From an uncultured Psychroserpens sp. (lineage in GTDB: Bacteria; Bacteroidota; Bacteroidia; Flavobacteriales; Flavobacteriaceae), in NCBI GenBank assembly GCA_947488655.1, contig CANKZZ010000002.1, positions 248,001 through 312,000 of the forward strand: 64,000 bases of DNA, read 5' to 3'. Within the stretch, counting starts at the first letter, position 1; the number at the start of each line of letters is the position of its first letter. A model generated the notes under the pieces. The model was not told where the DNA came from, made no database searches, and saw nothing but the letters and a program-made list of their open reading frames with translations. A program made the position numbers and the translations under genes. Positions 1-64,000 of the stretch are shown here, one piece after another.

Positions 1-252
1 TATTGAGATGGTTTCTTGGAGATTAAAATGATTGTAGCCAATAAAAATGGCGTTTTTAAGATGACTTACATTGTATTCATTTTGCTCTCTAGCATCTAAA
101 ATAATAGCTTCAGTTTTAGGCATTGCTAATTCTTGAACCGAAATATATGGTACATTATTTTTATTGTGCTGTTTCAATAAATTGTCTAGAGAGTTTTGCG
201 CTTGTAGTGAGAGCGAAAAAATTCCGAAGAACATATAAAGTATTAATTTCAT
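1..252 (-). CDS. Secreted rhodanese-like domain protein, 3' end beyond the window
   Basis: An ATG at 252 opens a frame that stays open to the window edge (84 residues seen). The N-terminus is a signal peptide (MKLILYMFFGIFSLSLQAQ, cleavage likely after residue 19). It is followed by a rhodanese-type start in which residues around 'ILDAREQNEY' and 'HLKNAIFIGY' match the early strands of sulfurtransferase/Cdc25-like domains. The active-site loop, and therefore the catalytic Cys, lies outside the window, so activity cannot be judged. The gene starts five bases after the metallophosphoesterase stop and is the last visible member of the arsenosugar-type operon. A periplasmic thiol or persulfide chemistry role would suit an arsenic operon, but that is inference. 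Confidence 0.75.
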   Translation of the reverse strand, partial: MKLILYMFFGIFSLSLQAQNSLDNLLKQHNKNNVPYISVQELAMPKTEAIILDAREQNEYNVSHLKNAIFIGYNHFNLQETISI

Positions 253-256
253 GTTT

Positions 257-1084
257 TTATAATTGAATGCCAAACCCTTGTAAACCACTTTCTACTTCTG
301 GTAAAATCTCTGTATTATCCCAGATACCTGTAACAATTGTTCGTGCATATTCTTGAGGTAATAAACCATTATTCATCAACTTGCTCGTTAATTTATAATT
401 ATAATCTAGAGTATGATGTTTAAAAGTAAAGTTTTCTTGAGCGTCATCCAAAATAGCATACCAAACATTTGGGTTACCATCATTAGCAGGCATCCCAATA
501 ACACCAGGATTTAACCATAAGTTGTCGTCGTTAGTATGATTAAAAGGTAAGCCACAATGACCACCAATAATTACATCACTATTAGAAAAGTTAAAGTTAG
601 TTTGCTTATACTCCCAAGGTGTAGATTTATAAATAAACTCAGAGGTGTTAAAAAAAGAACCATGCACCACAGAGACACTTTTACCTGCATAATTAAATGT
701 TATATGATCTGGGAGCGTTTCCATAAATGCTAATGAGTTTTTAGATAATTTACTTTGCGCAAATGGATACCACTGCTGCGAAAACCCGTCGCAACGAGAG
801 CCTTTTCTAAAATCACAACCACAATCTTGAGCGCCTTCGCGCAATTGTATTTCTACGTTGCCAGCAATACTTCTGGCATTCCAAAGTTTAAATAACTGTA
901 CCGTTTCTTCAGGTTGGGCACAATAACCAACAATATCTCCCGTACAAATACAATTTGCTGCAGCTATTTGCTCACGCTCTGCAACTTGTTTTAAAGCTTC
1001 TAATGCTTGCAAATTGCTATAAACACCTCCAAAGAGCAATACTTTGCCTTTGAGCTGGCCTAAATGTTCTATTTTTTTATCCAT
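257..1084 (-). CDS. Metallophosphoesterase-fold protein with a degenerate metal site
   Basis: Length is 275 residues from the ATG at 1084. The frame is open to 1126, but that start would overlap the symporter gene by 58 bases; the start at 1084 overlaps by 16. The fold is the YfcE/calcineurin-like phosphoesterase type: GD at 49-50 ('GDIVGY'), GN at 75-76, HG at 141-142, GH at 175-176, and a late 'NPGVIGMP' strand. The usual first motif D-x-H is replaced by 'GGVYSN' (19-24), GNH/GNE reads GNVE, and the terminal GHxH reads GHCG. Ligands of the second metal site (Asp50, Asn76, His141, His176) remain, while those of the first are lost. Cysteines are unusually many (45, 47, 55, 88, 90, 98, 177). 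It could be a one-metal enzyme, a binding protein, or inactive. No signal peptide is seen, so it is probably cytoplasmic. Confidence 0.75.
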   Translation of the reverse strand: MDKKIEHLGQLKGKVLLFGGVYSNLQALEALKQVAEREQIAAANCICTGDIVGYCAQPEETVQLFKLWNARSIAGNVEIQLREGAQDCGCDFRKGSRCDGFSQQWYPFAQSKLSKNSLAFMETLPDHITFNYAGKSVSVVHGSFFNTSEFIYKSTPWEYKQTNFNFSNSDVIIGGHCGLPFNHTNDDNLWLNPGVIGMPANDGNPNVWYAILDDAQENFTFKHHTLDYNYKLTSKLMNNGLLPQEYARTIVTGIWDNTEILPEVESGLQGFGIQL

Positions 1085-2403
1085 TTTGGAATGATATATA
1101 AAATGATACAACTTAAAATTCCCCAAACATTAACCCAAAGCAAGTCGGCATATTTACCGGTTGTAAATATTAATGCCTCTGGAAAAATCTTTAATACTAA
1201 CATAAAACCAAAAATGAGACCACAAATAACACTCAAATAGAAACTAATTTTTGGGACTTTCATATTCCAGAAAACAAATACTGGAGTTAGACCAATTACC
1301 ATAGTTCCTGAAATGGTTGTTGCAGATAAAATTTCGGCATCTAAAAACACAGGTAATGTTCCTAAAATAGCGATTGCTATCATAGAAGCACGACCAAAAG
1401 TTAAGTCTAAACCTATATTTAAATCTATAGCCAGTAACTTAGAAAACGATGAAAAGGTAGAGTCTAATGTTGATGCTGCCGATGTTATCATAATAAAGTT
1501 AATAACCAATAATATGACAACACCAAAGGCTTTACCTACTTCTACAGCAGCTTGACCTTGCATACCTTGAGTTTGAGCATAAATACCAATAAAACTAAAA
1601 AGTACAATACAAATAGCACCAAGAATACTTGCAAGTAAAAAACTCTTTCTAGTAACTTTTGGTGAGGTTATAAATGCACGATCTGTTAAAACTGGGTCAT
1701 GAAACGGATAACTAAACGATTGAATAATCGCAGCAAAAAATAAGTTTAAACCTAATTCAAAACTCCAGGTTCCTGAGGTTGCAATTTCTGAAGGAGAAAA
1801 GTTTTCCGAAGAAAAAATAGTTGCTAAAATAACAATCAATAAAATAGAAAATAATACCATTTGAATGACATCTGTAAATATAGAACTACTTAAGCCACCT
1901 TTTATAGCATACGCTAAGGTTAATACCGTAAAGACAATAATGGCTAAATAATATGGTTTACTTCCACTTTCTCCAAAATAGCTTCCAATGACCATAGTAT
2001 TACTCCAAACCTCGTTAAATAAACGTATGGCAATTAAAATAGAAAAGATTGCCATTGCGCCTTTTCCAAATTTGATAGTCAAAAACTCGTGTATACTATT
2101 AAAACCTCCTTTGGTTCGCATTTGATAAATTAATAAACCAGCAACAGCAAAAGATAAATAATAGCCAGCATAAGCAACGCCTCCAACAATCCCGTAATCT
2201 AAACCTAGATTTGCTGCATTAGTAATGCTTTTAGCAAAAATCCAAGAAATGATTAAGCTACCTGTTAACACCAAAGTATTTGGTGCTTTACGGTTACTTA
2301 CAGCTTTAAAAAACTGATCTCTTGTTTTTGCTAAAGGTGACAAGAAAAAGAGTATCAAACTAGATACAATTATTAATGTCCATTGCCAATGTATTGTCTC
2401 CAT
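1069..2403 (-). CDS. Sodium:solute symporter (SSS family)
   Basis: A 444-residue, very hydrophobic protein with about 12-13 predicted membrane segments. The stretch 'SAASTLDSTFSS' followed by an acidic residue in the eighth or ninth helix is typical of the Na+/solute symporter family (PutP, SglT relatives). Length is at the short end for the family, with no C-terminal sensor domain. It starts five bases after the SusD stop and overlaps the metallophosphoesterase gene, so the genes are co-transcribed. Together with SusC/SusD it would complete an import route from the cell surface to the cytoplasm. Substrate cannot be read from sequence; sugars, nucleosides or organic acids are all possible for this family. 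The operon suggests something connected with arsenosugars, by inference only. Confidence 0.88.
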   Translation of the reverse strand: METIHWQWTLIIVSSLILFFLSPLAKTRDQFFKAVSNRKAPNTLVLTGSLIISWIFAKSITNAANLGLDYGIVGGVAYAGYYLSFAVAGLLIYQMRTKGGFNSIHEFLTIKFGKGAMAIFSILIAIRLFNEVWSNTMVIGSYFGESGSKPYYLAIIVFTVLTLAYAIKGGLSSSIFTDVIQMVLFSILLIVILATIFSSENFSPSEIATSGTWSFELGLNLFFAAIIQSFSYPFHDPVLTDRAFITSPKVTRKSFLLASILGAICIVLFSFIGIYAQTQGMQGQAAVEVGKAFGVVILLVINFIMITSAASTLDSTFSSFSKLLAIDLNIGLDLTFGRASMIAIAILGTLPVFLDAEILSATTISGTMVIGLTPVFVFWNMKVPKISFYLSVICGLIFGFMLVLKIFPEALIFTTGKYADLLWVNVWGILSCIILYIIPKWIKK

Positions 2404-2408
2404 ACTAA

Positions 2409-3851
2409 TTATTCATTCCACCAAACAGGTACATTAATGCTATTATCATTTGTTGCAGCAGCAGCTTGACTATAATTTTCATTATTTAAAGCTTCTTCTT
2501 CTGCAGGATATGGCATTCGAACTGGTATAATATCATTATTAAAACTTGCCGAAATTGTCAATAACTCAGGAAAACCTGTTCTACGAAATTCTACCCAGCC
2601 TTCATAACCATTAATTAAATTGGCAATCCATTTTTGAGTAATTATTTGTTGTGTAGGTGTTGTTCCTGCTGCATTATATGCTGCATTTCCTGATAGATAA
2701 TTAGCAGGTAAATCTGTGTTCCAATATTGAAAAGCAAGCGCAACTCCGTTTTCATATAAATTTTGAGCATCGGCAATTATTACATTATTTGCTGCAGCTT
2801 CTGCCAAAGCAAATTGCACTTCCCAAGCAGTGATAAAGTTAGCATCTAAGGTAGATGTGTCTTCTCTAAAAGATGTGCCAGCCAATGAGTAATCTGCTAA
2901 GGTTACAGAGGTGGCTGATGGGTCAATACCGTTTATTAATCCGTTAAATTCTCCTGTAGTTGAGCTCGTAAATGGTCTAAAAAAAGTATGTATTCTCGTG
3001 TCGTCTAGGTAAGTTAAAATATCTTCCATTGTTTGAGACATCACAAAATTGTTAAAGTCACCAACACGTAATTGTGCCAAACGAAAACTGTTTGGATCTG
3101 TATTTGTGAAATTAAAAATGGCATTTTGTACGTTTGTTGTGATGTAATTTCCCTGGTTGTAAATATTTTGAAGTTCTTCGGAAACATCAACTTGACCAGA
3201 GATGCGTAACAAATGTTTAATTTTTAAGGAATTTGCAAAACGTATCCAAGCGCTTAAATCTCCATTAAATAAAATATCACCTTCTAAAGGAATGACGTCA
3301 TTATAAGACTCAATTGCAGCAATACCTTTATCTAAATTATCTAAAATTCCGTTTTCATTTAAATAAATATCTTCTTGCAAATCGTAAGCAGGAGTTACGG
3401 TACCGTTAACACCATTAAAGGCTTCAAAATATGGGACGTCTCCAAACAAATCTGTTAAACCAGCTGCCATATATGCTTTTAAAATTAAAGCAGGTCCTTC
3501 ATAAACAGAAAAAGTCTCTACCGTTCTCGATTGGTTTAATATTATTTCATTATCTCTAAGATTGGTGTAAAATATTGGCCAAGGATTACCACCAAGTTGT
3601 GGAGATTTTAGAGCATGACGATCAAAGAGATTAAAATCTAAAGCTGTTCTATGTTGTGATAATAAATCTCCAGCAACAAAACCTTCGTAGCTCATGTTTT
3701 CTCCATAATCATAAATGACTTGGCGCAACAATAAACTAGGTTGAACACTTATTGGAGAGTTAGGGTTTGTATTAATTTCTTCAAAATCTTTTGTACAACT
3801 CACAGTTGTTAAAAGTCCTAAAACTATATATAGGTATATTATGTTTTTCAT
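2409..3851 (-). CDS. SusD/RagB-family outer-membrane lipoprotein
   Basis: Length is 480 residues from the ATG at 3851. An in-frame ATG at 3908 would add 19 residues in front of the signal peptide and overlap susC by 47 bases, so it was rejected. The N-terminus 'MKNIIYLYIVLGLLTTVSC' is a lipoprotein signal with the lipid-carrying Cys directly after it. The body resembles SusD-like proteins: 'FEEINTNPNSP' after the anchor, TPR-like helices, and a late 'WEVQFALAEAAA' helix followed by 'YEGWVEFRRTGFPEL', the classic C-terminal signature. It would bind substrate on the cell surface as the lid of the SusC barrel encoded just upstream (10-base gap). The substrate is unknown. Confidence 0.92.
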   Translation of the reverse strand: MKNIIYLYIVLGLLTTVSCTKDFEEINTNPNSPISVQPSLLLRQVIYDYGENMSYEGFVAGDLLSQHRTALDFNLFDRHALKSPQLGGNPWPIFYTNLRDNEIILNQSRTVETFSVYEGPALILKAYMAAGLTDLFGDVPYFEAFNGVNGTVTPAYDLQEDIYLNENGILDNLDKGIAAIESYNDVIPLEGDILFNGDLSAWIRFANSLKIKHLLRISGQVDVSEELQNIYNQGNYITTNVQNAIFNFTNTDPNSFRLAQLRVGDFNNFVMSQTMEDILTYLDDTRIHTFFRPFTSSTTGEFNGLINGIDPSATSVTLADYSLAGTSFREDTSTLDANFITAWEVQFALAEAAANNVIIADAQNLYENGVALAFQYWNTDLPANYLSGNAAYNAAGTTPTQQIITQKWIANLINGYEGWVEFRRTGFPELLTISASFNNDIIPVRMPYPAEEEALNNENYSQAAAATNDNSINVPVWWNE

Positions 3852-3861
3852 CTTAATTGTT

Positions 3862-6800
3862 TTAAAAGTTAAATCCAGCTTTAAATCCAATGCTACGTGT
3901 TGTCGCATAACTCATATCTTCAACTCCACTTATAAAGCCATTACCTTGAACAGCTAGTTGCTCTGGGTCAAAATGTGGGTTTTCGGTAATTACGAATAAA
4001 TTATTGCCAATAAGAGATACACTTAAATCGGCTCCTTCTTTTAATCCTAAAAAGCCATTTTTTAATTGAAAGTCATAACCAATAGAAAATTGACGAAGCT
4101 TTAAAAATGAAGCATCATATACATTATTTTCTTCATGGTTTCTATCATAGAACTGTCTGTAATAACTTTCGGCAGATACCGCAACTGTGTTAGGTAAACC
4201 TGAATTTACGTTTACACCTTGTGCAACAATACCTTCATCTGGTCTGTAAGCAGTTTCTGCTAATTGACCACCAACATTACCTAAAGCACGAGTTCTAGAA
4301 ACAATTTCTCCACCTTGTCTCCAATCAAATAAAAAACTTAAGTTCCAGTTTTTGTAGCTAAAATTATTGTTCCAACCTAAAGTAAAATCTGGATTGTAAT
4401 TCCCAATTTTTTGAAGGTTATTGTCGGCAATAAATTGTCCGTTATCATTAATTAAAAAATCGCCATTGTCATTTTTTAAATAACCTGTACCGTAAATGTC
4501 TCCAATGCGTCCACCTTCTTCTACTTGAAACCAAACTGTCTGGTTTGCACTATCATAAATTCTACTATACGCAAGTGTTAACCTTCCATCTTCTTGTGGC
4601 AAATCTTTTATAGTAGCACGACTTGTTGCAAAATTAAATAGTGTATTCCATCTAAAATCTTGGGTTTTAATTGGTGTAATCCCTAAAATAATTTCAACAC
4701 CTTGGTTGTTAACCTTACCACCATTAACAACTTGTTGGTTGTAACCCGAAGACACAGCAATTGGTAGCGAAATGATTTGATCTTTAGTAGTTGCATTATA
4801 GTAAGTAAAATCTAATTTAATACGGTCTTTTAAAAAGCGTAAATCTGTTCCTACCTCAAAAGAAGTAGTTTGCTCTGGCTTTAAGTTTGAATTTGGTATA
4901 AAATTTTGATTACTAAATGTTGGTTGACCGTTAAATGGTGTTTGAGACACAAATGCTCCAGAAGTTTGATACGCTCCAGTATCGTTACCAACTTGCGCAA
5001 CACTTGCTCTAAATTTGGCAAAAGAAAAAATTTCTGGTAACTCTGTAACATTAGATAAAATAAAACTTGTTGAGAGAGATGGATAGAAAAATGAAGTACC
5101 ATCTACAGAGAAAGGAGTAGCTAATGCGCTAGACCAATCATTACGTCCTGTAATGTCTAAAAATAAAAAGTCTTTATAGCCCAATTTTACAATCCCATAG
5201 AGTGAGTTAATTTGTTTTCTACTCTTAAATTGAAACGCTTCAATAGGAGATGCAGCATTGTTTAAACTAAAAATGCCTGGTTGTGCAAGATTTACAGTTT
5301 GTAATTGTTTGGTTGATGCATTTTGATCTAGACGATTTCCGCCTAAAGACATATCAAAAGAAATATCGCCAAATTGATCATTATAATTAATTAAAAAATC
5401 TGTATTTACTTCTCTAAAAGTGACATCATGCTCAGCGTAACCACCATTTTGAAAACGGTTACTACTAAAATTACGACGTAGCTGTCTTGTTTCATTACTG
5501 TAATCCATTCCTGTTCTAAGCGAAACACTTAATTTATTGGTGATTTTATGATGAACTCTAATGTTTCCGAAGACACGATCGCGCTCAAAAGAGTTTCTAT
5601 TCTCTTCTAAAATAAAAAACGGATTATCAAAAAATGTATAGTTAAACGAGTATTGCTGCACACCTTCTAATCCTGGTTGCCAGTAATTTCTTAAGCTATT
5701 AATGTCTAGTGAACGAGGTCCCCAAGCAACGAGTGAATAGTTAGCATTCTCACTACCGTAACCATTAGAAGGTCTATTGTCACTACTAGAATTTACGTAA
5801 CTTATTGATGTGTTAATTTCTGTTTTATCCGTAGGATTGAAATTTAGCTTTCCTGCAACGGTTTGTCTGTCTAGATTTACTCCTGGTATAATAGATTCAC
5901 TACGTAAATCGGTAAAGGATACACGGTAGTTACCAGTGTCAAAACCATTAGAAATAGATAAATTGTTGATTGTCGTTACTCCAGTTTCATAAAAATCTTT
6001 AAGATTGTCTGGGTTAGATCTAAATTGGGTTGGTGTAATTGGTAAGCCAGAATATAATGAGGTATCACCACCACGCACAAAATTACCATTACCTAAGTCT
6101 ACTGGACTATCAAATTGAGCAATTAAAATCCCAGCATCTAAACGTGGTCCCCAAGAATAGGTAATATTATCGCTAATTCCACCTCCAAGTCCATCAACAT
6201 ATTCAAATTGTCCTGCTTGACCTTGACCGTATTGATTTTGAAAATCTGGTAGGCGAAATGCAGAATCTACAAATAACGAGGTGTTAAAACTTATACCTAA
6301 ACCTTTTTTATTACGACCATCTTTTGTTTTGATAACGATAACTCCATTTGAAGCTCGCGTACCATAAAGTGCAGCAGCATTAGCACCTTTTAAAACCGTT
6401 ACAGATTCTATGTCATCTGGATTAACTTCCATTGCACCATTACCAAAGTCTATTTCTTGAAAACCAGCAGCAGCTTCATTAGTAAAGTTGAATACCGTCT
6501 CATTATTTATGGGTGTACCATCTACTATAAACAAAGGATTGTTATTAGAAAAAGAAGACTCACCACGTATTGTGATTTTTGATGATGAACCAACACCAGT
6601 TGCACCTTGAGAAACGGTTACACCTGCCAATTTACCAGATATATTATCTAGAAAGTTAACAGTTTTAACCTCTGTTAAAGTTTTAGAGTTTAGCTCTTGT
6701 ACAACATAACCAAGTTCTTTAGTTTCTCGCTCTAGACCTAAAGCTGTGATAACAACTTCATCAAGTGATGAGGTGTCTTCGGTTAATTCAATATCAATAA

Positions 6801-7056
6801 TGGATCTATTTCCAACAATTACAATTGTTAGGTTATAACCTAAATATGAGTATCTAATTTGGTCATCTGGAGATGATGCTTCTATGGAGTAGTTTCCATT
6901 TTCGTCGGAAATGGTTCCATTCCCTGAAACCGTCGTAATATTAACGTAAGCTAATGGTTTCTTGTCAAGTTCGCTTGTAATAGTACCTGTTACGGTAATT
7001 TGTGCATAGCTATAACTAGAAAGTAATAGCAATATGCAAATATAAATTTGCTTCAT
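3862..7056 (-). CDS. SusC/RagA-family TonB-linked outer-membrane transporter
   Basis: A 1064-residue protein, normal for the family. Order of parts: signal peptide (MKQIYICILLLLSSYSYAQ), a carboxypeptidase-like regulatory domain (about 20-100, 'VTGTITSELDKKPLAYVNI'), a TonB plug (about 115-245, with 'NPLFIVDG' and 'LKGANAAALYGTRASNG'), then a long beta-barrel ending in an aromatic residue ('GFKAGFNF'). It should import a substrate across the outer membrane with TonB energy and pairs with the SusD-like gene directly downstream. No polysaccharide-degrading enzymes are encoded nearby, so this is unlikely to be an ordinary polysaccharide-utilisation locus. The neighbours are arsenosugar genes, 88 bases upstream. 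Confidence 0.95.
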   Translation of the reverse strand: MKQIYICILLLLSSYSYAQITVTGTITSELDKKPLAYVNITTVSGNGTISDENGNYSIEASSPDDQIRYSYLGYNLTIVIVGNRSIIDIELTEDTSSLDEVVITALGLERETKELGYVVQELNSKTLTEVKTVNFLDNISGKLAGVTVSQGATGVGSSSKITIRGESSFSNNNPLFIVDGTPINNETVFNFTNEAAAGFQEIDFGNGAMEVNPDDIESVTVLKGANAAALYGTRASNGVIVIKTKDGRNKKGLGISFNTSLFVDSAFRLPDFQNQYGQGQAGQFEYVDGLGGGISDNITYSWGPRLDAGILIAQFDSPVDLGNGNFVRGGDTSLYSGLPITPTQFRSNPDNLKDFYETGVTTINNLSISNGFDTGNYRVSFTDLRSESIIPGVNLDRQTVAGKLNFNPTDKTEINTSISYVNSSSDNRPSNGYGSENANYSLVAWGPRSLDINSLRNYWQPGLEGVQQYSFNYTFFDNPFFILEENRNSFERDRVFGNIRVHHKITNKLSVSLRTGMDYSNETRQLRRNFSSNRFQNGGYAEHDVTFREVNTDFLINYNDQFGDISFDMSLGGNRLDQNASTKQLQTVNLAQPGIFSLNNAASPIEAFQFKSRKQINSLYGIVKLGYKDFLFLDITGRNDWSSALATPFSVDGTSFFYPSLSTSFILSNVTELPEIFSFAKFRASVAQVGNDTGAYQTSGAFVSQTPFNGQPTFSNQNFIPNSNLKPEQTTSFEVGTDLRFLKDRIKLDFTYYNATTKDQIISLPIAVSSGYNQQVVNGGKVNNQGVEIILGITPIKTQDFRWNTLFNFATSRATIKDLPQEDGRLTLAYSRIYDSANQTVWFQVEEGGRIGDIYGTGYLKNDNGDFLINDNGQFIADNNLQKIGNYNPDFTLGWNNNFSYKNWNLSFLFDWRQGGEIVSRTRALGNVGGQLAETAYRPDEGIVAQGVNVNSGLPNTVAVSAESYYRQFYDRNHEENNVYDASFLKLRQFSIGYDFQLKNGFLGLKEGADLSVSLIGNNLFVITENPHFDPEQLAVQGNGFISGVEDMSYATTRSIGFKAGFNF

Positions 7057-7144
7057 AAACTGCCCACAAAAGTGGTAATCTTTTAATTAAAATTTAATTT
7101 TAGAATTCTCAACCTCGCAAAGTAATTTGGGCTTAAAAACGTAT

Positions 7145-7867
7145 TTAGTTTTTAAACGTACGAGAGTAACCTGTTTTTACAGGAATTGGAAGTAACACTG
7201 GAGAACCCTTATTAAAAAGAAGCTTTTGTAAATTAGTTTCTACAGAAGAAAAAAGAAAAGTTCTAATCTTTTTTTCTACTGAAATATACTGTTGTAAAAG
7301 TTGTTTAATATATTTTGATAGATGTTTAAAGCTATTTAAAACTGTCTTTACATCTAAAAATGTATCAATATCTGAAAGTATTTCTAGATACGTTACGGTA
7401 ACTTTATAAGTAGATAATAATTTTGAAATACTTTGATTTAAAATAGATGTTTGCCATGGTAATTGTAAAAATGCTTCTGCATTAAAATGAGATTTTTTTA
7501 AACCCATTAAATAAAATCCACCATCTTTTGAAGGACCCAAAACAACATCACTTTGTTGTAATTGAGTAACTGCCTTATAAATATGTTGTGGTTTTAAATG
7601 AGGTGTATCATTACCAATAGTTACAATATTGTCATAACCTCTATCATAAATAGATTGTATGGCATTTGTAAATCTCTCGCCAAAAGAGAATCCATTTTGA
7701 TCTTTTTCTGAAGATAAAAAATAAGGTAAGCCAGTTTTTTCTACAACCGCTACAGTTTGCTTATTTAAAGCATTAAAGAGCGTTTTTGAAGATTGAAACC
7801 TTTTTTGAGTGGCTTCAAACTCTGCAGAATTTGCAAAAATTAATATGGCTGTTTTGTTATTTTTCAA
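7145..7867 (-). CDS. DUF2064 / TIGR04282-type glycosyltransferase, arsenosugar cluster
   Basis: A 240-residue protein with a GT-A-like nucleotide-sugar fold of the DUF2064 group. Seen: 'AILIFANSAEFEA' at the N-terminus (the usual LVFAK..P strand), 'IGNDTPHL' (donor/metal region), 'LGPSKDGGFYLMGL' (the hallmark GP..DGGFYL.GL) and 'SDIDTFLDV'. The family is annotated as an arsenosugar-biosynthesis glycosyltransferase where it lies beside ArsS, as here. The only start before the first strand is TTG at 7867; a stop lies four codons upstream and no ATG fits. The 3' part after about residue 185 is Lys-rich and not recognisable. It is 56 bases downstream of arsS. Confidence 0.82.
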   Translation of the reverse strand: MKNNKTAILIFANSAEFEATQKRFQSSKTLFNALNKQTVAVVEKTGLPYFLSSEKDQNGFSFGERFTNAIQSIYDRGYDNIVTIGNDTPHLKPQHIYKAVTQLQQSDVVLGPSKDGGFYLMGLKKSHFNAEAFLQLPWQTSILNQSISKLLSTYKVTVTYLEILSDIDTFLDVKTVLNSFKHLSKYIKQLLQQYISVEKKIRTFLFSSVETNLQKLLFNKGSPVLLPIPVKTGYSRTFKN

Positions 7868-7923
7868 TGACTCAAATTATTGATGTATTTGTTTCTTTCG
7901 TAGCGTGTATTGGTTTGAAACTA

Positions 7924-8988
7924 TTATGCTACCACACCTTGACAACTGCTTCCTGCGCCTGCAGTACAGCCATAGCAATGTTGCGAAATAACAATATTTC
8001 GACCCTCTAAAAGCTCTTCGTTAAACTCAGAGATATGTTTAGATTTGCTATTTACGGGTAATTCTAGCATTTGATTAAAATCACAATCAAATAAATAACC
8101 ATCCCAACTAATTGATAATGTATTTGTACACATTACGTTTTCTACAGCTGCAGGATTATAAGCATCTACTAATTGATACATGTAATCCTCATAATTTTCT
8201 GAAGCAATTAAAAAATCTAAAAAACGCGCAATAGGTAAATTTGTAATGGCAAATAAATTATGAAATTGTATGTTGAAATCTTCCATCAATGCCTTTTTAA
8301 AATCTTTCTCCATTGCAGCTTGATCACCAGGTAAAAAAGCACCAGATGGATTATAAACCAAATCTAACTTTAAATCGCTATCAGGCATTCCGTATCCAAC
8401 AGCATTTAATTCTTGCAATGCTTTAATAGACTTAGCAAAAACACCATCTCCACGTTGTTTGTCTGTTTTACCTTTTGTCCAGTGTGGCATTGAACTCACA
8501 ACATGTACATTATGTTTTTTGAAAAACTCGGGTAAATCGTAATATTTTTTGTTAGCACGAATTATTGTTAAATTAGAACGTACAATAAAATCTTTAATAC
8601 CAACTTTTGCAGCTTCTTCAACAAACCATCTAAAATCTGGGTTCATCTCAGGAGCACCTCCTGTTAAATCTAAAGTATGTGCACCAGAGTTTTTTATAAC
8701 ATCAAGACATAGTCTCATGGTATCACGAGTCATAATTTCTTTTCTGTCTGGTCCAGCATCAACATGACAATGATCACAAACCTGGTTACACATATAACCA
8801 ACATTAATTTGTAATATTTCTAGTTTTTTTGCTTTAAGCGGAAATTGGCTCGTCTCAGAAATTTTTGCTTTAAAAGTTGGTAATTCTCCATTTTGAAAAA
8901 TACCATTAGATAAAATTTCTAACTGTTTATTACTTTGAGCTAAATCGCTTCCTTTTTTTTGTAGGGATTGGGTCTTAACTTTTGTCAT
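7924..8988 (-). CDS. arsS: Arsenosugar biosynthesis radical SAM protein ArsS
   Basis: A 354-residue radical SAM enzyme. The [4Fe-4S]/SAM motif C-x3-C-x2-C is at Cys67, Cys71 and Cys74 ('CNQVCDHC'), followed by 'LDLTGGAPEMNPDF', the GGxP-like SAM-binding strand. The C-terminus has the Cys-rich tail typical of ArsS, 'CYGCTAGAGSSC' (Cys338, 341, 349). In some bacteria this tail contains selenocysteine; here every position is coded as Cys. ArsS is known to transfer a 5'-deoxyadenosyl group to a dimethylated trivalent arsenical on the route to arsenosugars. The methyltransferase ArsM that would supply the substrate is not in the window. The gene is six bases after the peroxidase-like gene and is clearly in the same operon. 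Confidence 0.92.
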   Translation of the reverse strand: MTKVKTQSLQKKGSDLAQSNKQLEILSNGIFQNGELPTFKAKISETSQFPLKAKKLEILQINVGYMCNQVCDHCHVDAGPDRKEIMTRDTMRLCLDVIKNSGAHTLDLTGGAPEMNPDFRWFVEEAAKVGIKDFIVRSNLTIIRANKKYYDLPEFFKKHNVHVVSSMPHWTKGKTDKQRGDGVFAKSIKALQELNAVGYGMPDSDLKLDLVYNPSGAFLPGDQAAMEKDFKKALMEDFNIQFHNLFAITNLPIARFLDFLIASENYEDYMYQLVDAYNPAAVENVMCTNTLSISWDGYLFDCDFNQMLELPVNSKSKHISEFNEELLEGRNIVISQHCYGCTAGAGSSCQGVVA

Positions 8989-8994
8989 TTACTA

Positions 8995-9330
8995 TTAACC
9001 GTCTAATTTGTTTACTTTATTCATCATTTGCACACCATGTACCAGTGTTGCTCCACTTTTTATAGCTGCACCAACATGTATGGCTTCCATCATTTCATCT
9101 TTTGTAACACCTCTTTGTAATGTGTCCTTTGTATATGCATCAATACAGTATGGACATTGCTCTGTGTGAGCAACAGCTAAAGCAATTAATGATTTTTCTC
9201 TGGCTGTAAGAGCGCCTTCTTCAAAAACTTTTCCGTAGTACTCAAAAAATTTGTTTCCTAATTCTTCACTCCATTCTGTGATTTTGCTGAATTTTCTAAG
9301 GTCTGCAGGATCGTAATATGTTTTTGACAT
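8995..9330 (-). CDS. Carboxymuconolactone-decarboxylase/AhpD-like protein, arsenosugar-associated
   Basis: A 111-residue single-domain protein of the CMD/AhpD superfamily. The redox motif is E57-x-C59-P-Y-C62 followed by 'IDAYTKD'; the usual His four residues after the second Cys (DAH) is Tyr66 here. The second half 'EEMMEAIHVGAAIKSG'-like helix is typical of the family. The product matches what databases call 'arsenosugar biosynthesis-associated peroxidase-like protein'. As the first gene of the operon, just ahead of arsS, it may reduce or protect the arsenical intermediate or the ArsS cysteine tail; that is inference. The replacement of the motif His suggests the chemistry differs from true AhpD. 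Confidence 0.88.
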   Translation of the reverse strand: MSKTYYDPADLRKFSKITEWSEELGNKFFEYYGKVFEEGALTAREKSLIALAVAHTEQCPYCIDAYTKDTLQRGVTKDEMMEAIHVGAAIKSGATLVHGVQMMNKVNKLDG

Positions 9331-9400
9331 GTTTAAAATTTCTAGAGTTAGTATATCTACGTAAAATAAAGTTATTAAGTTTTAAGTCGCTATTAAATAT

Positions 9401-9408
9401 CAAACTTA
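9401..9408 (-). promoter_or_regulatory. Candidate -7 box of the arsenosugar operon
   Basis: On the minus strand this octamer reads TAAGTTTG, an exact match to the Bacteroidota -7 consensus TAnnTTTG, 71 bases upstream of the first gene of the operon. No clean -33 TTG is placed at the usual 19-21 bases, so the call is tentative. The 176-base divergent gap 9331-9506 must also hold the xdhC promoter, for which no convincing match was seen. Confidence 0.3.
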
Positions 9409-9506
9409 ACAGAAAAATAAGCAGAATGCTAATTTATTTTTTATCGTTAATTTGAAATATGGTTTGTATTAAAAAGTCTTACATTTAAAATCTATTTTTA
9501 GTTACA

Positions 9507-10286
9507 ATGAAAAATTGGATAGAACTTTTATTAGAATTTAAATCAAAACAACAACCTGTTGCACTTGTTACAGTTACAAGGTGTTTAGGGTCAACGCCTT
9601 GTGTTTTAGGTTCTCGTATGATAGTCACTAAAAATAAAACATTGTATGGTACAATTGGAGGTGGAAAATTAGAATTTTTAGCCATAGAGCAAGCTATGAT
9701 TGCATTGAGTAAAAATAAAATTATAGAATCTGGTTATACCTTAGGGCCAGAATTTGAACAATGCTGTGGAGGTAAAGTTGAATTTATTATAGAACCTATG
9801 AACCAAACACCAGAACTCTTTTTATTTGGAGCAGGACACATCGGACAAGAAATAGTGCAATTACTAGTAGGTACACCTTTTAAAGTACATTTAATTGATT
9901 CTAGAGAAAATTGGTTTAAAGAGAAATATCTAGACCCAAGTATTAACTCATGTGAAGTAAGCGAAATAGATTTTAAAACCTTTAGAGACGCAGTAAAATG
10001 GGGAAGTAGTTGCTATGTTTTGGTATTAACTCACAATCATGCTATAGATTTTGATATCATTGCTATGGCACTAAAAGAGGAAACTAGGTTTTTAGGTTTA
10101 ATTGGGAGTAAAACTAAAAAGGCACGATTTAATAATATGCTCATTAATGAATTGGGTATTAAAGAAGGTATGAGTAATGTGGTTTGTCCAATTGGATTGC
10201 CTATTGGAGGCGATACACCAAAAGAAATTGCGATTAGTGTTGTGGCACAATTACTTCAAGTACATTATCAACCAATAGCAAAATAG
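9507..10286 (+). CDS. xdhC: XdhC/CoxI-family molybdenum-hydroxylase maturation protein
   Basis: A 259-residue protein with the two usual parts: an N-terminal XdhC/CoxI domain ('PVALVTVTRCLGSTPCVLGSRMIV', 'GTIGGGKLE', and a CCGG motif at 86-89) and a C-terminal Rossmann-like domain starting 'LFLFGAGHIGQEIV' (from about residue 104) with 'GLIGSKTKKARF' and 'PIGLPIGGDTP'. XdhC proteins bind the molybdenum cofactor, help add its terminal sulfur and insert it into xanthine dehydrogenase. The structural genes lie 2 kb further on, on the opposite strand. It is the first gene of a plus-strand run with the two unknown genes that follow. Confidence 0.92.
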   Translation: MKNWIELLLEFKSKQQPVALVTVTRCLGSTPCVLGSRMIVTKNKTLYGTIGGGKLEFLAIEQAMIALSKNKIIESGYTLGPEFEQCCGGKVEFIIEPMNQTPELFLFGAGHIGQEIVQLLVGTPFKVHLIDSRENWFKEKYLDPSINSCEVSEIDFKTFRDAVKWGSSCYVLVLTHNHAIDFDIIAMALKEETRFLGLIGSKTKKARFNNMLINELGIKEGMSNVVCPIGLPIGGDTPKEIAISVVAQLLQVHYQPIAK

Positions 10287-10289
10287 ATA

Positions 10290-10319
10290 GTGTCATTCAG
10301 AGTAAAGCGAAGAATCTTA
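10290..10319 (+). repeat. Dispersed intergenic repeat (GTCATTC..GCGAAGAATCT type)
   Basis: The 35-base gap between xdhC and the next gene holds GTGTCATTCAGAGTAAAGCG followed by AAGAATCTTA. This is the form of a short repeat I recognise as common between genes in flavobacterial chromosomes ('gtcattctgagc..agcgaagaatct'). It ends two bases before the next start codon. A longer element beginning with the related GTCATTGCGAA lies at 50114-50181. Confidence 0.6.
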
Positions 10320-10321
10320 AC

Positions 10322-11326
10322 ATGAAAAACAACAAATCCATTCTAGACAAATTAACTGCGCTTTGGGCATTAAACGAGTCTGGTCTTGGCGGTTTTTTAC
10401 ACGTTTTTAATACACCTTTTACTGGACTAATTGTTGGAGGAGTATCAATCTTACTCATTAGTTTAATTGCTTATTATGCCGAAAATAAATGGCAAGCTAT
10501 TTTAAAAGCACTTCTAATTGTGTTAATTATTAAAATGGCAGTAAGCCCATATTCTCCTTTTGGAGCCTATGTTGCGGTTAGTTTTCAAGCCTTGTTTGGA
10601 GCGTTTTTGTTTACTAACTTTTCATGGAAAGGTGCTACTTTAATGGTTTTAGGAATGGTCACTTTTTTAGAATCTGCACTCCAAAAATTATTGATACTAA
10701 CAATTGTTTATGGTACAGAATTATGGGAAGCCATCAATATTTATGGTTCTTGGGTGCAAAAGAAATTGAATTTTATTTCTGAAACCTCTACAACATCAGC
10801 ATTAGTAACATTGTATCTTGTTGTTTATGGAATTTGTGGAATTTTAGCAGGATTTTTTATTAAAAGCATGATTAACATTATATCTAATAAAACAGACACT
10901 GATTTTTTTATAGAACCAGATGATTTAAGTGCAGAGAAAAAGACATCAAAAGTTTCTTTTAAAACTAAAGTGATTTGGGTTTGGTTGATTACTGTTGCTA
11001 TAATTGTTTTCGCATTTTCGTTTTTTGGAGGCGATTTATTTGGATGGCGAAAAGGCGTATATATTATGTTGCGTAGCTTTTTAATATTAATGCTTTGGTA
11101 TTTGGTTATTGGACCTTTACTCTTAAAATTAGTTAGGAAATACCTCAATAAAAAAGAATCTCAATACAAAGAAGATATTACTAATGCAATGGACCTGTTT
11201 CCATATTTTAGACAGATTATTTCATTTACTTGGAAGGAGACAAAACATTTGAAAGGCTATATGAGATTCAAACATTTTATGGCAAATAGTATTTCAAATT
11301 GTATTCATTTTAAAATGCCTTCGTAA
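10322..11326 (+). CDS. Multi-pass membrane protein of unknown function
   Basis: A 334-residue protein not recognised as a known family. About seven membrane segments are visible: residues 33-52, 58-73, 80-98, 103-128, 158-182, 217-236 and 245-270. There is a hydrophilic loop at 185-215 and a basic cytoplasmic-looking tail. Its stop overlaps the ATG of the P-loop NTPase by one base (TAATG), so the two are translationally coupled. Placement between xdhC and the xanthine dehydrogenase genes suggests a link to molybdenum-cofactor or purine metabolism, such as a transporter component, but there is no motif to show it. Good coding character and tight packing argue that it is real. Confidence 0.8.
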   Translation: MKNNKSILDKLTALWALNESGLGGFLHVFNTPFTGLIVGGVSILLISLIAYYAENKWQAILKALLIVLIIKMAVSPYSPFGAYVAVSFQALFGAFLFTNFSWKGATLMVLGMVTFLESALQKLLILTIVYGTELWEAINIYGSWVQKKLNFISETSTTSALVTLYLVVYGICGILAGFFIKSMINIISNKTDTDFFIEPDDLSAEKKTSKVSFKTKVIWVWLITVAIIVFAFSFFGGDLFGWRKGVYIMLRSFLILMLWYLVIGPLLLKLVRKYLNKKESQYKEDITNAMDLFPYFRQIISFTWKETKHLKGYMRFKHFMANSISNCIHFKMPS

Positions 11327-11823
11327 TGATTTATATTCTAACAGGAGATATTCGAACAGGCAAGACAACAGCTTTATTAAATTGGATTATCGATAGAAAG
11401 GATGTAGATGGATTAATTTGTCCTGATGGGAGGGACAAAAAACGTTATTTTCTGAAAGTGAACTCAAAAGAAGAATTTCAACTTGAAGTAGCAACAGATA
11501 ACAATATTAGACCAGAAAATATCATCAAAATTGGACCTTTTCAATTTTTGAAATCTGCTTTCAAAAAAGCCAATGATTTCTTAAGTTCTTTTACTTCGGA
11601 AAATGATAATCAATATTTAATTATCGACGAATTAGGAAAATTAGAACTTAAAAATGAAGGTTTACACATTTCCGCAGAAACATTAATTCCTCAATTCTTG
11701 ATTGATGAAAAGCAACACTTAATTCTAGTAGTTCGTGATTATTTATTAGATGATATTATTAAGCATTATAATATTGCTGAATATCAACTTTTAAGTAAAG
11801 CAGATTTAAATAATCTTAGTTAA
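11326..11823 (+). CDS. P-loop NTPase, THEP1/NTPase_1-like
   Basis: A 165-residue protein with a Walker A motif near the start (G7-D-I-R-T-G-K13-T-T, 'GDIRTGKTT') and a Walker B 'LIIDELGKLEL' with Asp101-Glu102, followed by 'VVRDYLLDDII'. The arrangement matches the THEP1-type nucleoside-triphosphatases (COG1618), which are single-domain enzymes of about 170-190 residues with broad NTP hydrolysis and poorly known roles. It overlaps the membrane-protein gene by one base, so the pair probably forms a functional unit. It might energise or gate the membrane partner; that is inference. Confidence 0.8.
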   Translation: MIYILTGDIRTGKTTALLNWIIDRKDVDGLICPDGRDKKRYFLKVNSKEEFQLEVATDNNIRPENIIKIGPFQFLKSAFKKANDFLSSFTSENDNQYLIIDELGKLELKNEGLHISAETLIPQFLIDEKQHLILVVRDYLLDDIIKHYNIAEYQLLSKADLNNLS

Positions 11824-11857
11824 AATCGTTATTCTATACTTGGTACGAAATCTCTTG

Positions 11858-12340
11858 CTAACTAAATAACGTTTCACTTAAAGCGTAATAAATTGCCATT
11901 ATAGCAGAAAATACAGCACTTCCTAGAAAGCGCCATTTAATCTTAAATCGATTTTGAATAATATAATTGGCAATAAATGAAATTGGAATATTTACTAAAA
12001 ATGACCAAAAAGCAATTTCTAAAAGATCTAAATCTATAGCATTAAAAGCTCCCGAAAATAGTTTGATAAATAATAAATGTCTGGCAATCCATAAGGGATT
12101 AAAATATGCGATAGCTAAAAAGGTTTTGGTTAAAGTGGCTTTAATCCCTTTTAAAAACTGTGTCTTTTTTACAATCCAATCAAAATAATTAGGAATCTCG
12201 AAAGCATAAAACGTGGCGCCAACTAACATCATTCCCAATAGACGAGATAAAGCGAATTCATCTAGTAAAATTGCAGCAATAGTGTCTCCAGCACTATAAA
12301 TAAGCGCGCCTTTTAATATGTTTTGTTTTTTATAATGCAG
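11858..12340 (-). CDS. Small membrane protein of unknown function, start unclear
   Basis: The frame runs from a stop upstream at 12404-12406 to the stop at 11858 without any ATG before residue 'GMMLVGATFYAFEI'. The protein-like sequence clearly begins earlier ('KGALIYSAGDTIAAILLDEF'), so a start at the internal ATG (12232) or TTG (12238) would truncate it. A CTG at 12340 would give 160 residues and is used here provisionally; other non-ATG starts, a lost start codon or an error in the sequence are possible. About four hydrophobic segments are visible, including 'AFWSFLVNIPISFIANYII'. It weakly recalls Mpv17-like small membrane proteins, not enough for a call. It is convergent with the NTPase gene. 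Confidence 0.5.
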   Translation of the reverse strand: MHYKKQNILKGALIYSAGDTIAAILLDEFALSRLLGMMLVGATFYAFEIPNYFDWIVKKTQFLKGIKATLTKTFLAIAYFNPLWIARHLLFIKLFSGAFNAIDLDLLEIAFWSFLVNIPISFIANYIIQNRFKIKWRFLGSAVFSAIMAIYYALSETLFS

Positions 12341-12363
12341 AGCTATAAGGCTGTTAGTTTTAA

Positions 12364-12431
12364 TCCTGCAAAGTTGTAAACCTTGTAGGTGTTGGTCTTG
12401 TTTTCAAACTTACAAGGTTTTAAAAACCTTG
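12364..12431. repeat. Dispersed palindromic repeat (CAAGGTTTTAAAAACCTTG type)
   Basis: The gap after xdhB holds CAAGGTTTTAAAAACCTTG at 12413-12431 (9-base arms around a central A) and a diverged partner 'CCTGCAAAGTTGTAAACCTTG' type segment at 12365-12385. The same element, as CCTGCAAGG-TTTTAAAAA-CCTGCAAGG, is found at 56043-56069 in the arg operon. Such 'aaccttg/caaggtt' palindromes are frequent between genes in Flavobacteriaceae. It may double as a terminator for the xdhA-xdhB transcript, whose last gene ends at 12452. Confidence 0.65.
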
Positions 12432-12451
12432 CTAGATATTTGCAACTATTT

Positions 12452-14776
12452 TTATTTTCCATACAAACTCATCAACACTTTTTCAGGTGTCATAGGTGCA
12501 TGAAATTTTAAAGTATAGTCAGGGTTAAAAGCGCTAATTGCATTTTGAAGTGCAAAATAAGCACCAATACCATACATTAAAGGAGGTTCTCCAACAGCTT
12601 TTGATTTTAAAATTGCCATATCATTACCTTCTGTCTCTACAGGAATAACTTCTACAATTTTAGGAACAGAAAACAGATCTGGAATTTTATAAGTTGATAA
12701 AGCATTTGATAATAAGCGACCATCGTCATTATAAGCAATCTCTTCCATGGTCATCCAACCAATACCTTGTGCTAATGCACCTTCTACTTGTCCTAGATCA
12801 ATACCTTCGCTCATACTTTTTCCGTAGTCATGTACAATTTTTACACTATCAAACTCATAAGTGCCACGTGTACAATCTACCGTAACAGTCGTTATTGCTG
12901 TGCCATATACATGATAGGCGAAAGGATGTCCTTTTTCTTTAGTTTTATCAAAATGAATTTCTGGAGTTGCATAGTGAGCATTTTCAGTAAGAGCAACACG
13001 TCTTAACATGGCACTGCTTATGAGACTTGTCCAAGATAATTCTGATTGTTTACCTTTTACGAAAACAAAGCCATTATTTAATTCTAAATCATCTTCCGAA
13101 GCATTTAAAATTTCCGAAGCCACAATTTTTAAACGCTCAACTAAACTATTACAAGCCATTAACGTTGCTTTTCCGTTTAAATCTGCAGTAGAACTCGCAG
13201 CAGAAGGTGACGTATTAGCAACTCTCGTCGTATTAGTAGTTTCTATTTTGATTTTATCAATAGGAATCGAAAACACATCTGCAGCAATTTGCATCATTTT
13301 GGTGTTAACGCCTTGACCCATTTCTACAGCTGCAGTGCTAATGCCAACGCTTCCGTCTAAATAAATGTGAACCAGTGCTCGTGCATGATTCATTGGTGTA
13401 TTGGTAAAAGAAATCCCAAAAGTTATAGGCATAAATGCCAATCCCTTTTTAAATGTTTTATTGGTTTTGTTAAAGTTGGCAACCTCTTGCTCTAAAACTT
13501 CAATATTAAATAGTTTTTTAGCCGATTCCCAAGTGTTTTTGGCTTCTACCTTTTTAGCAATTTGTCCGTAAGAAAACGTATCATTTTCATCAAGCAAATT
13601 GGCTTCTTGTATTTGTTTTGCACTCACACCAATCTCGTGAGCTGCTTTTGCAATTGCAGACTCAATAACAAACATACCTTGCGGACCGCCAAAACCTCTA
13701 AACGCTGTATTTGGAGGAAGGTTGGTTTTGCAACTCAATACTTTTGTGGTCACGTTTGGTACGTAATAACTGTTGGTTGCATGAAATAAAGTACGCTCTG
13801 CAATGGCTGGAGACAAATCGGCTGCAGCTCCAGAATTTTGTAAAAACTCGGTTTGATAAGCAAGTATTTTTAAGTCTTTTGAAAGTCCGATTTTATAAGT
13901 GCTTTCATAAGGATGACGTTTTCCTGTCATGCGTAAATCGTCATGACGATTTAATATCAATTTTACCGATTGATTTAAATGATACGTCGCTAAAGCAGCC
14001 ATTACAGCCCAAGGAGTTGCTTGATCTTCTTTACCACCAAAACCACCACCAAGACGTGTTACATCTACTTCTATTTTGTGCATTGCAAGATCCAGTACGC
14101 GAGCAGTAGTCGCTTGTACAGCAGTTGGTCCTTGTGTTGATGAGGTGATTTTGATGTTGCCATTTTCCATTGGTTCTGCATACGCACCTTGTGCTTCAAT
14201 GTATAAATGCTCTTGACCGTTAGAAAAGGTTTCGCCTTCAAAAATATAGTCGCAATTTGCAAATGCTTTATCTGTGTTACCTAAACTAAACGAGCGTGGT
14301 GCGTTGATGAAACTCCCTTTTGCCTTGGCTTCTTTTGCAGTAGTAATAACTGGTAAATCTTCAATTTCTATGTCGATTAAACCTCTTGCTTTTCTTGCAA
14401 TAAATTCAGATTCTGCAACAATTAAGGCAATTGGCATTCCCCAAAAATGCACTTCATTTTCAGCAAACAAGGGTTCGTCTGCAATAATGCCTCCAATTTC
14501 ATTTGTACCAGGAATATCTTTATAGGTAAAAATACGTTCGACACCTTCTAAAGCTCGCGCTTTAGAGTAATCTATATTTATAATTTTCCCGTGTGCTTTT
14601 GGCGAATCAAAAACAACTGCATGAAATGTGCCTTGCCTAATGTTTACATCATCTACATACAACGATTCTCCTCTAACATGCGTGTAAGAATCTAAGTTTT
14701 TGATGCTCTTTTTTAATGCTACCGAAACAGCATCTAATTTAGAGTCAAGGTCACTATTTGATTTGTTTTTATGCAT
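12452..14776 (-). CDS. xdhB: Xanthine dehydrogenase, molybdopterin-binding subunit
   Basis: Length is 774 residues from the ATG at 14776; an in-frame TTG at 14785 would add three residues. It belongs to the xanthine oxidase family large subunit. Seen: 'TRLGGGFGGKED' and 'FRGFGGPQGMF' (cofactor-binding loops), 'EMGQGVNTKMMQIAADVF' (Gln near the Mo), and 'KAVGEPPLMYGIGAYFAL' carrying the catalytic Glu of the VGEPPL motif. With xdhA it oxidises hypoxanthine and xanthine to urate in the cytoplasm; there is no export signal. The ATG overlaps the xdhA stop by eight bases, consistent with coupled translation. Guanine deaminase, which makes xanthine, lies just upstream. Uricase or later purine genes are not in the window. 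Confidence 0.93.
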   Translation of the reverse strand: MHKNKSNSDLDSKLDAVSVALKKSIKNLDSYTHVRGESLYVDDVNIRQGTFHAVVFDSPKAHGKIINIDYSKARALEGVERIFTYKDIPGTNEIGGIIADEPLFAENEVHFWGMPIALIVAESEFIARKARGLIDIEIEDLPVITTAKEAKAKGSFINAPRSFSLGNTDKAFANCDYIFEGETFSNGQEHLYIEAQGAYAEPMENGNIKITSSTQGPTAVQATTARVLDLAMHKIEVDVTRLGGGFGGKEDQATPWAVMAALATYHLNQSVKLILNRHDDLRMTGKRHPYESTYKIGLSKDLKILAYQTEFLQNSGAAADLSPAIAERTLFHATNSYYVPNVTTKVLSCKTNLPPNTAFRGFGGPQGMFVIESAIAKAAHEIGVSAKQIQEANLLDENDTFSYGQIAKKVEAKNTWESAKKLFNIEVLEQEVANFNKTNKTFKKGLAFMPITFGISFTNTPMNHARALVHIYLDGSVGISTAAVEMGQGVNTKMMQIAADVFSIPIDKIKIETTNTTRVANTSPSAASSTADLNGKATLMACNSLVERLKIVASEILNASEDDLELNNGFVFVKGKQSELSWTSLISSAMLRRVALTENAHYATPEIHFDKTKEKGHPFAYHVYGTAITTVTVDCTRGTYEFDSVKIVHDYGKSMSEGIDLGQVEGALAQGIGWMTMEEIAYNDDGRLLSNALSTYKIPDLFSVPKIVEVIPVETEGNDMAILKSKAVGEPPLMYGIGAYFALQNAISAFNPDYTLKFHAPMTPEKVLMSLYGK

Positions 14777-16178
14777 GTTGTACAAAATCGTTTAGTGTGA
14801 ATTTCTTCGGAAATGACTCCGTGAAATGTGCAAAAAATAGTTGTCTAGCCAATAGCCTTTTGTAATCACTTGTGCCACGTACATCACTAATTGGCGAAAT
14901 TTCTTTTTGTAGCATCTCATTAGCTTCTAATATCGTTTCTGAAGTGAGGGTTTTACCTTCTAAAAATTTCGAAGTATCATGTAAGTATTTTGGAATTGCT
15001 GCAACTCCACCAATCGAAACATGAGCTTCTGTAATACTATCGTTTTCTACAGAAATGTGAATTGCAGAGTTAACACTTGCAATATCCAAATGAGTTCGTT
15101 TACAGACTTTTTCGAAATTAAAAAATGAATGTTTTGAAGGTAAATTAAAACGGATAGATTTTAATAATTCACCATCTTTTAAATCGTACTTTTTATAATC
15201 TAAATAAAAGTCTTTGAGTGCTTTGTGTCTTTCATTTTGATCTTGGTCTGTAATAGTAATTTCGCTATTTAATGCTAAAAAGAAAATGGTCATGTCACCA
15301 ATAGGAGATGCATTAACCAAATTTCCACCAAAGGATGCCATATTTCTAATTTGCTCAGAAGAGACTAGCTTTAAGTGCTTTTTTAAGTTTGGCAAAATAC
15401 TATTTAATTCAGTGTGATTCCATAAATCGGAAACCGTTGTGTTTGTACCAATCGTGCAAACTCCGTTTTTAATTGTAATACCTTTTAGATAGTCTTTTTC
15501 GGCAATAAGATGAACAGGATTATCTGTTAAATTATCTGCTTGTTGCACGTATAAATCGGTTCCTCCAGAAACATATTTTCCTTTGGGTTGATTTAAATCT
15601 TTGGCTTCAATATCTTTTAAACGTTGTGGTATACTTTCAAAATACTCAGGAATAAATTCATTATCGATTAACCATTTAAAAGTAGTTTCGGTTTTATGTT
15701 CTAGTTTCTCAACCACTTGATGTGCTGCTTTTTCAATGGCTTTATAGCCTGTGCACCTGCAAATATTTCCACTAATAGCATCAAGTGCATTGTTGTAATT
15801 CTTTTCAGAATTTGAAAGGGCAAAACCTGTTAAGGCAACCACAAAACCAGGAGTGCAAAATCCGCATTGTGTAGCGTAATTTGCTTTCATAGCTTCTTGA
15901 GCTGTGGTTAGTCTGTCTTTTAGATTAGTGCCTTCAACCGTTACAATATGTTTGCCATGCGCATTTCCGAGGGGAGAAATACAAGAGGTGATGCTTTGGT
16001 ATTCTATTGTGTCACCTTTTAATGTGCCAACCAATAGTGTACAAGCACCACAATCGCCTTCGCGACAACCAATTTTGGTTCCTGTGAGACGTTGTTGGTA
16101 ACGCACAAAATCCAATAAAGTGGTTCCGGAATGCTCCGAAGTTTTAATGGTTTTGTTATTTAGGATGAAGGTGATCAT
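14769..16178 (-). CDS. xdhA: Xanthine dehydrogenase, 2Fe-2S and FAD subunit
   Basis: A 469-residue fusion of the iron-sulfur and flavin parts. Residues 1-80 form a plant-type ferredoxin domain with 'GCREGDCGACT' and a further Cys in 'SITSCISP'. Residues about 85-160 form the second [2Fe-2S] domain ('CGFCTPGFV', 'SGNICRCTGYKA'). A FAD-binding domain follows from about 195 ('YVSGGTDLYVQ', 'NMASFGGNLVNASPIGD'), then a CO dehydrogenase flavoprotein C-terminal domain. Electrons pass from the Mo subunit through the clusters to FAD. The two-gene layout (FeS+FAD, Mo) is the usual bacterial XdhA/XdhB type. Confidence 0.93.
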   Translation of the reverse strand: MITFILNNKTIKTSEHSGTTLLDFVRYQQRLTGTKIGCREGDCGACTLLVGTLKGDTIEYQSITSCISPLGNAHGKHIVTVEGTNLKDRLTTAQEAMKANYATQCGFCTPGFVVALTGFALSNSEKNYNNALDAISGNICRCTGYKAIEKAAHQVVEKLEHKTETTFKWLIDNEFIPEYFESIPQRLKDIEAKDLNQPKGKYVSGGTDLYVQQADNLTDNPVHLIAEKDYLKGITIKNGVCTIGTNTTVSDLWNHTELNSILPNLKKHLKLVSSEQIRNMASFGGNLVNASPIGDMTIFFLALNSEITITDQDQNERHKALKDFYLDYKKYDLKDGELLKSIRFNLPSKHSFFNFEKVCKRTHLDIASVNSAIHISVENDSITEAHVSIGGVAAIPKYLHDTSKFLEGKTLTSETILEANEMLQKEISPISDVRGTSDYKRLLARQLFFAHFTESFPKKFTLNDFVQHA

Positions 16179-16256
16179 TTAGTCTCTATAAATTTATATA
16201 TTCATTTTTTACGTAAAATAATCTTAGGTTAGAGTTATGGTCATTTTTTTTAGTGT

Positions 16257-16730
16257 CTAATACTCCGTCTTATCTACTTTCTTAGTCCATTCTTGAAAAG
16301 GTTCTAATGCAATCTCACGAGCTAATTGCTCAAAAGGGATGCTTCTTTCTGCGTATGGTAAAGGGATTTCTTTGTAAATAAACTCGTCATCAAAGCCAAT
16401 GTTTGCAGCATCTACTTGATTGCTTCCATAATATACTTTATCTGGTCTCGCCCAATAAATTGCGCCTAAGCACATTGGACAAGGTTCACAAGAGGTGTAA
16501 ATTTCGCAACCATCTAATTGAAATGAGTCTAAGTTTTTACAAGCATCTCTTATGGCTGTAACTTCGGCATGCGCAGTTGGATCATTTGTAGAGGTTACTT
16601 TATTGTTTCCACGTCCTACAATTTTACCGTCTTTTACAACAACACAACCAAATGGTCCACCTTCGTTGTTATTCATTCCTTTTAAAGCAGCATTAACTGC
16701 TTCTTTCATGAATTTATCTTTATCTGTCAT
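16257..16730 (-). CDS. guaD: Guanine deaminase (cytidine-deaminase fold)
   Basis: A 157-residue protein very close to the short bacterial guanine deaminases such as Bacillus GuaD. The zinc/proton-shuttle motif is H-A-E in 'NDPTAHAEVTAIRDAC', and the second zinc motif P-C-P-M-C is in 'SCEPCPMCLGAIYWARP'. The 'GFDDEFIYKEI' segment and the C-terminal 'FQEWTKKVDKTEY' are also typical of GuaD rather than tRNA adenosine deaminase TadA. It converts guanine to xanthine, the substrate of the adjacent dehydrogenase (78-base gap to xdhA, same strand), so the three genes form a purine-breakdown unit. Confidence 0.92.
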   Translation of the reverse strand: MTDKDKFMKEAVNAALKGMNNNEGGPFGCVVVKDGKIVGRGNNKVTSTNDPTAHAEVTAIRDACKNLDSFQLDGCEIYTSCEPCPMCLGAIYWARPDKVYYGSNQVDAANIGFDDEFIYKEIPLPYAERSIPFEQLAREIALEPFQEWTKKVDKTEY

Positions 16731-16832
16731 ATATAATTAATTGAGTTGGATTTGTATTTTAATACAAGATATTAATTTCAAAACTAATAGGATACTTTCA
16801 ATTAAACTAAGTATGTTTTAAAATTAAATAAC

Positions 16833-19130
16833 TTAAAACGAATAGCCAATTGCAAAATTAAGTACTGGTTCATCAAACTGAAAATCAAAACGCTCACCTT
16901 CTGGTAAGGATGGGTCATGAAATGGAGCTGCTAAATCAAACCTAATGACGAAGCCTTGAACGTCTACGCGAAGACCTAAACCAGTTCCCATACCTAATTC
17001 ATTAATGAAGTTTGATGAGAATTTATCTGTTGCCACACCATTAACCTCAAACGCTGGATTGGCTTCTGAGTTCCACACATTTCCTGCATCTACAAAAAAT
17101 GCGCCTTTAAAGAATGAAAAAATTGGGAATCGATATTCTAAGTTAGCTTCTAAACGTATGTTACCAGTTTGATCAAAGAATGTACCATCACTACTTGTGT
17201 CATTATCTTCGTTATAAGTTCCTGGTCCTAAGGATCGAATTCTAAAGGCTCGAACACTGTATGGTCCACCAGAGAAGTATTGCTTTACAAATGGAATGAC
17301 ATCAGAGTTTCCATATGCTAACCCATAGCCTGCAAATACTCTTGTAGCTATGGTTTGTTGTTTATCTTTTCCGAAGTTATAGTGAAATCTTGCATCTATA
17401 TCTGCTTTTGCATATTGTGCATACTCTAAGCCTAAAAAGGTTTTAGGGTCTCCTGCTGTTTCTTCTTTGCCAAGAAGGCTAATTGAGTTTCCTGCAACGT
17501 CTAAGGTAGAGTTTAGAAAAAACTGATTAGAACTGCTGGTATTACCAATTTCATTATAGGTAAATGAAAACGTTAATCCTGAAATAAATTGCTGATCGAA
17601 ACTACGTTTAAGAAAAGGGTTGTCATCTAAAATAGCTTCAAATTCTTCACTAGTTTTGGTGAGACTTGTATAATTAACCGAAATAGGATTTATTTCATAC
17701 GTTATATATTTATTGGCATTCCAGCTATACCCAAATAGTGCACTACCTGTAAGTAGTGTGTAAAGTTTACTTCTTTGTAAATAACTTACACCTAAACTTG
17801 TTTTAGTCTTTGGTATAGAGTATTCAAAAAAGTCGTCGTTTATAGTAAATGGAGAGATTACTCGTGGAAAAATTAACTCGCCTTTTAAGCCATACTCTAA
17901 ACTGCTTAAACCTGCGTTTTCTCCACTTGCAAACTGTGTTTCGTAACCAATATTTGTACTTAAATTTAAAGTTTCTCCTCCTTTAAATAAATTTCTATTA
18001 CTATAAGTTAATGACAGGTTTGGGCCAGCAAAATTATTAGATTTCGTAACAGCTTGTAGCTCTGCTCTAAAAGCGCGCTTGGTTAATGGTGATAAGAAAA
18101 TATTGGCTTCTAAGATGCCTAAACTGTCTGTTAAGAGAGAGTCTATTTCTTTATATTGAATATTTACATACTTATATGCACCAATTGTGGCTAAACGTCT
18201 AGATGTGTTTTTAGAAGTTTGAGGGTTGTAGAAATCTCCCTCCTTTATGGTTACAAATTTACCTAAGTGTTTAGGTTTAAAAAACAAGGAATCTTGATAG
18301 TAGCTTTTAGAATTATAACGCTCTTCTTTTGCAGTAATAGAGTCTTGTAAATCGTAATCTGGATAAATGTTAACTTTCCTAATTTTATATGGTACTATGG
18401 CTTTTTTAGGTACTTGAGCCTTAAGTTTTAAAAACAAATCAAAGCGTTTATTGTTATATTGATTTGTATCTGCCTCAAAAATGAAAAAATCTGGATTAGT
18501 ATTATAATATCCTTTGTTTTTTAATTCTGCATCTATTCTAAGTCGCTCTAATTTAAGATTTGACAAATCAAACCTCATATCTTTAATCAATGGAGATTTG
18601 TCTTTAGCTATTTTTACATCTTCATATAAAGGAGTAGGGATGGAGTCTAATTTGTAATTCTCCATCTTATAAGGTGCTGGTACTTTTAACGCATATGTTA
18701 CAGAAGCTTCTAATTCTTTTTCTTCAAAACTAGATGTAGCAGTACTGTAGAAAAACCCATTGTTTTCTAGTCGGTTGCGTAAAATATCTTCTATTTCATA
18801 AGTTTCTACATTAGATTGGTACACAGGTTTTTCTCCAATTTGTTTGTAGAGCCATCGGTTTATAAAACCTGGATTTTCTTTTTGAGTTTTATAGTAGTAA
18901 TATAATCCTGGACGCATACCTAAAAACTTAGAATTAGGTTTTGGTCTTAAAACCGTTTCTAATTCTGTTTTTAAAGCCTCTACATTTTGCACAGAAGAAT
19001 CTGCTTTAATTTCAATAGTTGCTCCTGTATATAAACGTTCTCCTTCTGGTACATACTTTTTAATGCTGCACGAGTGCAATAGGATTGCAAAGAATAGAAG
19101 GTAGGTAATATGTTTTATTGTATACTTCAA
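16833..19130 (-). CDS. tamL: TamL: BamA/TamA-family outer-membrane lipoprotein
   Basis: A 765-residue Omp85 protein. A lipoprotein signal ends in 'LLFFAILLHSC' (Cys21), the Bacteroidota variant of TamA. POTRA-like repeats occupy about 30-420, followed by a 16-strand-type barrel with the conserved 'YFSGGPYSVRAFRIRSLGPG' (the VRGF/VRGY motif reads VRAF) and 'FPIFSFFKGAFFVDAGNVW'. It ends in aromatic Phe. It is expected to work with TamB, encoded three bases upstream, in moving lipids or proteins to the outer membrane. The tamB-tamL pair is one transcription unit. Confidence 0.92.
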   Translation of the reverse strand: MKYTIKHITYLLFFAILLHSCSIKKYVPEGERLYTGATIEIKADSSVQNVEALKTELETVLRPKPNSKFLGMRPGLYYYYKTQKENPGFINRWLYKQIGEKPVYQSNVETYEIEDILRNRLENNGFFYSTATSSFEEKELEASVTYALKVPAPYKMENYKLDSIPTPLYEDVKIAKDKSPLIKDMRFDLSNLKLERLRIDAELKNKGYYNTNPDFFIFEADTNQYNNKRFDLFLKLKAQVPKKAIVPYKIRKVNIYPDYDLQDSITAKEERYNSKSYYQDSLFFKPKHLGKFVTIKEGDFYNPQTSKNTSRRLATIGAYKYVNIQYKEIDSLLTDSLGILEANIFLSPLTKRAFRAELQAVTKSNNFAGPNLSLTYSNRNLFKGGETLNLSTNIGYETQFASGENAGLSSLEYGLKGELIFPRVISPFTINDDFFEYSIPKTKTSLGVSYLQRSKLYTLLTGSALFGYSWNANKYITYEINPISVNYTSLTKTSEEFEAILDDNPFLKRSFDQQFISGLTFSFTYNEIGNTSSSNQFFLNSTLDVAGNSISLLGKEETAGDPKTFLGLEYAQYAKADIDARFHYNFGKDKQQTIATRVFAGYGLAYGNSDVIPFVKQYFSGGPYSVRAFRIRSLGPGTYNEDNDTSSDGTFFDQTGNIRLEANLEYRFPIFSFFKGAFFVDAGNVWNSEANPAFEVNGVATDKFSSNFINELGMGTGLGLRVDVQGFVIRFDLAAPFHDPSLPEGERFDFQFDEPVLNFAIGYSF

Positions 19131-19133
19131 AGG

Positions 19134-22100
19134 TTAATTCTTTTTTTCTTCTAGGCTTTTATTCGTAGCCTCTTCTTTAGCTTTAATATCGTCTTCGGCA
19201 GCTTTTTTATCGGCTTCAAGTTTGGCTTTTTTATCGCTTTGAGACTTAAAAATAGCATCCCAAAGTTCGTCAAACTGATTGAATTCTTGAGTAAAAATCA
19301 AAGCAATCCCACTAATAATTGTTTGTCCGTCAATAATATTTTCAAATTCACTCTTTCTAAAACCTTTTAATCTATATCTACCATCTTCTGAAACAATGTA
19401 CTCTAAACTTACATTACCAATCAAAGGCGTAGATTCTCCAGTTGTACTACTACCTTGAATATCTACTTCGCTACCAACTCTAACTATTAGACGGTCATTA
19501 AATAATTTTTTTTGAGCAGCAACATCTAGTTGTGTTCTATCTGTAGCGCTTTCCCCTTGATAATCTGTGTAACTATTAAGACCAAAGTCTAACTCTATGC
19601 CAGAGCTGCCTAATAATTTATTAGAGAATGCATTAAGCTGCTCTGATACTGCATCGTTAAGATTATCTCTAGCAATTGTAGCAAATCCTCCAGAGCTACC
19701 GTCACTTCCAGCATCTGGATAAAAACGATTAAGTACTAAAAGAGAAAATACTTGCTTGTTGAGTTCTCCCTCTTGTGCATTTACTTGTTGCACACGACTA
19801 TAGACTTGACCACCAATAGCACCTTGATCTTCTTCTGGCATATCTAGGCCAAATGATATTTTAGGTTGCAATAATTCACCGTCAATATTGAGGTATACAT
19901 TAAAAGGTAGTACTTGCCTATATTTATTTTTTACTGAAGGATCTGCTCCCGATATTTGTGGAGCCATAAGCGTAGAGGCAGATGTTTCTAAATTATAAAT
20001 AGCACGAACATCCAGCTTAGCATCAAAAGGGTCTCCAGACCAAGTTACACGACTGCCTGGTGCAATTAGAAATTTTCGGTTAACTAAATTATAGAGGTTG
20101 AGTTCGTAATGACCATTTGAAATTTCATAAGCACCTGTAAGAGATATTCTACCGTTTGGTACCATATTAAAAATAAGTTCTCCTTCTCCCGAAGCTCTAA
20201 AATTATCTCCAGTTTCTTTATCTATTACAACTGTAACTGCAGCGTCTTTACCAATTTTTATGAGCGTAGAAATATCAAAACCTTTTATAGTTGCAGTTTG
20301 CTCTTCGGTTTGCGTTAGAATAGCATCAGGGTTTTCTCTGTTAACGAAAGCAACTACACCATCTCGCTCTTCTATATTAGCATATGTTGAAGGCATCACA
20401 TAAGTAACATCTGTATTTGAGCCTAAGGTTAACTCTGCATTTAATTTTGGGATTTGTAAGTCTCCTGTAAGTTTAGCGTTGGCGTTAAATGTAGCTTTAC
20501 CATAAAAGTCTTCATTATCTTCTTGAGTTGCATTAAGCACCTGAAAATTATTTGCTTCTAAATCTAAATTGAAAGTTGGATTTATAAAACTTTCGGTTCC
20601 AATCTCACCAGACAATACAAGTGCATTATTATTCTCGTCCAAAACCGTAAAGTTAGACATTGAGAGACCTTCATTATTTACATTTAATGTCTCACTTTTC
20701 ATGGTGAACTTTGTATTTAATTTTGCCACATTTAGTCCAGCATTATTAAAGTTTAAAGCGCCATTATAAATTGGGTCTTGTGTTGTGCCAGTAACCTTAA
20801 ACTTACCATTAAAACTTCCATCGGCATTTTTGATTTCACCCAAGCTCAACGTATTTAAAGCTTGCATTTTAAATTCGTTTATATTTAAATTAAGATCTAA
20901 ATTGGCAGCAGTACTCGTTGCAGTATAATCTCCAACCAAATCAAAATCTATATCTCCACCTTTTAACCCTGCATTAAAGGCATAATTGTTATTAGATAAC
21001 GAATTTCCATTTAAACTCAATACTCCTAAATTAGTTTTAAGTATTTCTAAGTTTTTAATACTTAAATCTGCTAAGAAACCAGTTTGTCCAAAAGGGTCTT
21101 CTAATACAAAATCTCCATTAAGTTCTCCTGTAGCTAATTGAGACTCTGGATTTAAATAATTAAAGACTTCACTAATTTTAAAATTTTTGTAATCTATGGC
21201 AATATGAGTTTTAGCAATATTTGGTAAGTTGTTGGTTATTTCTATAGATTGATTGTCTTTTGAAATTTTGAAGTCATTAAACTCTAAGTTGTTTTCGGTT
21301 ATAATAATTTCATTGGTTAATGGGATGGTCCATTTATTTTTATTTAAAATCAAACTATCAGGATTAACAGTGAACCTTAAACGTTCTCTATTACCTGTTA
21401 TTTTAGTGTTAACATTCATAAGTTGATCACCATCATGATACCCTAAAAAATTTAAAGCTAATTCATTATTAGTCTGGTTACCTGAAATAACCGTTTTTGG
21501 AACATCTAGAGGTCCTGCAGTTATATTTTTAAAGCCAAGATTAAAGTTAAAATTCTCTTTATCTGTTGTCATGGCAAAGGTTAAACTGTCTAGCTCATTT
21601 CCGCTGTAATTAATATGAGGCGCAGTTATGTTGGCTTTAAGTAAACGAGCTTTTTCATTAAAATCTATAGCTATATCAATAGTATCTAAATCTTTTACAT
21701 TTACTAGAAAGACATCATTTAATAAAGGCGATTGTGATATTTTACCACTTAATTTTACATTAACAGGATTTGTAATTGTATCTGGCAGTTTTTCTTCTCT
21801 GTAAAAATAGCTTAACACATGTCTTTGTATAGCTTTACTAAAGGTTTGTGGGTCGCTATTAGATTTTAAATTAATATCAATCATTTTATTATTAAGTGAT
21901 ATAAATGTTGTGTCTTTTGTTACGCTGGCTAAAGCATCGAGATTACCTAATAAATAAGTTTTATTATCATAAACCACGACACCATCGTCTATAATTGCAG
22001 TAACGTCATAAGCCTCTGCATTACCTTTAAAATCTGCAAAGATTTTCATACCAGTTTTAACATTGCGTTGCATAACTCCAAGTGCTTGTAAATTGGCACC

Positions 22101-24275
22101 AATTACATCGAGCTCAACTGTGGCTTCTGGAGCAATAGAATCTAAAACCACAAACGCATCTAAATTTATATTTAGATTTTCGTCTTTATACTTTGATAAA
22201 ATATTACCAGTTCCGTTTTTTATTTTTCCTTTTAAATTGAGGTCGTTAATGGCGTAATTATTTAATTGAAATTTTGAAACCGTAGCGTCTAAAGTAGCAT
22301 CTAAGGTGTTAATTGTGGTTCCGCTACCTTGAGATTTTATATTTAAACTCAATGCTCCTAATTGTGGGTTATTGAGTAACTCATTTATTTTATAATCGTC
22401 TATGGTAACTACTGCATCGTAAAAAATCGTATTAGTATTTTTGAAATTACCGTCTATAGTTGCGATACCTTGTGTGGTTGTTAATTTCGCTTTCGCAGAA
22501 ATATCTTGTGGATTTCCACTTAAACTTCCTGCAATTAATACGTCATTTGGTAAATTGACACCTAATTGATTTTCATCTATAAATTTAAGTGCGTCTTCTT
22601 TTTTAGTTTTAATTGAAAACTGCGGAATGTTAAATCCAATCTTTTCAGGATTTGTTAGATTGCTTAGCTCACCTTTAGCAGATATTCTCGATGCAGCTCC
22701 CCAAAATATATTAGCATTTGTAAGATTAACTAATGCTAATGTTCCTGATGCATTGATATTACCTGTAAATGGTTTTTTACTTAATTTCTCTAAGTATATA
22801 TTGTTTTTAAGCTCTGGCTCAAATTTAAACGCCTCTTTTAAAGACACGCTAAACTCTGGAAAATTGATTGCTACTTTACTGTTTGCAGGCCTCTCAAAAA
22901 GTTCTTGTAATGATTTGTATTCTAATTGCGCAAAACCAGTTACAGCATTCTCATTAAGCTTAAAATTCAAATCTTTTATAATCATTTCGTTGTCTGTAAC
23001 ATTAAAGTTTAGAGCGAGTTGATTAAGGTTAAAGCCAGATATTTCATTAAACTGTAATTGATTTAATTGCAGTCCTGCTTGCTTTTCTTTTAAAATAATA
23101 TCTGTAGCTTTTAAAGTAAAATTTGATAGTGCAATAGCATTTGGATTAAAAACCTGAGATTTTGGTTGAGCACTTCCAACTGTGTAAGTAAATTGATTGT
23201 TTTCTAAATCTAACTCAGCAATATCAACCTTAAGTTGAGGCCATTCAAATTGTTGAATATCTGTTTTAGCTTCATCTTTTAAGTTTTCAAACTCTTGAGT
23301 TAATCCATTAATTTGTGCATTAGTTGTAACGTTAATTTTAGAATTTTTAAGCGTTATTTTATTTAATTTAAAATTGCTTTTAGAAAGAGTTATAGATGGT
23401 GTTTGGGTAGAAAACTCATCTATGTTAATATCTGCAATAATACGATCTGGTTGAGATTCATAGTACGCAACAACATTATTTAATTTTATATTTTCTGAAG
23501 TAAATTTAGGTAAAGGTACTTGAGTTGTTGTGGTATCTAATGCAATTGGTTTCTGGATAAATTTAATATTAGAGTTGCTCAGTTCAATTTCCGAAGCATC
23601 AAAAATCATATTTTCTAAATCGGTATTATTAATATTAGCGGTTAGCTGCCCAATCTTAAACCTACTGTCAATTCCAGCAACTTCATCATTAAATACAACA
23701 TCTATGGTACTAAAATTTAGATTTCCAATAACGATGTTTAAAGGTGTTGAGGTAGAGTCTACTGCTACAGTAGTCGTATCAACAGGAGCAAAAGCATCTA
23801 TCAAAAATTGAAAATTGTAACCTTCTATGGTGTCTTTTCTAATAATGTTAGCTCGTAAACCATCCCAATCTAAGGCATCAACTCCAATGGCTTGACCATT
23901 AATCATTTTCCAAAGAGGGATGTTGGCTTCTAATGATTTTGAATAGACTAACGTGTCTCCTTTGGTGTCTTCTAAAAAAAGACCATCTAGTTGTAAGTCG
24001 CCATCAAATGTGATAAATAATTTGTCTAGCTCAACTTTGGTATTAGTCCTATTTGAGACATAATTAACTACTTTGTCAACTATTATACCTTGACCCCAAG
24101 GACTCCTTATAAAGAGAATAAGCAGAAATAAAACAATAATTATACTTAAGAACACTCGACCAGTTCTGCGTAACCAGCGAAATTTTCTTTTTTTTGTAGA
24201 TTTAGGTTCTATGTTTTTGGTTTCGTTCAACGCGTAAATATAAGGTGTCAAAGTTATGCTAATTAGCATTATCAC
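19134..24275 (-). CDS. tamB: TamB-like translocation/assembly module protein
   Basis: A 1713-residue protein with one N-terminal membrane helix (about residues 40-62, after the basic 'KKRKFRWLRRTGR') and a very long beta-rich periplasmic region of AsmA/TamB type. The conserved DUF490 C-terminus is seen in 'YNLVNRKFLIAPGSRVTWSG' and 'DFGLNSYTDYQG..D.TQLDVAAQKKLFNDRLIVRVG'. The last 40 residues are a charged Lys/Glu/Ala tail. TamB-type proteins span the periplasm as a hydrophobic groove for phospholipid transport and dock to TamA/TamL. The start is uncertain: the ATG at 24275 gives 23 residues before the basic stretch and could be a few codons too early. Length is within the usual Bacteroidota range. 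Confidence 0.9.
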   Translation of the reverse strand: MIMLISITLTPYIYALNETKNIEPKSTKKRKFRWLRRTGRVFLSIIIVLFLLILFIRSPWGQGIIVDKVVNYVSNRTNTKVELDKLFITFDGDLQLDGLFLEDTKGDTLVYSKSLEANIPLWKMINGQAIGVDALDWDGLRANIIRKDTIEGYNFQFLIDAFAPVDTTTVAVDSTSTPLNIVIGNLNFSTIDVVFNDEVAGIDSRFKIGQLTANINNTDLENMIFDASEIELSNSNIKFIQKPIALDTTTTQVPLPKFTSENIKLNNVVAYYESQPDRIIADINIDEFSTQTPSITLSKSNFKLNKITLKNSKINVTTNAQINGLTQEFENLKDEAKTDIQQFEWPQLKVDIAELDLENNQFTYTVGSAQPKSQVFNPNAIALSNFTLKATDIILKEKQAGLQLNQLQFNEISGFNLNQLALNFNVTDNEMIIKDLNFKLNENAVTGFAQLEYKSLQELFERPANSKVAINFPEFSVSLKEAFKFEPELKNNIYLEKLSKKPFTGNINASGTLALVNLTNANIFWGAASRISAKGELSNLTNPEKIGFNIPQFSIKTKKEDALKFIDENQLGVNLPNDVLIAGSLSGNPQDISAKAKLTTTQGIATIDGNFKNTNTIFYDAVVTIDDYKINELLNNPQLGALSLNIKSQGSGTTINTLDATLDATVSKFQLNNYAINDLNLKGKIKNGTGNILSKYKDENLNINLDAFVVLDSIAPEATVELDVIGANLQALGVMQRNVKTGMKIFADFKGNAEAYDVTAIIDDGVVVYDNKTYLLGNLDALASVTKDTTFISLNNKMIDINLKSNSDPQTFSKAIQRHVLSYFYREEKLPDTITNPVNVKLSGKISQSPLLNDVFLVNVKDLDTIDIAIDFNEKARLLKANITAPHINYSGNELDSLTFAMTTDKENFNFNLGFKNITAGPLDVPKTVISGNQTNNELALNFLGYHDGDQLMNVNTKITGNRERLRFTVNPDSLILNKNKWTIPLTNEIIITENNLEFNDFKISKDNQSIEITNNLPNIAKTHIAIDYKNFKISEVFNYLNPESQLATGELNGDFVLEDPFGQTGFLADLSIKNLEILKTNLGVLSLNGNSLSNNNYAFNAGLKGGDIDFDLVGDYTATSTAANLDLNLNINEFKMQALNTLSLGEIKNADGSFNGKFKVTGTTQDPIYNGALNFNNAGLNVAKLNTKFTMKSETLNVNNEGLSMSNFTVLDENNNALVLSGEIGTESFINPTFNLDLEANNFQVLNATQEDNEDFYGKATFNANAKLTGDLQIPKLNAELTLGSNTDVTYVMPSTYANIEERDGVVAFVNRENPDAILTQTEEQTATIKGFDISTLIKIGKDAAVTVVIDKETGDNFRASGEGELIFNMVPNGRISLTGAYEISNGHYELNLYNLVNRKFLIAPGSRVTWSGDPFDAKLDVRAIYNLETSASTLMAPQISGADPSVKNKYRQVLPFNVYLNIDGELLQPKISFGLDMPEEDQGAIGGQVYSRVQQVNAQEGELNKQVFSLLVLNRFYPDAGSDGSSGGFATIARDNLNDAVSEQLNAFSNKLLGSSGIELDFGLNSYTDYQGESATDRTQLDVAAQKKLFNDRLIVRVGSEVDIQGSSTTGESTPLIGNVSLEYIVSEDGRYRLKGFRKSEFENIIDGQTIISGIALIFTQEFNQFDELWDAIFKSQSDKKAKLEADKKAAEDDIKAKEEATNKSLEEKKN

Positions 24276-24311
24276 AACGTTTATTGACGCTTTTAGTGTG
24301 TTATAGTTTTC

Positions 24312-25763
24312 TTAAAAATTTTGTTTCAAAAATTCGTTAGCATTAATATACAATACACGATTAATAATTTCTTCTGCTGAAATTTTATTTTTTGGAAGTA
24401 ATTGCGATTGATGTATGTTAAGATAATCACGAGCCTTATCAACCAGATAAGGTGTTATGTCTTTAATGTTTTCTGCTGTCCACAGTCCCTTAATTGGATT
24501 TACAATGCCATCAAAATCTGAGCCTATAGCAACGGTTTGCCATGCAAAAAGTCCATTTTTGTTTAGCAACTCAGCAATATGACGTATTTGTCTCCAAATT
24601 AAATCAGATTTATTGATGTAACGTCTTTTTTTACTAGGCCAATAAATTCTAGAAGCTCGTATTGCTTTTTGATTAGCAATACGACGCTCATCTAATTGCA
24701 AACCAAAAATACCTTTTGATTTTGCGATTCTCAAAATTTCAGAATCATAAAAATTAATATCGTCTTCTCTAAAGTATTGACTTTGCTCTGAGTCTGATGC
24801 ATTAGGTTCTTCAATAGAGCGTTTCCCATTTACTGCACCATGACTAACAATTATTGGAATATCTTCATTTGCGTAGTTCGTTTCTAAAAGTTTGTAATAG
24901 GTTGTCCTTGAGGCACGACTCATGTGTTTGACATCTATGAGAATACGTTTGTTGTCTGTGTTATCTAATAATTTGGCGATGACTTTAAAACCTAAATCTG
25001 TGATGTCTGTATCTAAACCTCTATTTTGATTTTTCTTTATAAGTCCAATATTAATGCTTCTCGCATGACCACAAATTTCATTAAAAAAATGATGTGCAAG
25101 TGTGAGGAAAAATGGTTTGTGATTCCAATTTTTTACTGTTTCAATATTATTTAAAACATTAGCTTCGTCTGCAGTGTTTATATTTAATTTTAAACCAGTT
25201 TCAAAAGCGTGACCGCCTTCTATTGTTGGTACGAGACTGATTATTTTTCGTGTAGCAGTTGAGGTGGTTATATTGGTAGATATTTCCGCATAACTAGAAA
25301 CTAATCTATAAGTAAAAGTTATACCATCAATAACTTGTGCAAAATTATCTAGTTGTTTGTAATAGTCATATTCATCGTTTAAATCTTGAAAATAACTGTT
25401 ATGATTCCTCAAATTATCAATACGTTTTTGACTAACACCTGCAGCTAAATTGACCAATAGATCTGGTAGGAATTTAACGCCTAGCATTTTGTCTTTGAGA
25501 AAATGTTTTTCAAAAGGGTAGAGTGAAATCACTACGATATTACAGTCTGCTTTTGCGAGTGCAGTTAGATCGGTTTGCGTGAATTTAGTTAAGGTTAATA
25601 TTTTATTGAATTGTCGTTCAATAAAATTTGGCGGACTATAATGCCATATCGAATTCTTGCGACCACTGTTGAGATTGTTTTGTTTTTGAGGTTGGTATTT
25701 AAAACTCTTACCGTAAGGTTTTAAGGATGGATGACAATGAATATCAATATATGAATTACTCAT
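24312..25763 (-). CDS. Membrane dipeptidase-like amidohydrolase (peptidase family M19)
   Basis: A 483-residue protein of the renal dipeptidase family. Seen: metal-site start 'YIDIHCHPSLKPYG' (His-x-His), 'PTIEGGHAF' (metal-bridging Glu), 'LTLAHHFFNEICGH', 'RILIDVKHMS', 'IVSHGAVNG' and 'AIGSDFDGIVNP' near the end. The family hydrolyses dipeptides, including D-containing ones. There is no signal peptide, so it is probably cytoplasmic. It lies 36 bases upstream of tamB on the same strand and may share its transcript. The insertions between motifs make it longer than the typical 330-400 residues. Exact substrate is unknown. Confidence 0.82.
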   Translation of the reverse strand: MSNSYIDIHCHPSLKPYGKSFKYQPQKQNNLNSGRKNSIWHYSPPNFIERQFNKILTLTKFTQTDLTALAKADCNIVVISLYPFEKHFLKDKMLGVKFLPDLLVNLAAGVSQKRIDNLRNHNSYFQDLNDEYDYYKQLDNFAQVIDGITFTYRLVSSYAEISTNITTSTATRKIISLVPTIEGGHAFETGLKLNINTADEANVLNNIETVKNWNHKPFFLTLAHHFFNEICGHARSINIGLIKKNQNRGLDTDITDLGFKVIAKLLDNTDNKRILIDVKHMSRASRTTYYKLLETNYANEDIPIIVSHGAVNGKRSIEEPNASDSEQSQYFREDDINFYDSEILRIAKSKGIFGLQLDERRIANQKAIRASRIYWPSKKRRYINKSDLIWRQIRHIAELLNKNGLFAWQTVAIGSDFDGIVNPIKGLWTAENIKDITPYLVDKARDYLNIHQSQLLPKNKISAEEIINRVLYINANEFLKQNF

Positions 25764-25815
25764 TTTAAGTGTGTTATACGTTAGAAAGTATGAGGTATTA
25801 ATATAACAAACTATA

Positions 25816-25860
25816 CTGTATTTTTAAAAACACAGTTAATTATAAGTTGTTAAACTTATA
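25816..25860. promoter_or_regulatory. Two adjacent 20-base palindromes in a divergent promoter region
   Basis: The 173-base gap between the dipeptidase gene (minus) and the fasciclin gene (plus) holds CTGTATTTTTAAAAACACAG (25816-25835, one mismatch between arms) and TATAAGTTGTTAAACTTATA (25841-25860, perfect 8-base arms around GTTA). Their centres are 25 bases apart. They could be operators for a dimeric regulator of either gene. AT-rich sequence makes chance palindromes common, so confidence is low. Confidence 0.35.
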
Positions 25861-25936
25861 TTAAATAGCACTTATTAAAAATCTAAAGTACAATACTCTC
25901 GTATATATAGTATAAACATTAAATAACTTAATTATT

Positions 25937-26587
25937 ATGAAATTTAGAACCAACAGAATATTAGGAACATTAGCATGTATGATGCTAATAACTTTAACCG
26001 CTTGTAATGACGGTAAAAAAGAAGCAGAAGAGAAGGCAAAAATGGAGCAGGAGCAAGTTGAAATGGAAATGAAGGCTGAAAAAGAAGAAATGGCGATGAA
26101 AGAAAAAGAAGAGGCTGAGAAAAAAAGAATAATGATGGAAAGCAGTATTGCTGAAAAAGCTATGGCAACAGCAGATCTTTCTACTTTAGTCACTGCTTTA
26201 AAAAGTGCAGACTTAGCTACAATGTTATCTGAGCCAGGAGAGTACACTGTTTTTGCACCTTCTAATCAGGCATTTTCAAAATTACCAAAAGGTACAGTTG
26301 AAAACTTATTAAAGCCAGAGAATAAAGAAAGCTTACAATCTGTATTGCAATATCATGTAGTACCAGGAAAAATAACTTCAGATAAATTGGCAGCTGCAAT
26401 TAAAGGCGCAAAAGGAAAATATACTTTTAAAACTGTAAAAGGTGAAGAGTTGACTGCCATGATGAGTGGTGACCAATTTGTGATTATGGATTCTAGAGGT
26501 AAAAAAGCCCAAGTAATTCAAGGAAATGTTGATGCTTCAAACGGAATCGTTTATGTTATTGATACAGTCTTGATGGCGAAAAAATAG
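25937..26587 (+). CDS. Fasciclin (FAS1) domain lipoprotein
   Basis: A 216-residue protein. The signal ends in a lipobox with Cys23 ('LITLTAC'). It is followed by a highly charged Lys/Glu/Met stretch (about 26-70) that should form a single helix or coiled coil, then one FAS1 domain (about 75-215) with the H1 box 'GEYTVFAPSNQAFSKLP' and H2 region 'LQYHVVPGKIT' plus 'ASNGIVYVIDTVLM'. FAS1 domains act in adhesion or surface attachment. The anchored coil would hold the domain away from the membrane. It is followed by a good terminator, so it is probably a single-gene unit. Confidence 0.92.
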   Translation: MKFRTNRILGTLACMMLITLTACNDGKKEAEEKAKMEQEQVEMEMKAEKEEMAMKEKEEAEKKRIMMESSIAEKAMATADLSTLVTALKSADLATMLSEPGEYTVFAPSNQAFSKLPKGTVENLLKPENKESLQSVLQYHVVPGKITSDKLAAAIKGAKGKYTFKTVKGEELTAMMSGDQFVIMDSRGKKAQVIQGNVDASNGIVYVIDTVLMAKK

Positions 26588-26612
26588 AAAATTTTGATTG
26601 ATTTATTGAATT

Positions 26613-26643
26613 AGGATGTGGTGAAAACTACATCCTTTTTTTT
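26613..26643 (+). terminator. Rho-independent terminator after the fasciclin gene
   Basis: AGGATGT (26613-26619) pairs with ACATCCT (26630-26636), with a ten-base loop, followed by an unbroken T run to 26643. It lies 26 bases after the fasciclin stop. Confidence 0.85.
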
Positions 26644-26705
26644 GTGGTATGTTTTAACCAAAGAAAATCATTAGATTGAACCTCTTAAATTTATATCTCT
26701 AATTT

Positions 26706-27473
26706 ATGCTATACATTATTCTTTTTATTGCACTTTTTATTTTTGTCATTTATGTATTCTATAAAATGTATTCAAAAAAGACGCAAAAGTTTCCTAAGCA
26801 TTGGCATTCAATTTTACTTAAAGAAGTTAAGTTTTATAAAAATCTAGAGCCTAATGAGCAAAAACGTTTTCAAGGCAGAATGATGCAGTTTTTAGCAGAA
26901 GTTTACATTGATAGTGTTGATTTTGAACTAGAAGAATTAGATAAAATTTTAATAGCCTCAAGTGCAGTCATTCCTGTGTTTGCTTTTAAAGAATGGTATT
27001 ACCCAACCGTTAGTGGTATTATCTTATATCCAGATAATTTTAATGATGATTTTGAATTTTCCCATGAGAGCAAATCGAGACGAATTGCTGGTGTAGTTGG
27101 AACAGGTCGTTTAGAAAAGAAAATGATTTTATCAAGAAAAGCGCTCTATCATGGGTTTAGAAACAAAACAGATAAGGGCAATACTGCAATCCATGAATTT
27201 GTGCATTTAATTGATAAAATGGATGATAATGTAGATGGTATTCCAGAGGTATTAATGCAAAATGTCAATTCCATTCCTTGGTTAAAATTGGTGCACGATA
27301 AAATGGAAGCAATCAATAATGATGAGTCAGATATACGAGCTTATGGTGGCACCAAACAAGCTGAGTTTTTCGCAGTTGCCTCTGAGTACTTTTTTGAACG
27401 TCCAAAACTCATGAAACGCAAACATCCTGAATTATATAAAATGATGGCTGAGTGTTTTAGGGTGAAATTTTAA
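26706..27473 (+). CDS. MtfA-like zinc metallopeptidase (M90 family)
   Basis: A 255-residue protein with an N-terminal membrane helix (residues 1-20) and a cytoplasm-facing DUF980/MtfA domain. The zinc motif H163-E-F-V-H167 in 'AIHEFVHLIDKMDD' and the downstream 'RAYGGTKQAEFFAVASEYFFERP' with a third-ligand Glu are typical of MtfA (M90). In E. coli MtfA binds the repressor Mlc and has aminopeptidase activity. No Mlc-linked system is encoded nearby, so the role here is open. The added membrane anchor is a common variation in Bacteroidota. Confidence 0.87.
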   Translation: MLYIILFIALFIFVIYVFYKMYSKKTQKFPKHWHSILLKEVKFYKNLEPNEQKRFQGRMMQFLAEVYIDSVDFELEELDKILIASSAVIPVFAFKEWYYPTVSGIILYPDNFNDDFEFSHESKSRRIAGVVGTGRLEKKMILSRKALYHGFRNKTDKGNTAIHEFVHLIDKMDDNVDGIPEVLMQNVNSIPWLKLVHDKMEAINNDESDIRAYGGTKQAEFFAVASEYFFERPKLMKRKHPELYKMMAECFRVKF

Positions 27474-27498
27474 TTAAAATATTTTTTCTTCGGAAATT

Positions 27499-29733
27499 TT
27501 AAACCTTCAAGCCTTCATCGTGTTTAATTAAAGATTTCACAAACGGTTGTTTGGTTAGAATTTGTCCAGTTGCAGCTTTTATGGCATTTGCTAATGCACC
27601 ACCAGCTGGTGGCAAACCTGGTTCTCCCAATCCTGTCGGTGATAAGTCACTCTCAACAAAATAGGTATCTACAATTGGTGTCTCTTTCATTCTAATTAAA
27701 TGATAGGTGTTGAAGTTGACATCTTGAGGCGCTCCATCTTTAAAAGAAAAATCGCCATACATTGCATGACCAATACCGTCAATAACACCACCTTCAATTT
27801 GGTTTTTTGCACCTGTAGGGTTGACTACAATACCACAATCTACAGCAACGGTCACTTTTTCAACCATTGGTAATCCGTTTTTTAATACAATATCTACAAC
27901 TTCAGCAACATGCGTATTATGACTATAGTAAGCTGCAAATCCTTGATGAACACCTTCTTTAGTGTTTCTCCAATTACTTTTTTCGGCAGCAAGCTTTATA
28001 GCGTCTATCATTCGCTTTGCAGAATATTGAATATTAGGATCCTCTCCATCAATAACCTTGTCGAGTAAATCTAATCTAAGTTGAATTGGATCTATTTCAC
28101 ACAATTCAGCCAATTCGTCAAAAAAACTCTGCTCTGCGAAGGCTAGAAAGTTTGTGTAAGGTGCTCTCCATGCTCCTGTGGTAATATTGCTTTGGTAATT
28201 GCCAGACTCTACTTTGTAATTTTTAATGGCTCCAGCAGGAAAAAAATGCGGAATTAACCCGTACATATTAGAGTTGATTGCAGCTTCTTTTAAATGATAA
28301 CCCGTTACTTTTTTATCTTTAATTGACGCAGCAATTCTATATTTTATGGCTGGTCTGTAAACACCTAATGACATGTCGTCTTCTCGTGTAGAAATTAGCT
28401 TAACAGGTTTTTTTATTACGTTAGCAATCTCTGCTGCTTCATAGACAAAATCGCCATAGAGACGTCGTCCAAAACCTCCGCCCATTCGTGTCATATCTAC
28501 ATGTACATCTTCAAGATTACGATTTAATAATGATGCAACAACCTTGGCTGCAGCCTCTGGAGTTTGAACAGGACCAACTAGATGAACCTTCTCATTTGTA
28601 ACATCAGCGAAAAAATTCATAGGTTCCATACAGTTATGAGGCAAGAAAGGAGATTCGTAAGTGCGTTCTAAAACTTTATCAGCTTCAGCCAATGCCTTTT
28701 TCACATTTCCATCTTCTCGTCTTATATCTAAATTTTTGCCATCTAGAATTTTTAATAGTTCTTCGTCATGTTTTTCTGTATTCTCAGTTGAAGATTCATT
28801 TTTCCACTTGGCTTTTAGGGCTTTTTTACCTTTAATAACATCCCAAGTGGTTTTTCCAATAACTACAACTTTATCTGTTTTACTTAAACGTACACTCCAG
28901 TGCGCAGATGGGTCAAAACTCTCTTGGTTTAAATACTTTCTCGCTTTTTCTCCAATAGTAATGACGTCTATAACACCAGGTAATGCTTTAGCTTCTGTCG
29001 CGTCGTAGGATTCTAAAACTTGCCCAAAAGCAGGAGGTCTTAAAACAGAAGCATATAACATGCCATCTACTTTATAGTCTAAACCAAAAAGTGGTTTTCC
29101 TGTAATGATGTCATCAATATCAACGTTAATAGCGTCTTTGCCAATAATCTTATAATCTTTTGTGTCTTTTAAAGTCACATTTTCTGGGACTTCCAAATGA
29201 GCTGCTTCGTTAACCACATCACCATAGCCAAGCGTTTCTCCATTAGCATTTTTGATAATACCTGCCGAAGCTGTACATGAAGATGCATCTACATTCCATT
29301 TAATCGCTGCTGCATTAATGAGCATTTGTTTTGCGGTTGCTCCAGTTTGACGTAGTGCATCCCAACCAAAACGAATAGACTGACTTCCACCAGCTACTTG
29401 CCTGCTAAAATTTTCGGTATCCAGATTACCTTGAGCCACAGAGATATGTTCCCATGGGACATCTAGCTCTTCGGCAATTATCATTGGCATAGATGTTTTT
29501 ACGCCTTGACCAATTTCAGGATTAGGCGAGAATATAGTAACGTAGCCATTTTCAGCAATTTTAATAAATGCATTAAAATCTTTAAAATTTAATTTAGAAA
29601 CATCAACAGGAGGTGTTGCGGTTTCTGCACAGGATGTTAAAAAATTAAATCCAATTAAAAGTCCGCCAGAAGCCAATGCAGAAGTGCGAAGAAAATTTCG
29701 TCTGCTAAAAGTAAGTTTGTTTTTATTTTCCAT
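27499..29733 (-). CDS. Tat-exported molybdenum hydroxylase large subunit (IorB/aldehyde-oxidase type)
   Basis: Length is 744 residues from the ATG at 29733. An upstream in-frame ATG (29766) would overlap the 2Fe-2S gene and precede the signal, so it was rejected. The N-terminus carries a twin-arginine signal 'SRRNFLR' (Arg11-Arg12), then a hydrophobic stretch ending 'FNFLTSC', which looks like a lipobox with Cys35. The body has the molybdopterin-binding arrangement of isoquinoline 1-oxidoreductase beta: 'PEIGQGVKTSMPMIIAEEL', 'DMTRMGGGFGRR', 'GAWRAPYTNF' and the catalytic-Glu region 'GLGEPGLPPAGGALANAI'. It would oxidise an aldehyde or N-heterocycle in the periplasm. Its small subunit is the next gene upstream. 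Confidence 0.9.
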   Translation of the reverse strand: MENKNKLTFSRRNFLRTSALASGGLLIGFNFLTSCAETATPPVDVSKLNFKDFNAFIKIAENGYVTIFSPNPEIGQGVKTSMPMIIAEELDVPWEHISVAQGNLDTENFSRQVAGGSQSIRFGWDALRQTGATAKQMLINAAAIKWNVDASSCTASAGIIKNANGETLGYGDVVNEAAHLEVPENVTLKDTKDYKIIGKDAINVDIDDIITGKPLFGLDYKVDGMLYASVLRPPAFGQVLESYDATEAKALPGVIDVITIGEKARKYLNQESFDPSAHWSVRLSKTDKVVVIGKTTWDVIKGKKALKAKWKNESSTENTEKHDEELLKILDGKNLDIRREDGNVKKALAEADKVLERTYESPFLPHNCMEPMNFFADVTNEKVHLVGPVQTPEAAAKVVASLLNRNLEDVHVDMTRMGGGFGRRLYGDFVYEAAEIANVIKKPVKLISTREDDMSLGVYRPAIKYRIAASIKDKKVTGYHLKEAAINSNMYGLIPHFFPAGAIKNYKVESGNYQSNITTGAWRAPYTNFLAFAEQSFFDELAELCEIDPIQLRLDLLDKVIDGEDPNIQYSAKRMIDAIKLAAEKSNWRNTKEGVHQGFAAYYSHNTHVAEVVDIVLKNGLPMVEKVTVAVDCGIVVNPTGAKNQIEGGVIDGIGHAMYGDFSFKDGAPQDVNFNTYHLIRMKETPIVDTYFVESDLSPTGLGEPGLPPAGGALANAIKAATGQILTKQPFVKSLIKHDEGLKV

Positions 29734-29743
29734 GATTTTTAGC

Positions 29744-30205
29744 TTAAGACATTTTTTTAGCAGCAAGAGCCACTGCTTTTTCTATTCGGTTATAACTTGC
29801 ACATCTACATAAATTACCATTCATGGCATTTCTAATGTCTTTGTTATTTGGGTTTGGATTTTGACTTAAAAACGAGGTCGCTGTCATAATTTGACCAGCT
29901 TGGCAATAACCACATTGAGGTACGTCTAGTTCTTTCCAAGCCTCTTGTACAGGATGGAGTTTTTCATCTTCTAGGCCTTCAATAGTGGTAATATTCGCGC
30001 CTTCTAAACTTGCAATTGGGATTGAGCAGCTTCTTACTGCGGTTCCATCTAAATGCACTGTGCAGGCTCCACACTGTGCAATACCGCATCCAAATTTGGT
30101 ACCCATTAAATTGAGTTCGTCTCGAAGCACCCAAAGTAATGGTGTGTCTTCATCTAGAGTTACTGTAACCGCTTTACCGTTAATTTTCAAATTATAACTT
30201 GCCAT
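29744..30205 (-). CDS. 2Fe-2S subunit of molybdenum hydroxylase (IorA type)
   Basis: A 153-residue protein with two [2Fe-2S] domains: a plant-type ferredoxin fold ('FGCGIAQCGACTVHLDG' plus Cys in 'VRSCSIPI') and a helical domain ('CGYCQAGQIM', 'GNLCRCASYNRI'). This is the small-subunit type that lacks FAD, as in isoquinoline oxidoreductase. It has no signal peptide, so export with the Tat-carrying large subunit as a folded complex is expected. The FAD-less design means electrons must go to another acceptor, often a cytochrome. Ten bases separate the two genes. Confidence 0.92.
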   Translation of the reverse strand: MASYNLKINGKAVTVTLDEDTPLLWVLRDELNLMGTKFGCGIAQCGACTVHLDGTAVRSCSIPIASLEGANITTIEGLEDEKLHPVQEAWKELDVPQCGYCQAGQIMTATSFLSQNPNPNNKDIRNAMNGNLCRCASYNRIEKAVALAAKKMS

Positions 30206-30268
30206 AGCTAAAATATATTTAGCTAAAGTTAAAGAATATTTGTGTTAAATAGACTGTGTCGTACCTTT

Positions 30269-30850
30269 TTAAAGTGATTTAATAAAATTGAGATATTCGT
30301 CGTGAGTATCAATATCTATTAATTTATTGCTCTCAATGGCAATGGTTTGAGACTTGCAAGTATTTAGTAAATCTTTAGCACCTTTATCTCCTTTGAGTTT
30401 TAATAACTGTTCGAAGTATTTCTTCGGAAAAATAGCAGGCACACCAATTGCCTGATCATATTGTGATGCTATGATTTGAGTTGGTTCTTTTTCCGAAGTA
30501 AGAATTAATAAATTGATGTATTTTGAATTTACCTTGGGTTGATCGCCAAGTAAAAATAAAACTGCATCAAAATTCTTGTCTGCTAAGTGATTTAAACCTG
30601 CAACAATACTAGAGCTTAAGCCTTCTTTAAATTTAGGATTGTAAATAACTTCTATATTATATTGAGATATTGATTTTTTAATAGTCTCAAAATTTGAGCC
30701 CAAAACACAATAGATATGATTAGAATGAGATTGGATTGCATTTTCAATACATAGTCCTAAAAGTGACGTTTTGCCTATTGGTAGTAATTGCTTTGTGGCT
30801 CCCATTCTTGTAGAACTTCCTGCGCTCAAAATTACAATGGCAAGTTTCAT
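30269..30850 (-). CDS. mocA: MocA-like molybdenum-cofactor nucleotidyltransferase
   Basis: A 193-residue MobA/GlmU-type nucleotidyltransferase. The N-terminal signature 'ILSAGSSTRMGATKQLLPIG' and 'LFLLGDQPKVN' (the LGDQP metal-binding motif) match MocA, which adds CMP to molybdopterin to give the MCD cofactor used by hydroxylases of the xanthine dehydrogenase family. The following 'IASQYDQAIGVPAIFPKKYF' and 'GDKGAKDLL' are also characteristic. The gene sits just downstream of the helical-repeat gene (one-base gap) and upstream of iorA, fitting cofactor supply for the IorAB enzyme and probably XdhAB too. Confidence 0.88.
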   Translation of the reverse strand: MKLAIVILSAGSSTRMGATKQLLPIGKTSLLGLCIENAIQSHSNHIYCVLGSNFETIKKSISQYNIEVIYNPKFKEGLSSSIVAGLNHLADKNFDAVLFLLGDQPKVNSKYINLLILTSEKEPTQIIASQYDQAIGVPAIFPKKYFEQLLKLKGDKGAKDLLNTCKSQTIAIESNKLIDIDTHDEYLNFIKSL

Positions 30851-30851
30851 A

Positions 30852-32402
30852 TTATGAACCGTAGTTTTTTAAATATTTAGTTTGTATAACTGTGTCAACA
30901 GGAGTGTTGTTGATTTTGCTTTCTAACCATGATATAATATCTAAATATAAAAATGCACGTCTCTCAAAAGGATGGTCTTCATATTGCTTAAGCGTTGCGT
31001 GCAATTCTTTAAAAGCGTTTTTTAGTTCATGCGGATAAATATCTTGTAAACCTTTAATAAATTTTATCATTTCTTTTTGAACTTCATGGAGTTCATTCAT
31101 TTTTATTAAAAACTTATAGGTACTCCTCAGTAAGGTGTCAAGATGGTAATCTAAACCAGCCTCATAATGAGCAACGAGATTTAAAACTCTAGAGAAACAG
31201 AGTAAATCTTCTCGCATAGATAGTGATCTGTTAGAGATAATTTTATCTAAATAGATAATACATTCCTTATTATTGCCTGCTCCAAAATGTAAACTGGCAA
31301 ACTTATAATAGAAAATCATTTTATGATGGTCGTCTATTTTGTTTTTATATTGAGTGAGTTCTTTTTCTATCTTTGGTATTAACTCCAAGCCATCTTTAAA
31401 ACTCCCATCGATAAAATGCTTATTTATATCATGTAAATTGTAATACAAAAAGGTTAGTGCCTGCACGTTTTCATCCTTAGGAAAAGATTTGTCTTCTACT
31501 TTTAATTTTAGATTTGAGAGTATGTCTAAAAATTTTGGCTTATTTCTAATAAAAAATACAGACTCTAATAAATAGTTGTTTCCTTTTAAATAAGACACTG
31601 GATTTAATTTAATCATAGTTGGGTGCTCATGAAATAAATCAACCCATTTTGAAGCATATTTAAAGCAATTTTTAAAATCTTGAAGTAAAAAGCTATACCA
31701 TAAGTACGCATTATATAGCCATAACTTTTCTCTAAAACCAAAGTTTTTAATTTTATATTTTGGCAACCTAGCCTTAAAATAGGCTGTTACTTGCTTGCTT
31801 TCTTCTTCGCTCTTTACATAACCAGTTTTTAAAATTATACTGTAAAGTTGTAATGATAAGTTAGATAGTTTACTTGCTATAACATTAAGTGAGCTTAATT
31901 CTTTGGCTTGTATTGTTAGTTCGTCTGCTCTTGTGTTAATACTTCTTGTGATGTATTGTGCTTCTATAATTTTTTCTAATTCAACAATTTCGAAAGCTAA
32001 ATTTTTCTCTTCGTTAATGATTGCAACATCTTTAGCCTTATCTAAAATTTTTAAACTTTGTTTATATAATCCCTTGTGGTATAAAATAGAAGCAAAATCT
32101 AATTGTTCTCTAATTTGTGACCGTATATTTTGATGAGAAGGGTTAAGTTTTAAACTTATTAAAATCTGTTTGTATAAATGTGCTTTTACGTTGGCTAGTT
32201 GTTGTTTTTTTACAATACCACTTTTTAATATTGCAGTTTCATTATAGGATTTTGCCTTGTCTAATAAATTGAAAAGATTTAAAAATTTAGAATCAGCATT
32301 TACATCTAATCGTCCAACATACAACTTAAATTGTCGTTTTTCAGATTTGTTTAATGATTTTACTAATAGGAATAAATTATCTTTTTGACCCTTTGTCATC
32401 AA
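30852..32402 (-). CDS. Helical-repeat protein of unknown function
   Basis: A 516-residue protein, all-alpha by composition, with TPR-like helix pairs ('LYKQSLKILDKAKDVAI' at about 115). The N-terminus 'LFLLVKSLNKSEKRQFKLYV' resembles the start of a group of uncharacterised Bacteroidota proteins that begin with a similar 'SLSKSEKRxFK' helix. No signal peptide or catalytic motif is seen, so it is probably a cytoplasmic scaffold or regulator. It is the first gene of the run leading to mocA and iorAB, and is divergent from leuA. Two adjacent ATG codons make the exact start ambiguous by one residue. Confidence 0.75.
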   Translation of the reverse strand: MMTKGQKDNLFLLVKSLNKSEKRQFKLYVGRLDVNADSKFLNLFNLLDKAKSYNETAILKSGIVKKQQLANVKAHLYKQILISLKLNPSHQNIRSQIREQLDFASILYHKGLYKQSLKILDKAKDVAIINEEKNLAFEIVELEKIIEAQYITRSINTRADELTIQAKELSSLNVIASKLSNLSLQLYSIILKTGYVKSEEESKQVTAYFKARLPKYKIKNFGFREKLWLYNAYLWYSFLLQDFKNCFKYASKWVDLFHEHPTMIKLNPVSYLKGNNYLLESVFFIRNKPKFLDILSNLKLKVEDKSFPKDENVQALTFLYYNLHDINKHFIDGSFKDGLELIPKIEKELTQYKNKIDDHHKMIFYYKFASLHFGAGNNKECIIYLDKIISNRSLSMREDLLCFSRVLNLVAHYEAGLDYHLDTLLRSTYKFLIKMNELHEVQKEMIKFIKGLQDIYPHELKNAFKELHATLKQYEDHPFERRAFLYLDIISWLESKINNTPVDTVIQTKYLKNYGS

Positions 32403-32546
32403 TAGATTTTTTGTTTAACTAATTGTATTTCAGTGCTTAAGCAGTTCCTTTTTGATTTGAACATCGTAAAATGTAATTGATAAGCATATGAATTAATAAA
32501 TTGAAAATATACATTCGTAAGACAATACGAAAATATATTTTAATAA

Positions 32547-33722
32547 ATGTCGAATAATAACATACAAATCTTTGATACAACGCTTCGTGATGGAGAGCAA
32601 GTGCCAGGCTGTAAATTAAATACAGAGCAAAAAGTAATCATTGCAGAGCAATTAGATCAACTAGGTGTTGATGTCATAGAAGCAGGTTTTCCTGTATCTA
32701 GTCCTGGAGATTTTTTATCGGTTCAGGCTATTTCTAAAATAGTGAGACATGCCACTGTTTGTGGATTAACAAGAGCTGTAGAGAATGATATAAAAGTTGC
32801 TGCAGATGCGCTGCAATATGCAGTAAAACCAAGAATTCATACAGGAATAGGGACATCTGACTCTCATATTATACATAAGTTTAAGTCTAACAGAGAAGAT
32901 ATTATTAAACGTGCGTATGAGGCAGTAAAATATGCTAAGTCATTTGTTGAAGATGTTGAGTTTTATGCAGAAGATGCAGGTAGAACAGATAATGAATATT
33001 TGGCTAGAGTTTGTGAAGCTGCAATTAAAGGTGGAGCAACTGTTTTAAATATACCTGATACAACAGGTTATTGCTTGCCGAGTGAGTATGGTGCAAAAAT
33101 TAAGTATCTAAAAGAAAATGTAAAAGGAATTGAAAAAGCAATTTTATCATGCCATTGCCATAATGATTTAGGATTAGCAACTGCCAATTCTATTGAGGGT
33201 GTTATTAATGGAGCGAGACAAATAGAATGCACCATAAATGGTATTGGCGAACGCGCAGGCAATACTGCATTAGAAGAAGTTGTGATGGTATTAAAACAAC
33301 ATCCTTACCTAGATTTAGACACCAATATTAAAACTGAAATGCTCTACGGAATGAGCCAGTTAGTTAGTGATAGTATGGGGATTTATACACAACCAAATAA
33401 AGCTATTGTTGGAGCAAATGCATTTGCACATAGCTCTGGAATTCATCAGGATGGTGTGATTAAAAATCGCGAAACTTACGAAATTATTAACCCTAAAGAT
33501 GTTGGTGTAACCGAGAGTGCTATTGTTTTAACCGCTAGAAGTGGTAGAGCTGCACTGGCTTACAGAGCTAAAAATGTGGGTTATGAGTTGACTAAACTTC
33601 AGTTAGATGATGTGTATGCTAACTTTCTAAGTTTTGCAGATAAAAAGAAAGAAATTAATGATGGTGATATTCATCAAATTATTGAAACCAGTAATGTTTA
33701 CAGACAGATAATTTCAGCATAA
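32547..33722 (+). CDS. leuA: 2-Isopropylmalate synthase, short form
   Basis: A 391-residue protein with the HMGL-like catalytic barrel: '[12 protein letters not shown]' near the start, '[14 protein letters not shown]' (metal-binding His-x-His), '[10 protein letters not shown]' and '[12 protein letters not shown]'. It catalyses the first leucine-specific step. Classical LeuA has about 510-560 residues because of a C-terminal allosteric domain. That domain is absent here: the protein ends shortly after the linker region, so feedback by leucine through it is not expected. It is the first gene of the leu operon; a short gap (5 bases) leads to leuC. A homocitrate- or citramalate-synthase role is less likely given the neighbours. 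Confidence 0.9.
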
Positions 33723-33727
33723 AATAT

Positions 33728-35110
33728 ATGAGCAAAACATTATTTGATAAAGTCTGGGATTCTCACGTGGTCAATTCAATTGAAAATGGTCCGCAGATTT
33801 TATATATAGACAAACATTTAATTCATGAAGTTACAAGTCCGCAGGCTTTTAATGAACTAGAAGATCGTAAAATTCCGATTTTGAGACCAAATCAAATTGT
33901 TGCGACTGCAGATCATAATACGCCTACCCAAAATCAAGAAAAGCCAGTTGAGGATGAATTGTCGAGAAAGCAGTTGGCTCAACTTTCAGAAAATTGTAAA
34001 AAAAATAATATTACGTTATATGAATTAGGTCATAAATATAACGGTATAGTACATGTAATGGCTCCAGAGTTAGGTGTTACACAACCAGGTTTAACAATGG
34101 TTTGTGGAGATAGTCACACTTCAACACATGGTGCATTCGGAGCCATTGCATTTGGTATAGGAACCAGTCAAGTAGCACAAGTATTTGCAAGTCAATGTTT
34201 GTTACTTACTAAGCCAAAAAGTTTAAGAGTTACGGTTAATGGCAAGTTAAAGAATGGCGTCTTACCTAAAGATGTCATTCTTTATATTATTGCAAAATTA
34301 GGCACAAATTCTGGTACTGGATATTTTTGCGAATATGCAGGTAATGTATTTGAGGAGATGAGTATGGAAGGTCGTATGACGGTTTGTAATATGAGTATTG
34401 AGATGGGAGCAAGAGGAGGTATGATTGCGCCAGATCAAACGACTTTTGATTATGTAGAAGGACGTGAATTTGCTCCAAAAGGAGAGGCGTTTAAAAATAA
34501 AGTAGCATACTGGAAAACTCTACCAACAGATAAAGACGCTAAATTTGATAAAGAATATCATTTTGATGCGCAGGATATAGAACCGATGATTACCTACGGA
34601 ACCAATCCTGGAATGGGAATTAAAATCTCAGAATATATTCCTGAAGTTAGCGATGCTTCTTTTGAAAAGTCGTTAAAATATATGGATTTTAAAAAAGGAG
34701 AATCCCTAATTAATAAGCCTATAAATTTTGTGTTTATTGGCAGTTGCACAAATTCTAGAATTGAAGATTTTAGAGTAGCTGCAAATTATATTAAAGGTAA
34801 ACAAAAAGCTAATAATGTGACTGCTTGGTTGGTTCCTGGTAGTAAGCAAGTAGAAGCGCAAATTATAGAAGAAGGCTTAAAAACAGTGTTTGAAGATGCT
34901 GGGTTTGAGTTACGACAACCAGGTTGTTCTGCATGTTTAGCTATGAATGATGATAAAATTCCGCAAGGCGAATATTGCGTATCTACATCAAACCGAAATT
35001 TTGAAGGTCGTCAAGGTCAAGGTTCTAGAACCATTTTAGCTAGTCCTCTGGTTGCAGCAGCAACTGCTATTGAAGGAAAAATTATAGACATTACTAAACA
35101 ATTAAATTAA
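33728..35110 (+). CDS. leuC: 3-Isopropylmalate dehydratase large subunit
   Basis: A 460-residue aconitase-family protein, normal length. [4Fe-4S] ligands are visible in '[12 protein letters not shown]' and '[12 protein letters not shown]'. Also seen are '[14 protein letters not shown]', '[14 protein letters not shown]' and '[17 protein letters not shown]'. With LeuD it isomerises 2- to 3-isopropylmalate in the cytoplasm. The stop shares one base with the leuD ATG (TAATG), so translation is coupled. Confidence 0.97.
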
Positions 35111-35700
35111 TGGAAAAGTTTACAACATTACAGTCTACAGCCATACCATTAAATATTGAAAATGTCGATACAGATCAAATTATACCAGCGCGCTTTTTAA
35201 AGGCTACAGATCGTCAAGGTTTTGGCAACAACGTATTTAGAGATTGGAGATATCATAAAGATGGTTCGGTTAATTCTGATTTTGTTCTTAATAACCCCAA
35301 ATATTCAGGAAGCATATTGGTTGCAGGAGATAATTTTGGATGTGGATCAAGTAGAGAGCATGCAGCTTGGGCTATAACAGATTTTGGTTTTAAAGTTGTT
35401 GTGTCAAGCTTTTTTGCAGATATCTTTAAAGGTAACGCTTTAAATAATGGGTTGTTACCAATTCAGGTAACAGATGTATGTTTAAAAGCACTTTTAGCTC
35501 AAATTGAAAAGCATCCCGAAACGGTTATTGAGGTTAATCTAGAGAATCAAACTATTTTAGCTAAAGACATTAATCTTTTAGCACATTTTGAAATCGATCC
35601 CTACAAAAAGACATGTATGATCAATGGCTATGATGATATTGATTATCTTGTAAATAACATAAAATTAATTGAGGCATTTGAAGCTCAAAAAACATATTAA
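35110..35700 (+). CDS. leuD: 3-Isopropylmalate dehydratase small subunit
   Basis: A 196-residue swivel-domain protein. Seen: '[13 protein letters not shown]', '[21 protein letters not shown]' split over the conserved substrate loop, and '[17 protein letters not shown]'. Length is normal. It forms the heterodimeric dehydratase with LeuC, encoded immediately upstream with a one-base overlap. Confidence 0.96.
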
Positions 35701-35712
35701 TAACTAACTTAG

Positions 35713-35733
35713 GTTTCTGGTTAAAACAGAAAC
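35713..35733 (+). other. Hairpin between leuD and leuB
   Basis: GTTTCTG (35713-35719) and CAGAAAC (35727-35733) are perfect 7-base arms around a seven-base loop, inside the 46-base leuD-leuB gap, the largest gap in this operon. No T run follows, so it is not a terminator. It may affect mRNA processing or stability. Confidence 0.45.
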
Positions 35734-35746
35734 AAAACAATAATCA

Positions 35747-36865
35747 ATGAAATTACAAATTGCAGTTTTACCAGGAGATGGTGTTGGTCCCGAAGTTACA
35801 GATCAAGCAGTAAAGGTGTTGAAAGCTATTGCTTCAGAATTTGATCACACATTTAAATTTAAAACAGCACATGTTGGTGCTGTTGCTATAGATCATTATA
35901 ACGATCCATTACCAGATGCGACACTTAAACTCTGTAAGTCTAGTGATGCCATTTTATTTGGTGCCATTGGTCATCCAAAATATGATAATGATCCCTCTGC
36001 AAAGGTGCGTCCAGAGCAAGGTTTACTTAAGTTGAGAAAAGAGTTGGGTTTATTTGCTAATATAAGACCAGTAAAAGCTTACGATACGCTTTTAGATAAA
36101 TCACCATTAAAACGACATATTATTAAAGGTGTAGATATTAGTATTTATAGAGAATTAACAGGTGGTATTTACTTCGGAAAAAAACAAACTAGCGAAGATG
36201 GTAACACCGCATCAGATTTATGTGAGTATACTAGAGAAGAAATTGAGCGAATTGCACATTTGGCTTTTGATGCAGCTCAAAATAGAAGAAACAAAGTGAC
36301 ACTTGTAGATAAGGCAAATGTTTTAGAAAGTTCGAGATTATGGAGAAAGGTCGTTACAGAAATTTCTAAACAATACAGTGATGTTGAGCTAGACTTTTTA
36401 TTTGTTGATAATGCAGCAATGCAAATGATTCTCAATCCTAAACAATTTGATGTCATTTTAACCGAAAACATGTTTGGGGATATCATTAGTGATGAGGCTA
36501 GTGTTATTGGAGGCTCTATAGGTTTGTTAGCTTCAGCATCTGTAGGGAAAAAATATGCTATGTTTGAGCCAATACACGGTTCTTATCCGCAGGCAACCAA
36601 TAAAGGAATTGCCAATCCTGTAGCATCTATATTATCTGCTGCAATGCTATTAGAACATTTTGAATTATATAATGAAGCCCAAATGATAAGGATAGCTGTA
36701 GAAAAATCACTAAAATTGCAAATCTCAACACCAGATGTTAATACAAAATACGATCATATAACTACAAATAAGGTGGGCGATTTTATTGAAGATTTTATTA
36801 ATAATCCAGGAGATACTAATATGAATTTTACTAATATACACTTAGGTCAATCAACAATCATATAA
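35747..36865 (+). CDS. leuB: 3-Isopropylmalate dehydrogenase
   Basis: A 372-residue isocitrate/isopropylmalate dehydrogenase family protein. Seen: 'VLPGDGVGPEV' at the N-terminus, the substrate Arg cluster ('GLLKLRKELGLFANIRP', 'YRELTGGIYFG'), 'DKANVLESSRLWR', 'VDNAAMQMI' and the metal-binding 'TENMFGDIISDEAS', with the NAD-type 'PIHGSYPQATNKGIANP'. It converts 3-isopropylmalate to 2-oxoisocaproate. Length is normal. Four bases separate it from ppc, which therefore appears to be part of the leu operon. Confidence 0.97.
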   Translation: MKLQIAVLPGDGVGPEVTDQAVKVLKAIASEFDHTFKFKTAHVGAVAIDHYNDPLPDATLKLCKSSDAILFGAIGHPKYDNDPSAKVRPEQGLLKLRKELGLFANIRPVKAYDTLLDKSPLKRHIIKGVDISIYRELTGGIYFGKKQTSEDGNTASDLCEYTREEIERIAHLAFDAAQNRRNKVTLVDKANVLESSRLWRKVVTEISKQYSDVELDFLFVDNAAMQMILNPKQFDVILTENMFGDIISDEASVIGGSIGLLASASVGKKYAMFEPIHGSYPQATNKGIANPVASILSAAMLLEHFELYNEAQMIRIAVEKSLKLQISTPDVNTKYDHITTNKVGDFIEDFINNPGDTNMNFTNIHLGQSTII

Positions 36866-36869
36866 TTAG

Positions 36870-39449
36870 ATGCCAACACAACCAAAACTTACTAGGTTTA
36901 ATCAACATGTGCTGTCAAAATACCAGATTTACAATAGTATTTTCATGACCTTACCTTTTGATGCTATAACAAAAACAGGAGCATTATTGCCTTTATTTCA
37001 TGAAACTTGTAGTAAAGGGTTTGAGGCAGGAGATAATCCAACAACAATAGTTAATTCATTTTTTAATAAATATCAAGCAAGGCGCTCAGATAAGAGTCAA
37101 ATTGCGCTTTTATTTCGTTTTATTCAATACATAGAGCGTCAGGTTGTGTTATTTGATGCTATTGAAGATGCTGCATTTCCTGTTGTAAATAATATGGATG
37201 GGATAGGGACTTTGCGAAGTTTAAAAGAAGCTGTATCTGCCGACAATAAACTAGAAACACTTCAAAAATATTTAGAGGAGTTTAAAGTGAGAATAGTACT
37301 TACAGCGCATCCAACTCAATTTTACCCAGGATCTGTGCTAGGTATTATTACAGATTTAACAGAGGCTGTAAAAGAAAATGATTTATTAAGAATTAATGAT
37401 TTGTTAGCTCAGTTAGGTAAAACGCCATTTTTTAAACATAAAAAACCAACACCTTATGATGAGGCTGTGAGTTTAATTTGGTATTTAGAAAACGTATTCT
37501 ACAAATCGTTTGGTACAATATACGATTACATACAACAAAATATTTTCGACGGTAAACATATTAATAATGATATTATTAATATCGGCTTTTGGCCAGGAGG
37601 TGATAGAGATGGAAATCCATTTGTGACACCTGAGATAACTCTAAAAGTTGCAGATAGGCTGTACCAAACCATTATTAAAAATTATTACAGAGACATTAGA
37701 AAACTACGTCGTAAATTAACGTTTCAAGGCGTAGAGGATAAAATATCTTACCTCGAAAAAGAGCTGTATAAAATTATAACCAATAAAAAATCGAACCTAA
37801 CAAAAGAGGTTTTAAAAGCCGAATTAACCGAGATTAAAGCCATAATAATTGATAAGCATCAATCTCTTTATGTAGCTGAGGTTAATAGTCTTTTAAATAA
37901 AATTCATTTATTTGGATTTCACTTTGCTAACTTAGATATACGCCAAGATAGTAGAAAGCATGCTCAGTTTTTTAATGACATGGTGGATGTGTTAATTAAA
38001 AGCGGAAGTAGCATCTTTCCTAAAAATTATCAAGAATTATCAGAAACCGAGCAAATTCAAATCTTATCAAAGGTTGAAGGAGAAGTAGATTTATCCCTAA
38101 TACAGGATGAAGAAACTTTAAAGGCTTTAAAAACCATGAAAGCTATTAAAACCATTCAAGATATTAATGGTGAGCCAGCTGCAAATAGATATATCATTAG
38201 TAATAACCAATCAACTTTACATGTAATGCAATTATTTGCAATGCTTAAGCTTGTAGCATTTCAAGATAAGTTAACAGTAGATATTGGTCCATTATTTGAG
38301 ACTATCACAGATTTAGAAAATGCACCACAAGTAATGGAAGATTTGTATACAAATCCAGAATATGCTGCGCATTTAAAATCTCGAGGTAACAGACAAACCA
38401 TTATGCTTGGATTTAGCGACGGAACTAAAGATGGTGGATATTTAATGGCAAATTGGGCTATTTATAAGGCTAAAGAAAATTTAACATCTGTCTCTAGAAA
38501 GTATGGAGTAACTGTGATATTCTTTGATGGTAGAGGTGGACCTCCTGCAAGAGGTGGAGGTAAAACACATAATTTTTATGCCTCTTTAGGACCAACTATT
38601 GAAGATAAAGAAGTGCAATTGACTATTCAAGGTCAAACCATATCGTCAAATTTTGGCACATTAGATTCCTCTCAATATAATTTAGAACAGTTAATAAGTT
38701 CTGGTATTTATAATAGTTTAAGTGATAAAGACTTAAGCATGCATCCGTCAAATAGAGAGGTAATGGATGACTTGTCTAAGTTAAGTTATGAAGCTTATAA
38801 AAACTTTAAAGCACATCCAAAATTTATCTCATATTTAGAACATATGAGTACATTAAAATATTACGCAAAGACCAACATTGGAAGTCGTCCTTCTAAAAGA
38901 GGAAAAGCAGAGGGTCTCGTTTTTGAAGACCTAAGAGCAATTCCATTTGTAGGTTCTTGGAGTCAATTAAAACAAAATGTTCCAGGATTTTTTGGAGTTG
39001 GTACAGCGCTCAAACATTATGAAGATACCAATCAATTTGATAAAGCGCAGCAATTGTTCAAAACATCAGATTTCTTTAAGACCCTTATAGAAAACAGTAT
39101 GATGTCTTTATCAAAATCATTTTTTGATTTAACAAAATACATGAGTGACGATCCTGAATATGGCGAATTTTGGAATGTCATTTATCAAGAATATCAAACA
39201 TCAAAACGTTTACTTCTTAAACTAACCGGTTATAAGGAGCTAATGGAAGAAGAGCCAGCAGGAAAAGCTTCTGTAGCAGTAAGAGAGTCAATCGTATTGC
39301 CATTATTAACTATACAACAATATGCATTGAAAAAAATACAGGAATTAGAAAAGCAAGGTGTTACTTCGGGAGAAGAGATAGAGGTTTATCAAAAAATGGT
39401 TACACGGTCTCTCTTCGGAAATATTAATGCTAGTAGAAATTCTGCCTAA
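36870..39449 (+). CDS. ppc: Phosphoenolpyruvate carboxylase, divergent Bacteroidota-type
   Basis: An 859-residue protein, slightly shorter than the usual 880-960. Catalytic landmarks are present: 'VLTAHPTQFYPGS' (TAHPTE reads TAHPTQ), 'FWPGGDRDGNPFVT', 'LDIRQDSRKH', 'MLGFSDGTKDGGY' and 'FFDGRGGPPARGGG' (the usual FHGRGG has Asp for His). The C-terminus ends 'NINASRNSA', retaining the penultimate-region Asn but not the common N-T-G ending. It makes oxaloacetate from PEP and bicarbonate, feeding aspartate and 2-oxoglutarate families. Being directly behind leuB couples anaplerosis to amino-acid synthesis. The substituted His suggests altered kinetics or simply a lineage-specific form. Confidence 0.92.
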   Translation: MPTQPKLTRFNQHVLSKYQIYNSIFMTLPFDAITKTGALLPLFHETCSKGFEAGDNPTTIVNSFFNKYQARRSDKSQIALLFRFIQYIERQVVLFDAIEDAAFPVVNNMDGIGTLRSLKEAVSADNKLETLQKYLEEFKVRIVLTAHPTQFYPGSVLGIITDLTEAVKENDLLRINDLLAQLGKTPFFKHKKPTPYDEAVSLIWYLENVFYKSFGTIYDYIQQNIFDGKHINNDIINIGFWPGGDRDGNPFVTPEITLKVADRLYQTIIKNYYRDIRKLRRKLTFQGVEDKISYLEKELYKIITNKKSNLTKEVLKAELTEIKAIIIDKHQSLYVAEVNSLLNKIHLFGFHFANLDIRQDSRKHAQFFNDMVDVLIKSGSSIFPKNYQELSETEQIQILSKVEGEVDLSLIQDEETLKALKTMKAIKTIQDINGEPAANRYIISNNQSTLHVMQLFAMLKLVAFQDKLTVDIGPLFETITDLENAPQVMEDLYTNPEYAAHLKSRGNRQTIMLGFSDGTKDGGYLMANWAIYKAKENLTSVSRKYGVTVIFFDGRGGPPARGGGKTHNFYASLGPTIEDKEVQLTIQGQTISSNFGTLDSSQYNLEQLISSGIYNSLSDKDLSMHPSNREVMDDLSKLSYEAYKNFKAHPKFISYLEHMSTLKYYAKTNIGSRPSKRGKAEGLVFEDLRAIPFVGSWSQLKQNVPGFFGVGTALKHYEDTNQFDKAQQLFKTSDFFKTLIENSMMSLSKSFFDLTKYMSDDPEYGEFWNVIYQEYQTSKRLLLKLTGYKELMEEEPAGKASVAVRESIVLPLLTIQQYALKKIQELEKQGVTSGEEIEVYQKMVTRSLFGNINASRNSA

Positions 39450-39493
39450 ATAAAGTTAGTGCTCTAATAGAAAAAGTAAATATACTTTAATTT

Positions 39494-39526
39494 AATCCTG
39501 AGGTTTTTTGGCTTCAGGATTTTTTT
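39494..39526 (+). terminator. Rho-independent terminator of the leu-ppc operon
   Basis: AATCCTGA (39494-39501) pairs with TCAGGATT (39514-39521), with a T-rich loop, followed by a T run to 39526. It lies 45 bases after the ppc stop. Confidence 0.9.
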
Positions 39527-39565
39527 ATGCACAGGAAACAGTAAATTCTTTTGTAAGTTGAAAAT

Positions 39566-39600
39566 AATAAACCCTCAAAACATTGTTTTGAGGGTTTATT
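39566..39600. terminator. Bidirectional terminator between ppc and amt
   Basis: A perfect inverted repeat with 17-base arms around one central base: left arm AATAAACCCTCAAAACA, right arm its complement, at 39566-39582 and 39584-39600. It sits between the convergent ppc and amt genes and should stop amt transcripts coming from the right; it may also back up the ppc terminator. Confidence 0.85.
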
Positions 39601-39631
39601 TCCTAACTAATTAAATAAAAATAACAATAAA

Positions 39632-40873
39632 TTAATGCTCATTTAATCTAAAGTCTGGATAAGCATCCATACCATGTTCATGAGCATCAAGACCTTCTAG
39701 TTCTTCTTTTTCAGAAACTCTAATACCAACTGTTTTCTTTAGGGCAAAAATTATAATAAAAGCTGAAACTATACAGAATGCTGCAATAGATCCAACACCA
39801 ACAAGCTGTGTGATAAACTGGTCTACACTAGCTAAACCGCCAAATATGCCAACTGCTAATGTTCCCCAAATACCACATGCTAAGTGAACTGCAATGGCTC
39901 CAACAGGATCATCTAATCTTAATTTATCAATTAATGAAACTGCGAATACGATAATCGCACCAGCAATTGCGCCAATTAAAATAGCATCTGTCGGGCTCAT
40001 TTGGTCTGCACCAGCTGTGATACCAACAAGACCTCCTAAAATACCATTTAGAAACATTGTTAAATCTAAATTTTTATATCTAATAGTAGATACGAGTGCA
40101 GCTACGACACCACCTGACGCAGCAGCTAAAGATGTAGTGACTAGTACTAATGATGTTAATCCTGGATCTGCAGATAATACAGAACCACCATTAAAACCGA
40201 ACCAGCCTAACCATAGTATTAAAACACCAGCTGTAGCTAATGGGATATTATGTCCAGGAATTGCTTGTGGTTTTCCATCTTTAAATTTTCCAATTCGAGA
40301 ACCTAATAAGAAAACAGCAACTAAAGCTGCCCATCCTCCAACAGAGTGTACTAATGTAGATCCTGCAAAGTCATAAAATGGTGTGTCTCTAGTTTCTAAG
40401 AAACCGCCTCCCCAATCCCAAGAACCTGCTATTGGGTAAACTAATCCAACGTAGATAATAGTAAAAATCATAAATGGTCCTATTTTCATACGTTCTGCAA
40501 CTGCTCCAGATACAATAGTAGCTGCTGTTGCTGCAAACATGCCTTGAAATAAGAAATCTGTCCAATAGGTATAGCCTTCGTTATAAGTTAAATCGAGAGC
40601 TCCATCTGCTGTAAGTGGAGAGTCTAATCCAAATCCTGCAAAGCCAAAGATTCCTGTTGCACCATCTTCAAATCCTGGATACATTAAATTAAAACCAACT
40701 AAGCAATACAATAGTAGCCCAACTGTAATTATAAATATGTTTTTAAATAAAATGTTAAGTGTATTCTTTTGACGTGTTAGTCCGATTTCTAAAAATGCAA
40801 AACCTAAGTGCATAAAGAAAACAAGCGCTGTACAGATCATCATCCATACATTATTTATAGTTAATATTTCCAT
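39632..40873 (-). CDS. amt: Ammonium transporter
   Basis: A 413-residue Amt/Rh channel with about 11-12 membrane helices. The twin pore histidines are His176 ('GSTLVHSVGG') and His330 ('AIAVHLACGIWG'). Also seen are the 'DFAGSTLVHS' family signature, 'WLGWFGFNGGS' and 'GILGGLVGITAGAD'. There is no signal peptide; the N-terminus is the first helix. The C-terminal tail ('ELEGLDAHEHGMDAYPDF') is the conserved cytoplasmic tail region that contacts PII. It is five bases behind glnB, the usual glnK-amt arrangement. Confidence 0.96.
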   Translation of the reverse strand: MEILTINNVWMMICTALVFFMHLGFAFLEIGLTRQKNTLNILFKNIFIITVGLLLYCLVGFNLMYPGFEDGATGIFGFAGFGLDSPLTADGALDLTYNEGYTYWTDFLFQGMFAATAATIVSGAVAERMKIGPFMIFTIIYVGLVYPIAGSWDWGGGFLETRDTPFYDFAGSTLVHSVGGWAALVAVFLLGSRIGKFKDGKPQAIPGHNIPLATAGVLILWLGWFGFNGGSVLSADPGLTSLVLVTTSLAAASGGVVAALVSTIRYKNLDLTMFLNGILGGLVGITAGADQMSPTDAILIGAIAGAIIVFAVSLIDKLRLDDPVGAIAVHLACGIWGTLAVGIFGGLASVDQFITQLVGVGSIAAFCIVSAFIIIFALKKTVGIRVSEKEELEGLDAHEHGMDAYPDFRLNEH

Positions 40874-40878
40874 GTGTT

Positions 40879-41217
40879 TTATTTTAAAGTGTTTCCTCCT
40901 TTTTCTCCTGTTCGTATTCTGTAAACTTCATCTATTTGTGAGATAAATATTTTACCATCACCTACCTCACCAGTTGATCCAGCTTCTAGAATGGCTTTTA
41001 TAGCTGCAGCCTCAAAGTCGTCATTAACAACTATAGATAAATAACGACGTTGAATATCGCTAGTACTATAAGATACACCTCTGTACACATGACCTTCCTT
41101 TTCGTTTCCTAATCCGGTGACATCCCAATAGGAAAAGAAATTAATTCCTACATCGTGAAGAGCTTTTTTTACTGCGGAAAATTTAGATTTCCTGATGATT
41201 GCTTCTACTTTTTTCAT
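40879..41217 (-). CDS. glnB: PII nitrogen regulatory protein (GlnK/GlnB)
   Basis: A 112-residue PII protein, standard length. N-terminal 'MKKVEAIIRKSKFSAVKKAL' type start, a T-loop with 'GHVYRGVSYS' containing Tyr45 and Tyr50, the B-loop 'STGEVGDGKIF' and the C-loop 'RIRTGEKGG'. It binds ATP/ADP and 2-oxoglutarate and should block Amt when nitrogen is plentiful. The position of Tyr50 near the classical uridylylation Tyr51 makes covalent control possible, but no uridylyltransferase is seen in the window. It lies between the porin and amt genes. Confidence 0.95.
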   Translation of the reverse strand: MKKVEAIIRKSKFSAVKKALHDVGINFFSYWDVTGLGNEKEGHVYRGVSYSTSDIQRRYLSIVVNDDFEAAAIKAILEAGSTGEVGDGKIFISQIDEVYRIRTGEKGGNTLK

Positions 41218-41229
41218 GATATTTTTATG

Positions 41230-42261
41230 TTAGTTAAATTTGTATACTGCGGCAATAAGAAATGAAGCTAGATTTTTTGATGGTTCTAAATCATTATCAA
41301 AGTAGAATTCTTCAGACCAGCTGTCTAATCTTATTTCGGGAATAATCGTTAAATTATCTACCTTGTAGTTAGCAGATAGTGTTGCTGCAAATACAGTATC
41401 ATCATCAAAATCTTCTTGATGAAAACCAAAATATTCACTTCTTAATCCTACACCAAATTTTTCTGAAATTGTATATTGTGGGTATAACGCTGCTCCATAA
41501 AATCCGCTTCCGTCTGTATCGTTGTATGTTGCGTTGATACCTAAGAAAAATGAATCTCCTAAATCTGTTCCACCTGTATAATCTACTTGAAAAGTGGCGT
41601 CGCTATTGCCTGTTTGATTTCCGTAGAGTACATTTAAATATTGATCCTTGTAACCTAATTGCAGTCCTCCGGTATAGCTTCCGTCAAAATTCGTTTCAGT
41701 AAAATCTGTACTGTTCATAATTGCTAACATTAATGAGAAATCATCAGACAAATCAATGTCGGCTTTTAAACCAGTATGAGAAAATGGTCCATTTGAGAAC
41801 ATGTACGATGTGCTGTAATTAAAATTATCTACAGGAGAAATAACTTCATAACCTAAAAAAGTATTGAAGTTTCCTAAAGTTAATTTTACTTTATCACTAA
41901 CTTGGTAGTACATGTAAAGCTGGTTAACAATATTACTAGAGCCTGTAGATAAGAAAACTGCATCTTCTCCTCTTGGTCCAAAAACTAAATCGGCTACGAA
42001 TCCTACTTTTTCGCCTTCGTAAGAGAGGATTACATTTGCCATACCAAGACTAAAACCGCTTCTATTTGCAAATGAAGTTCCTGGATTTAAGAAAAATGTG
42101 TCATCGCCATCTTCAATAGCTTCGTTTGGTCCGGTAAGATTTGTTCTAAAATACGCATCTACGCTTCCAGAGATTGTGAATTTTTTGTCGTCTTTTTCTT
42201 CTTCTTGAGCAAAAACGCTTAATGCTATAAAAAACATTAAAAATGTAATAGTTTTTTTCAT
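41230..42261 (-). CDS. Outer-membrane beta-barrel protein (porin-like)
   Basis: A 343-residue protein with signal peptide 'MKKTITFLMFFIALSVFAQ', then an acidic linker and alternating strands typical of an outer-membrane barrel, ending in 'LIAAVYKFN'. Segments such as 'LTLGNFNTFLGYEVISPVDNF' are typical of the Bacteroidota porin family often found with glnB-amt. It is first in the operon (12 bases to glnB), so it is probably a nitrogen-regulated pore for ammonium or small nitrogen compounds; the substrate is inference. Confidence 0.85.
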   Translation of the reverse strand: MKKTITFLMFFIALSVFAQEEEKDDKKFTISGSVDAYFRTNLTGPNEAIEDGDDTFFLNPGTSFANRSGFSLGMANVILSYEGEKVGFVADLVFGPRGEDAVFLSTGSSNIVNQLYMYYQVSDKVKLTLGNFNTFLGYEVISPVDNFNYSTSYMFSNGPFSHTGLKADIDLSDDFSLMLAIMNSTDFTETNFDGSYTGGLQLGYKDQYLNVLYGNQTGNSDATFQVDYTGGTDLGDSFFLGINATYNDTDGSGFYGAALYPQYTISEKFGVGLRSEYFGFHQEDFDDDTVFAATLSANYKVDNLTIIPEIRLDSWSEEFYFDNDLEPSKNLASFLIAAVYKFN

Positions 42262-42319
42262 AATAAAAATCTTATGTGATTCGTTAGTTAAGGTGTAAAT
42301 TTATTTTATTTTATTTAAT

Positions 42320-42338
42320 ACCCATAAAAAAATAGGGT
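42320..42338. promoter_or_regulatory. Operator-like palindrome 1 (ACCC-N11-GGGT)
   Basis: The sequence ACCCATAAAAAAATAGGGT, 59 bases before the porin ATG. It shares the frame ACCC-N11-GGGT and an AT core with palindrome 2. On the minus strand it contains TATTTTTT, one mismatch from the -7 box TAnnTTTG, with a TTG (42357-42359) 22 bases upstream. It would therefore cover the promoter of the porin operon. Confidence 0.5.
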
Positions 42339-42356
42339 CTAGATGTGCATTTTTAT

Positions 42357-42359
42357 CAA
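42357..42359 (-). promoter_or_regulatory. Candidate -33 TTG of the porin-glnB-amt promoter
   Basis: On the minus strand TTG here is followed after 22 bases by TATTTTTT (42334-42327), giving a near-consensus Bacteroidota promoter with the start point about 60 bases before the porin ATG. The spacing is slightly long (19-21 is usual). Confidence 0.4.
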
Positions 42360-42372
42360 TATTGTATTTTTT

Positions 42373-42391
42373 ACCCTATAATTTTTAGGGT
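42373..42391. promoter_or_regulatory. Operator-like palindrome 2 (ACCC-N11-GGGT)
   Basis: The sequence ACCCTATAATTTTTAGGGT, with perfect six-base arms ACCCTA/TAGGGT. Its centre is 53 bases from that of palindrome 1, about five helical turns. It lies upstream of the candidate -33 element of the porin operon, near -60, a typical activator position. It may serve both divergent operons. Confidence 0.5.
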
Positions 42392-42705
42392 TGTTGTGTT
42401 TTTTTATCCTTTTTTAATAAATCGATAATCAAGAAATTAAGGATTTGTCATAATTCTCCATTTTTAAGTGAATAATTTTTAATGAATCGCCTTTTGCGCA
42501 AACCTTTTCGCAGTAATTAACAAATTATTATGAAAAGACATTCGTTGTCTTATTAACAGTATATCCTGTATTAATTGCTAATTTTTCATTTAGAAAGCAC
42601 ATAATTATCGATATCGGAAAAGTTTTTGCCAAGTTTTTATAATCAAAAATTAGCGTCTATCTTAGAAAGAAAATAAGGTGTAAAAACCTTTAAATTTTTG
42701 ATATT

Positions 42706-45700
42706 ATGTTTAAGAAACAAGGACTATATTCACCAGAATTTGAACACGAAAATTGTGGTGCTGGATTTATTTGTAATCTAAAGGGAGAAAAAACAAATCA
42801 AATTATACATGATGCATTAGAAATCCTAGTAAAATTAGAGCATCGAGGAGGTGTAAGTTCCGATGGTAAAACTGGAGATGGCGCAGGCTTATTAATAGAC
42901 ATTCCGCATGCATATTTTAAACGTGTTTGTGGGTTTAAAATTCCAGTAAGAGGTAAGTATGCTGTTGGTATGGTTTTCCTGCCAAAAAATAGAAATCAAT
43001 ACAAGTTTTGCAAAGATACTTTCGAGAAAGAAATCATAGCTCAAGGTTTATCTGTTATAGGTTGGAGAGAAGTCCCTGTAGATTCTACACAACTTGGCGA
43101 AATCGCTTTGGCTTCAGAGCCTAATATAGAACAATTATTTGTTGGTAAATCTAATGAAGTTTCCGAAGAAGATTTTAAAGCAAAACTCTACGCAGCGCGT
43201 AAAATTACAGAGCATACAGTAAGAAAATCTAAGATGTCACAAAGTTCTTATTTTTACGTATCTAGCTTGTCAATGAATACGCTTATATATAAGGGTATCA
43301 TTATGCCAGAGGATATTGGTCCCTATTATAAAGATTTACAAGAAGACGATTTGGTGACAAGATTGGCATTGGTGCACCAGCGATTTTCTACCAACACAAT
43401 GCCAACTTGGGAATTGGCCCAACCATTTAGGTTTATGTGTCAAAATGGTGAAATTAATACACTGCGAGGCAATATTAGTAGAATGCGTGTGCGCGAAGAG
43501 ATCATGAAAAGTGATGTCTTTGGTCCGCAAATAGAAAAATTATTTCCAATCATTTTACCTGGTAAATCAGATTCTGCATCAATGGATATGGTAGTAGAAT
43601 TGTTAACACATACAGGTCGTTCGCTTCCAGAAGTAATGATGATGATGATACCAGAAGCGTGGGAGAAACACAAAACCATGTCGCCAGAGCGCAAAGCATT
43701 TTACGATTATAATGCTTGTATTATGGAGCCATGGGATGGACCAGCATCTGTACCCTTTACAGATGGCAATTATATTGGTGCGTTACTCGATAGAAATGGT
43801 TTAAGACCATCTCGATATACAGTTACAAAAAGTGGTAAACTAATAATGTCTTCGGAAATTGGCGTTGTTGACATCCAACCAGAAGATGTAGAAAGTCATG
43901 GTCGTCTAGAGCCTGGAAAAATGTTTTTAGTAGACATGAACCAAGGTCGAATAATCAATGATGAAGAGATAAAAAGTAAAATTGTTAAAGAAAGACCATA
44001 CCAAGAGTGGTTGGATAAAACACGTTTGCATTTAAAAAACATACCATACACAGGCGAAACCTGTCCTGTAGAATTGTTAGATATAAAAACTAGACAGCGT
44101 CTTTTTAATTATACATACGAAGATATACAAGAGGTTATTACTCCAATGGCTCAAAAAGCTAAAGAAGCTTTGGGTTCTATGGGAATAGACACACCTTTAG
44201 CTGTTTTGTCAAACAAACCACAGTTAATTTCAAACTATTTTAAACAATTATTCGCACAAGTTACCAATCCGCCTTTAGATGGTATTAGAGAAGAAATTGT
44301 AACAGATATTAGTCTTTCTTTAGGAAAAGACAGAAACATTTTTAGCATAACAGAGAGACAGTGTAGAAAATTAAAAATTCAAAATCCTGTAATTTCAAAT
44401 GACGATTTAGCAAAAATTAGGAATATTCAAGTTGAAGGTTTTAAGGCTGAAACCATTGAAATGTTATATCAAAAAGATAGAGGACTTAATGGTTTAGAAG
44501 ATGCTTTAGATAGTATAATTGTACAAATTGAAAAAGCCTTATTACGAAAAACAAATATTATCATCCTGTCAGATAGAGGTGTTAGTAAAGATATGGCGCC
44601 AATACCACCTTTATTAGCGTGTTCTTATGTAAGTCACCAAATGAATCGTTTGCGTAAGCGTTCATACTTTGATATAATTATTGAATCTGCAGAGCCAAGA
44701 GAGCCACATCATTTTGCTACATTATTTGGTTATGGTGCAAGTGCTGTAAATCCATATATGGTAAATGAAATTATTAGAGCACAAGTAAAAGAAGGTTTCA
44801 TTGTTGATATGGATGAGCAAAAAGCAGTTGATAATTTTAACAAAGCTATTGGCAAAGGCATATTAAAAATAATGAATAAAATAGGGATTTCTACTCTACG
44901 GTCTTACAGAGGATCTCAAATTTTTGAGATTGTAGGTTTCAATTCTCAGTTTGTAGAGAAATATTTTCCTTATACAGCTTCAAGAATTGAAGGTATTGGG
45001 TTATATGAGATAGAAAAAGAGATTAATAAACGCTATCAACATGCGTATCCTAGCAACGTTTTAGATAAGCGTCTAGGTTTAAACATTGGAGGTGATTATA
45101 GGTGGAGACGTAATGGAGAGAAACACTTATTTAACCCTACAACTGTAGCAAAACTACAACAAGCAGTTAGATTGAGTGATCAAGCAAGTTATGATATTTA
45201 TGCAAAAGCAATAAATGAGCAGGCCGAAAATTTAATGACTATTCGTGGTTTGTTTGAATTTAATAATATAGACCCAATACCAATTGAAGAAGTAGAACCT
45301 TGGACAGAAATCGTAAAACGTTTTAAAACAGGAGCAATGTCTTATGGGTCAATTTCTAGAGAAGCCCATGAAAATTTAGCGATTGCAATGAACAGAATTG
45401 GAGGTAAATCTAATTCTGGAGAAGGAGGAGAAGATAGAAGACGCTTTCAGCCAGATGTCAATGGAGATAGTAGAAACTCAGCGATTAAGCAAGTGGCTTC
45501 GGGTCGTTTTGGTGTAACGTCTCATTATTTGACAAATGCTAAAGAGATTCAAATAAAAATGGCACAAGGTGCAAAACCTGGAGAAGGTGGTCAATTGCCT
45601 GGTGAAAAAGTATTACCATGGATTGCTGCTGCACGAAATTCTACACCATTTGTAGGTTTAATTTCGCCTCCACCACATCATGATATATACTCTATTGAGG

Positions 45701-47220
45701 ATTTAGCACAATTAATTTACGATTTAAAAAATGCCAATCGAGAAGCGAGAATAAACGTAAAATTGGTGTCAGAAGTTGGAGTAGGAACTATTGCAGCAGG
45801 TGTAGCGAAAGCAAAAGCAGATGTCGTATTAATTTCTGGATACGATGGAGGCACAGGAGCTTCACCCTTAACTTCATTAAAGCATGCAGGTTTACCATGG
45901 GAACTTGGTTTAGCAGAGGCACAACAAACTTTAGTGCTTAACAATTTAAGAAGTAGAATTGTAGTAGAGTGCGACGGACAATTAAAGACGGGTCGTGATG
46001 TAGCTATTGCAGCTCTATTAGGTGCAGAAGAATTTGGTTTTGCAACTGCACCTCTCGTAGCTTCTGGTTGTATTATGATGCGTAAATGCCATTTAAACAC
46101 ATGTCCAGTAGGTATTGCAACACAAGACAAAGAATTGCGTAAAAACTTTAAAGGCACACCAGAGCACGTTATAAATTTCTTCTATTATATAGCCGAAGAG
46201 TTGAGAAGTATTATGGCAGAATTAGGCTTTAGGTCAATGGCAGAAATGGTAGGTCAAACGCATAAAATCAACGCGAATAAAGCCATAAAACATTATAAGG
46301 CTAAAGGTCTAGATTTATCTTCAATTTTATATAGACCAGAGTCTTACAGTAAAATGCCAGTTAAAAATTCTGAAAGACAAGAACATAACTTAGATAATGT
46401 TTTAGATTTTAAAATTTTAAAAGACTCACATCGTGCATTATATAGAAAAGAACAAATGACATTGTCTTATCCTATTAAAAACACAAACAGAACGGTTGGT
46501 GCGATTGTGAGTAACGAAATTTCAAAAATATATGGTCATTTAGGTTTACCCGAAGACACCTTGAAAATTAATTTTGAAGGTTCGGCAGGACAAAGTTTTG
46601 GTGCATTTGCAACGCATGGATTAACATTTAATCTTCAGGGAAATACAAATGATTATTTAGGTAAAGGATTATCTGGAGCAAAATTAATTGTAAAGAAACC
46701 TGAGCGCGCAAGTTTTAAAGCAGAAGATAACATCATTATTGGTAATGTGTGTCTTTTTGGTGCTGTTGAAGGTCAGGCATATATAAATGGCATCGCAGGA
46801 GAGCGTTTTGCAGTAAGAAACTCTGGGGCAACTGCAGTTGTAGAAGGAGTTGGCGATCACTGTTGCGAGTATATGACAGGAGGAAAGGTAGTGGTGCTTG
46901 GTAAAACAGGACGAAACTTTGCTGCTGGTATGAGTGGAGGTATCGCTTATGTATATGATCCAGAAAACAAGTTTAAAAATGGTTTGTGTAATACTGAAAC
47001 TATAGAATTTGAAAAAATTCTGAAGAAGGATGCAAATGATTTAAAATCTTTAATAGAGAAGCACGTAAAATATACTAAAAGTGATTTAGGGAAGTCTTTA
47101 TTAGCAGATTGGGAAACAAGCCTAAAACATTTTGTTCGTGTTATGCCTACGGAATATAAACGTGCATTAAAGCGTTTAGAGACAGAAGAACAAATGGTTG
47201 AAGAATTAGAAATTGCTTAG
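42706..47220 (+). CDS. gltB: Glutamate synthase (NADPH) large subunit
   Basis: A 1504-residue protein, the usual length. The N-terminal class II glutamine amidotransferase domain begins after a 16-residue propeptide with catalytic Cys17 ('ENCGAGF'). The synthase domain has the FMN-binding '[22 protein letters not shown]' region and '[29 protein letters not shown]'. The [3Fe-4S] cysteines are in '[15 protein letters not shown]' (about residues 1122-1134), and the C-terminal beta-helix with GxxG repeats ends the protein. It makes two glutamates from glutamine and 2-oxoglutarate together with GltD. It is divergent from the porin-glnB-amt operon, which places both under one control region. Confidence 0.97.
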
Positions 47221-47277
47221 TATTAAGCTATTTTGAAAAGTTAAAGTATAAGAATTTAAATTTAGAAAGTTAGGAAG

Positions 47278-47300
47278 AGATTGCAGCTTTCGCAGGAATA
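47278..47300 (+). repeat. Junction palindrome before gltD (AGATT-CC.C-TTTCG-GG-AAT family)
   Basis: AGATTGCAGCTTTCGCAGGA followed by ATA, ending three bases before the gltD ATG. It matches, with substitutions, the palindromes before proC, argF' and argC and has the same orientation relative to the downstream gene. The arms are less perfect than in the arg copies. Confidence 0.55.
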
Positions 47301-47303
47301 AAA

Positions 47304-48767
47304 ATGGGAAAAGTAACAGGTTTTAAAGAATTCGAAAGAAAAGATGAGTCATACAAGCCAGTAAAAGATCGTGTAAAACATTACAAAGAATTTACAGTGC
47401 CATTAAATGATAAAGACATGACTGAACAAGGGTCGCGTTGTATGGATTGTGGAATTCCTTTTTGTCATAGTGGTTGTCCGCTTGGTAATCTAATACCAGA
47501 TTTTAATCATATGGTACACCAAGGCGAATGGCAAAAGGCCTCTTGGATTTTGCATTCCACAAATAACTTTCCAGAATTTACAGGTCGTTTGTGTCCTGCA
47601 CCTTGCGAGCAAGCTTGTGTGTTAGGTATTATTGAAGATCCAGTTTCGATAGAAAATATTGAAAAAAATATAGTTGAACGCGCTTTTAAGGAAGGATGGA
47701 TTAAGCCACAACCACCAAAAGTAAGAACAGGAAAAACTATTGCAGTCGTTGGTTCTGGTCCTGCAGGATTAGCAGCTGCACAACAATTAAATAGAGCAGG
47801 TCATACAGTAACGGTTTTTGAGCGAGATGATGCTATTGGAGGATTATTGCGCTACGGAATTCCGAATTTCAAAATGGAAAAAGGAATCATAGATCGTCGT
47901 TTAGCAATTCTTGAGGCAGAAGGTATAGTATTTAAAACTAACGTTAACGTAGGTGTAAATTACGATGTAGAAGAGTTGAAAAAATTTGATGCAGTTGTAC
48001 TATGTGGTGGAGCCACAGAAAGACGTAGTTTACCAACACCAGGTATCGATGCAGATGGAGTAGTGCAAGCTATGGACTTTTTAACGCAACAAACAAAAGT
48101 TGTTTTTGGACAAGAGGTTAAAGATCAAGTTTTAGCAACTGGTAAAAACGTCATTGTTATTGGAGGTGGAGATACAGGAAGTGATTGTATTGGTACATCA
48201 AATCGTCAAGGTGCAAAATCAGTAGTTAATTTTGAAATTATGCCTAAACCACCAGGACATCGTTCACCATCAACACCTTGGCCATATTGGCCTTTGCAGT
48301 TAAAAACATCATCCTCTCATAAAGAAGGTGTAGAGCGTAACTGGTTAATTAACACAAAAGAGTTTGTTACTAATGCAAAAGGAAAATTAACAGCCTTAAA
48401 AACGGTAAATGTAGAATGGGAAATGATCCCTGGAGAACGTCCAAAACTTATTGAAATTCCTGGTACAGAAAAAACCTGGAAATGCGATTTAGCATTGTTG
48501 GCATTAGGTTTTACTGGACCAGAATCTACAATTGCAGATAAATTAGGACTAGAAAAAGATGTGCGTTCTAATTATAAGGCTACCTACGGAAAATATCAAA
48601 CCAATATACCAAATGTGTTCACAGCAGGCGATATGCGACGAGGACAATCACTAATTGTTTGGGCTATTTCCGAAGGTAGAGAGGCAGCTCGTCAAGTTGA
48701 TATCTATCTTATGGGAACTTCAGATTTAGCGACTAAAAATGAAGAAGGCGATTTAGTTGGTATTTAA
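47304..48767 (+). CDS. gltD: Glutamate synthase (NADPH) small subunit
   Basis: A 487-residue protein. The N-terminal [4Fe-4S] region has 'CMDCGIPFCHSGCPLGN' and 'CPAPCEQACVLG'. The FAD Rossmann motif is 'VVGSGPAGLAAAQQL', the NADPH motif is 'VIGGGDTGSDC', and the C-terminal 'NVFTAGDMRRGQSLIVWAI' is the second FAD-binding signature. It passes electrons from NADPH to GltB. The 83-base gap to gltB contains a junction palindrome but no terminator. A good terminator follows the gene. Confidence 0.97.
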   Translation: MGKVTGFKEFERKDESYKPVKDRVKHYKEFTVPLNDKDMTEQGSRCMDCGIPFCHSGCPLGNLIPDFNHMVHQGEWQKASWILHSTNNFPEFTGRLCPAPCEQACVLGIIEDPVSIENIEKNIVERAFKEGWIKPQPPKVRTGKTIAVVGSGPAGLAAAQQLNRAGHTVTVFERDDAIGGLLRYGIPNFKMEKGIIDRRLAILEAEGIVFKTNVNVGVNYDVEELKKFDAVVLCGGATERRSLPTPGIDADGVVQAMDFLTQQTKVVFGQEVKDQVLATGKNVIVIGGGDTGSDCIGTSNRQGAKSVVNFEIMPKPPGHRSPSTPWPYWPLQLKTSSSHKEGVERNWLINTKEFVTNAKGKLTALKTVNVEWEMIPGERPKLIEIPGTEKTWKCDLALLALGFTGPESTIADKLGLEKDVRSNYKATYGKYQTNIPNVFTAGDMRRGQSLIVWAISEGREAARQVDIYLMGTSDLATKNEEGDLVGI

Positions 48768-48792
48768 AAATATAGATTTAAATCAAAAGTAT

Positions 48793-48820
48793 AAAGCATC
48801 TTTTTCTAGATGCTTTTCTT
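48793..48820. terminator. Terminator between convergent gltD and argH
   Basis: AAAGCATCT (48793-48801) pairs with AGATGCTTT (48808-48816), with a T-rich tail 'TCTTTT' on the plus strand, 25 bases after the gltD stop and just before the argH stop. It probably serves gltBD mainly and may also end the arg transcript. Confidence 0.8.
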
Positions 48821-48825
48821 TTGCT

Positions 48826-50100
48826 TTACTTCGGAAATTTGCCCTTAATTTTATCCAAACACAAATTACCAATACTACCAACATGTGTGTGCTTTTTAGA
48901 AGTATCAGGTTTGTAGGTTCCGTTTTCAACTTCTCCTCCTATTTTTTGATACGCTTCTCTAAAAGGCATGCCTTCTACAACCAAGGTATTAATATTATCT
49001 ACTGTAAATAAGTATTGATATTTAGCATCGTTTAAATCGATATCTTTTACAATAACTTGCTGAATTGCAAACGTAAAGATATCTAACAAATCTTTTACAT
49101 CTTCAATTGCTGCAATAATATTTTCTTTTAACAGCTGAAAATCTCTGTGGTAACCACTTGGTAAATTATTAGTAATTAAAACCATTTCGGTATGTAATGC
49201 TTGAATCTTATTTGCCTTTCCACGGATTAATTCAAACACATCTGGATTCTTTTTATGTGGCATAATACTGCTTCCTGTAGTAAGCTCATCAGGAAAAGCG
49301 ATGAAGCCAAAATTCTGACTATTATACACACAAATATCCATTGCAAAACGCGCCAAAGTATTACACACACTTCCTAAAGCTAAAGCGATAGTTCTCTCGC
49401 TTTTTCCTCTACTCATTTGGGCAGCAACCACATTATATTTTAAGGTCGCAAAGTTTAATTCTTTTGTTGTTAACTCTCTATCAATAGGAAAAGAACTTCC
49501 GTAACCAGCAGCAGAACCTAAAGGATTTTGATCTACGGTTTTCAAGGCAGCATTTAGTAAATATACATCATCAATTAAAATCTCAGCATAGGCAGAAAAC
49601 CACAATCCGAAGGAAGAGGGCATTGCCACTTGTAAATGCGTATAACCAGGAAGTAATGCTTCTTTATGTGTTTCCGCTAAGTTTAAAAGCGTATCGAAAA
49701 ACGTTTTTGTTTTCGTGTTTATTTCTTTTAAATTGTTTTTATAATATAACTGAAGCGCAACTAAAACTTGATCGTTTCTAGAACGTGCGGTATGGATTTT
49801 CTTTCCGACATCACCTAAGCTTTTAGTCAGCTCATATTCAATTTTAGAATGTACATCTTCAAAAGACTCTTCAATAACGAAGGTTTCGTTTTCAATGGTT
49901 TCCGCAATAGCGTGCAAACCACTTTTAAGTTGTTTTAATTCTTCCGAAGAAATAATACCAATGGACTCCAACATTATTGCATGTGCCAACGATGCTTGAA
50001 CGTCATATTTTGCAATATGCATGTCAATCTCTCTATCGTTTCCAACGGTAAATTGTTCTATTTTTTTATCGATAGGTATTCCTTTGTCCCAGAGTTTCAT
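48826..50100 (-). CDS. argH: Argininosuccinate lyase
   Basis: A 424-residue fumarase/aspartase superfamily protein, slightly shorter than the usual 450-460. Seen: 'DVHSKIEYELTKSLGDVGKKIHTARSRNDQV' region (split landmark with the HTxRSRNDQ motif), 'LPGYTHLQ' with the catalytic-site Thr-His, and the superfamily signature 'GSSIMPHKKNPD'. It releases arginine and fumarate in the last step. It is the last gene of the arg operon; an 85-base gap with a large palindromic repeat separates it from argE. Confidence 0.95.
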   Translation of the reverse strand: MKLWDKGIPIDKKIEQFTVGNDREIDMHIAKYDVQASLAHAIMLESIGIISSEELKQLKSGLHAIAETIENETFVIEESFEDVHSKIEYELTKSLGDVGKKIHTARSRNDQVLVALQLYYKNNLKEINTKTKTFFDTLLNLAETHKEALLPGYTHLQVAMPSSFGLWFSAYAEILIDDVYLLNAALKTVDQNPLGSAAGYGSSFPIDRELTTKELNFATLKYNVVAAQMSRGKSERTIALALGSVCNTLARFAMDICVYNSQNFGFIAFPDELTTGSSIMPHKKNPDVFELIRGKANKIQALHTEMVLITNNLPSGYHRDFQLLKENIIAAIEDVKDLLDIFTFAIQQVIVKDIDLNDAKYQYLFTVDNINTLVVEGMPFREAYQKIGGEVENGTYKPDTSKKHTHVGSIGNLCLDKIKGKFPK

Positions 50101-50113
50101 AATTCATTTTTTA

Positions 50114-50181
50114 TTGTCATTGCGAATGAAATGAAGCAATCTCATGATGAGATAACTTCGTCATTCTTCCTCGTTATGACG
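50114..50181. repeat. REP-like imperfect palindrome between argE and argH
   Basis: The 68 bases start TTGTCATTGCGAATGAAATG and end TCCTCGTTATGACG, with outer arms GTCAT/ATGAC and CGA/TCG, and the centre ATCTCAT-G-ATGAGAT is a perfect inverted repeat. The opening 'GTCATTGCGA..GAAGCAATCTC' is a widespread bacterial intergenic repeat type. It nearly fills the argE-argH gap. Confidence 0.7.
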
Positions 50182-50185
50182 TTTG

Positions 50186-51247
50186 CTACAATACTTTTTC
50201 TAATAATTTAATATAAATCTTAATCCCTTCTTCAATTTCATGCACGTAAATAAACTCATCGGCAGAATGCGATCTTGTGCTATCACCTGGACCTAATTTC
50301 AAAGAAGAACAAGTTAAAACTGCTTGATCAGACAAGGTTGGAGAACCATAGGTGCTTCTACCAATTTCTATTCCTGCAATCACCAATGGATGATCGATAG
50401 GAATGGACGACGAATTTAATTTTATACTTCTTGGTATAATACTATTACAAGGCGCTTCCTTTTGTAAAATATCGACAATATCTTGGTTGGAATATTTATC
50501 GTTTACACGAACATCTACCACTAACTTTACATCTGCAGGAACTGCATTGTGTTGCTTACCTGCGTTAATTTGTGTGACTGTCATTTTAACTTTCCCTAAA
50601 GCTTCAGAGGTTTTATCGAAGGTATAATTTTTAAACCACTCTAAAACTGGAATAGTGTTATAAATAGCATTATCGGTATTTGGGTGCGCTGCATGACTTG
50701 GCGTTCCTTTTACCTCTGCATCAAACACGACCAAACCTTTTTCGGCAACAGCGAGATTCATTAAAGTTGGCTCACCAACAATAGCGACATCTACTTTTGG
50801 AATCACAGAAAGCATACTATTTAACCCATTTTCACCACTGCTTTCTTCTTCAGCGGAAGCGACAATAACCAGATTAAAATTTAGATTTTCTCTGCTATAG
50901 AAATAGGCAAACGTTGCCAACAAACTCACCAAACAACCACCAGCATCATTGCTTCCTAAACCATATAATTTTCCGTCTTCAACAATAGCTTTAAATGGAT
51001 CTTTGGTGTAGCCATTATTCGGTTTTACGGTATCGTGATGCGAGTTTAATAATAGCGTAGGTTTGCTATCGTTAAAATGTTTATTGGTTGCCCAAACATT
51101 ATGTTTGGTTCTTTTAAAAGGAATATTTTGTTGCACAAACCATTGTTCAATATGCGCAGCTGTTTTGTCTTCCTCAGAAGAAAAAGACTGGGTTTCAATG
51201 AGTGTTTTTAACAGCTGAATTGCTCTTGTTGTTAGTTTTTCTATCAT
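50186..51247 (-). CDS. argE: N-acyl-citrulline/ornithine deacylase (M20 family)
   Basis: A 353-residue M20 metallopeptidase-family protein. Metal-binding motifs are visible: 'LLNSHHDTVKP' (His and Asp), 'GLGSNDAGG', 'ASAEEESSGENG' (catalytic and metal Glu), and 'RSHSADEFIYVHEI' with the final His. Family members include ArgE and DapE. The place in an arg operon with the argF' transcarbamylase argues for removal of the acyl group from N-acylcitrulline rather than from ornithine. Its start overlaps argB by four bases. If the pathway uses succinyl groups (see argF'), this is a desuccinylase. Confidence 0.88.
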   Translation of the reverse strand: MIEKLTTRAIQLLKTLIETQSFSSEEDKTAAHIEQWFVQQNIPFKRTKHNVWATNKHFNDSKPTLLLNSHHDTVKPNNGYTKDPFKAIVEDGKLYGLGSNDAGGCLVSLLATFAYFYSRENLNFNLVIVASAEEESSGENGLNSMLSVIPKVDVAIVGEPTLMNLAVAEKGLVVFDAEVKGTPSHAAHPNTDNAIYNTIPVLEWFKNYTFDKTSEALGKVKMTVTQINAGKQHNAVPADVKLVVDVRVNDKYSNQDIVDILQKEAPCNSIIPRSIKLNSSSIPIDHPLVIAGIEIGRSTYGSPTLSDQAVLTCSSLKLGPGDSTRSHSADEFIYVHEIEEGIKIYIKLLEKVL

Positions 51248-52020
51248 TTGGTAATGGTTGTGTGTTTATTATTTTTATGGAAAAGCATATCTGATTTACC
51301 AATACAAACTTTTTGTACTTGATGGTTTATAGCATGAAAACAGTTGTTTAGTTTTGGAAGCATGCCTTCAAAAATCACTTTATTTTCTACTAATGTTTTA
51401 TACGTTTCTCTGTTTATGTTTTCTATTACAGAATCGTCATTATTAACATCTTCTAAAACGCCATTCTTTTCAAAACAGTAATATAATTCGGTCTTATATT
51501 TTTTAGAGAAACCTATTGCTAATTCCGAAGCAATCGTATCTGCATTGGTATTTAATAATTGTCCGTTTTTATCATGTGTAATTGCGCAAAACACAGGTGT
51601 AATTTTGTTATTTAAAAGAATTTCTAACGTTTCAGTATTTACCTTTTTGACGTCTCCAGCAAAACCATAATCGATAGGTTTTGATGGTCTTAAATCTGAA
51701 ACTATTGTGTTTCCATCTGCACCAGAAAAACCAATAGCATTACAATTGTTGGCTTGTAATTGTGCGACTACCTTTTTATTGATTTTTCCAGCATACACCA
51801 TAGTGATAATATCTAAAGTCACTTGATCGGTTATTCGTCTTCCGTCTACCATTTTCACCTCTACTTGCATTTGTTGTGCTAGTTTGGTTGCTAGTTTTCC
51901 ACCACCATGCACTAATATTTTAGGAGGTTCTATAGTTGCAAATGCTTTTAAAAATTGCTGTAAAGCATTATCATCATCGATAATATTTCCTCCAATTTTT
52001 ATGACTTTTAGTGTTTTCAT
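51244..52020 (-). CDS. argB: N-acylglutamate kinase
   Basis: A 258-residue amino-acid-kinase-fold protein, normal for the non-hexameric ArgB type that lacks the N-terminal helix used for arginine feedback. Seen: 'VIKIGGNIIDDD' (phosphate-binding), 'ILVHGGGKLATKL' and 'NADTIASELAIG' (nucleotide and substrate region). It phosphorylates N-acetyl- or N-succinylglutamate. The short N-terminus suggests that feedback control must lie elsewhere, possibly at transcription. One base separates its start from the argF' stop. Confidence 0.93.
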   Translation of the reverse strand: MKTLKVIKIGGNIIDDDNALQQFLKAFATIEPPKILVHGGGKLATKLAQQMQVEVKMVDGRRITDQVTLDIITMVYAGKINKKVVAQLQANNCNAIGFSGADGNTIVSDLRPSKPIDYGFAGDVKKVNTETLEILLNNKITPVFCAITHDKNGQLLNTNADTIASELAIGFSKKYKTELYYCFEKNGVLEDVNNDDSVIENINRETYKTLVENKVIFEGMLPKLNNCFHAINHQVQKVCIGKSDMLFHKNNKHTTITK

Positions 52021-52021
52021 T

Positions 52022-52957
52022 TTATAAATTTTCTAAAATCTGCTTCAATACGATTTGCGCAGCAAAAGTTCTATTATTTGCTTGATTAATTACTACTGAA
52101 TTCTCACTATCTAAAACCGCATCTTCCACAACCACATTTCGTCTTACAGGTAAACAATGCATGAATTTTGCATTTCCCAACTTCACTTTTGTCATCATCC
52201 AATTCTCGTCTTGACTAAGCACTTTTCCGTAGTCTTTATAATTACTCCAGTTTTTCACATAGACAAAATCGGCATCTTTTAAAGCCTCTTCTTGATTGTG
52301 ATTTATTGGCGTGTTTTTGGTGATTGCTTCGCTTAGCTCATAACCTTCAGGATGCGTAATGGTTAAATCTACATCCATATTTTGCATCATTTCTACAAAC
52401 GAGTTCGCAACCGCTTGTGGTAATGCTTTAGGATGTGGAGCCCAAGACAAGACAACTTTAGGTTTTGGCTTTTCTGTTAATTCGGTAATGGTAATTGCAT
52501 CTGCCAATGCCTGTAAAGGATGCGCTGTTGCCGATTCCATATTAACTATTGGTACTGTTGCGTATTTCATAAAGCTGTTCATTACAAATTCAGACTCGTC
52601 TTTTTGCTTATCGGTTAAACTAGGAAATGCTCTTATTGCAATCACATCTGCATATTGCGATATCACTTGTGCTGCTTCTTTAATATGCTCTGATTTGTCC
52701 ATATTCATGATTGTACCATCTTCAAACTCTAAATTCCAAGTATCATTTACGTTTAAAATCATCACGTCCATTCCTAAGTTTTTTGCAGCTTTTTCGGTAC
52801 TTAATCGTGTACGCAAACTAGCATTAAAAAATAACATGACTAAGGTTTTGTGTTTACCTAAGTCTTGAAATTCAAACGGATTCATTTTTAGCAGAATGGC
52901 TTCCTTGATTGTTTCTTGAACGTTTGAAATGTCTTTTATTTTGGTGTATTTTTTCAT
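52022..52957 (-). CDS. argF': N-succinylornithine/N-acetylornithine carbamoyltransferase ArgF'
   Basis: Length is 311 residues from the ATG at 52957; an ATG two codons earlier (52963) directly abuts a hairpin and is less likely. The carbamoyl-phosphate motif is 'FFNASLRTRLST', instead of the S-x-R-T-R of ordinary ornithine carbamoyltransferase. Also seen are 'WAPHPKALPQAVANSF', 'ATAHPLQALAD' and 'MHCLPVRRN'. This is the Bacteroidota/Xanthomonas branch that acts on N-acylornithine. In the segment 'NMDKSEHIKEA' the residue that aligns with Glu92 of the Xanthomonas acetylornithine enzyme and Pro90 of the Bacteroides succinylornithine enzyme is Ser, which favours succinylornithine (see findings). 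Confidence 0.92.
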   Translation of the reverse strand: MKKYTKIKDISNVQETIKEAILLKMNPFEFQDLGKHKTLVMLFFNASLRTRLSTEKAAKNLGMDVMILNVNDTWNLEFEDGTIMNMDKSEHIKEAAQVISQYADVIAIRAFPSLTDKQKDESEFVMNSFMKYATVPIVNMESATAHPLQALADAITITELTEKPKPKVVLSWAPHPKALPQAVANSFVEMMQNMDVDLTITHPEGYELSEAITKNTPINHNQEEALKDADFVYVKNWSNYKDYGKVLSQDENWMMTKVKLGNAKFMHCLPVRRNVVVEDAVLDSENSVVINQANNRTFAAQIVLKQILENL

Positions 52958-52963
52958 ATTCAT

Positions 52964-52981
52964 TTCCCACGAAAGTGGGAA
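52964..52981 (-). repeat. Junction palindrome before argF'
   Basis: TTCCCACGAAAGTGGGAA, with perfect 7-base arms around GAAA on the plus strand. Read in the direction of the gene it is AGATTCCCAC-TTTC-GTGGGAAAT, ending six bases before the chosen start and touching the alternative ATG. The same 18 bases occur before argC (56000-56017). Confidence 0.75.
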
Positions 52982-52996
52982 TCTCTTTAAATTAAT

Positions 52997-54118
52997 CTAG
53001 TTACTTTTCAAAGCCTTAAAAAACAAATCGACATGTTCTTTTTTGATAGTTAATGGCGGAAGAATTCGTAATAAATTAGGATTCTTTGCGCTTCCCGTAA
53101 ATATTTTATATTCGAAAATTAGCTTTTTACGCAGTTCAGCTATCGGAAAATCAAATTCTAAACCAAGCATTAAACCACGTCCTTTTATGTTTTTAATTGC
53201 CGAAATTTCTTTTGCTTTCTCGATAAAATAAGCTGAGATGTCTCTAGCATTTTGCATCAAATGCTCTTCTTCAATGACTTCTAAAACTGCAAGTGAAGCA
53301 ACACATGCCAAGTGATTTCCACCAAAAGTGGTTCCCAACAAACCAAAAGAGGCTTTAATATCTGGATGAATTAAAATACCACCAATTGGAAAACCATTTC
53401 CCATTCCTTTAGCAATAGAAATAATATCTGGAGTCACATTATATTTTTGAAATGCGAAGAAATCACCAGTTCTTCCAAAACCAGATTGAACCTCATCTGC
53501 TATAAAACACGTATTGTATTTTTTACATAATGCATCTACACCTTCGTAGAATACAGCAGTACTTTCGTCCAATCCTCCAACACCTTGAATACACTCAATA
53601 ATTACTGCGCAAACATCGTTTTTTGCTAAGGCTTTTTCTAACGACTCTAAATCTCCTAAAGCTAAAATCTCTACCTCTTGTTGCGCATTTATTGGCGCAA
53701 TTATCTTCGCATTATCTGTTGCTGCAACAGCTGCTGATGTGCGACCATGAAAGCCATTTTTAAAAGCAACCAGCTTTTTCTTTCCGTTATGAAAAGATGC
53801 TAATTTTAAAGCATTCTCATTGGCTTCTGCACCAGAATTACATAAAAACAGTTCATAATCTTTACAACCAGATAATCGTTCTAATTGGTCTGCTAATTGT
53901 GCTTGCAACGGATTCTGAATCGAGTTACTATAAAACCCTAATTTGGCAACTTGCTCACTAATGTTTTTCACATATTTTGGATGCGAATGCCCAATAGAAA
54001 TCACAGCATGACCACCATATAAATCTAAATATTTGGTGTTGTTTTCATCGTAAACAAAAACATCTTCTGCTTTTACAGGAGTGATATCGAATAGTGGATA
54101 TACGTTAAACAAACTCAT
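52997..54118 (-). CDS. argD: Acylornithine aminotransferase (class III)
   Basis: A 373-residue PLP-dependent class III aminotransferase. Seen: 'CNSGAEANENALKLA', 'GFHGRTSAAVAATD', 'FIADEVQSGFGRTGDFFAF' (Asp binding the PLP pyridine), and 'ISIAKGMGNGFPIGG' with the Schiff-base Lys. It makes N-acylornithine from the semialdehyde with glutamate as donor. The start overlaps the proC stop by four bases. Neighbours make ornithine metabolism certain; the acyl group (acetyl or succinyl) cannot be read from this gene. Confidence 0.93.
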   Translation of the reverse strand: MSLFNVYPLFDITPVKAEDVFVYDENNTKYLDLYGGHAVISIGHSHPKYVKNISEQVAKLGFYSNSIQNPLQAQLADQLERLSGCKDYELFLCNSGAEANENALKLASFHNGKKKLVAFKNGFHGRTSAAVAATDNAKIIAPINAQQEVEILALGDLESLEKALAKNDVCAVIIECIQGVGGLDESTAVFYEGVDALCKKYNTCFIADEVQSGFGRTGDFFAFQKYNVTPDIISIAKGMGNGFPIGGILIHPDIKASFGLLGTTFGGNHLACVASLAVLEVIEEEHLMQNARDISAYFIEKAKEISAIKNIKGRGLMLGLEFDFPIAELRKKLIFEYKIFTGSAKNPNLLRILPPLTIKKEHVDLFFKALKSN

Positions 54119-54915
54119 ATCTGCTCTTTTTTAATGTTACTAATTTTGTTAAACGAAGCAATCATACCTTGTATCAAAGAAGAGCTTAACCCTTTGTGTT
54201 CCATTTCATTTAAACCTTCAATCGTACAACCTTTTGGCGTAGTCACTCTGTCGATTTCTTCTTCTGGATGATTTCCATTAGTAATCAATAAACTCGCAGC
54301 TCCTTCACTCGTGTACATGGCTAATTCTTGTGCTTCTTTGGCATCAAAACCTAACTGAATTGCTGCTTGCGTGGTCGCTCTAATTAAACGCATCCAAAAG
54401 GCAACACCACTTGCACAAACCACAGTTGCTGCTTGCATTTGACTTTCTGGAATACTCAACGAATGTCCTAAACGGTTAAAAATAGCTTCAGCAATTTTAA
54501 TACGTTTTACACCTTGCTCATTACTACACAAACAAGTCATTGATTTACCAACTGCAATCGCTGTATTTGGCATGGCGCGAATGATAAATTTATCGGCTCC
54601 AACTATGTCTTCAATCTTAGGAATTAGAAAACCTGTTATGGTTGAAATTAACACGTGTTTTTCTGTTAATTCTGGCATAATATCATTCAATATTTGCTCA
54701 AAATGTGCTGGTTGTACAGCAAAAATTATAATATCCGATTGCTTTACAGCCTCGGTATTATCTGTAGTTAAAAACACATTTTTATAGCCATCAAATTCCT
54801 GAATTCCATCTAAATTTCTTTTGGTTAAATACAGACTAGTAATGGCGTTGTTGGCTATCAATCCTTTTGCGATGGATTTTCCTAAGTTTCCTGTTCCTAT
54901 TATTGCTATTTTCAT
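54115..54915 (-). CDS. proC: Pyrroline-5-carboxylate reductase
   Basis: Length is 266 residues from the ATG at 54915, which leads directly into the Rossmann motif 'MKIAIIGTGNLGKSIA'. An in-frame ATG at 54936 lies inside a palindromic repeat and adds seven non-homologous residues, so it was rejected. The C-terminal signature 'VTTPKGCTIEGLNEME' is the classic P5CR motif. It makes proline from pyrroline-5-carboxylate. Proline and arginine share glutamate-derived intermediates, which explains its place in this operon; proA and proB are not in the window. Confidence 0.95.
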   Translation of the reverse strand: MKIAIIGTGNLGKSIAKGLIANNAITSLYLTKRNLDGIQEFDGYKNVFLTTDNTEAVKQSDIIIFAVQPAHFEQILNDIMPELTEKHVLISTITGFLIPKIEDIVGADKFIIRAMPNTAIAVGKSMTCLCSNEQGVKRIKIAEAIFNRLGHSLSIPESQMQAATVVCASGVAFWMRLIRATTQAAIQLGFDAKEAQELAMYTSEGAASLLITNGNHPEEEIDRVTTPKGCTIEGLNEMEHKGLSSSLIQGMIASFNKISNIKKEQI

Positions 54916-54930
54916 GCTTGATCTTTTTGT

Positions 54931-55000
54931 TTTCATTTCCGCGAAGGCGGAAATCTTTTACTATTAACTTCTTTAGATTTCCGCTTTCGCGGAAATGAAA
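54931..55000. repeat. Inverted pair of junction palindromes between argC and proC
   Basis: Two copies of one element face each other: TTTCATTTCCGCGAAGGCGG plus AAATCT (54931-54956) and AGATTTCCGC-TTTC-GCGGAAATGAAA (54975-55000). They differ at one base over 26, and each is itself a palindrome. The copy nearer proC has the same orientation relative to the gene as those before argF' and argC. Confidence 0.8.
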
Positions 55001-55009
55001 AAATGCTTA

Positions 55010-55993
55010 TTAAAAATATGTTGCTTTCAATTTTAAACCTTCCGTTTCATCAAAACCAAACATTAAATTCATGTTTTGAATGGCTTGTCCCGAAGCACCT
55101 TTTAGCAAATTATCAATAATGCTTGTTACCAATAACTTATCTTCATGCTTATGTAAATGAAGTATACACTTATTAGTATTCACCACTTGTTTCAAATGAA
55201 TCTCATCTTCTGAAACCACAGTAAATGCAGCATCTTTATAAAAATCGGCATACAGTTGTTTTGCTTCTGCTAAGCTTCCTTTAAACTTAGTGTACATAGT
55301 TGCAAAAATTCCTCTTGAAAAATCCCCACGATTTGGCATAAAATTAATCTCCGAATTAAAATTAGATTGCAACAATTTTACCGATTGATTAATCTCGCCT
55401 AAATGCTGATGCGTAAACGCTTTATAATGCGAAAAGTTATTATCTCGCCACGTAAAATGTGTGGTTGCAGATAATGATGTTCCTGCTCCTGTTGCTCCTG
55501 TTACTGCATTAATATGCACATCGTTTTGTAAAACTTCAGCTTTTGCCAAAGGCAATAATGCTAACTGAATTGCTGAGGCAAAACACCCTGGATTTGCAAT
55601 GTAATTAGCTTTTTTAATGGCTTCTTTATTCAATTCAGGCAAACCATAAACAAAAGTTTTACCTTCAAAAATTTCATCTTTAGTTAATCTGAAGTCATTA
55701 CTCAAATCGATGATTTTAGTTTCTGCAGAAAACGAATTCTTTTCTAAAAATGCTTTAGAATTTCCGTGACCTAAACACAAGAATAATACATCTACTTCTG
55801 CGTTAATTTCATTGGTAAACTCCAAATCTGTACTACCAATTAAATCTTGGTGTACTTTATATACCTTATTTCCAGCATTTGACGTACTGTAAATAAAATG
55901 GATGTTAGCTTTTGGATGATTTAACAACAATCTTATTAGCTCTCCAGCTGTATAACCTGCTCCTCCAATGATTCCTATTTCTAATTTTTTCAT
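55010..55993 (-). CDS. argC: N-acyl-gamma-glutamyl-phosphate reductase
   Basis: A 327-residue protein of the ArgC family. Seen: 'IGIIGGAGYTAGELIRLLLNHP' (NADP-binding), 'DLSNDFRL', 'YGLPELNKEAIKKANYIANPGCFA' region with the catalytic Cys in 'NPGCFAS', and 'HQHLGEINQ' near the end. It reduces the acylglutamyl phosphate to the semialdehyde. Length is normal for the short form (about 315-345). The start at 55993 is six bases after a junction palindrome. Confidence 0.95.
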   Translation of the reverse strand: MKKLEIGIIGGAGYTAGELIRLLLNHPKANIHFIYSTSNAGNKVYKVHQDLIGSTDLEFTNEINAEVDVLFLCLGHGNSKAFLEKNSFSAETKIIDLSNDFRLTKDEIFEGKTFVYGLPELNKEAIKKANYIANPGCFASAIQLALLPLAKAEVLQNDVHINAVTGATGAGTSLSATTHFTWRDNNFSHYKAFTHQHLGEINQSVKLLQSNFNSEINFMPNRGDFSRGIFATMYTKFKGSLAEAKQLYADFYKDAAFTVVSEDEIHLKQVVNTNKCILHLHKHEDKLLVTSIIDNLLKGASGQAIQNMNLMFGFDETEGLKLKATYF

Positions 55994-55999
55994 ATCAAT

Positions 56000-56017
56000 T
56001 TCCCACGAAAGTGGGAA
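56000..56017 (-). repeat. Junction palindrome before argC
   Basis: TTCCCACGAAAGTGGGAA, identical over 18 bases to the element before argF' (52964-52981), and placed in the same orientation six bases before the argC start. Confidence 0.75.
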
Positions 56018-56042
56018 TCTTTTTAATTCAACTTACTTTAGT

Positions 56043-56069
56043 CCTGCAAGGTTTTAAAAACCTGCAAGG
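56043..56069. repeat. Dispersed palindromic repeat between argG and argC
   Basis: CCTGCAAGG-TTTTAAAAA-CCTGCAAGG: a direct 9-base repeat on each side of a palindromic core AGGTTTT-A-AAAACCT. It belongs to the same type as the element at 12413-12431. Confidence 0.7.
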
Positions 56070-56079
56070 TCAGGTCATT

Positions 56080-57267
56080 TTAGCTATTTACTTGTTGATA
56101 AATCTTATTTTGATTTCCAACAATTTTAATAAAGCCTTTAGCTTCATCTGCAGTCCAACCTTTATTTTCTTCGCCATAACTTCCAAACTTTGCGTTCATT
56201 AAATCATGTTTAGATGTAATACCGTCTACAGTAAAATGATACGGTTTTAACCTTACAAAAACATCTCCAGAAACTTTGTCTTGACTGCTTTGTAAAAAGG
56301 CTTCCATGTCACGCATTACTGGATCTAGATATTGACCTTCATGCAAATGCATTCCATAGAAATTTGACATATAATCCTTGTGCTGTAATTGCCATTTGGT
56401 CAACGTATGTTTTTCTAATAAATGGTGTGCTTTTATAGTAATTAAAGCTGCTGCAGCTTCAAAACCAACACGACCTTTTATACCAACAATAGTATCACCT
56501 ACGTGAATATCTCTACCAACTGCGTAGGCAGATGCAAGATTGTTTAGTACTTCAATATTTACTTCTGCTGCATTTTCAATTCCGTTAACAGCAACCAATT
56601 CTCCTTTTAAAAAGGTTAATGTAACTTTCTCTTCTTCGGCATGTTTTAATTGCGAAGGATAAGCAGATTCTGGTAATGGTTTTCCTGATGTTAGTGTTTC
56701 TTCACCACCAACACTGGTTCCCCAAAGTCCTTTATTAACTGAATATTTTGCCTTTTCCCAAGATGCTTCAATACCGTTTTCTTTTAAGTAATCAATTTCT
56801 TGTTGTCTGCTTAAACTTCCGTCTCTAATTGGTGTAATAATTTTAATATGTGGTGCTAATGTTTGAAAAATCATATCAAAACGTACTTGATCGTTTCCAG
56901 CTCCTGTGCTTCCGTGTGCGATATATTCAGCATCAATACTTTTTGCATATTCGATAATTTCGATAGCTTGAATGATACGTTCTGCACTTACTGATAACGG
57001 ATAGGTGTTGTTTTTAAGCACATTTCCGAAGATTAAATACTTAATCACTTTATCATAATACGATGCTATTGCGTCGATATTTTTATAGGTTGACACACCC
57101 ATTTTATATGCATTAGCTTCAATGGTTTTTATTTCTTCTACTGAAAAACCTCCTGTATTTACACTAACAGCGTGCACATCATATCCTGCCTTACTTAAAC
57201 TTACTGCGCAATAGGAGGTGTCTAATCCACCACTATATGCTATTACCAATTTGCCTTTATTTTTCAT
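56080..57267 (-). CDS. argG: Argininosuccinate synthase
   Basis: A 395-residue protein, normal length. The ATP-pyrophosphatase motif 'VIAYSGGLDTSYCAVSL' opens the protein; 'YIAHGSTGAGNDQVRF' and 'GLWGTSVGGEETL' are citrulline/aspartate-binding regions. It joins citrulline and aspartate. In the route suggested by argF', citrulline is released by ArgE before this step. The start overlaps the upstream GNAT gene by 11 bases, implying coupled translation. Confidence 0.96.
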   Translation of the reverse strand: MKNKGKLVIAYSGGLDTSYCAVSLSKAGYDVHAVSVNTGGFSVEEIKTIEANAYKMGVSTYKNIDAIASYYDKVIKYLIFGNVLKNNTYPLSVSAERIIQAIEIIEYAKSIDAEYIAHGSTGAGNDQVRFDMIFQTLAPHIKIITPIRDGSLSRQQEIDYLKENGIEASWEKAKYSVNKGLWGTSVGGEETLTSGKPLPESAYPSQLKHAEEEKVTLTFLKGELVAVNGIENAAEVNIEVLNNLASAYAVGRDIHVGDTIVGIKGRVGFEAAAALITIKAHHLLEKHTLTKWQLQHKDYMSNFYGMHLHEGQYLDPVMRDMEAFLQSSQDKVSGDVFVRLKPYHFTVDGITSKHDLMNAKFGSYGEENKGWTADEAKGFIKIVGNQNKIYQQVNS

Positions 57268-57886
57268 TTTTCTCTTTTTTTAAAAACATAGATTGCTTAA
57301 TATTTTTCAATCTGGTCCATACTTTTTTATCATGATTATTTGCTGCTGGTTTTGTTGCTTCCTTTTTAGAGGGATCATACAACATACCTGTACATAAGCA
57401 CATTTTTTGTTCTGTTCTTGTTAAAACATCAAAATTTTTGCAAGTCTGACAACCATTCCAGAAGGATTGATCATCTGTTAATTCGGAAAACGTAACCGGT
57501 TTATAGCCTAAGTCACTATTCATTTTCATAACCGCTAAACCAGTTGTAATACTAAACACTTTTGCATCTGGAAATTTGGTTCTAGAATGCTCGAATATTT
57601 TCTGTTTGATCTGTTTAGCTAAGCCCATGTTTCTAAAATCTGGATGTACAATCAACCCTGAATTGGCTACAAATTTGCCATGGCTCCATTGTTCGATATA
57701 GCAAAAACCTGCAAATTTATCGTCCTCTAATGCGATAACAGCATTACCATTCTCCATTTTGGTAATGATATATTCTGGTTTTCGTTTTGCAATACCAGTT
57801 CCTCTAACTTGAGCAGCATCTGCAATAGTGTTACAAATAATATCTGCGTAAATACTATGTGCTTTATTTGCAATAACAATTTCCAT
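57257..57886 (-). CDS. GNAT acyltransferase, probable N-acylglutamate synthase, with C-terminal Cys cluster
   Basis: A 209-residue protein. The GNAT acyl-CoA loop is seen in 'LIVHPDFRNMGLAKQI' (Arg85 to Ala90, the R/Q-x-x-G-x-A pattern), followed by 'TTGLAVMKMNSDLGYKPV'. A C-terminal extension has Cys146, Cys149, Cys163 and Cys165 ('CQTC' ... 'CLC'), which could bind zinc. It is the first gene of the arg operon, where classical ArgA or ArgJ is missing, so it most likely makes N-acetyl- or N-succinylglutamate. As I recall, a GNAT at the same position in the Bacteroides thetaiotaomicron arg cluster was assigned this job genetically. Confidence 0.82.
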   Translation of the reverse strand: MEIVIANKAHSIYADIICNTIADAAQVRGTGIAKRKPEYIITKMENGNAVIALEDDKFAGFCYIEQWSHGKFVANSGLIVHPDFRNMGLAKQIKQKIFEHSRTKFPDAKVFSITTGLAVMKMNSDLGYKPVTFSELTDDQSFWNGCQTCKNFDVLTRTEQKMCLCTGMLYDPSKKEATKPAANNHDKKVWTRLKNIKQSMFLKKEKNEK

Positions 57887-57975
57887 TGTAATTGAATTTT
57901 TAAATTAAAAATGTAATGTTTTTGTTTTTGAAAGCAGAACCGGACTCACCTAAATTCTATAAATAGAAGTACACC

Positions 57976-58071
57976 CTAAGGGCGACGACGAAAAATTGGA
58001 CGTAAGGTTATCCTGTTATTATTTCTAATAACTGTATTTGAAAAAGGAAATATTTGAATTGAATTGGTCAC
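57976..58071 (-). CDS. Possible second arginine-rich leader peptide (31 codons)
   Basis: A GTG at 58071, preceded two codons earlier by a stop, opens 31 codons ending at TAG (57976-57978). Arg is at positions 16, 20, 24, 28, 29 and 30, the last three consecutive ('IFRRRP'). It lies 47 bases after the first leader peptide and 89 bases before the GNAT start. The frame contains a perfect 7-base hairpin with a GAAA loop. The non-ATG start and unknown conservation make it less sure than the first. Confidence 0.4.
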   Translation of the reverse strand: MTNSIQIFPFSNTVIRNNNRITLRPIFRRRP

Positions 58072-58118
58072 TGTCTAAAAAAATAAAAACTATTAACTAA
58101 ATGCTTGAAGTATGCGTA

Positions 58119-58184
58119 TTAGCGACGTCGTCTGCGCATTGGCAAACTTGTGGGTCTTTCGTTTTTATTTATAGTATTAAACAT
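58119..58184 (-). CDS. Arginine leader peptide, attenuator candidate (21 residues)
   Basis: ATG at 58184 starts a frame of 21 codons: MFNTINKNER, then PTSLPM, then five consecutive Arg codons (CGC AGA CGA CGT CGC) and TAA. Six of 21 residues are Arg, and the five-Arg run uses four different codons, so the run is not a simple repeat. It stands upstream of a nine-gene arginine operon on the same strand. This is the structure expected of a leader peptide on which ribosomes stall when Arg-tRNA is scarce. I know of no characterised arginine attenuator of this kind in Bacteroidota. Expression is not shown by sequence alone. Confidence 0.7.
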   Translation of the reverse strand: MFNTINKNERPTSLPMRRRRR

Positions 58185-58310
58185 GGTGTAAAATTAGAAA
58201 ATAATTTAATATAGAGACTCAATTGTTTGCTTTTTACTTGATTTTTACGAATTTGACAAAATTAATAGCATGTATTTATCATATAGTTAATAAAAAACTT
58301 CTCATTTATT

Positions 58311-59579
58311 TTAAACCAAAAATTGAAACAAATCGGGCTTATCATTTAAATAGTCTCCATAGAAATTATGAAGTTTCATTTTGGTAATTAGAGGTTCTAA
58401 ATCGCTTTGAGATTTTAATTCTAATCCAACTACAGCCACATCATTTTCTCGATTTACTTTCTTTGTATATTCAAAATGCGTAATGTCATCTGTTGGGCCT
58501 AAAATGTCTACTACAAAATCTCTAAGTGCTCCTGATCGTTGTGGAAATTTTACGATGAAATAATGTTTTAAATTAGCATATAGTAGGGCTCTTTCTTTAA
58601 TCTCGGCAGTACGTGTGATATCATTGTTACTTCCGCTAATAACACAAACCACATTTTTTCCTTTTATTTCTTCGGAAAATTGATCTAATGCAGATAGGCT
58701 TAATGCTCCTGCAGGTTCTACAATAATTGCGTCTTTATTATATAAGTCTAATATAGTCTGGCAAACTTTACCTTCATCTACCGTTACTACACGATGCAAA
58801 GTCTCTTTACATATGGCAAAATTTAAATCGCCAACACGTTTTACTGCAGCACCATCAACAAAATTATCAATTGATTTTAACTCGGTGTTTTTATTATTTC
58901 TAATAGAAGTTAACATTGCTGGCGCACCTTTAGGTTCTACACTAATAATTTTTGTTTGTGGAGATAAAATTTTAAATACAGAGGATAATCCTGCTGCGAG
59001 ACCACCACCACCAACTGGGACAAAAACATAATGAATTGGATGCTCTTTTGCTTGATCTATTATTTCTAAACCAACAGTGGCTTGTCCCTCAATTACTTTT
59101 TTGTCATTAAATGGATGAATAAAAGTTTTGTTAAGTGCTTCGCATTGTGTCATTGCAGCGTGATATGCATCATCAAAGGTGTCGCCAATGAGTATGACAT
59201 CAATATAATCTTCTCCAAACATTTTAACCTGCTCTACCTTTTGTTTTGGCGTAGGTGAAGGCATAAATATTGTGCCTTTAATTTTTAATAATTTACAAGA
59301 AATAGCAACACCTTGAGCGTGATTACCTGCACTTGCGCAAACAATTTCATTTTCTATTTGATTGGTGCTTAGCGAAGAGATTTTATTATATGACCCACGA
59401 ATTTTATATGAGCGTACCTCTTGTAAATCTTCTCTCTTAAAAAATATATTTGCTCCAAATTGTTTAGAATAGCGTGCGTTTTTAATTAACGGTGTTACAG
59501 ATGCAATACCATGTAGTTTTTTTGCTGCAGCTTCAATAGCTTCTAAACTTGGTCTATATATAGTTTGAGTTTCTTCCAT
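58311..59579 (-). CDS. ilvA: Threonine ammonia-lyase, biosynthetic
   Basis: A 422-residue PLP enzyme. The PLP Lys is in 'FKREDLQEVRSYKIRGSYN'; 'CASAGNHAQGVA' and 'VPVGGGGLAAG' bind phosphate. The C-terminal region (about 335-422, 'HYFIVKFPQRSGALRDFV') is one ACT-like regulatory domain, against two in the 514-residue E. coli enzyme. It makes 2-oxobutanoate for isoleucine. It is the last gene of the ilv run, 43 bases after ilvC. Operon context rules out a catabolic role. Confidence 0.94.
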   Translation of the reverse strand: MEETQTIYRPSLEAIEAAAKKLHGIASVTPLIKNARYSKQFGANIFFKREDLQEVRSYKIRGSYNKISSLSTNQIENEIVCASAGNHAQGVAISCKLLKIKGTIFMPSPTPKQKVEQVKMFGEDYIDVILIGDTFDDAYHAAMTQCEALNKTFIHPFNDKKVIEGQATVGLEIIDQAKEHPIHYVFVPVGGGGLAAGLSSVFKILSPQTKIISVEPKGAPAMLTSIRNNKNTELKSIDNFVDGAAVKRVGDLNFAICKETLHRVVTVDEGKVCQTILDLYNKDAIIVEPAGALSLSALDQFSEEIKGKNVVCVISGSNNDITRTAEIKERALLYANLKHYFIVKFPQRSGALRDFVVDILGPTDDITHFEYTKKVNRENDVAVVGLELKSQSDLEPLITKMKLHNFYGDYLNDKPDLFQFLV

Positions 59580-59622
59580 GTGTTGTGAAATCTTGAATCT
59601 AGTTCAAAATGACATTGTATAT

Positions 59623-61125
59623 TTAGGCTAAAACCGATGCTTCTGTTTTAACATCTGATTTTATGATTTTCATTGCAGTCATTGCTGCTCTTAATCGCTT
59701 ACCTACTGCTTCGATAGGATGATTTCTAATAGCATCGTTTACTGCTATTAATTCTACATTATCAACTCCGTTTGTTTTTGAAAAAGGCTTACCAATAATA
59801 TCTGTTTCGACTGATGTCATAAAATCTATTAAAAGTGGTTTGCACGCATGATCAAATAAGTAGCAACCATATTCCGCAGTGTCTGAAATTACTCTGTTCA
59901 TTTCAAATAATTTTTTTCTAGCAATTGTATTAGCAATTAATGGTAATTCATGAAGTGATTCGTAGTATGCAGAATCTTCAATAATTCCAGCACTCACCAT
60001 AGTTTCATATGCTAGTTCTACACCAGATTTCACAAAAGCTACTAATAACGTACCATGGTCAAAATATTCTTGTTCAGAAATATGGTCTGAAGTTAATGCT
60101 GTTTTTTCAAAAGCAGTTTCACCTGTTTCTGCTCTCCATTTCAACAGGTTTACGTCATCATTTGCCCAATCTTCCATCATGGTTTTCGAGAAATGACCCG
60201 AAATAATATCGTCCATATGTTTCTCGAATAACGGACGCATAATGTCTTTTAATTCTTCAGATAATTGGTATGCTTTTACTTTTGCTGGATTAGATAAACG
60301 GTCCATCATGTTTGTAATTCCACCATGCTTTAAAGCTTCAGTAATAGTTTCCCAACCAAACTGAATTAATTTTGCAGCATAACCAGCTTCAATACCCTCT
60401 GCTACCATTTTATCAAAAGATAAAATAGCACCAGTTTGTAACAAACCACATAAAATGGTTTGCTCACCCATTAAATCACTTTTAACTTCAGCAACGAAAG
60501 ATGATTCTAAAACACCTGCACGATGACCTCCTGTTGCAGCAGCATAAGCTTTGGCCTGAGTCCAACCTTTATTTTCTGGGTCATTTTCTGGATGTACAGC
60601 AATTAATGTTGGTACACCAAAACCACGTTTATATTCTTCTCTCACTTCGGTACCTGGACACTTTGGAGCCACCATTATAACTGTAATGTCCTCTCTAATT
60701 TTGGTGCCTTCTTCTACAATGTTAAATCCGTGAGAATAGCTTAGTGTTGCTCCTTTTTTCATTAAAGGCATCACTGCTTTTACCACATTGGTGTGTTGTT
60801 TATCTGGTGTTAAATTTAATACTAAATCTGCAGTAGGAATCAACTCGTTGTAAGTGCCAACTGCAAAACCGTTACTAGTTGCGTTTTTATAAGACTCGCG
60901 TTGCTCATCAATTGCAACTTTTCTTAATGTATATGAAATATCTAAACCTGAATCTCTCATGTTTAAACCTTGATTTAAGCCTTGTGCGCCACAACCAACG
61001 ATAACTATTTTTTTTCCTTTTAATGCATTTACACCATCTTCAAACTCTGAAGCATCCATGAATCTACATTTACCTAATTGTTCTAGTTGGTTTCTTAATG
61101 ATAATGTGTTGAAATAATTTGACAT
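59623..61125 (-). CDS. ilvC: Ketol-acid reductoisomerase, long (class II) form
   Basis: A 500-residue protein like the E. coli class II enzyme (about 490) rather than the 330-residue class I form. NADPH-binding '[21 protein letters not shown]' region is split over the GxGxxG loop, with 'YTLRK' after it. The duplicated knotted domains carry the Mg-binding '[12 protein letters not shown]' and, in the second repeat, '[15 protein letters not shown]'. It serves both isoleucine and valine synthesis. It lies 22 bases after ilvN. Confidence 0.95.
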
Positions 61126-61147
61126 TGTCTTTTATTTTAATTGTTGG

Positions 61148-61675
61148 TTATGCTTGAAAAGCTTCTAGCATTGTTGATATTTTCATTTCGTCCTTAGTCA
61201 CTGCAATACGTCCAGAACGTGTAAATTGCATGATTCCAAAAACGTTTAATTCTCGGTATAATAGTTCTATTTCTTCTTTACGTCCCGATTTTTCAATCAC
61301 GAAAAAATCACGATTTACAGTTACAATTCTTGCATTACTTTCTTTAATTATATTTTGAATTTGTCTTTCATCAAATAACAAATCTGATTTCATTTTAAAG
61401 ATGCAAGACTCTTGATAAATTGTTTCATCCTCGGTATGGTAATACGCTTTAATAACTTCAACTTGTTTTTCTATTTGACCAATGATTTTTTTCATTTGAT
61501 CTTCTGCGAGTAAGACTACCATAGTCCATTTTGTGACATTTTCTATTTCAGAAACAGAAGAGTTTATACTTTCAATATTTATATGTCTTCTCTGAAATAT
61601 TGCTGAAATTCGATTTAACAATCCGATATTATTTTCGGTGTAAATTGAAACGGTATATAAGTTATTTTGATTCAT
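61148..61675 (-). CDS. ilvN: Acetolactate synthase small (regulatory) subunit
   Basis: A 175-residue protein with an N-terminal ACT domain ('YTVSIYTENNIGLLNRISAIFQRRHINIESI') and a second ACT-like C-terminal domain. It gives feedback control by branched-chain amino acids and activates the large subunit. One base separates it from ilvB. Length is typical (160-190). Confidence 0.95.
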   Translation of the reverse strand: MNQNNLYTVSIYTENNIGLLNRISAIFQRRHINIESINSSVSEIENVTKWTMVVLLAEDQMKKIIGQIEKQVEVIKAYYHTEDETIYQESCIFKMKSDLLFDERQIQNIIKESNARIVTVNRDFFVIEKSGRKEEIELLYRELNVFGIMQFTRSGRIAVTKDEMKISTMLEAFQA

Positions 61676-61676
61676 A

Positions 61677-63428
61677 TTATTCTAATCTTATATCTGAAAC
61701 TGATGCTCCTGTTGGTATCATTGGAAAAACATTTCCTTCTTTTTCAACGCAAACCTCTAAAAAATAAGGACCGTCTGTATTAATCATTTTAGCTACAGCA
61801 TCTTTTAAATCTTCTCGTTTTGTCACTTTTTCTGCCTCAATAAAATAACCTTTAGCGATAGCGACAAAATCTGGGTTTGTCATTTCGGTTGAGGCATAAC
61901 GCTTATCAAAAAACAGTTGTTGCCATTGACGTACCATACCTAAAAATTCGTTATTTAAAACTACTATTTTAACACCAGCTTTTTGCTGAAAAATAGTACC
62001 TAGTTCTTGAATAGTCATCTGATAACCACCATCGCCAGAAATAGAAATCACCTCACGCTCTGGAGCTGCCATTTTTGCTCCAATTGCAGCAGGCAGACCA
62101 AATCCCATTGTCCCTAAACCTCCAGACGTAATATTACTTCTGGTTTTATTAAAATTGGCATAACGACAAGCAATCATTTGGTGCTGACCAACATCTGTAA
62201 CAATTGCTGCATCTCCTTTAGTCTGGTTATTAATTTCCTTTAAAACTTCAGCCATTGTTAAGCCTTCTTTAGTAGGATGTAAATCGTGCTTTATTACTTT
62301 TTCATATTCAATAGCATATAAATCCTTAAATTTTTGATGCCATTCTGGATACGTTTTTTCTATTAAAAGCGGTAATAAGGCTGCTAAACTTTCTTTTGCA
62401 TCACCTAAAACTGCTACATCTGTTTTTACATTTTTATCTATTTCGGCTGGATCAATTTCAAAATGTATCACTTTAGCTTGTTTTGCGTAGGTTGCAAGAT
62501 TTCCTGTCACACGATCGTCAAATCGCATCCCAATTGCTATTAAAACATCGCAATCATTTGTTAATACATTTGGTGCATAATTACCATGCATACCAACCAT
62601 ACCAATATTTAATGGATGAGAAGTTGGGATTGCTCCTGCGCCTAAAATGGTCCAAGCCGATGGGATTCCTGCTTTTTCTACTACAGCTTTGAATTGCATT
62701 TCAGCTTGACCTAAAGCTACGCCTTGTCCCCAAACAATCATTGGTTTTTTTGCAGCATTAATTAATTTTGCTGCAGCTTCAACAGAAGTTCTATCTAATT
62801 TTGGAATAGGGATATAACTCCTTACACCTTTACATTTTTCGTATTTAAAATCAAACTCTTCAAATTGAGCGTCTTTTGTAATATCAATTAAAACAGGTCC
62901 TGGGCGACCGCTTCTAGCAATATAAAAAGCTTTAGCCATAACTTCGGGGATTTGGGAAGCTTTGGTAATTTGGTGATTCCATTTAGTAACAGGCGTAGAA
63001 ATACCCACAATATCTGTTTCTTGAAACGCATCACTACCTAATAAATGAGAAGCCACTTGACCTGTAATACATACCATAGGCGTACTATCAATTTGTGCAT
63101 CTGCAATACCTGTAATTAAATTTGTAGCACCAGGTCCTGATGTGGCAATTGCGACACCCACTTTTCCAGAAATACGAGCATAACCTTGTGCAGAATGTGT
63201 TGCACCTTGTTCATGACGAGTTAACACGTGGTGTATTTTATCTTGATATTTATATAACTCATCATAAACTGGCATTATTGCTCCACCAGGATATCCATAA
63301 AGGATATCTACACCTTCGGCCAACAAGCATTTTATAATCGCTTCACTTCCCGATATACGTACTGTTTGTTGTGAAGTAGTATCGGTTTCTTTTATGGTTT
63401 TTGTTTCCATATTTTCTATTTTTTCCAT
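61677..63428 (-). CDS. ilvB: Acetolactate synthase large subunit
   Basis: Length is 583 residues from the ATG at 63428, two bases before the ilvD stop; an upstream ATG (63467) would overlap ilvD. A second in-frame ATG at 63410 is also possible. Seen: 'YGYPGGAIMPVYDEL', the catalytic Glu in 'RHEQGATHSAQGYAR', FAD region 'GMRFDDRVTGN' and the ThDP motif 'SGDGGYQMTIQELGT'. It forms acetolactate and acetohydroxybutyrate, the common first step of Val/Leu and Ile synthesis. Confidence 0.96.
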   Translation of the reverse strand: MEKIENMETKTIKETDTTSQQTVRISGSEAIIKCLLAEGVDILYGYPGGAIMPVYDELYKYQDKIHHVLTRHEQGATHSAQGYARISGKVGVAIATSGPGATNLITGIADAQIDSTPMVCITGQVASHLLGSDAFQETDIVGISTPVTKWNHQITKASQIPEVMAKAFYIARSGRPGPVLIDITKDAQFEEFDFKYEKCKGVRSYIPIPKLDRTSVEAAAKLINAAKKPMIVWGQGVALGQAEMQFKAVVEKAGIPSAWTILGAGAIPTSHPLNIGMVGMHGNYAPNVLTNDCDVLIAIGMRFDDRVTGNLATYAKQAKVIHFEIDPAEIDKNVKTDVAVLGDAKESLAALLPLLIEKTYPEWHQKFKDLYAIEYEKVIKHDLHPTKEGLTMAEVLKEINNQTKGDAAIVTDVGQHQMIACRYANFNKTRSNITSGGLGTMGFGLPAAIGAKMAAPEREVISISGDGGYQMTIQELGTIFQQKAGVKIVVLNNEFLGMVRQWQQLFFDKRYASTEMTNPDFVAIAKGYFIEAEKVTKREDLKDAVAKMINTDGPYFLEVCVEKEGNVFPMIPTGASVSDIRLE

Positions 63429-63429
63429 A

Positions 63430-64000
63430 CTATAAATCTGTAACACATCCTTTTGATGCAGACGCAACAGATTTTGCGTATTTATATAAAATTCCTTTAT
63501 TGTGTTTTAATGGTGGAGCAACCCATTTAGATTTTCTTTTTTCTAATTCTTCTTCGGAAATTAAAACGTTTATAGAATTGTCCACTGCACTAATTCTAAT
63601 TTTATCACCTGTATTTAATAAAGCTATAGTGCCACCTGATTGAGCCTCAGGAGTTATGTGACCAACCACAAATCCGTGAGTTCCTCCAGAAAAACGTCCA
63701 TCTGTAATTAATGCTACAGATTTACCTAAACCTGCTCCCATAATTAATGACGTTGGTTTTAGCATTTCTGGCATTCCTGGACCACCTTTTGGTCCAACAT
63801 ATCTAATGACGACTACATCTCCTTTTTCTACTTCTCCATTAGAAATACCTGTATTTGCTGCTTGCTCGCCATCATAAACTACTGCCTTTCCTTCAAATAA
63901 CAAACCTTCGTTTCCAGAGATTTTTGCTACAGCGCCTTCTGAGGCTAAGTTTCCGTAGATAATTTGAATATTTCCTGAGGTTTTTAATGCTTTATCTTTT
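63430..64000 (-). CDS. ilvD: Dihydroxy-acid dehydratase, 5' end beyond the window
   Basis: The frame continues to the right edge, so only the C-terminal 190 residues are seen. They match IlvD: '[14 protein letters not shown]', '[14 protein letters not shown]', '[16 protein letters not shown]', '[20 protein letters not shown]' and '[12 protein letters not shown]'. The [Fe-S] cysteines lie outside the window. It is followed at one base by ilvB and leads the ilvD-B-N-C-A run. Confidence 0.95.

Follow-up and report, generated by a model that had tools for sequence, protein, structure and literature searches.

The arg operon and the region ahead of it

The window, a 64,000-nucleotide stretch from the genome of an uncultured Psychroserpens species, carries a nine-gene arginine operon on its minus strand. 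The first gene encodes a GNAT-family protein (57257..57886; weak NCBIfam match, 25 bits against a cut-off of 154). It is followed by argG, argC, proC, argD, an N-acetylornithine carbamoyltransferase, argB (258 aa), an ArgE/DapE-like deacylase and argH, which together occupy 48826..57267 on the minus strand and were assigned by NCBIfam. Among these, argC, proC, the carbamoyltransferase, argB and argH score above their cut-offs, while argG, argD and the deacylase fall below. The proC gene (pyrroline-5-carboxylate reductase, 54115-54936) lies between argC and argD. The carbamoyltransferase (52022-52963) matches the N-acetylornithine carbamoyltransferase model with 290.9 bits against a cut-off of 288, so the operon probably uses acylated ornithine.

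The GNAT protein of the window is 97% identical to its closest named relatives, which belong to Olleya and Lacinutrix, and the C-terminal part of the protein is Cys-bearing. Standing at the head of an arg operon, the gene could encode the missing N-acyl-glutamate synthase. Within the genus of the window, the GNAT gene is present in only 7 of 23 genomes; the other 16 may be arginine auxotrophs or may use another first step.

The C-terminal domain of the arginine repressor ArgR (PF02863) was found in none of 57 relatives, the window's genome included. The same search was positive in 8 of 14 known genomes run as a control, one Bacteroides among them. That ArgR was not found in these relatives leaves room for a regulatory device in the leader of the operon, without proving one.

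Two tandem leader frames

The distal end of the leader carries a short frame, ORF1 (58119..58184, minus strand), encoding MFNTINKNERPTSLPMRRRRR*. It opens with an ATG at 58184-58182, spans 21 codons and closes with CGC AGA CGA CGT CGC TAA (stop at 58121-58119), 232 nt ahead of the GNAT start codon at 57886. The first-pass annotation had singled out this minus-strand frame and its five final Arg codons as an arginine-sensing leader, and direct reading of the sequence bears out both the frame and the Arg run. Conservation in related genomes, on which that proposal depended, is also present. In a set of 81 loci, made up of the window and 80 loci of named relatives (L051-L130), an ATG frame that spans 15-30 codons and has three or more Arg among its last nine residues occurs between -400 and -170 in 71 loci, compared with 5 of 1620 dinucleotide shuffles and none of the 81 loci on the reverse strand. 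Intergenic DNA of any kind tends to hold short frames, and ORF1 could be a chance frame in AT-rich DNA; these counts refute it, as the Arg-ended frame is far beyond chance.

An ATG frame at the ORF1 position with two to five Arg in the last nine residues was found in 78 of the 81 loci (missing from L075, L078 and L111), with examples such as MIIITNKNERPASLPVRRRRR, MFTLRHKYRVPRPTGLDLTKRRR and MITSRRNKLCTTISPSLRLRNRRR. Among the 23 genomes of the window's genus, the frame is present in all seven that bear GNAT; at its end, L005 retains only ...LRR and L009 reads ...RRRCAF. Among the five final codons of ORF1, counted over loci, 142 of the 244 that encode Arg are CGC, compared with 6 of 91 in nine genes of the window.

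Directly ahead of ORF1 lies a predicted promoter element, TAATTTTA (58189..58196, minus strand; pattern TAnnTTT(G/A)), at a fixed spacing from the start codon. More specifically, TAnnTT[TA] occurs 9-16 nt 5' of the ORF1 ATG in 76 of 78 loci, whereas 10.8 would be expected from shuffles, and its first T stands exactly 12 nt ahead of the ATG in 64 of 78; the complete TAnnTTTG is found in 26 of 78. We take boxes of the TAnnTTTG type to be the Bacteroidota -7 promoter consensus, and on this assumption the transcript is predicted to start at or adjoining the ORF1 ATG. This places the leader between the predicted promoter and the first structural gene, with GNAT and argG downstream.

A second frame, ORF2 (57976..58071, minus strand), starts with GTG, encodes VTNSIQIFPFSNTVIRNNNRITLRPIFRRRP and terminates in ...RPIFRRRP. 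The spacer between ORF1 and ORF2 is U-rich and measures 47 nt in the window and mostly 38-62 nt in relatives. ORF2 is about 30 codons long and runs into a downstream hairpin, H1. Over the 28 codons upstream of H1, its frame is open in 80 of 81 loci, while the other frames over the same codons are open in 7 and 1 loci on the forward strand and in 1, 28 and 0 on the reverse (n = 81). In the displayed rows of the first alignment, judged by eye, most gaps 5' of H1 have lengths divisible by three. The start codon is variable, with TTG in 36, GTG in 27 and ATG in 18 of the 81 loci. The Arg-rich end is retained: the seven codons preceding the CGC of H1 contain at least one Arg in 128 of 128 loci and at least two in 112, with a mean of 2.6, compared with means of 0.26 in shuffles and of 0.16 and 0.05 in the other two frames. 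The CGC of H1 was left out of this count, because the search pattern for H1 itself contains one CGC.

The conservation of both frames across many genera could also be explained if ORF1 and ORF2 encoded functional small Arg-rich proteins instead of regulatory leaders. Over the whole of ORF1 the third codon position changes somewhat more than the others (493, 497 and 616 substitutions at the three positions), a mild excess that would fit a selected peptide. In the bodies of the two frames this excess is absent (338, 389 and 386 in ORF1; 403, 259 and 329 in ORF2). The bodies change freely, constancy is limited to start, length and Arg end, and the location ahead of the arg genes is fixed, all of which makes functional small proteins a very improbable reading. 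That start, frame, length and Arg end are maintained while the peptide drifts points instead to a leader.

To describe how the two frames are distributed, we surveyed 133 non-redundant loci (from 141), of which 127 could be classified. ORF1 and ORF2 occur together in 94, and ORF2 is found with no recognised ORF1 in 33 under a strict criterion that also loses some true ORF1 frames, such as that of L073. ORF2 with its Arg-rich end is present in 127 of 127. Conservation strongly supports the idea that the arg operon has an Arg-sensing leader, but the five-Arg frame on which it was built is neither the whole device nor its most widespread part. Parts beyond those first annotated are ORF2, the promoter box that immediately precedes ORF1, and three hairpins, H0, H1 and H2.

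The start of ORF2 differs between the two architectures. An in-frame ATG is available in 28 of the 33 loci without ORF1 compared with 39 of the 94 with it, internal ATGs counted (Fisher p 1.4e-5, not corrected for shared ancestry). In several ORF2-only loci (e.g. L224, L225, L228 and L230), the ATG start comes shortly after a promoter-like TACATTTG or TATTTTTG. Distant members of the family, inspected by eye, mostly carry one short frame instead of two. In other families of the order, also by eye, single short Arg-rich frames precede GNAT in L017, L018, L021, L022 and L023 (e.g. MNKTTKHINTLAPRFFRRPLWVLN in L021), and no such frame was seen before GNAT in L019 and L020. The single frames in other families suggest that the one-ORF form predates the family of the window. 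The simplest history would be that ORF1 joined a device which had started out with one ORF.

Hairpins of the leader and their linkage to GNAT

Three hairpins were recognised in the leader. The first, H0 (58015..58032, minus strand), has the form GUUAUUA-GAAA-UAAUAAC and lies inside ORF2. In an ungapped set of 49 rows, which was anchored by the reading frame and not by structure, 310 of 343 cells are paired; sliding the arms by one column lowers this to 120 and 127 cells, and by three columns to 239 and 211. H0 is also the top match of a helix pair scan over 64 rows. The second region of that scan is a small hairpin within ORF1, just 5' of the Arg run (about 58146-58131 in the window), which is about 68% paired.

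The second hairpin, H1 (57972..57984, minus strand), reads CGCCC-UUA-GGGUG in the window and CGCCC-loop-GGGYG in general form across loci. Its 5' arm contains the last Arg codon of ORF2, and the ORF2 stop lies within it. Within 57700-58400, no site other than H1 is terminator-like. By the same criterion, H1 counts as terminator-like in 58 of 136 loci compared with 2 of 680 shuffles; elsewhere in the stretch such a site occurs in 6 of 136, and at H2 or in the spacer between ORF1 and ORF2 in none. A terminator in that U-rich spacer, with zero candidates, was accordingly rejected. C-G to A-U compensation in H1 is seen in two loci. H1 is followed by a U-rich linker, UACUUCUAUUUA (57960..57971, minus strand), and across the 136 loci the linker between H1 and H2 contains 53% U compared with 34% in the 45 nt after H2.

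The third hairpin, H2 (57936..57958, minus strand), has the form AGAAYYUAGG-UGNGU-CCRGUUCU, in which a 6-pair stem with a bulge lies beneath a GG-UGNGU-CC apex that is near-invariant (AGGUGNGUCC in the window). Among 42 diverse sequences, 5 of 8 pairs of H2 show changes on both sides, and H1 and H2 together have 28 cells changed on both sides, compared with 8.2 in shuffles. In 60 further loci, two-sided changes affect 7 of 13 pairs of the H1-H2 element, in an alignment fitted to its model. Compensatory changes are found in H0 as well as in H2. A plain fold gives the window's leader no stability beyond that of shuffles (z -0.11); the case for structure rests on covariation and not on energy.

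Several other explanations of these elements were considered. A candidate antiterminator, GUACGYCC with GGGUGUAC, suits the clade of the window; in the pair scan it reaches 0.064-0.066 compared with 0.053-0.056 when slid and about 0.05-0.06 for unrelated helices. This H1' antiterminator thus scores barely above its slid controls, and a conserved antiterminator was not found in the scan. The sequence AGGUGA is complementary to the 3' end of 16S rRNA, for which reason the H2 apex was considered as a Shine-Dalgarno mimic. We set this aside because the N of the apex is free, no start codon follows, and the apex stem shows G-C to A-U compensation. A T-box, a riboswitch or another known Rfam family was likewise rejected: none of these, nor Flavo-1, matches in the leader, and the 11 weak matches in 52000-64000 have E-values up to 5.

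The H1-H2 element was captured in a covariance model, R1 (57930..57987, minus strand), and used to search the genomes of relatives. Among 57 relatives, R1 is present in 14 of 14 GNAT-bearing genomes of the family (E 7.5e-8 or better) and in 0 of 20 GNAT-less ones, where no match falls below E 0.0459. Outside the family, none of 8 GNAT-bearing genomes has a strong match. A search of 395 genomes across the phylum gave 27 matches at E up to 0.05, of which 16 have E 5.4e-9 or better and all come from Flavobacteriaceae. The other 11 are weak (E 0.003 and above; two in the family) and have no GNAT within about 1.5 kb. Another 60 regions upstream of GNAT, chosen by hand among closer relatives, all carry R1 (60 of 60), two of them with weak matches (L205, 6.9e-7; L179, 2.1e-5). 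The element is thus linked to the operon.

Of 24 GNAT-bearing genomes of the family chosen for low GNAT similarity, 14 have R1 at E 4.8e-5 or better, 3 have a weak match (0.0012 to 0.018) and 7 have none. A short frame rich in Arg was seen in 15 of the 24, often as a single ATG frame such as MNSAALHTGLAFQATSPVRRFRRRP. The seven without R1 include both GNAT-bearing genomes of genus g145 (L235 and L236), in which the scan found neither R1 nor an Arg-rich frame. We rejected the idea of a general module common to other operons: at strong E-values each of the genomes listed has a single copy of R1, the apex with A occurs once in the window's genome, and the three C-variants elsewhere, one of them inside an open frame in the window, have no H1 beside them as judged by eye. 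R1 represents a conserved RNA element that has no Rfam family match in the window.

The near-invariant apex of H2, placed on a stem that varies with compensation, resembles a recognition element. It could mean that a regulator protein, or arginine itself, binds H0, H1 and H2, while the leader frames merely tune the response. The Arg-rich ends of ORF2 and of most ORF1 frames are kept while their bodies drift, which argues for a reading of codons, and we regard control by binding as unlikely.

Proposed mechanism and known systems

From the arrangement of these parts, we consider it probable that the leader of the GNAT-argG operon, about 300 nt long, works as an attenuator in which ribosomes translating two tandem leader peptides sense charged tRNA-Arg. 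The best reading of the conservation is that ORF2 and H1 would form the switch and ORF1 an added sensor. Transcription is predicted to begin at or next to the ORF1 ATG. Ribosomes would read ORF1, which closes on a series of rare Arg codons, and ORF2, with its weak GTG, TTG or ATG start and Arg-rich end, whose last Arg codons enter the 5' arm of the short GC hairpin H1, ahead of the U-rich stretch. When Arg-tRNA is plentiful, the ribosome would complete ORF2 and depart, H1 would fold, and transcription would stop ahead of GNAT. When Arg-tRNA is scarce, the ribosome would stall on the Arg codons of ORF2 and physically block H1, so that RNA polymerase would read into the nine genes. A response to arginine of this sign, and the control of all nine genes by Arg-tRNA proposed in the first-pass annotation, would follow from this model. 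Judging from the size of its footprint, a ribosome on the last Arg codons of ORF2 would cover H1 and not H2, for which reason we prefer direct blocking of the H1 terminator. H2 would lie beyond the stalled ribosome and be foldable in either state, and is probably a recognition or pausing element. ORF1 may be a later upstream addition that gates or tunes the supply of ribosomes to ORF2, the gating role being a guess.

Some features fit attenuation less well. H1 is short and weak, with a median local energy of -6.6 kcal/mol, and in 78 of 136 loci it does not count as terminator-like. No conserved antiterminator was found for it, the plain fold of the leader does not exceed shuffles, and R1 is strong in just 14 of the 24 distant GNAT-bearing genomes of the family. 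ORF1 is lacking in 33 of the 127 classified loci, and its job in a model with stalling at ORF2 is not obvious, because a ribosome stalled on ORF1 would keep ORF2 empty.

The weakness of H1 as a terminator makes it a serious possibility that the same sensor has a different output, in which translation of ORF1 and ORF2 would control Rho-dependent termination, mRNA decay or translation of GNAT, as orf34 does at Salmonella speF. There, Arg codons in a leader ORF read the arginine level and switch the structure of the mRNA, and a leader with two Arg codons acts through Rho, RNase G and the unfolding of an inhibitory structure (PMC6386406). Under a pure Rho model, however, a conserved GC hairpin with a U-rich stretch that overlaps the Arg codons would be unneeded. 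Control of GNAT translation finds no recurrent pairs over the GNAT start, in a fold that reaches only about 25 nt past H2. The orf34 leader is one ORF with control over ornithine decarboxylase (PMC6386406), whereas the genes downstream here are those of arginine synthesis and not speF.

We advance a more elaborate version of the attenuator tentatively, as on balance doubtful. It would be a two-stage arginine sensor, in which a near-leaderless ORF1 gates the entry of ribosomes to the weak-start ORF2, the Arg end of ORF2 forms part of the terminator arm, and H2 docks an RNA-binding or elongation factor. ORF1 would have been added to an older one-ORF device and the start of ORF2 weakened afterwards, a history suggested by the contrast in ATG starts (28 of 33 compared with 39 of 94) and by the single frames of distant members.

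Amino-acid operons such as trp, his, thr and ilv are controlled by ribosome-mediated attenuators with leader peptides. The present leader resembles these in having codons for the product amino acid in a short ORF between promoter and biosynthesis genes, and hairpins downstream, one of them terminator-like. It differs from them in the two tandem ORFs found in most loci examined, in the near-leaderless ORF1, in the sensing codons that enter the candidate terminator arm with no conserved antiterminator found, and in the extra hairpin H2 with its near-invariant apex.

From the same bacterial family come the leaders of Flavobacterium psychrophilum, for which leader-peptide attenuation upstream of amino-acid operons has been proposed from transcript and structure data (PMC9723704). 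The 5' elements named in the available part of that report include those at pheA and hisG, and neither arg nor tandem leaders are among those it describes there. In Staphylococcus aureus, ribosomes pause at rare Arg codons of the small leader rbfL in response to arginine (PMC13009471). Unlike the present leader, rbfL has just two Arg codons and does not serve an arginine biosynthesis operon; it covers the ribosome binding site of a biofilm regulator and so represses it. Two leader peptides within one regulatory region are known from ermBL and ermBL2, which differ in that antibiotic-induced stalling controls the translation of a methyltransferase (PMC8274638). Within the phylum, leader-like small ORFs have been described in long 5' UTRs of Bacteroides thetaiotaomicron (PMC7366714), and Bacteroidota mRNAs naturally lack Shine-Dalgarno sequences (PMC6847099).

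We recognised no arginine-biosynthesis attenuator of Bacteroidota in the open-access literature, as searched by titles and the beginnings of abstracts, with most subscription papers outside the search; the tandem leader-peptide form was not found there either. The earlier view of a possibly undescribed system calls for care, as leader-peptide attenuation was already proposed for the amino-acid operons of F. psychrophilum (PMC9723704). The kind of mechanism is known, while its tandem arginine form is new relative to the literature searched. If the attenuator reading is true, it would provide a concrete and testable control of arginine synthesis for a large family of environmental bacteria, in 57 relatives of which ArgR was not found, and an arginine-biosynthesis attenuator with two stacked leader peptides.

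Species with one ORF and species with two make up a natural series in which the reason for a second sensor, and the binding partner of the H2 apex, can be sought. Variants of the apex itself provide a natural test of pairing against sequence: in L105 and L119 the GG/CC of the apex is replaced by GA/UC with pairing kept, and in L174 by GA/UG with the outer pair lost.
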